A stretch of 21,540 nt of DNA from a virus. Below, piece by piece: positions 1 through 21,540 of the stretch. The stretch lies in IMG/VR virus record IMGVR_UViG_3300025141_000915, positions 1 to 21,540 of that record. One strand, 5' to 3'. Each line of letters opens with the position of its first letter. Within the stretch, counting starts at the first letter, position 1. The notes beneath the pieces were generated by a model, which was not told the origin of the DNA, made no database searches, and saw nothing but the letters and a program-made list of their open reading frames with translations. A program made the position numbers and the translations under genes.

Positions 1-156
1 TATATAACATTTGGTACATCACCAACTGCTACTACAAGTAAAACTTATTTACCTGCTAATGAGATTGAATATTGGAAAGTTTCAGAAGGTCAAAAAGTTG
101 CTGCTATACTAGGATCTAGTACAGCTAATTTATACATATCTGAACTGACTGAATAA
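1..156 (+). CDS. C-terminal part of a small beta-rich virion protein (5' end outside window)
   Basis: An open frame runs from base 1 to the TAA at 154-156 and gives 51 residues. The visible part is rich in Thr, Ser, Ala and small hydrophobics and ends with the pattern KVAAILGSSTANLYISELTE. This resembles small beta-sandwich proteins often found next to phage capsid and neck genes. Its stop shares an A with the next ATG (TAATG), so it belongs to the same translationally coupled late operon. A head-decoration or head-surface role is inferred from position, because the adaptor gene lies only 340 bases downstream. The N-terminus is missing, so the family cannot be fixed. Confidence 0.6.
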   Translation, partial: YITFGTSPTATTSKTYLPANEIEYWKVSEGQKVAAILGSSTANLYISELTE

Positions 157-494
157 TGGCAAAGGTAAGAGCTACCGAATGGAATGCTGATTTTAGTAAG
201 ACTCGTTATATACAAGAATCAGATGGTAAACTAACTATTCATAATAAACAGAACATTAATCCTGTACTAGAAAGAAACAAAAAGTTATATACTCATAATA
301 CAGGATATACAGCTTCAAAAGATTTTAAAAGAGTAGCAAGTGTCCCACCCATTATATTACAAATATGGACTAAAGAATATAATGGATCCCGTAACTGGTT
401 TGCCTTACCTAAAGAAACACAAAACAAAATTTTAAGAACAAAACTGAATAGCTCAGAATTTAGATATTTTAGAACTGCAGAAGGAAAATTATAA
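156..494 (+). CDS. Phage neck/head-region protein of unknown function (112 aa)
   Basis: 112 residues, starting with ATG overlapping the previous stop and ending with a TAA that overlaps the adaptor ATG. It has the layout of a phage family usually found just before the head-tail adaptor. A DGKLTIHNKQ segment (about 24-33) is followed by NPVLERNKKLY (about 36-46), a SVPPIILQIW helix-like stretch (about 63-72) and a FRYFRTAEGKL end. The family resemblance is from memory. No enzymatic motif, signal peptide or membrane segment is seen. A role in head completion or as an internal head protein is inferred from position only. Coding status is secure because it is sandwiched between two one-base stop/start overlaps. 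Confidence 0.8.
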   Translation: MAKVRATEWNADFSKTRYIQESDGKLTIHNKQNINPVLERNKKLYTHNTGYTASKDFKRVASVPPIILQIWTKEYNGSRNWFALPKETQNKILRTKLNSSEFRYFRTAEGKL

Positions 495-1159
495 TGGCTA
501 TATCAACCTATACAGAATTAAAAGCATCAATTGCTAACTGGTTAAATAGAAGTGATTTAACCGATGAGATAGCTGATGACTTCATTAAACTTACCGAAGC
601 AGATTTTAATGCTAAGTTAAGAATAAGACAAATGGAACAGATTGATACTGTTACTATTGATGAAGAAACTGAAACTGTACCAACAGGATTTATTTCTGTA
701 AGATCATTTTATCTTTTATTATCTAGTACCAAATATCCACTAGAATATATTACACCCCATAACTTATTTGAAATAAGAGGTGGTTCAAGAACAGGAAGAC
801 CACGTTCTTATACAATAGAGGCAGATGATGAAACTGAACAATTCAGATTTGGTCCTAGTCCTGATACTACTTATACTGGTTACTTATCATATTACAAAAA
901 TATCGCAGCTCTTAGTGATTCTAATGCAACCAATTATATTTTAGATAAACATCCTGGTATTTATTTGTATGGAAGTCTTTATCATTCATCTAATTTCTTA
1001 GGTGGAATGGATCCACAACAAGTACAGAACTGGTTACAAATGTATATCGCAGCATTAGAACGATGTGAAAATAATGATAAACAAGATTCATATGGTGGAG
1101 CTCCCGTAGTACAAAGAGCTGATATACAAACCGATCTATCATTTTATAGGAACAGATAA
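494..1159 (+). CDS. Head-tail adaptor protein (SU10/P22 gp4-like)
   Basis: 221 residues. The N-terminus reads YTELKASIANWLNRSDL followed by an acidic helix with DFIKLTEADFNAKLRIRQME, the typical opening of the phage adaptor family that forms the ring between portal and nozzle in short-tailed phages. A central beta-rich part (about 55-130) contains P-TGF-SVRSFYLL and RTGRPRSYTIEADD. The C-terminus is helical (LGGMDPQQVQNWLQMYIAALERCENND) and ends with a short arm. Length is in the usual range of about 180-230. The gene starts with TAATG overlap and sits two genes before the nozzle gene, the expected neighbour. The call rests on pattern recognition and position, not on a profile search. Alternatives would be another neck-completion protein. 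Confidence 0.72.
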   Translation: MAISTYTELKASIANWLNRSDLTDEIADDFIKLTEADFNAKLRIRQMEQIDTVTIDEETETVPTGFISVRSFYLLLSSTKYPLEYITPHNLFEIRGGSRTGRPRSYTIEADDETEQFRFGPSPDTTYTGYLSYYKNIAALSDSNATNYILDKHPGIYLYGSLYHSSNFLGGMDPQQVQNWLQMYIAALERCENNDKQDSYGGAPVVQRADIQTDLSFYRNR

Positions 1160-1485
1160 TGCCTAGATTTAGAGGAATAAGAATGATAACTGGTGCTGTT
1201 TCAAAAGCAGTAAGAAGGCAAAAAGAAAAAAGATTAGCATCAGTTAGTAAAACATTTTTTAAAGATGGTTCAACTAAATTTGGTAGACAAAGAATTGATA
1301 GAGCTTTAGGTTCAATTTATGGACACGTTATACCACAAAAAAATATTGGTTTAACAAAAGTAGGAAAAAAATATCTAAAAAAACATAAATCAAAACTATC
1401 TTTAGTAAAATCAGCTAGAAGAACAGAAAGAATAAAATCTTCTGGATGGATGACTTATAAAAAAGGGGATATAATCCCATTTTAA
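1159..1485 (+). CDS. Small highly basic protein between adaptor and nozzle genes
   Basis: 108 residues, strongly basic (many Lys and Arg, e.g. KAVRRQKEKR near residue 17 and KKYLKKHKSK near residue 72). It has no membrane segment and few acidic residues. It starts with ATG in a TAATG overlap with the adaptor gene and ends 11 bases before the nozzle gene, so it belongs to the neck/tail cluster. I do not recognise the family. The charge suggests contact with DNA or with an acidic protein surface inside the neck channel, which is an inference only. It has no cysteine pairs that would suggest a zinc site. Confidence 0.7.
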   Translation: MPRFRGIRMITGAVSKAVRRQKEKRLASVSKTFFKDGSTKFGRQRIDRALGSIYGHVIPQKNIGLTKVGKKYLKKHKSKLSLVKSARRTERIKSSGWMTYKKGDIIPF

Positions 1486-1496
1486 GGAATTAAATT

Positions 1497-3314
1497 ATGC
1501 AACTACCTTTTGGAGAATGGCTACCTGATCAACCCGACCACCTAAAGAAAGGTGCTAACGTAGCAACTAATGTCTACTATGCACAGAACAGTTATAAAAA
1601 ATTTCCTTCTTTAGTTGATTATAGTTCAAATACTTGTGTTAAAGATTCTAGAGGAGCAGGTTCATTTAGAGATAACTCTAATACAGTTTATAACTTTGTA
1701 GCTACTAAAGATACTATATATAAATTAACATCAGGAACATTTACTGATGTAGGTGCAGGGGGAACATTATTATCAAACTCTTATGCTACTTGCACAATTA
1801 CAGTTACAGATTATGCAAACATAGCAACTGATTCAACTCTTGTTCTAACAAAAAATGATGGAACAACAGTTACCTTTACTTGTCAAGGTGCTGGTGCTGG
1901 ATCTCCTGATGCAAATAAATTTTTTCATAACGAATCTAACGATACCACAGCAGATAATATATTTACTTGTATTAATGCTCATGCCGATTTTTCAGCAGCT
2001 AATCCAGCAGCAAATGTAGTTACTGTTACAAGAGCAGCAATAGGTAATGATAATCTTACTGTTACTTCTTCAGATACTACTAGAATGGCTGTTACTGATT
2101 TTGATGGAGGAACTCCATTAACAGGTGAAACAACTGATTTTATTACATTCACACAATTTGGTGAATACATTATTGCAAGTAATGGAGTAGATCCAGCTCA
2201 ATATTATTTAATGGGAACTTCAACTGCTTTTGCTGATCTAAGTACAATTGTTACTGCAGGAACAGTACCCGTATTTAAAGTTTCAGGAGTTGTTCGAGAT
2301 TTTCTAGTTACAGGAAATATTACAAATACAGCAAACAGAATTCAATGGTCAGGTATTAATGATATTGCATCATGGTCAGGTAAACAATCTGACTTACAAG
2401 ATTTACCTGGTTCTGGTGGAAGAATAGTTCATATAACATCAGGTGAAGTAGGTTACATATTTAGACAAAACCAAATCATTCGTATGGACTATGTAGGTGG
2501 ATCTGTAGTATTTAGATTATCTGTGATTTCACCTAATAGAGGAGCTATATATGGCAGAACAGTATGCCAAGATAATAGACGAGTATTCTTTTATGCAGAC
2601 GATGGTTTTTATGAAATACAAGGTGATACAATACTTCCAATTGGTGCAGAAAAAATTAATAGATTCTTTGACTTAAATCTTAATAAAGCCTATTCAGATA
2701 GAATTTGTGCAGCAGTAGATCCCTTCAATCAATTAGCTATGTGGTTATATCCTAGTATAAATAATACAACTAATACAACAGGTATATGTGATAGAATTAT
2801 TATTTATAACTATGTTACAAAGAAATGGTCTTTAGCTGAAGCTGATGCTAGTTCAATCTTTTCTCAATTTATAGGAGCTTATACAGTTGAATTAATGGAT
2901 ATTATATCTACAAATTTAGAAAATATTAATGCATCATTAGATACAGATTTTTGGAATGGTGGACAAATGTTTTTAGGAGCTGTTGATTCAGATTATAAAG
3001 CAGCAATCTTTTCAGGTAATTCAAATATATCAGAAATAGAAACAGATGAAGTAGAACCTTATCCAGGTTTAAGATCTAATATTTTAGGTGTTAGACCTAT
3101 TATAAATGCAGCATCAACTGTTACAATTAAAACAAGAGAAAGACTACAAGATACAGCTACAGAATCTTCTTCAGTATCTACAGTAACAAGTGGTGTTAAT
3201 CCTGTTAGAGAATCAGGAAGATATATTAGAACTAATGTTAAGATAGCATCAGGAATAAATTTTGATCATGCACAAGGCATAGATCTTTCAGCAACAAAAG
3301 CAGGAATAAGATGA
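1497..3314 (+). CDS. Tail nozzle / packaged-DNA stabilisation protein (P22 gp10-like)
   Basis: 605 residues. The start has an AAGGAA site about 8 bases upstream. The N-terminus (QLPFGEWLPDQPDHLKKGANVATNVYY) and the later run WSGINDIASW, GSGGRIVHI, YIFRQNQIIRMDYVG, SVISPNRGAI and VFFYADDGFYEIQGD (about 278-380) match the beta-propeller-type tail protein that plugs the portal-adaptor channel in P22-like phages and stabilises packaged DNA. Residues about 95-210 look like a separate inserted domain (YANIATDSTLVLTKNDGTTV, then VVTVTRAAIGNDNLTVTSSD) of a kind seen repeatedly in marine phage structural proteins. Its TGA (3312-3314) overlaps the next ATG. Assignment by motif and position is good. The exact structural role (nozzle versus stabiliser) is inferred. 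Confidence 0.8.
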   Translation: MQLPFGEWLPDQPDHLKKGANVATNVYYAQNSYKKFPSLVDYSSNTCVKDSRGAGSFRDNSNTVYNFVATKDTIYKLTSGTFTDVGAGGTLLSNSYATCTITVTDYANIATDSTLVLTKNDGTTVTFTCQGAGAGSPDANKFFHNESNDTTADNIFTCINAHADFSAANPAANVVTVTRAAIGNDNLTVTSSDTTRMAVTDFDGGTPLTGETTDFITFTQFGEYIIASNGVDPAQYYLMGTSTAFADLSTIVTAGTVPVFKVSGVVRDFLVTGNITNTANRIQWSGINDIASWSGKQSDLQDLPGSGGRIVHITSGEVGYIFRQNQIIRMDYVGGSVVFRLSVISPNRGAIYGRTVCQDNRRVFFYADDGFYEIQGDTILPIGAEKINRFFDLNLNKAYSDRICAAVDPFNQLAMWLYPSINNTTNTTGICDRIIIYNYVTKKWSLAEADASSIFSQFIGAYTVELMDIISTNLENINASLDTDFWNGGQMFLGAVDSDYKAAIFSGNSNISEIETDEVEPYPGLRSNILGVRPIINAASTVTIKTRERLQDTATESSSVSTVTSGVNPVRESGRYIRTNVKIASGINFDHAQGIDLSATKAGIR

Positions 3315-3499
3315 TACCATATGTTAAAATAGGTCAGCAGATTATAAAATATTCAAAGCTCGGCTTTAAAAAAAGAAAACGAGAATTAAAACATATTTAT
3401 AAATCCAAACGAGCTAACATTGAATCTAGTAAATTTTATAGATTAGGTAAAAAGAAAACAGGATATGGTTCTTTTGTAGATAAAACAAAATGGTTATAA
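3311..3499 (+). CDS. Small basic protein following the nozzle gene
   Basis: 62 residues, Lys/Arg-rich (GFKKRKRELKHIYKSKR around 18-34), beginning at an ATGA overlap with the nozzle stop and ending just before the next small ORF. It has no membrane helix, signal peptide or cysteine. It resembles the 108-residue basic protein on the other side of the nozzle gene in composition, but I see no clear residue-level homology. Function is unknown. Position suggests a minor neck or virion component. Confidence 0.6.
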   Translation: MIPYVKIGQQIIKYSKLGFKKRKRELKHIYKSKRANIESSKFYRLGKKKTGYGSFVDKTKWL

Positions 3500-3500
3500 T

Positions 3501-3647
3501 ATGAGTGATACAGTTAATATAGACAATGTAAGATATTCAATGGAAACACAGGAATACTTTCAAAGACAGTTAGAAGAAGCAGTAAATACTTTAGTTAATA
3601 AAAATAATACAGAAAACAACAAAGCATTTAACTGGTTTATGAATTAA
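3501..3647 (+). CDS. Very small protein (48 aa) before the fibre gene
   Basis: ATG at 3501 (one base after the previous stop codon) to TAA at 3645-3647. The product is 48 residues: MSDTVNIDNVRY, then a polar helix (METQEYFQRQLEEAVNTLVNK), then an Asn-rich tail ending FNWFMN. The helix has a heptad-like pattern and may oligomerise. It fills the space between the basic protein and the fibre exactly, with a fibre ribosome-binding site (AAGGAGAA) directly after its stop, which supports it being a real gene. It could be a fibre-attachment or assembly helper, but that is inference and no family is recognised. Confidence 0.55.
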   Translation: MSDTVNIDNVRYSMETQEYFQRQLEEAVNTLVNKNNTENNKAFNWFMN

Positions 3648-3656
3648 GGAGAATAA

Positions 3657-6600
3657 ATGGCAGGAACATATATAGGAAAATACGATACAACAGCAGCAAA
3701 TAATACAGCTACTTCTACAGGTTCAGTATCTGTAGCAGAAGGAATGTTGCCATCAAATATCAATAATGCTTTTAGAGATATTATGGCAGACATTAGGCAG
3801 TTTTATAATTCTGCTGAATGGATAGAATATGGGGATGGAGCTGGCACTTATACAGCAACTTACGCATCTTCTACAAGTTTTACAATTGATGGAGTGGATG
3901 TAACTACTCCTTATCATGCAGGGCGTAGAGTTAAATTAGTTGCATCATCACCTGGTACAATTTATGGAACGATTTCTTCAAGTTCATTTTCTACAAATAC
4001 TACAGTTAATGTTTCTTGGGATTCAGGATCACTATCCGATGAAGCTATCACATCAGTTCATATAGGAATTATAAGTGCAATAAATACTGCAACTCCAGAA
4101 TCTCTTGCTATTACAGGAGATTACACATTAGATGTTTCAGGAGATATTATTTTAGACGCTGGTGGTGCAGATGTTACTCTAAAGGATGATGGGACTGTTT
4201 ATGGTAGTCTTTCACAATCTGGTGGAGAACTTTTAATTAAATCAGGCACAACGCCAACTACAGCATTAACCATGTCAGGAGCCGATGTAACAGTTGCTGG
4301 TGATTTAACTATTACTGGTGATGATCTTACAATGACTACTAATACGTCAGGTGCAGCACTTATTGGTGATGGATCAAATTTTAATCCTGTTGTTATATCA
4401 GGCGATATTTCAATAGGAACTACAGGAACAGCAGCAATTGGATCAGGAGTTATAGTTGATGCAGATATAAATGGTTCAGCAGCTATAGATGCGTCAAAAA
4501 TAGCAGATGGTTCAGTAAGTGATGCAGAATTTCAAAGACTAGATGGGTTATCTGCAGATATTCAAACACAACTAGATGCTAAGCAAGCAACTATTACAGG
4601 TTCAGCTACAACAATTGATACAGAATCTCTAACAGCAACTAGGGCACTCATTTCTAATGCCTCTCAAAAAGTTGCAGTATCGGATGTAACAGAAACAGAA
4701 CTGGGTTATCTGGATGGTGTTAGTTCTGCCATTCAAACCCAAATGGACACAAAGGCTACAACAACCTATGTTGACAATCTTGTTACAGGTTTAAAAACAA
4801 GAATCCTTTGCGAAGCGGCATCAACTGCAAACGTAACCATTGCATCGGCACTTGAAAACGGAGATACGCTAGACGGTGTTACCCTTGCAACAGGGGATAG
4901 GGTTTTACTTAAAGATCAGTCTACTGGTAGTCAGAACGGAGTTTATACCGTTGTTGCATCAGGAGCAGCTAGCAGAGATACGGATTTCAATACCATTTCA
5001 GAATTATCTGGACAGATGGTTATTATCAATCAAGGAACAACCAATGATAATACTTTCTGGCTTTGTACTACAGATAACGATGCAACATTAGATTCAGATT
5101 CAATTTCATTTAGTAGAGTTACCCCTTCCAATTCTGGAACAGTAACTTCAGTAGGTTTAGGAGACGCTGGATCATCAGAATTTACAATTGCCAGCACACC
5201 TGTTACTTCTGCTGGAACAATTACCATTGGAGTAAACAGCATTGGTGCGGCTAAAATTGCAGATGGAACAGTCAGCGATGCAGAGTATCAAAGATTAGAC
5301 GGAGTTACTTCTGATATTCAAACCCAGTTGGATGCAAAAGGCACAATGTCTAATTTTACATTGTCCGATGGCTCAGCAACTCAAACAGTAGCAGATAGCA
5401 ATACAATGGTCGTTGCTGCTGGAGAAGGAATTGATACTGCGGTAACAGCCACAGACACAGTTACTATTTCTGGTGAAGATGCCAGCACATCCAATAAAGG
5501 TGTTGCATCTTTTAGCTCATCAGATTTTGATGTTAGTTCAGGAGCGGTTTCTATTAAAGACAATGCAGTTACTTTGGCATACATGGCTGGAGGAACTGAT
5601 GGTAATATAATTTCATACGATGCAAGTGGCGATCCAGTAGCGATAGCAACTGGAAACGATGGACAAGTTTTAACTTCTGCTGGTGCTGGTGCAGCTCCAG
5701 CTTTTGAAGATGCTTCTGGTGGTGGCACATCTTGGCAATCCGTAGAAACAGGAGCCACATTTACAGCGGTTGCTGGGAATGGTTATCCTGTCAATACGAC
5801 TGCACAAGCATGTACAGTTACACTTCCAGCTGGTTCAGTTGGAGATACAATAGAATTAGTGGATTATGCTGGAACTTGGGATACTAATAATGTCACTCTT
5901 ACAGCAGATGGTTCAGAAAAAATAAAAGGTTCAACCGATGATGGGACATTAAGTGTTGAACGACAAGGAATTAAAATAGTTTATGTAGATGCTACACAAG
6001 GTTGGGTAGCGGCTACAGGAGTTAATGATAACACCGCTCCAGCAATAAATCCACCTTCATATGAGATAGAATATTTAGTTGTTGCTGGTGGAGGAGGAAG
6101 TGCCTTTCTTTATGGTGGTGGTGGAGGAGCTGGAGGATATAGAAATTCCTTTGGTTCAGAAACATCTGGAAGAGGTGCTTCAACTGAAACTGTATTAACT
6201 GCTACATCAGGAACACAATACACAATAACAATCGGTGCTGGTGGTGCAGCAGCAACAGATTATAGTGGCTCTGCATCTGAAAAACGAGGTTCAACTGGAA
6301 GCGACTCAAGTATATCTGGTTCTGGAATAACGACAGTAACTTCTGCTGGTGGTGGATATGGTGATACAAACCTAGCTGATGGAGGTGATGGTGGCTGTGG
6401 TGGAGGTGCTGGTTCATCAGGTGCAAGAGGAGATGGTACTGCTAATCAAGGTTATGATGGTGGAGATGCGTCAACGAATGGAAATGGATATGGCGGCGGT
6501 GGCGGCGGTGGTGCTGGTGCTGTAGGCGGAGATTCAGCATCAAATTCTGGAACAGGAGGAGATGGTGGAGCAGGTCTTGCAAGTTCAATTACTGGTTCTG

Positions 6601-6896
6601 CTGTAACTCGTGGAGGAGGAGGAGGTGGTGGCTCTCCAGGTGACGGAACTGTCGGTGCAGCTGGTACTGGTGGTGGTGGAACAAATGGTGGGAATGGTAC
6701 TGCAAATACTGGCGGAGGTGGTGGTGCATCAAAAGTTGTAGATGGCTCTGGTGATGGTGGAAGTGGCGTGGTAATTTTAAGAATACCTGATGCAAGTTAT
6801 TCAGGAACAACAACAGGTTCGCCAACTATAGACACATCAAGTGTCGCAGATGAAACAATTTTAATATTTAACGCAGATGGGAGTTACACAGGATAA
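3657..6896 (+). CDS. Long modular tail fibre with glycine-rich tip
   Basis: 1079 residues with a strong AAGGAG site 8 bases before ATG. The N-terminal part (about 25-65) has the VAEGMLPSNINNAFRDIMAD segment typical of fibre N-termini. Residues 278-309, 343-366 and 531-562 carry three copies of the D-E-x-x-L-D-G-x-x-x-x-IQTQ-D-K fibre repeat. Between them (about 380-490) lies a T-A-N-V/LENGDTLDGVTLATGDRVLLKDQ domain common in marine phage fibres. Residues about 805-1035 form a glycine-rich domain opening with EYLVVAGGGG and holding long GGGG runs, followed by a short C-terminal cap (SVADETILIFNADGSYTG). By analogy with glycine-rich adhesin tips, this end should contact the host receptor. Tail-fibre identity is secure and the receptor is unknown. 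Confidence 0.88.
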   Translation: MAGTYIGKYDTTAANNTATSTGSVSVAEGMLPSNINNAFRDIMADIRQFYNSAEWIEYGDGAGTYTATYASSTSFTIDGVDVTTPYHAGRRVKLVASSPGTIYGTISSSSFSTNTTVNVSWDSGSLSDEAITSVHIGIISAINTATPESLAITGDYTLDVSGDIILDAGGADVTLKDDGTVYGSLSQSGGELLIKSGTTPTTALTMSGADVTVAGDLTITGDDLTMTTNTSGAALIGDGSNFNPVVISGDISIGTTGTAAIGSGVIVDADINGSAAIDASKIADGSVSDAEFQRLDGLSADIQTQLDAKQATITGSATTIDTESLTATRALISNASQKVAVSDVTETELGYLDGVSSAIQTQMDTKATTTYVDNLVTGLKTRILCEAASTANVTIASALENGDTLDGVTLATGDRVLLKDQSTGSQNGVYTVVASGAASRDTDFNTISELSGQMVIINQGTTNDNTFWLCTTDNDATLDSDSISFSRVTPSNSGTVTSVGLGDAGSSEFTIASTPVTSAGTITIGVNSIGAAKIADGTVSDAEYQRLDGVTSDIQTQLDAKGTMSNFTLSDGSATQTVADSNTMVVAAGEGIDTAVTATDTVTISGEDASTSNKGVASFSSSDFDVSSGAVSIKDNAVTLAYMAGGTDGNIISYDASGDPVAIATGNDGQVLTSAGAGAAPAFEDASGGGTSWQSVETGATFTAVAGNGYPVNTTAQACTVTLPAGSVGDTIELVDYAGTWDTNNVTLTADGSEKIKGSTDDGTLSVERQGIKIVYVDATQGWVAATGVNDNTAPAINPPSYEIEYLVVAGGGGSAFLYGGGGGAGGYRNSFGSETSGRGASTETVLTATSGTQYTITIGAGGAAATDYSGSASEKRGSTGSDSSISGSGITTVTSAGGGYGDTNLADGGDGGCGGGAGSSGARGDGTANQGYDGGDASTNGNGYGGGGGGGAGAVGGDSASNSGTGGDGGAGLASSITGSAVTRGGGGGGGSPGDGTVGAAGTGGGGTNGGNGTANTGGGGGASKVVDGSGDGGSGVVILRIPDASYSGTTTGSPTIDTSSVADETILIFNADGSYTG

Positions 6897-6899
6897 TTT

Positions 6900-7286
6900 A
6901 TGGCACATTTTGCAAAATTAGGAATAGGAAGTAAAGTTACAGCTGTTCATGTTGTATCAAACGACATAGCAACAACCGAACAAGCTGGAATAGATTTTTT
7001 AAATACTTTATATAAAACAAGAGATGTTTGGGTTCAAACTTCTTATAATACAAAAGGCGGAGTTCATACGTTAGGAGGAACACCTTTTAGAAAAAATTAC
7101 GCTGGTAAAGGATATAAGTATGATTCAACCAGAGATGCTTTTATTTCACCAAAACCTTTTAAATCATGGACTTTAAATGAAGATACTTGTCGTTGGGAAG
7201 CACCAGTTGCTAAACCTGATGATGATAAAAGATATAGCTGGAATGAAGAAACGACTAGCTGGGATTTAAATGAAACAAATTCTTAA
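6900..7286 (+). CDS. Fibre-adjacent W-repeat protein (marine phage family)
   Basis: 128 residues. The first part (1-70) reads MAHFAKLG, HVVSNDIATTEQAGIDFL and GGTPFRKNYAGKGY, a layout I associate with a protein family very common beside fibre genes in marine phages. The second part holds three short units built on Y/W-x-Y/W-D/N-E-x-T-x-x-W/F: residues 72-81, 89-99 and 112-121. The last (RYSWNEETTSWDL) is almost identical to the C-terminus of the next gene product. It follows the fibre by 3 bases and overlaps the oxygenase gene by 17 bases. A fibre accessory or adhesin-domain role is inferred. No catalytic motif is visible. Confidence 0.75.
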   Translation: MAHFAKLGIGSKVTAVHVVSNDIATTEQAGIDFLNTLYKTRDVWVQTSYNTKGGVHTLGGTPFRKNYAGKGYKYDSTRDAFISPKPFKSWTLNEDTCRWEAPVAKPDDDKRYSWNEETTSWDLNETNS

Positions 7287-8028
7287 ATCTTTTAATAATT
7301 TCTTAGATTTTAAGTTAATTAATGAGATTGAGGTCTATGTAGATGCCTCCCTTAAGACTCAAGAGCCTAGATGGAAAACTAGTCTCCAATGGAAGCAGCA
7401 GATTCAACGTGCTACATCTCCAGTGCCTATTTTACCATTACCTGATAAGTTTACTGCTTCTATTCATCAAACACTTAAAGAAAAAGCAGGATTAACATGG
7501 GAAGAAGCTACCCCTCCCCAGCAATCACAATATTATTTATACCCACCAGGAGGCTATATTGGGTGGCATGATGATGCACACTACACATTTGCTTCTATAC
7601 TTTTTTTAAATCCTGTGTGGAATATAGATTGGGGAGGTATTTTTTTATATGAAGATTTGGAAGGTCTTGGACTACGTGGAGAAGTTCCTACATTTAATAA
7701 ATGTCTTGTAAATGCAGGGGGTGTTCCTCATGGTGTAAGCAGGCTTAGTCCTGATGCTCCTTGGAGGCGTGTTATAATAACTTTTGGACTTAAGACTTCT
7801 GAATCAAAATTAGTAAAAGACAAGGAGTATTCTCAACGAACATTAGCATGGCATCAAAAATATAATATAGGTGCTGAGTATGTAAAAAATCAAGCGTTGG
7901 TGAACTTATCTGTAGCGGCTGAAAGATATGCAAGAGAAAAAGTGCGAGAAGCATCAGTTGCTTATCCTGATGATGGAAAAGCATATAGATGGAACGAAGA
8001 AACAACAAGCTGGGATTTAGTAGAATAA
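7270..8028 (+). CDS. 2-oxoglutarate/Fe(II)-dependent oxygenase with C-terminal W-repeat
   Basis: 252 residues. The double-stranded beta-helix core shows the iron triad His100-x-Asp102 (GWHDDAHYTFASILFLNP) and His154 (NAGGVPHGVSRL), with Arg166/Arg167 (WRRVIITFGL) placed to bind 2-oxoglutarate. This is the HxD...H...R arrangement of prolyl-4-hydroxylase-like enzymes. After a helical linker (about 180-228) the protein ends with a W-repeat (Y239-R-W241-N-E-E-T-T-S-W248) nearly identical to that of the preceding gene. ATG lies inside the previous gene (17-base overlap), so the two are likely co-translated. The family hydroxylates proteins or small molecules. Modification of the fibre or W-repeat partner is an inference. 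Enzyme class is confident, substrate is unknown. Confidence 0.87.
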   Translation: MKQILKSFNNFLDFKLINEIEVYVDASLKTQEPRWKTSLQWKQQIQRATSPVPILPLPDKFTASIHQTLKEKAGLTWEEATPPQQSQYYLYPPGGYIGWHDDAHYTFASILFLNPVWNIDWGGIFLYEDLEGLGLRGEVPTFNKCLVNAGGVPHGVSRLSPDAPWRRVIITFGLKTSESKLVKDKEYSQRTLAWHQKYNIGAEYVKNQALVNLSVAAERYAREKVREASVAYPDDGKAYRWNEETTSWDLVE

Positions 8029-8060
8029 ATCAAATCACATTTTAACAAGGAGAAACAATC

Positions 8061-8129
8061 ATGTTTGTAGGGAGGCATGGTTATATTAATAAATGGCTAA
8101 TAGTTACAAATTTAAAGGGGTTGCATTAG
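8061..8129 (+). CDS. Possible 22-codon leader peptide with a strong ribosome-binding site
   Basis: AAGGAGAAACAATC precedes ATG at 8061. The frame encodes 22 residues (MFVGRHGYINKWLIVTNLKG...) and stops at TAG 8127-8129, 37 bases inside the next gene. The next gene's ATG (8093) has no well-spaced Shine-Dalgarno (the GGAGG at about 8071 is some 17 bases upstream). Translation of the short frame could therefore feed ribosomes to 8093 by coupling. It may instead be chance. No protein family is suggested. Confidence 0.3.
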   Translation: MFVGRHGYINKWLIVTNLKGLH

Positions 8130-8419
8130 CAACAACTGATGAAACTGCTTTATTAACAGCAGCTTCTACTGAAACTATTATTATAAGATCCATTAGAGTT
8201 ACTAACAATACTGCTAATACCCCTACAGTATCTATGGATTTATCTGATAATTCAGCCAGCACAGAATATACAATATTGAAAACTCAAATACTTTCTGCTA
8301 ATACTGCAGTTGAGATTTTAACAGTCCCTTTAGTGCTAGAAGCATCGGACAGTTTAAAAGCTACAATGAGTTCTTCAGATTCAACACATATAGGAATAAG
8401 TTATTTAGTTATTACGTGA
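8093..8419 (+). CDS. Small beta-sandwich virion protein
   Basis: 108 residues, nearly all beta-prone (Thr, Ser, Val, Ile). The layout is ALATTDETALLTAASTETIIIRSIRVTNNT, then VSMDLSDNS, then VPLVLEASDSLKATMSSSDSTHIGISYLVIT. This pattern is typical of small phage structural proteins (decoration or spike-associated beta sandwiches) found in tail clusters, and it recalls the fragment at the left edge of the window in style. The stop TGA overlaps the next gene's GTG start. Exact location in the virion is not deducible. Confidence 0.7.
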   Translation: MANSYKFKGVALATTDETALLTAASTETIIIRSIRVTNNTANTPTVSMDLSDNSASTEYTILKTQILSANTAVEILTVPLVLEASDSLKATMSSSDSTHIGISYLVIT

Positions 8420-8856
8420 TCCAATTAATTAATATACCTGTAAAAAGTTTAGATCCTGCTTGGAGTATTGTTAGAACTGATATTGCCAATGCTTTAAACA
8501 GATCTAATGGATATGCTTTAGCAGAACATATAAAGAAATGGATTAAAGAAACAAAAATGCAGTTATGGATTCTTTGGGATTCAGAAGCTGATAAGGACTC
8601 CAAATACTATGGAGTAGTGGTAACAGAAATAATACAACGACCATTAAGAAGATGTTTGAATATCAAAATTATGACAGGAAAACATCGTGAAAAATGGCAA
8701 GGTTTAATTAAGCACATAGAAGATTTTGCATGGATAAACAAATGCGATTCAATAGAATTGATTGCAAGACCAGGATGGAAAAGAGTTATGAAACCATTCG
8801 GTTATAAAGAAAGCCATGTATTATTAGAAAAACAAAAGGAGAAAAAAGAAAAATGA
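8416..8856 (+). CDS. Possible GNAT-fold protein in the virion cluster
   Basis: 146 residues, GTG start at 8416 overlapping the previous TGA. The order of elements (helix-rich N-terminus; strands QLWILWDSEAD, YYGVVVTEII and CLNIKIMTGK; helix REKWQGLIKHIEDFAWINKC; strand SIELIARPGWKRVMKPFGYKES) resembles the GNAT acyltransferase fold. The ending PGW-R-x-x-x-x-FGY is the usual GNAT C-terminal pattern. The Q/R-x-x-G-x-G/A acetyl-CoA loop is not obvious (a MTGKHREKW segment sits there). It may be a catalytically inactive structural relative of the kind found beside internal virion proteins in T7-like phages. It ends in a charged tail (KEKKEK). Function is inferred and open. Confidence 0.6.
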   Translation: MIQLINIPVKSLDPAWSIVRTDIANALNRSNGYALAEHIKKWIKETKMQLWILWDSEADKDSKYYGVVVTEIIQRPLRRCLNIKIMTGKHREKWQGLIKHIEDFAWINKCDSIELIARPGWKRVMKPFGYKESHVLLEKQKEKKEK

Positions 8857-9596
8857 GTTTTATAGGAGGAGGATCATCAGGCGGTAGCGGTGGACAAACC
8901 ACTACCATTCAACAAGCAGAACCTTATGGACCAGCACAACCTGGATTAAATCAGATTTTATCTGAAGCAGGTACAATCTATGGTCAAGGTCCATCTGCTG
9001 CAGGATATGTACCACCAACAACACAAACATTACAAGGATTAGCATCGCAAGAGCAAATAGCTAATGCTGCTAACCAACAAATATTAGGTACTATACAAGG
9101 ACAGTATACCAATCCTTTCTTATCTCCTATGATTGCACAATCTGCTCAAGATATATATTCTAATGTTGCTGGACAATTTAGTGGAGCAGGTAGAACTCCA
9201 GGAAGTCCTCTTTCACAGGCTACAGTAACAGGACAAGTTGCACAAAAAGCATTACCTTATGCATTTGGTCAACTGGAAAGAGAAAGAGGAAGACAACTTC
9301 AAACTGCTCAAAGAGTACCAAGTTTAACAGCAGTAGGAGGAGCTTTAGAAGATATACAGGCTCAACAACAAATGGCACCCCAACAAGCATTGTCTCAGTA
9401 TTATAATACTGTTGCACCAATTGCTTTTGGATTACCAACTCAACAACAAACAACACAAGCACCACCGCCTAATGCTATGGGTATGGCAGCAGGAGGAGCT
9501 ATGTCAGGAGCTGCTTTAGGTCCAATGTTAGGAATGACTGGAGGCATGGGAGCACTTATTGGTGGTGGAATGGGATTACTAGGAGGATTATTATAA
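8853..9596 (+). CDS. Internal virion/ejection protein, Gly-Gln-rich with hydrophobic C-terminus
   Basis: 247 residues, with an AAAAGGAG ribosome site upstream and an ATGA overlap with the previous gene. The N-terminus is Gly/Ser-rich (SFIGGGSSGGSGG). The middle is Gln/Ala-rich and helical, with residues 131-150 reading ALPYAFGQLERERGRQLQTA. The last 45 residues are Met/Gly/Ala/Leu-rich and hydrophobic (GMAAGGAMSGAALGPMLGM, then a Gly-Met-Leu run to the end), as in proteins that insert into the host envelope during DNA ejection. Several podoviruses carry such a protein at the start of the ejection block. The role is inferred from composition and position. Confidence 0.65.
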   Translation: MSFIGGGSSGGSGGQTTTIQQAEPYGPAQPGLNQILSEAGTIYGQGPSAAGYVPPTTQTLQGLASQEQIANAANQQILGTIQGQYTNPFLSPMIAQSAQDIYSNVAGQFSGAGRTPGSPLSQATVTGQVAQKALPYAFGQLERERGRQLQTAQRVPSLTAVGGALEDIQAQQQMAPQQALSQYYNTVAPIAFGLPTQQQTTQAPPPNAMGMAAGGAMSGAALGPMLGMTGGMGALIGGGMGLLGGLL

Positions 9597-9697
9597 TGGA
9601 ACAAATTAAAGAAATATACAAACTAGCTAAAGAACATAAAAAAATAACTATAGGCGTTATTATAGTTATTGTTATTCTTATAGCATTAATCAATTAA
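9596..9697 (+). CDS. 33-residue single-pass membrane peptide
   Basis: ATG at 9596 overlaps the preceding TAA (TAATG). The frame ends at TAA 9695-9697, followed by AAGGAAAATCA and the next ATG. The product has a charged N-terminal helix (MEQIKEIYKLAKEHKK) and a single hydrophobic stretch of about 16 residues (GVIIVIVILIALI). A Lys-rich cytoplasmic end and one TM helix suggest a small inner-membrane protein. It could be a holin-like or ejection-associated peptide. The perfect fit between the two neighbouring genes argues that it is real. Function is unknown. Confidence 0.6.
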   Translation: MEQIKEIYKLAKEHKKITIGVIIVIVILIALIN

Positions 9698-9706
9698 GGA
9701 AAATCA

Positions 9707-10891
9707 ATGCCAAGTAGCGGTGGTAGCGTCTCAGACGCACCTGTAAATAAAGTTGTAGATGGCAAAAGCCATTACCTAGCTTACATTACACCTGATGAAG
9801 GAAAATCTTTAGTAGATCAAGGTGGTAAAGAAGTTGTAACCAATTCAGGTATACCAGCTTATCCACCAAGAGATCAAAGCTATTCTCCTTCTGAAAGTTA
9901 TGGAGGACCAGATAGAGGTGATGTAGGTGGACCTTCAGGCGGCAATGACGGCAATGGCGGCAATGGCGGTGATGATAGACAGACTCATTCACCTCATGCA
10001 GATACACCAACACAAATTACAAATCAAGAACAACTTGATCGAGAAGCAAGAGCACGTCAATTTGATTATGAAAGTGACGCTGCAGGTCAAGGTCAAATAA
10101 CATCTAATAACTATAATGCAGAAACTGGAACTTTTGATGTTCAACAAACAACAGGAACTATATCAGCTGCAGATTATCAAAAATCTAATTTAGAAGCCTA
10201 TTTAAACTCAGGAGAAGTAAGCGATAAAGATAAAATAAATACATTAAACCAATTACAAGCTATACAAAATTCACAATTAGTTGGAACCAAACAGGGAACA
10301 GGTGATGTTCAGGCTAAAGATTTTGTTATGGATAATTTATCTTCTTCGCTAGATTATGTAAAAGGTCAAACAAAATACAGTAAATATACTTCCAGTATTA
10401 ATGAAGATACAGCCCAAACTTTTGAAGATCAATTTAGAAATAATCCATTAGATACAGTAGTTAAATCTGGCGGAGTTCTAATGACAATGGGTAAAGGTTT
10501 ACACGATAAATATAAAAATAAACAAGCCATGAATATATTGGGTTATACAGGAGATGTATATAATCCAAGAACAGGTGATTATGGAGAAGGTGGAAATAGA
10601 ATGCTTACTGGTGGAGCTACACCTAGTGAAAGAGAAGCTATGACACAATTAGCTCCCGCTGCTCCCTATATAGCTTCAGGTACAGGACAACCTGCTTCAG
10701 TTGCAGCTGCATGGTATGCAAATTTAGGACAAGGGACACAAGGATTTAACTTTCATTCAGCTTATGCTAACGCAAAGGCTAAAGTAGCACAGACACTTGG
10801 TAATCCTGGTTCAGTAGGACAATTGGCAGTTAATCAAAGTCCGTTTTACAATTGGTTAAAAGACAACAGTTTAAATAAAGGAATATTATAA
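9707..10891 (+). CDS. Probable internal virion protein (394 aa), Gly/Asn-rich N-terminus
   Basis: 394 residues with an AAGGAAAA ribosome site. The first 120 residues are low complexity: Ser/Pro/Gly-rich, including a SGGNDGNGGNGGDD stretch. The remainder is mostly helical and polar (NTLNQLQAIQNSQLVG, SVAAAWYANLGQG, FHSAYANAKAKVAQTLGN). No catalytic motif or membrane segment stands out. It shares an A with the next start (TAATG). Placement between two ejection-type proteins suggests an internal virion protein. I do not recognise a named family. Confidence 0.6.
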   Translation: MPSSGGSVSDAPVNKVVDGKSHYLAYITPDEGKSLVDQGGKEVVTNSGIPAYPPRDQSYSPSESYGGPDRGDVGGPSGGNDGNGGNGGDDRQTHSPHADTPTQITNQEQLDREARARQFDYESDAAGQGQITSNNYNAETGTFDVQQTTGTISAADYQKSNLEAYLNSGEVSDKDKINTLNQLQAIQNSQLVGTKQGTGDVQAKDFVMDNLSSSLDYVKGQTKYSKYTSSINEDTAQTFEDQFRNNPLDTVVKSGGVLMTMGKGLHDKYKNKQAMNILGYTGDVYNPRTGDYGEGGNRMLTGGATPSEREAMTQLAPAAPYIASGTGQPASVAAAWYANLGQGTQGFNFHSAYANAKAKVAQTLGNPGSVGQLAVNQSPFYNWLKDNSLNKGIL

Positions 10892-12147
10892 TGGGTTTAT
10901 TAGACACATGGCAAGAATGGAAAAATAGATATAGTCAAAATAAAGAAGATAGAGAATCATTACAAATAGCTGGTGGTAGACCTGGACTTAGAATAGGTAT
11001 GCAGGGCTATCAAGCTCCTGATAATGCTTATACAGGATTAATGCCAGATACAAAAAATAGACTAGGACAAATTACTCAAAAAGGAACTTATGATCAAGCT
11101 CCTAAAGGTCCAGCAAAAGATAGATTAGGTAGACCATATCCAAAAGATGCACAAGGAAATCTTATAACACCTGGTACTAGAGCTACAGCTTTAGCAAAAA
11201 AACAAACACCTGATGCACCAACTAATACAGTATATAAAGATGATATTATGCGAGGTGGAGCTGGAACTAAACAAGGAGAAGATCCTAGTTGGTGGCAAGG
11301 ACTAGCTAATAAGTTTAATTCTAAATTCAACATGGCTGATGCTGTAGCATCTTGGAAAGAAAAAGGTGGTTTTGAAGGTCTTATGGCTAACCCTGCATTT
11401 ACAATGGGATTAGCATTCATGCAAGCTGGAGCTGAAGGTAAAACTTTAGGATCTGGTGCATTAAATAATGTAATGAAAGCAGCAGGTATATCTTCTCATT
11501 ATAAACAAATATTAAAAGACAGAGAACAAGCTCCTATTGAAGTTACAGCAACAGATGTTGCAGAAGTTAAATCTTTATTACAATCAATGGATATATCTGG
11601 TCCTAGTAATGCAGAAAAATTCTTGGGTTTTCTTAAAGGTGAAAGGAAAATGGAATTCAAATGGGATTTAGCATCAGAAGAAATAGCTGTTGAATTACAG
11701 AAAGAAATTAAAAAATTAAAGGAAAACAAAAAACCAGGTGCACCTGAAGTTGTATACGATACAACAAAAAAACTTCAAATTCTTAAGCGTATGTTTGACA
11801 AAGGTAGATTTAAGAAAAAAGGTGGTACTTGGTTTACAGATTCTACATTACAAACTACACAAGAAATTCCAACGCTGGACAGCAATAAACCTAAAATTAA
11901 TAAAAAAAATCCATTAAAAGGCTACGTAGGTTTTGCTCAAGGTGGTCAAATACAAGAAGGACAACATGCAATCGTAGGAGAAGGTGGACCAGAGTATTTC
12001 CTACCAAAAGAATCAGGCAAGATATTATCCAATGACGACTCAAGAATATTTGCTATGCTATTAGCAGCAAATCCACAATTACAACAAGTATCCAGAACTA
12101 GATCTGAGAAGATTCTCAGAAATAGATTCCCTGAATATTTCGAATAA
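10891..12147 (+). CDS. Internal virion protein with tape-measure-type C-terminal motif (418 aa)
   Basis: 418 residues. The N-terminal half is Gly/Gln/Pro/Lys-rich (GLLDTWQEWKNRY, TKNRLGQITQKGTYDQAPKG). A central part (about 155-180) has WKEKGGFEGLMANPAF, followed by helices. Residues 350-372 read AQGGQIQEGQHAIVGEGGPE and continue with YFLP. The GG-x-x-x-x-G-x-x-A-x-VGE-x-GPE-x-x-x-P pattern is characteristic of the C-termini of many phage tape measure proteins. The protein is too short to be a long-tail ruler and no other long-tail gene is nearby. I read it as an ejection protein that borrowed, or shares ancestry with, the tape-measure tail domain. It ends with a basic segment (RTRSEKILRNRFPEYFE). 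Confidence 0.62.
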   Translation: MGLLDTWQEWKNRYSQNKEDRESLQIAGGRPGLRIGMQGYQAPDNAYTGLMPDTKNRLGQITQKGTYDQAPKGPAKDRLGRPYPKDAQGNLITPGTRATALAKKQTPDAPTNTVYKDDIMRGGAGTKQGEDPSWWQGLANKFNSKFNMADAVASWKEKGGFEGLMANPAFTMGLAFMQAGAEGKTLGSGALNNVMKAAGISSHYKQILKDREQAPIEVTATDVAEVKSLLQSMDISGPSNAEKFLGFLKGERKMEFKWDLASEEIAVELQKEIKKLKENKKPGAPEVVYDTTKKLQILKRMFDKGRFKKKGGTWFTDSTLQTTQEIPTLDSNKPKINKKNPLKGYVGFAQGGQIQEGQHAIVGEGGPEYFLPKESGKILSNDDSRIFAMLLAANPQLQQVSRTRSEKILRNRFPEYFE

Positions 12148-12166
12148 CAATTAACAAATAAACATT

Positions 12167-13009
12167 ATGATTAAAAGATTCATCATCAGAGGTGTATCTA
12201 AAAGGTTTACTGGAGTTAAGAAAGTTGCTCCATCTAAACCTGATAAACCAAAAGCAATAATTAAACAAAAAAAAAGACAATTATTTAGATATGATCCTAA
12301 AAAAAAATCAATATTTGGTATACAACCTCCATTTGATCCATCACATCCAGGAATTAAAGACTTAACTCTTAAAGCAGGTAGAACTACAGAAACTGCAACT
12401 TTTCTCAGAAAGAGAAAAGAAGTAAGAACAAAAGTTGCACAGCATATTAAAATCAGAAAAGCAAAAGGAGAAAAACTTTTCAAAAAAACCACTGTTTGGT
12501 CTAAACCTCCTACTAGACTACAACCAAGTCCACCAAAAATAACAGTTATTAAAAGAACTAAATTTGGAAAACAAGTTAAAAAATTTACTGATCAAGCATT
12601 AACTAAAGAATTTGGTATAGCTCAAAAAACAGGTTTAATCCGTGCTAAAAAATTAGGTAAAAAATTAAATATTGGTATTGGTGGAGTTGTTAAAGGACCA
12701 AAAATAAAACCTTCTAAACTTAAACCTGGGTTTTTTACTTCTGAAGAAAGCGAATCAATGAAGGGATTAACCTCAATGAGATTTGCTAAAAGAAAAGGTT
12801 TACCTAGTGAACCAAGAGAAGGTTTTGATCCATTTCATAGTGTAAGTAAAATATTATCAAAAGGCAAAACTCAAGAAATAAAAGGTGGAACTACGTTTAT
12901 AGAAAGACTAACTCATCCTAAAACTAGAAAAACTTCCTTCTTTGCTAGAAAGAAATTTTATACTGATCCTAAATGGGATATATGGAAGAAAAAACTTACT
13001 AAAAAGTAA
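12167..13009 (+). CDS. Highly basic protein in the ejection block (280 aa)
   Basis: 280 residues, dominated by Lys and Arg over its whole length (examples: KAIIKQKKRQLF near 29-40, RKRKEVRTKVAQHIKIRKAKGEK near 81-103, RKTSFFARKKFY near 256-267), with few acidic residues. No membrane helix or recognised domain is visible. The start has no clear Shine-Dalgarno. ATG at 12167 is the first in frame and lies 19 bases after the previous stop. It ends immediately before the 1093-residue protein (TAA then ATG). A DNA-contacting internal virion protein or scaffold for the ejection proteins is plausible from charge and location, but not shown. Confidence 0.62.
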   Translation: MIKRFIIRGVSKRFTGVKKVAPSKPDKPKAIIKQKKRQLFRYDPKKKSIFGIQPPFDPSHPGIKDLTLKAGRTTETATFLRKRKEVRTKVAQHIKIRKAKGEKLFKKTTVWSKPPTRLQPSPPKITVIKRTKFGKQVKKFTDQALTKEFGIAQKTGLIRAKKLGKKLNIGIGGVVKGPKIKPSKLKPGFFTSEESESMKGLTSMRFAKRKGLPSEPREGFDPFHSVSKILSKGKTQEIKGGTTFIERLTHPKTRKTSFFARKKFYTDPKWDIWKKKLTKK

Positions 13010-16000
13010 ATGGCTAATGATATCAATGTTAATGAATTCAAACTTAGAGATCCAGTTCGTTCAATACCTGATGGTTTAAAAGAACCAGTCAAGGATGCAA
13101 CGCCTGGATTTTTCCAGTCTCTAAGGAACCCCTATCATTTAATGTTAGAGGAATCCTTACCTGCATCTTTCTATCAATGGATAACAGGTAACACTAAAAA
13201 GAAACAAGCACAGGAAGCATTAGAATGGATAAGAAATAATCCAGATCAACAAGGATCTAAAATCTACCAGGAAGCTGAACGTAAATTAAAACGATTTGGT
13301 TATCTATTGGAAGAAGGCTCTCTATCAATAGACTTTAAGGAAATTGGTAATATGATTAAAGCCAATCCTAAGATGTTTGGTGCGGAATTAGTTAATATGT
13401 TAATGGCAGATCCATGGCTTATGGTTATGCCTCTTGGATGGCACAGGTTAGGTAGAGGTGTCGTTAATGCTATTAGATTAAAAAGAGCTAAGAATCTTAG
13501 TATGACTACAGTATCAGCAAAAAAAGCTGATAACATGGCTGATATAAAAGTTGGAGCCATAGCTACTCTTGGATTACCTTTTGTATTTTCAACTACATGG
13601 CAACTTGGAGAGGATAGAACATTAGATCCTAAAAGAGTTGGTATTGAAACTACATTAGGTGCAACAGCAGGAGCTTTAATATCTGTAGGTTTTGCAGGAA
13701 TGAGAGGAATAGCTCAAAGAATGACTGGACTTCATCCATCTAAAATTACAGAAATTCAAAGCAAAGTTTTAGCAAAACATGGAGCTGATCCTAAAAAATT
13801 AGCAAAATTATTAGATCCTAATGAGAATGGTATCTATCGTTCAGTAGATGATCTTGTTGAAGAAATCAAAGTACAATATAAAACTATATTAAATCCTGAT
13901 AAATTTGATGATATTAAAGCAGATATGACTGCAGCATTAAGAACTATCAATGAAAATGCTAAAGATATGTCTATTAATGCAGCACTTAAAACTGGTGGCT
14001 CTCTTGCTGCTATAGGTGCTACTGCACAATTCTTAACAGCAGAAGATGAAAAATTATTAGCAACAGCTAAAGGTGCGGGAGCTGGTGCAGCAGTATATTT
14101 GGCAGGTAGATTTCTTGTTAGTAGACTTAAGCAAATGCCTAAAGATTTCGATGCAGCTGCTATATCAGCAGAAGCAACATTAGATGCAGCTAAATTTAGT
14201 ACAGTTAAATTAAACTCTGCTGCATATGAATTAGCTAATAAAATTAAATTAATGATTCCTGATGCTATAGATGCAAGAAAATTATTATTTTATTATTTAA
14301 CTAGAGCTAAAGTAGATAGAAAAACATTTCAATACAATAGTAAATTAAAACCAATATCCATAAATGAATTAAAAAAAATAGATCCTAAATTACCAGAAGC
14401 TGCTGAAGCTATTAGAAAAGTTTTTGATAGTTTTGAATCAACTTTTGGTCAACATGCTAAAGATGGTGGTCAATTAATTTTTAATAAAAGAGCTAATTAT
14501 CTTCCTTTATTATGGGCACATTATAATCCTCAACTACAACCATTTAGATTTGTTAGAGATTTTGACAAAACTATAACTGGTCCATCAGGTAAATTTCAAT
14601 TTGCTAAACGTGGTGTATTTGGAGATATTAATGCAGGACTTCAAAAAGGATTTAAAATCAAGCTAGGGTTTGATGATCCTGTAGAATTAATTAAAATATA
14701 TGGTAACGCAGCGGGCAAAGCATTATCTACTAGATCTTTAATTAGAAGTTTAGAAACCTCAAAAATAGCAGGATCCCCCCTTCTTATTAGAAAAGGTCAA
14801 GCACCCATCAATCAAAACTATATACAATTTAAACATCCTTATTTTGAAGGTAAAGATGGATTTCCTTATATTCATAAGGGAATGGAAAAATCATTAAGAA
14901 TGGTTTTTGATGCTACTGATGAAGCTCCTTTTATGTCAGCACTCTTTACTACTAACTTAATGATGAAGAGATTAGCTGTAGGATTTTCATTCTTTCATGC
15001 AGGAGCACTTGTTGAAAGTATGTGGTTTGCTGGAGTTAAACCTAAATTTATTGGTAAAGTATTAAATCCAAGATCTAAAGCAGAATTAGAAAAACTAATT
15101 AGTGATCCTAAAACTTATAGTAAACAATTTCCTTCTACCTTACCTAAAGATTTTATTGGACCACCTCTTCCTAATGCAATAGAATTTTTAGAACAAAATG
15201 GTTTTAGAGATGTTATACAATTTGCTAGAGGAACAGGATTACAAATATCAACACCTGAAGATATAGGATTTGATAGATTTTATTATAACTTAAGAGGAAT
15301 TGATACTGCATTAAAAAGACACTTTGGTATTTCTACTGGTGGTAAAGCAGAAAAAGTATTTAGATGGTTTGATACTATCACTTGGGACAGAGTATTTACA
15401 CAAGCTAAACTACATACATTTTTATCAGTTTTAAATAAAAATACTATCTTAGGTAAACCTAATGCTATGAAGATTATGCCTGGTGATAGTCAGGCACGTA
15501 TTTATCAAAAAGCTACACAAGCATCACAATTTGCAAACGATGCATTTGGTGGACAAAACTGGGAACACATAGCGAACAGGATACAAACTCCTTGGCTTAA
15601 AAGTATAATGCAAACTACCTTTGCACCTGGCTCTAGAGGCTATATGCAATTGCTAATGTTTGCTCCAGACTGGACAATATCTAATATAAGAATTATTGCA
15701 AAATCATTACCTGCATTTGAATCTGATCCAGGTCTAAGAAGAATGTATCAGTTTTATTTTGCAAAGGCTGCATTAACATACGCAGCTGCAGGATCTGTTT
15801 TAAACTATATATTTAGTGGACACTCTATTTTAGAGAATACAGATCCAACTAGAATTGACTTAGGAGATGGTGAAGTACTTACTTTCTCTAAACAGTTAAT
15901 GGAACCTTTCCATTGGATAACAGCTCCACAGGCTACTGGTCTTAAAAAGATGGGATCATTACCCAGGGTAGTTATAGAAACATTAACAAACAAACAATAC

Positions 16001-16291
16001 CTAACTACTAAGTGGAGTCCAAACATCACTAAGAAAGATGATGAAGCTATTGAGAAGGGTTTAAAGATAGGTGGTCATGTTGGTAGGAGATTCTTACCTA
16101 TATGGTTACAAACAGCATCACAAAATGTTGCTGAAGGCTTAAAACGAGATGGGCTTAGTGCCGATCTTGCAGCCGATACAGCAGTAGATTTTGTACTAGG
16201 ACAACTTGGTCATCCTAGATATAAAGGACCAAGAACATCACAATATAAAATGAAAGGATTAGTAAGGTCTCCTTACGAAACATTATTTTAA
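13010..16291 (+). CDS. Large internal virion protein / DNA-ejection protein (1093 aa)
   Basis: The largest gene of the window. The N-terminus (about 30-110) is amphipathic and rich in aromatic residues (PGFFQSLRNPYHLMLEESL, FYQWITGN). Several hydrophobic or small-residue stretches follow: about 183-197 (TLGLPFVFSTTW), 214-230 (Ala/Gly-rich), 323-342, 353-372 (AKGAGAGAAVYLAGRFLVSR), 652-675 (AVGFSFFHAGALVESMWFAG) and 920-936 (ALTYAAAGSVLNYIF). Helical, polar sections separate them. Such a mix is expected for a large ejected protein that forms a trans-envelope channel, as with T7 gp16 or its pelagiphage counterparts. I see no clear transglycosylase catalytic motif in it. Its TAA overlaps the next ATG. 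Identification is from size, composition and position. Confidence 0.65.
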   Translation: MANDINVNEFKLRDPVRSIPDGLKEPVKDATPGFFQSLRNPYHLMLEESLPASFYQWITGNTKKKQAQEALEWIRNNPDQQGSKIYQEAERKLKRFGYLLEEGSLSIDFKEIGNMIKANPKMFGAELVNMLMADPWLMVMPLGWHRLGRGVVNAIRLKRAKNLSMTTVSAKKADNMADIKVGAIATLGLPFVFSTTWQLGEDRTLDPKRVGIETTLGATAGALISVGFAGMRGIAQRMTGLHPSKITEIQSKVLAKHGADPKKLAKLLDPNENGIYRSVDDLVEEIKVQYKTILNPDKFDDIKADMTAALRTINENAKDMSINAALKTGGSLAAIGATAQFLTAEDEKLLATAKGAGAGAAVYLAGRFLVSRLKQMPKDFDAAAISAEATLDAAKFSTVKLNSAAYELANKIKLMIPDAIDARKLLFYYLTRAKVDRKTFQYNSKLKPISINELKKIDPKLPEAAEAIRKVFDSFESTFGQHAKDGGQLIFNKRANYLPLLWAHYNPQLQPFRFVRDFDKTITGPSGKFQFAKRGVFGDINAGLQKGFKIKLGFDDPVELIKIYGNAAGKALSTRSLIRSLETSKIAGSPLLIRKGQAPINQNYIQFKHPYFEGKDGFPYIHKGMEKSLRMVFDATDEAPFMSALFTTNLMMKRLAVGFSFFHAGALVESMWFAGVKPKFIGKVLNPRSKAELEKLISDPKTYSKQFPSTLPKDFIGPPLPNAIEFLEQNGFRDVIQFARGTGLQISTPEDIGFDRFYYNLRGIDTALKRHFGISTGGKAEKVFRWFDTITWDRVFTQAKLHTFLSVLNKNTILGKPNAMKIMPGDSQARIYQKATQASQFANDAFGGQNWEHIANRIQTPWLKSIMQTTFAPGSRGYMQLLMFAPDWTISNIRIIAKSLPAFESDPGLRRMYQFYFAKAALTYAAAGSVLNYIFSGHSILENTDPTRIDLGDGEVLTFSKQLMEPFHWITAPQATGLKKMGSLPRVVIETLTNKQYLTTKWSPNITKKDDEAIEKGLKIGGHVGRRFLPIWLQTASQNVAEGLKRDGLSADLAADTAVDFVLGQLGHPRYKGPRTSQYKMKGLVRSPYETLF

Positions 16292-16485
16292 TGAGCAGAC
16301 ATACAGAAAATAAAGAAGAAATTCTTAAAATATATGGTGAATTAAAGGTTATTAATACTAAATTAGATAATCACGTTTGCCATTTAGCTAAACGAATTGA
16401 TACAATATATAAGATTATATGGGCTGTTAGTTTTATGGCGTTAGGAAACCTAATGTGGGTGGTTAAAAGCATATTAGTTTCATAA
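16291..16485 (+). CDS. Coil-TM small membrane protein (XhlA/holin-accessory-like)
   Basis: 64 residues. Residues 1-40 form a polar helix with heptad spacing (EEILKIYGELKVINTKLDNHVCHL), followed by one hydrophobic helix (IYKIIWAVSFMALGNLMWVV, about 41-60) and a short tail. This cytoplasmic coil followed by a single TM segment is the layout of haemolysin XhlA-type and related phage lysis accessory proteins. It starts and ends with TAATG overlaps and lies upstream of the lysozyme gene, which fits a lysis role. A general membrane anchor for virion assembly cannot be excluded. Confidence 0.55.
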   Translation: MSRHTENKEEILKIYGELKVINTKLDNHVCHLAKRIDTIYKIIWAVSFMALGNLMWVVKSILVS

Positions 16486-16703
16486 TGAAAATTATGCTAA
16501 CTATGCTTTTTTGTAGTGCGGTTCATAATCAATGTATGCAACCACACGTTATGCCTGAAACTTATTCTAGTTGGTATGCCTGTATGGTAGCTGGTTATGA
16601 TGAAGGAAAAAGAAAAACCATAGAAGTAGGAAAAGAACAGGTTAATAGAAATGGTGTTTATATAAAATTTTATTGCACACCTGATAAAAGACCTAGTACA
16701 TAA
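16485..16703 (+). CDS. Small exported-looking four-cysteine protein
   Basis: 72 residues. A short hydrophobic N-terminus (MKIMLTMLFCSAV) looks like a weak signal peptide. Four cysteines (10, 17, 33, 64) and the pattern SSWYACMVAGYDEGKRK, VNRNGVYIKFYC suggest a small compact extracytoplasmic domain held by disulphides. No canonical lipobox is evident around Cys10 or Cys17. The start codon overlaps the previous stop (TAATG). Similar small Y-x-C-M...GY...IYIKF-x-C proteins seem to recur in marine phages (recollection). Function is unknown. An envelope or lysis-related role is only suggested by the neighbouring genes. Confidence 0.6.
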   Translation: MKIMLTMLFCSAVHNQCMQPHVMPETYSSWYACMVAGYDEGKRKTIEVGKEQVNRNGVYIKFYCTPDKRPST

Positions 16704-16756
16704 AGTTGTACATCTACTACTAGATTTATACACGAAATAATTGTACAAGCAATAAT

Positions 16757-17470
16757 ATGCTTCGAAAATCAATACTTTGCATAAGCGATCTTCATGCACC
16801 CTATCATCATCCAGATACACTTGACTTTCTAGATGCAATTAGGAAAGAATATAAACCTGATTGTATTGTCAATATAGGAGATGAACTGGATTGGCATAGT
16901 ATTTCTTTTCACGATCATCATCCAGGCTTGTACTCTCCTAGCCATGAATTAGATAAAGCTAAAACATTCTTTAAGAAATTACATAAGATGTTTCCTAAAA
17001 TGTATTTGCTAGATTCTAACCATGGAAGTTTAGTTTTTAGGAAAGCAACACGACACGGAATTCCACACGAACTTTTCAAAACTTATAATGAAATGTTAGG
17101 TGTGGGACCAGGCTGGACCTGGCACGAAGATTTGATTATCAAAGCATCTAATGGTCAAAACATTTACTTCTGCCATGGTAAATATAAAGATGTGCTTAAA
17201 GTAGCACAACAGTATGGGATGTGTACCTGTCAGGGACACTATCATACTTCATATAGTATCCAGTATTGGAGCAACCCTAATGAATTATTATGGGCTTGCC
17301 AGACTGGTTGTTTAATCAACATGAAGAGTTTAGCTTTTGAGTATAACAAACTTCAAAAGACTAGACCTGTAATAGGAACCGCTGTGATCATCAATGGACT
17401 ACCAAAGTTGATCCCAATGGTATTAAAACATAATGGCAGATGGAACAGAAAAATTACCGAGAGGAATTAG
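16757..17470 (+). CDS. Calcineurin-like metallophosphoesterase
   Basis: 237 residues with the ordered metal-binding motifs of the family: SDLH (10-13), GDELD (41-45), SNHG (87-90, replacing the usual GNHD/E), a histidine in FCHGK (138-142) and GHYHT (160-164). These residues would bind two metal ions and hydrolyse a phosphomonoester or phosphodiester. Phages often carry such stand-alone enzymes and their substrates are mostly unknown. The reading frame is intact and the 3' end overlaps the lysozyme gene by 38 bases, so both are translated from one message. It lies two to three genes upstream of the SLOG/NADAR pair, so a nucleotide-derived substrate is possible but unproven. Confidence 0.88.
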   Translation: MLRKSILCISDLHAPYHHPDTLDFLDAIRKEYKPDCIVNIGDELDWHSISFHDHHPGLYSPSHELDKAKTFFKKLHKMFPKMYLLDSNHGSLVFRKATRHGIPHELFKTYNEMLGVGPGWTWHEDLIIKASNGQNIYFCHGKYKDVLKVAQQYGMCTCQGHYHTSYSIQYWSNPNELLWACQTGCLINMKSLAFEYNKLQKTRPVIGTAVIINGLPKLIPMVLKHNGRWNRKITERN

Positions 17471-17879
17471 AAACAAGAATCCAGGCAATATCAAATTAGG
17501 TACTGACTGGGATGGGCTGGCATCAGAGCAATCTGATCCAGTCTTTTGTGTTTTTAAGGAATCCGTTTGGGGTATACGGGCTTTAATGCGTATACTCTTA
17601 GTCTATCGTTTTCACCACAAAAAGAACACAACTGAGGATATCATCGCAAGATGGGCACCTCCAAGTGAGAATGATACTGACGCTTATATTAAATTTGTTT
17701 GTAAAGAAACAGGTTTTAATCCAATGGACAAACTAGAAAATAGTATGAAAGATTACTTACCTCTGGTAAAGTCCATAATCAGAATGGAAAATGGTCAACA
17801 GCCATTTACCGATGAACTTTTAGTAGAAGGGATGTATAGAGCATGGGATGGTTACGAGACAAATTCCTCGGCTTCATAG
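17433..17879 (+). CDS. Endolysin-type peptidoglycan hydrolase (GIRNxNPGNI lysozyme-like)
   Basis: 148 residues. The N-terminal signature RGIRNKNPGNIKLG (10-23) with Trp26, then FKESVWGIRALMRILLVYRF, and TEDIIARWAPPSENDTDAYIKFV define the small lysozyme-like family found in phage endolysins and virion-associated muralytic proteins. RWAPP-END and the regular helices are well preserved, so it should be active on the glycan strand. The exact catalytic residue is not certain from sequence. No signal peptide is present, so release should depend on a holin, and a holin candidate lies four genes downstream. The start overlaps the phosphoesterase gene by 38 bases. The 50-residue ORF starts inside its 3' end. 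Confidence 0.82.
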   Translation: MADGTEKLPRGIRNKNPGNIKLGTDWDGLASEQSDPVFCVFKESVWGIRALMRILLVYRFHHKKNTTEDIIARWAPPSENDTDAYIKFVCKETGFNPMDKLENSMKDYLPLVKSIIRMENGQQPFTDELLVEGMYRAWDGYETNSSAS

Positions 17880-17995
17880 AAAGCATGGGAAGTAAATTGA
17901 ATAGCTGGGCTTGGGACAAACGATGGAAGAAGAGAGATCATCTTCGTTATGTTGGTACAAGAACAGGTAAAGTATATACATTTAAAAAGAAATGA
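17843..17995 (+). CDS. 50-residue basic Trp-rich protein
   Basis: ATG at 17843 lies inside the lysozyme 3' end. The frame stops at TGA 17993-17995, overlapping the SLOG gene ATG (ATGA). The product (MGWLRDKFLGFIESMGSKLN..., ending RTGKVYTFKKK) has an amphipathic N-terminal helix with Trp and Phe, then a W-x-W-D-K-R-W-K-K-R basic stretch. An amphipathic, basic, Trp-rich small protein could lie on the membrane surface and assist lysis. Coding is supported by the coupling at its end and by filling the gap between lysozyme and SLOG genes. Function is unknown. Confidence 0.55.
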   Translation: MGWLRDKFLGFIESMGSKLNSWAWDKRWKKRDHLRYVGTRTGKVYTFKKK

Positions 17996-18480
17996 AACTT
18001 GGTGTAGTAGGATCTAGATTAAAATTTTGGAAAAACCCTAGTGGTGCAAAAGAATTTGTCTTTAAAAAATTAGATACAATCCACACTAAAACTCCAATTT
18101 CAAAAGTAGTTTCAGGTGAAGAAGTAACTGGAGCTGATCGTTTTGGAAAAGAATGGGCATTATCTAGATTAGGAACAAAAGGTTATGAACCACATCCACC
18201 TGATTTAGAATTAGCAGCAAAATATGGTTATGATAAGTTTAATCGTTATAGTCCACAGAGTAGAAAGGCTTATGGAGTAGCTGCTTATACAAGAAATAAA
18301 ACTATTATAGATAATTCAGATAAAGTAGTAGCTTTTTGGGATGGTAAAAGTAGAGGTACAGCAAATTCTATACAATACTCTATACAAAGAGGAATACCTG
18401 GACAAATAATTGCACAGCCAGGTGCTAGTTCATCTCTTATTAAATCTTCCTTAGAAAAAATTAAAAAAGGAGAATGGTAA
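17992..18480 (+). CDS. SLOG-superfamily (YspA/YAcAr-like) nucleotide-binding protein
   Basis: 162 residues with the Rossmann-like SLOG pattern: a first strand and loop VVGSR (5-9), a second strand VVSGEEVTGADRFGKEWA (39-56), the helix RNKTIIDNSDKVVAFWDG (101-118) and the nucleotide-binding turn SRGTANSI (120-127). SGxxxGAD and the DGKSRGT turn are the diagnostic elements of the YspA-type subgroup. SLOG proteins bind nucleotides, NAD derivatives or ADP-ribose-like ligands, and several act in conflict or signalling systems. It overlaps the ORF before it (ATGA) and the NADAR gene after it (TAATG). The fold assignment is strong. The ligand is inferred. Confidence 0.82.
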   Translation: MKLGVVGSRLKFWKNPSGAKEFVFKKLDTIHTKTPISKVVSGEEVTGADRFGKEWALSRLGTKGYEPHPPDLELAAKYGYDKFNRYSPQSRKAYGVAAYTRNKTIIDNSDKVVAFWDGKSRGTANSIQYSIQRGIPGQIIAQPGASSSLIKSSLEKIKKGEW

Positions 18481-18872
18481 TGAAACTTAATGTTTTCTAT
18501 GGAGCTAGACAATATGCTAATCTAAGCAATCTAGCTAAAAGACCTTTTTCTTTAAATATTAAAGGTAAGAAATTAGACTTTGTTTCTGTAGAACATGGTT
18601 ATCAAACATTAAAAAATAAAACAATTAATGAAGGTATATATAAGAAACCCTGGAAAGAAGGTTCTAAATTTACAGCTCCAGGTACTTATACCAAAGATAA
18701 TTGGAATATTAATTTAATGAGAAGTCTTATGAGAAGATCTTTTGAACAGAATCCTACAGCTCTTGCTGCATTAAAAGCAACTGGCAAAGCTGAATTTTCT
18801 CATGTACAGGACAGAGGAATTTGGAAAACTAAATTTCCTGAATTACTAAAACACGTAAGGAGTAAATTATAA
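18480..18872 (+). CDS. NADAR-domain (YbiA-like) protein
   Basis: 130 residues from ATG 18480. I prefer this start over 18474 because it gives AAAGGAG correct spacing and a TAATG overlap with the SLOG stop. The NADAR signature is clear: VFYGARQYANLSNLAKRPF (5-23), SVEHGYQTLK (36-45, with Glu38 at the position of the catalytic Glu of YbiA-type N-glycosidases) and HVQDRGIWKTKFPELLKHVRSKL (108-130). The last block is a phage-type variant lacking the usual WG-x-G segment. NADAR proteins act on N-glycosidic bonds of riboflavin intermediates, and some remove ADP-ribose from guanine in DNA. Role here is inferred. Confidence 0.82.
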   Translation: MKLNVFYGARQYANLSNLAKRPFSLNIKGKKLDFVSVEHGYQTLKNKTINEGIYKKPWKEGSKFTAPGTYTKDNWNINLMRSLMRRSFEQNPTALAALKATGKAEFSHVQDRGIWKTKFPELLKHVRSKL

Positions 18873-19261
18873 TGGCATTACCAATAATTAATTTATTGAG
18901 TATGGCTTTTAAAGTTGGTACTCATATATATAAAAACAAACAACAAACAAAAATGCTAATGTCTGATGCACAACGTGTGCACGCAGAAAAAATGAGCCGA
19001 GGCGAAATTGAATTTAAAAGCAAAATTATTGAAACTAATGAGAAGGGCTGGAAAGACGAATTTGTCCTCCTTCTTGTATCTTTGCCTATCTTGCTATTGG
19101 CTTATTCTGTGTTCTCTGACTCTCCTGATGTTCGTGAACGATTAGATCTATTTTTTTCATATTTTAATAATCTCCCTTATTGGTATCAAGCAATCTTCAT
19201 AGGAGTTGTTTCAGCTATCTATGGATTGAAGGGTGCTAATATCATGAAGAAGCCTAAGTAA
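18872..19261 (+). CDS. Holin-like membrane protein (GTA 3TM-holin type)
   Basis: 129 residues. After an amphipathic N-terminal helix (ALPIINLLSMAFKVGTHIY) and a charged helical segment (about 22-50), KGWKDEFVLLLVSLPILLLAYSVF provides a TM helix (about 52-72). LPYWYQAIFIGVVSAIYGLKGA (about 100-121) provides a second. The K-G-W-K-D-E-F then P then LPxWY...G-x-x-G layout matches the holin family of gene transfer agents and marine phages. It would make the inner-membrane lesion that releases the lysozyme encoded four genes upstream. Start overlaps the NADAR stop (TAATG). Family call by pattern. Confidence 0.7.
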   Translation: MALPIINLLSMAFKVGTHIYKNKQQTKMLMSDAQRVHAEKMSRGEIEFKSKIIETNEKGWKDEFVLLLVSLPILLLAYSVFSDSPDVRERLDLFFSYFNNLPYWYQAIFIGVVSAIYGLKGANIMKKPK

Positions 19262-19264
19262 TGC

Positions 19265-19474
19265 ATGCTCAAAGCAGATTACCAAGAAATTATCAACGAG
19301 TATAAAGAACAAGTTAGGAACTTGAGAACTCAGATTTCAGAACTCGAAGATGCAGGCAAATCAAAAGATGCTGCACTTAAACGAGCTTTGCAAAAATTAG
19401 AACATACAACTGATGATTTAGATAAAGCTACTGAAGAAATAGATGCAAAAGAAAAAGTGGGTAAAAACAAATAG
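19265..19474 (+). CDS. Small coiled-coil protein
   Basis: 69 residues, almost entirely charged helix with heptad pattern (EIINEYKEQVRNLRTQISELEDA, LKRALQKLEHTTDDLDKATEEIDAKEK). No membrane segment or signal is seen. An earlier ATG at 19261 is out of frame and closes quickly, so the start at 19265 is used. It likely forms a dimer. Position after the holin suggests a lysis accessory or regulatory partner, but composition alone cannot tell. Its 3' end overlaps the following zinc-ribbon ORF by 32 bases. Confidence 0.6.
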   Translation: MLKADYQEIINEYKEQVRNLRTQISELEDAGKSKDAALKRALQKLEHTTDDLDKATEEIDAKEKVGKNK

Positions 19475-19616
19475 AGAATTTAATGTTGGACCATGTAAAT
19501 GGTGTAACAAAGAATTAGTTAATACAGATTCATACGTCTACTTTGCATCAAAGGAAAGAGCTTGTTTAAAATGTTATCACAATTCAGGAGCATCATTAAA
19601 GATGTTTAATAAATGA
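19443..19616 (+). CDS. 57-residue zinc-ribbon-like protein
   Basis: ATG at 19443 lies within the coiled-coil gene. The frame stops at TGA 19614-19616, overlapping the next ATG (ATGA). The sequence has two CxxC knuckles, Cys18/Cys21 (GPCKWCNKEL) and Cys41/Cys44 (ACLKCYHNSG), about 20 residues apart, which is the spacing of a small zinc ribbon. The N-terminus is basic (MQKKKWVKTNRE). Such proteins bind DNA, RNA or protein. It may regulate late expression or act on the host. The coupled 3' overlap supports coding. No named family is recognised. Confidence 0.6.
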   Translation: MQKKKWVKTNREFNVGPCKWCNKELVNTDSYVYFASKERACLKCYHNSGASLKMFNK

Positions 19617-19807
19617 CAAGGAAAACTAATACAGTTTTAATTGGACTGTTAGGAACTATTTTAATGGGTTTGAGTACATGGGTATTAATTACTTTAATTG
19701 AAATACAAACAATAGTAAGTATGATGCAGAACGAACTAATGAATATAGATAAACAATTTGGTCGTGTTTATAACTTCATAGATAGTGTAAGGAATCAAGT
19801 GAAATGA
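19613..19807 (+). CDS. N-terminal TM plus coiled-coil small protein (spanin- or antiholin-like)
   Basis: 64 residues. Residues 1-7 are basic and polar, residues 8-28 form one hydrophobic helix (VLIGLLGTILMGLSTWVLITL), and residues 29-64 are a polar helix with heptad hydrophobics (EIQTIVSMMQNELMNIDKQFGRVYNFIDSV). The topology (membrane helix first, then periplasmic coil) is that of a short i-spanin or an antiholin, though it is shorter than a typical i-spanin. It mirrors the coil-then-TM protein at 16291-16485. The start overlaps the zinc-ribbon stop. Confidence 0.55.
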   Translation: MTRKTNTVLIGLLGTILMGLSTWVLITLIEIQTIVSMMQNELMNIDKQFGRVYNFIDSVRNQVK

Positions 19808-19838
19808 ATAAACAATTAAGAAAAAGAAAGGAGAAAAT

Positions 19839-19997
19839 ATGTTTAAATTCGATTTAGAAATTCCAACTTATGCAGAGTGGAAAGTCTATGTGGAAAAATT
19901 TACCAATGAACAACCTGAAAAAGCAAAGAAGTATCAAGAACAAGTTCAGAAGTTTTGGCAAGATTTTTTTGAAGATTTCTTTAAGATAAAAAAATAA
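19839..19997 (+). CDS. 52-residue amphipathic aromatic-rich protein
   Basis: ATG at 19839 follows AAAGGAGAAAAT, a strong ribosome-binding site, and the frame ends at TAA 19995-19997. The product (MFKFDLEIPTYAEWKVYVEK..., ending FWQDFFEDFFKIKK) is a charged helix whose C-terminus is rich in Phe and Trp. It has something of the look of short phasin-like helices, but the length is far below that family and I do not claim it. The good ribosome site and helical design support a real gene of unknown function. Confidence 0.5.
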   Translation: MFKFDLEIPTYAEWKVYVEKFTNEQPEKAKKYQEQVQKFWQDFFEDFFKIKK

Positions 19998-20025
19998 ATT
20001 AAACCATTTAGTATATAGGGTTAAT

Positions 20026-20181
20026 ATGAATAATTGTAAAAGATGCGAACATTTGTGTCATTGTAATAAAAATGACGAACACAAAATAGTTGTGGATTGC
20101 GACTGTATTGGTTGCAATTGTAAACCAAAGGCATACACTACTGAAGACGACTTCTGTGTTGGAGATGATGCTGACGATTAA
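20026..20181 (+). CDS. 51-residue cysteine-rich metallothionein-like protein
   Basis: ATG at 20026 to TAA 20179-20181. Nine of 51 residues are Cys (4, 7, 11, 13, 25, 27, 30, 32, 44), arranged CxxC, CxC and CDCIGCNC, with His9 and His12 in addition. The C-terminus is acidic (TTEDDFCVGDDADD). CxCxxCxC runs bind clusters of Zn or similar metals, as in metallothioneins or small metal-sensing domains. No signal peptide is seen. The stop overlaps the next ATG (TAATG). Function unknown. Metal binding is a strong inference from the spacing. Confidence 0.55.
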   Translation: MNNCKRCEHLCHCNKNDEHKIVVDCDCIGCNCKPKAYTTEDDFCVGDDADD

Positions 20182-20360
20182 TGACTTTTGCCTGGCATCA
20201 TCCTAATTATTATAAGAAATTAAAAGAATCAGCTAACAGAAACCCTGTTGCTAGAACATTACCAGAACATAAGCATAAAAGATTTAAAGATAAGACTAAG
20301 TATAGCAGAAAAAAAGTTAATCATAGTCTCTCTCAAGAATCATCTCAAGACAATGAATAG
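20181..20360 (+). CDS. 59-residue basic protein resembling ArfA-type ribosome rescue peptides
   Basis: ATG 20181 overlaps the previous TAA, and the frame ends at TAG 20358-20360. The core NRNPVARTL (19-27), KHKRFKDKTKYSRKK (31-45) recalls both a tiny phage protein family with NPVAR...DKTKYxRK and the DPLFRQRVEKNKKGKGSYxRK core of bacterial ArfA. The tail (HSLSQESSQDNE) is polar. The last 44 bases overlap, in the opposite direction, the DUF3310 gene. The match is a short pattern only and could be coincidence. Coding is likely from the coupled start. Confidence 0.5.
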   Translation: MTFAWHHPNYYKKLKESANRNPVARTLPEHKHKRFKDKTKYSRKKVNHSLSQESSQDNE

Positions 20361-20556
20361 CTTTTTTAATACTTTGCTCTTTACCTTTTAGTTTGTGTCT
20401 GCAAATATATTTAATAGCTTCACCTTCAGCCCATTCTAAATGATTTTCACTAATGAAATGTGCAGGTTCAATTTTAAATTTCTTATAGTGATTTCCATCA
20501 ACCTGTCTATGTAAACTTTGATAAGTAGTATCTTTAAACATATCTTTATTTGTCAT
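20317..20556 (-). CDS. DUF3310/SaV-like protein (T7 gp1.7 nucleotide-kinase relative)
   Basis: 79 residues on the minus strand. The DUF3310 pattern is evident: a GNHYKKFKIEPAHFI segment (21-35) with the conserved His-Tyr, then EGEAIKYICRHKLKG (44-58) and SIKKAIHCLE (62-71). The family includes T7 gp1.7, described as a nucleotide kinase, so nucleotide metabolism is the best guess. It is the last gene of an oppositely oriented operon. Its ATG overlaps the stop of the gene before it. Its 3' end overlaps the last plus-strand gene by 44 bases. Confidence 0.78.
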   Translation of the reverse strand: MTNKDMFKDTTYQSLHRQVDGNHYKKFKIEPAHFISENHLEWAEGEAIKYICRHKLKGKEQSIKKAIHCLEMILERDYD

Positions 20557-20915
20557 TAAAATTTTAATTTAAACCTCGGTTTATATTTTACTTTAGGTTT
20601 ATACTCTACTATTTTACATAAGATATTATTTTGTTCTTCTGTCATTATAAAATATCCTTCTTTATTTGCTTTGGTTAATTTACCAAACATATAAGCAGGT
20701 TCATATTCGGCAAACATCATAACCATTTGGAAATCTTTTGAATAAGAAGTTAGCCAAACCATGGCTCTTCTTTTCCAATGAAGATAATCTAAACGAGATC
20801 CATCATATATAGCATCTGATAGAGCTTGTGTAAAAACACCTTTCCATAAACAAATTTCAGGACTCAGTTCTTGATTCTGTATTCTCTGTATCTTTTCTTG
20901 GTTCCATCTGTGCAT
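20556..20915 (-). CDS. Phage protein of unknown function with W-K-x-V-F-x-Q-A helix motif
   Basis: 119 residues. The core SPEICLWKGVFTQALSDAIYDG (18-39), WKRRAMVWLTSYSKDFQMVMMFAEYEPAYMFGKL (47-80) follows a pattern often met in small phage proteins (LWKAV...QA..DA, R-x-A-x-x-WL, DF-x-x-V...A...P). I know of no assigned function. The C-terminus is strongly basic (KPKVKYKPRFKLKF). It lies in the minus-strand operon, with a 59-base overlap to the gene before it and a one-base overlap to DUF3310. The overlap is long, so a later start is possible but would remove part of the conserved core. Confidence 0.65.
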   Translation of the reverse strand: MHRWNQEKIQRIQNQELSPEICLWKGVFTQALSDAIYDGSRLDYLHWKRRAMVWLTSYSKDFQMVMMFAEYEPAYMFGKLTKANKEGYFIMTEEQNNILCKIVEYKPKVKYKPRFKLKF

Positions 20916-21087
20916 CTTTAATTACTTCATATGTAACTCTTTCATTTCTCATTGAATCTACTTTCCAAACAAATTCATCTTTATTTAATTTCTTAAAAGT
21001 ATTAACAGCTTCATCATCTTCTAAAGCAACAAGATAAATTTCTGTATACATAGGTTTCCAAGACCATACTTTAAACTTATAAATCAT
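20857..21087 (-). CDS. Small unknown protein of the minus-strand operon (76 aa)
   Basis: 76 residues: a beta-rich N-terminus (MIYKFKVWSWKPMYTEIYLVALEDDEAVNTFKKL) and a charged tail (DAQMEPRKDTENTESRTES). It starts at an ATGA overlap with the preceding gene, which supports coding. The C-terminal 20 residues lie in the region that overlaps the next gene, so this low-complexity tail may be under weak constraint. No family recognised. Confidence 0.55.
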   Translation of the reverse strand: MIYKFKVWSWKPMYTEIYLVALEDDEAVNTFKKLNKDEFVWKVDSMRNERVTYEVIKDAQMEPRKDTENTESRTES

Positions 21088-21410
21088 ATATTATGTTTAC
21101 GTCTACTAGCCTCTAGTGTTCTGAATAAATCTATTATAAGACCTTCTTTATCTCTTTTATTTTCCATTGTAGCAGCCTTAACATCTGCATTAAATAATTC
21201 TTCTACTGCATTCTTATAAGTATCTGATGCATAGAATCCCTGTTCTTTGGCAGAGATAGACTTTAAAGTTTGTTCACCTGTAATGAATAATGCTTTTTTT
21301 CTTTTAAGAAGTCTATCCAAGTATTTAACATTAGCACTTGCTTCAGCACTACTCTCATCAGTATCAGCTATATACTTTAAAGCCTGTTCTAATCTATCTT
21401 CTGTTATCAT
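21084..21410 (-). CDS. Helical phage protein of unknown function (108 aa)
   Basis: 108 residues from ATG at 21410. A TTG 9 bases upstream (21419) is also in frame, but AAAGGAGA lies at proper distance from the ATG and too close to the TTG, so I chose the ATG. The sequence is all-helical: LEQALKYIADTDESSAEASANVKYLDRLLKRKK, then SAKEQGFYASDTYKNAVEELFNAD, then DLFRTLEASRRKHNI. This architecture (ALKYLxxTDxxxAxAxAxV near the start, LxAxRRxxNI at the end) is that of a widespread phage protein of unknown function usually located near replication genes. Its ATG overlaps the stop of the upstream gene. Confidence 0.7.
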   Translation of the reverse strand: MITEDRLEQALKYIADTDESSAEASANVKYLDRLLKRKKALFITGEQTLKSISAKEQGFYASDTYKNAVEELFNADVKAATMENKRDKEGLIIDLFRTLEASRRKHNI

Positions 21411-21540
21411 GGTATCCAATCTCCTTTATTGTTCTTACAGTAATAAGCTATTACTTGTACACCATTAAAAGCAATAGCTGTTTTATCTTCTTGAGTATCT
21501 ACTATTTTTTCTAACGCACTACTACAAGTAAGTTCACTAG
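21407..21540 (-). CDS. C-terminal fragment of a minus-strand protein (5' end outside window)
   Basis: An open frame on the minus strand comes in from beyond base 21540 and ends at TGA 21409-21407, overlapping the ATG of the helical phage protein (ATGA). The visible 43 residues include LEKIVDTQEDKTAIAFNGVQVIAYYC and end NNKGDWIP. The fragment is too short for identification. It shows that the operon continues past the right edge. Confidence 0.5.
   Translation of the reverse strand, partial: SELTCSSALEKIVDTQEDKTAIAFNGVQVIAYYCKNNKGDWIP

Follow-up and report, generated by a model that had tools for sequence, protein, structure and literature searches.

Apparently exchangeable SLOG and NADAR cargo genes beside the lysis genes of a probable SAR11 phage

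Genes of the SLOG, Macro and NADAR families combine in viral neighborhoods, for which the relevant passages of PMC9503650 propose a role in countering host ADP-ribose signals; the proposal of a counter-defense function for phage SLOG/NADAR neighborhoods is, in those passages, already in print. For jumbo-phage fusions of YAcAr-type SLOG and NADAR domains, the corresponding passages of PMC7824862 propose toggles. A NADAR of an E. coli phage (gp30.3) is described in part of PMC11125620 as removing ADP-ribose from guanosine in vitro, with no rescue from DarT1, and NADARs of the YbiA kind act, according to passages of the same paper and of PMC9503650, on riboflavin intermediates, with roles in RNA repair also proposed. 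The terms Pelagi-, SAR11 and HTVC are absent from the main text of PMC9503650, the main text of a pelagiphage paper (PMC9599517) contains none of the terms sought, and no open-access paper among the matches listed treats pelagiphages together with NADAR or SLOG.

The DNA analyzed here, a single virus record 21,540 bases long (hereafter the window; all positions are numbered along it), carries a SLOG and a NADAR gene side by side. A preliminary description had read them as a translationally coupled pair, possibly serving as counter-defense against DarT-like or TIR systems.

Layout of the locus

The two genes and their immediate surroundings comprise the following features:

17433..17879, plus strand: endolysin-like gene (phrog_873 endolysin, E = 6.2e-49), the upstream anchor of the slot
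17843..17995, plus strand: 50-aa ORF, immediately 5' of the cargo genes
17991..18000, plus strand: 10-bp direct repeat AATGAAACTT, copy 1, at the SLOG start
17992..18480, plus strand: SLOG-domain protein of YAcAr/YspA type, 162 aa (PF10686, AlphaFold model)
18479..18488, plus strand: 10-bp direct repeat AATGAAACTT, copy 2, at the NADAR start
18480..18872, plus strand: predicted NADAR-fold protein of the phage gp30.3 (His) class, 130 aa (fold and invariant residues)
18872..19261, plus strand: phrog_2524 gene (E = 1e-30), the downstream anchor of the slot

The SLOG ORF runs from an ATG at 17992 to a TAA at 18478-18480 and forms an ATGA overlap with the preceding 50-aa ORF, a counterpart of which is found in some relatives both with and without cargo. 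The NADAR ORF extends from an ATG at 18480 to a TAA at 18870-18872. An alternative in-frame ATG at 18474 lies 1 nt past a GGAG (18469-18472) and that at 18480 lies 7 nt past it, so that the latter is the likelier start. The SLOG/NADAR junction reads TAATG, as does the one between NADAR and the next gene. The coordinates, the one-base overlap and the motifs quoted in the preliminary description were all found as claimed. However, overlaps of 1 or 4 bases occur at 14 of the 29 consecutive plus-strand junctions in our hand-made list of window genes, and translational coupling was rejected as special evidence for a pair, short overlaps being generic in this operon. The same description had placed the genes between a lysozyme and a holin. 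Upstream lies the endolysin-like gene; the holin is unproven, the downstream gene belonging to a family of unknown function (phrog_2524) and encoding what is by eye a small membrane protein and a possible holin.

The GC3 values of SLOG (0.09) and NADAR (0.15) are well below those of the flanking late genes (0.29-0.35) and similar to those of the structural genes (0.10-0.22). Elsewhere in the window, a 2OG-Fe(II) oxygenase-like protein is encoded among the tail genes (7270-8025; PF13640, E = 2.6e-4, below cutoff), and 8416-8853 possibly encodes a small acetyltransferase-like protein (weak matches to phrog_7642, E = 2.2e-5, and phrog_1249, 0.025). PADLOC gave no match on the window.

Families, folds and predicted active site

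The product of 17992-18480 scores 28.8 bits against the Pfam YAcAr family PF10686, narrowly over the cutoff of 28.2, and the same family is matched by all ten members of our SLOG alignment, the window protein included (A5; E ≤ 1e-3; built from 12 SLOG loci, with L006, L203 and L204 left out). Its AlphaFold model (mean pLDDT 90.1) fits SLOG-type folds about equally well at Z scores of 8-12 overall, among them a MoCo carrier (11.9), YpsA (11.2), DprA (10.7), ShosA (10.4), ThsA (10.1) and LOG (10.0). Profile match and model, structure prediction being a check that the preliminary description had asked for, both support its assignment of a SLOG protein, here of YAcAr type. This fold does not single out a ligand, ThsA-type cADPR included, the Z score of ThsA being tied with those of DprA, YpsA, LOG and the MoCo carrier.

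Part of this evidence would also suit a DprA-like accessory protein in nucleic-acid binding or recombination, with no functional link to NADAR and adjacent to it as a by-product of a gain-prone slot. All matches of the SLOG profile to the PDB at E ≤ 0.001 are DprA proteins (best 6.8e-6), DprA is the top row of the Foldseek search of the model against the PDB (E = 1.3e-3, with no row at E ≤ 0.001), and half of the A5 proteins (5/10) also have a match to the Pfam family of DprA. Yet YAcAr is matched by all ten, the MoCo-carrier, YpsA, ThsA and LOG folds fit about equally well, and DprA proteins are larger and multi-domain, which we count against a DprA-like identity. Weighed together with the gene arrangements given below, which bear on it in both directions, a DprA-like SLOG seems to us unlikely, if well short of negligible.

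The Pfam score of the product of 18480-18872 is below cutoff (PF08719, E = 3e-4, 21.5 bits against 35.1), and two relatives score 50.3 (L003) and 20.8 bits (L170). Across the NADAR family, 24 of 27 members match PF08719 and 13 of 27 match Phage_30_3 (E ≤ 1e-3), and the family profile matches YbiA in the PDB at 6.9e-13; phmmer searches of the PDB with the single window NADAR or SLOG protein gave nothing useful, whereas the profile searches did match. The AlphaFold model (mean pLDDT 90.0) aligns to three solved NADARs, with Z scores of 13.6 (8bau, ADP-ribose-bound), 12.8 (2b3w, YbiA) and 8.3 (8bat), and the first unrelated row after these is at Z 2.0. Because of this alignment we retain the original NADAR assignment despite the Pfam score, and the predicted fold is clear.

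Every one of the 27 rows of the NADAR alignment (A4) has Glu38, Lys45 and His108, and the conservation of Glu38, on which the preliminary description had staked part of its case, is thereby borne out. A4 was built from 37 NADAR loci, 11 of them left out either as near-duplicates (L002, L004, L005, L177, L184 and L192) or as weak, partial or interrupted (L194, L195, L197, L198 and L199); by eye, Glu and Lys are present in 10/10 of these rows that cover them and His in 11/11, and three of the 11 contain in-frame stops. The spacing of seven residues between E38 and K45 is that of E43/K50 and E88/K95 in the passages of PMC11543638 concerned. In the phage NADAR (gp30.3) class, as described in part of PMC11125620, a His replaces the Glu/Asp of the last strand. 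In our model His108 directly follows strand 105-107, with a gap at the site that makes the register relative to YbiA uncertain by about one residue. By its sequence, the window protein falls into this published class, with E38, K45 and H108 as the predicted active site. NADAR proteins 98% (L001) and 46-48% (L091, L171) identical to that of the window lie in the same slot, a recurrence beyond chance.

Slot content and gene exchange

The slot between the endolysin and phrog_2524 genes was surveyed in 241 loci with a phrog_2524 match (best 80 per search, a sample leaning to relatives of the queries). An upstream endolysin match was present in 87, which after removal of five same-contig repeats gave 82 contigs, the window itself (L168) among them. 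Single linkage at an anchor identity of at least 95% grouped these into 22 lineages; the contigs are not all independent, since in several groups the DNA from endolysin to phrog_2524 is identical. L171, L007 and L298, at contig ends, stand outside the count, and L092 was scored as carrying neither gene, its SLOG lying further downstream. Neither gene is found in 77 of the 82 slots, NADAR alone in two (L001, L091), SLOG alone in one (L156) and both in two, namely the window and a twin 99.99% identical to it over the 8.5 kb compared. The anchors are separated by ≤134 bases in 72/82 contigs, and longer gaps with neither gene occur in L228, L092, L163, L012 and L015. With most slots devoid of both genes and the rest variably filled, the term cargo locus used in the preliminary description is apt. 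Other slot contents include a 45-aa ORF in L012 (1974-2111), similar to one in L007, and about 1.7 kb of small ORFs in L015 (4247-5995).

Cargo differs between members in 3 of the 22 lineages, and closely related contigs that differ in the presence of a gene are the window and L001, L156 and L158, and L091 as against L093-L095 and L103. L001 is 96.5-100% identical to window positions 16291-19659 in every 200-base tile and is devoid of one 488-base stretch (17991-18478) corresponding to the SLOG gene, between the 10-bp repeats; this indel may be either a loss on the L001 side or a gain on that of the window. Further upstream, window 13443-18000 aligns to L001 1-4525, a region including a 1093-aa protein, at 82% average identity, and from 16291 on identity is 96.5-100% per tile; this difference before and after 16291 suggests recombination near that position.

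Gain and loss within lineages, a SLOG or NADAR gene in just 5 of the 82 contigs, and only four synonymous and three non-synonymous codon differences between the NADAR genes of the window and L001, too few to show selection, are what neutral or transient passengers with no selected function might leave behind. However, reading frames stay open and active-site residues unchanged among sequences 34-48% identical to the window's, and both families recur in one slot; neutral carriage therefore strikes us as very unlikely.

Further clues come from L171, a contig end in which the order is NADAR, SLOG, phrog_2524, the reverse of the window's. The NADAR of this contig shares 78% identity with the L091 protein and the SLOG 88% with the L092 protein, whereas the phrog_2524 protein shares 46% with those of L091 and L092 and 70% with the window's; toward the window, the NADAR and SLOG identities are 48% and 37%. 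Since the identities of the L171 cargo far exceed that of its phrog_2524 to L091 and L092, cargo moves between phage backbones, and the L171 pair was assembled from gene versions other than the window's. This second, differently built pairing speaks against a DprA-like SLOG unconnected with NADAR. In favor of that explanation, SLOG occurs in the slot without NADAR in L156 and in L007, where SLOG and a 45-aa ORF lie between an apparent tail of the 50-aa ORF and phrog_2524, and further downstream in L092 and in L298, the frame of the latter being interrupted as read.

Because each gene is found in the slot without the other (NADAR in L001 and L091, SLOG in L156 and L007), we reject an obligate SLOG-NADAR pair, and the coupled-pair reading of the preliminary description holds only in part. 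Recurrence of the pair in phages, also raised there, holds weakly, in one other contig (L171) and with the order reversed. Co-occurrence in the slot does not reach significance in a Fisher test (p = 0.23; p = 0.09 with inclusion of L171 and L007, two contigs that came from cargo searches), and we make no statistical claim for it. The gene arrangements argue instead that SLOG and NADAR are separate, exchangeable cargo that have met at least twice. The existence of two arrangements would also suit a phage toggle such as that proposed for the jumbo-phage fusions, SLOG making an NAD-derived signal and NADAR removing it, as a means of controlling the host or of keeping other phages out. Such a device is in our view highly improbable, given that each gene stands in the slot also without the other and that the NAD-consuming activity is hypothetical.

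In the DNA fetched around the 37 NADAR loci, a SLOG match is present at two (the twin and L171). Outside this phage group, SLOG was found beside NADAR at none of 33 loci in the fetched DNA, another point for the DprA-like alternative. At 29 of these 33, NADAR is part of a large ORF (roughly 1,600 to 3,500 aa), in many cases one that reads to an end of the fetched stretch; in three such ORFs, Pfam matched only NADAR, a 2OG-oxygenase domain or, weakly, Phage_30_3. One giant protein (L191) combines a 2OG-Fe(II) oxygenase domain with a gp30.3-type NADAR region. We infer that these large ORFs are of the polyvalent kind, multi-domain phage proteins that parts of PMC9503650 and PMC7824862 describe as injected. 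None of the 28 phage records that match phrog_2524 was hit when the NADAR of the window (E ≤ 0.01) or of L171 (E ≤ 0.1) served as tblastn query; SLOG tblastn searches against named phage records covered the best 40 of 139 and the best 30 of 245 matching records.

Probable host, role and comparison with known systems

Matches to phrog_2524 are found in 28 phage records, 26 of them of Pelagibacter phages. Pelagiphages lead among the matches listed for the phosphoesterase encoded upstream, a Methylophilales phage being equally close, and GTDB contigs with phrog_2524 relatives are labeled Pelagibacteraceae in 4 of 11 cases, the other seven bearing mixed labels and being mostly MAGs. As these relatives point to Pelagibacter and Pelagibacteraceae, the host of the window phage is likely SAR11.

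We searched 147 genomes, some of them incomplete, of the presumed host family (that of L286, a Pelagibacteraceae single cell) at E ≤ 0.001. DarT, TIR_2 and SIR2_2 were each found in 0/147, NADAR likewise in 0/147 and YAcAr in 1/147. RecA, over cutoff in 122/147, served as positive control, because DprA (PF02481), nearly absent from this sample (2/147), is a poor one. The three null counts lower the probability of such targets without excluding them, some genomes being incomplete and defense genes patchy, and no concrete target emerges from these counts. Counter-defense as put forward in the preliminary description remains plausible, but its named DarT and TIR targets are weakened, for DarT also by the lack of DarT1 rescue with gp30.3 cited above. 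Streamlined genomes are said in part of PMC12143481 to hold fewer defense systems.

A NADAR serving metabolism, as a housekeeping helper acting on by-products of RNA or DNA repair or on riboflavin intermediates, would accord with the YbiA-kind activities cited at the outset and with the absence of NADAR from the 147 genomes. The His-class site, the within-lineage gain and loss and the absence from most slots look more like optional conflict genes, and we consider a metabolic role quite improbable, although together with a DprA-like SLOG it is the chief competitor of the reading given next.

We put forward, at slightly less than an even chance, that SLOG and NADAR are optional, independently acting counter-ADP-ribose cargo: two separate accessory genes of moron type, housed in a slot of variable content among the lysis genes of a SAR11-type phage. 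NADAR would be a phage-class (His) N-glycosidase that uses Glu38, Lys45 and His108 to remove ADP-ribose, or a ribosyl group resembling it, from a base or from some small molecule. SLOG would be a YAcAr-type Rossmann protein binding, or less probably cleaving, a nucleotide or an ADP-ribose derivative. Each gene alone would benefit the phage, probably by blunting a host response based on NAD or ADP-ribose, and carriage of both might add effects on different bonds or ligands. From their late position, the genes seem poorly placed to block a response that comes early, unless their products travel in the virion. A bolder proposal, which we regard as improbable, is that the slot is a counter-defense exchange site of SAR11 phages, where SLOG and NADAR are time and again gained, lost and brought together under selection by an undescribed NAD/ADP-ribose antiviral system that belongs to the SAR11 hosts or to competing phages. 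The genomes of SAR11 bacteria are streamlined; should their phages keep exchanging ADP-ribose-related genes, this would point to an unrecognized NAD-based conflict in these very abundant bacteria of the ocean. In this context, the closely related contigs that differ in cargo offer a natural comparison for the effect of each gene.

The locus shares features with several known systems. With the YAcAr (YspA/cpYpsA-related) SLOG proteins of PF10686, the window SLOG has in common the profile match over cutoff and a SLOG-type fold; its motif is SGEEVTGAD, against SGGAxGAD in most relatives, and the region from about residue 69 to about residue 90 contains an insertion. The SLOG fold is also shared with the SIR2-SLOG protein ThsA of Thoeris (Z of 10.1 to 6lhx, tied with others), from which the window protein, with 162 aa, differs in having neither a SIR2 domain match nor a match in PADLOC. 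With DarTG1 toxin-antitoxin NADARs, the window NADAR shares the fold, Glu and Lys, but has His108 instead of the catalytic Asp171 (D171), and a Pfam scan of 15 proteins of the window, itself less than a complete genome, matched no DarT partner gene. The phage NADAR/T4 gp30.3 class (PF08010, PF08719) has in common with it the predicted NADAR fold, the active-site Glu and Lys and the last-strand His; unlike that class, the window NADAR is a stand-alone protein of 130 aa encoded beside lysis genes, probably in a small SAR11 phage. Finally, the viral SLOG/Macro/NADAR neighborhoods described in the relevant passages of PMC9503650 resemble the present locus in the adjacency of SLOG and NADAR in a tailed phage and in the counter-defense proposal. 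In contrast to those, SLOG and NADAR occur here in both gene orders, each is also found without the other, and close relatives differ by the indel of a single gene.
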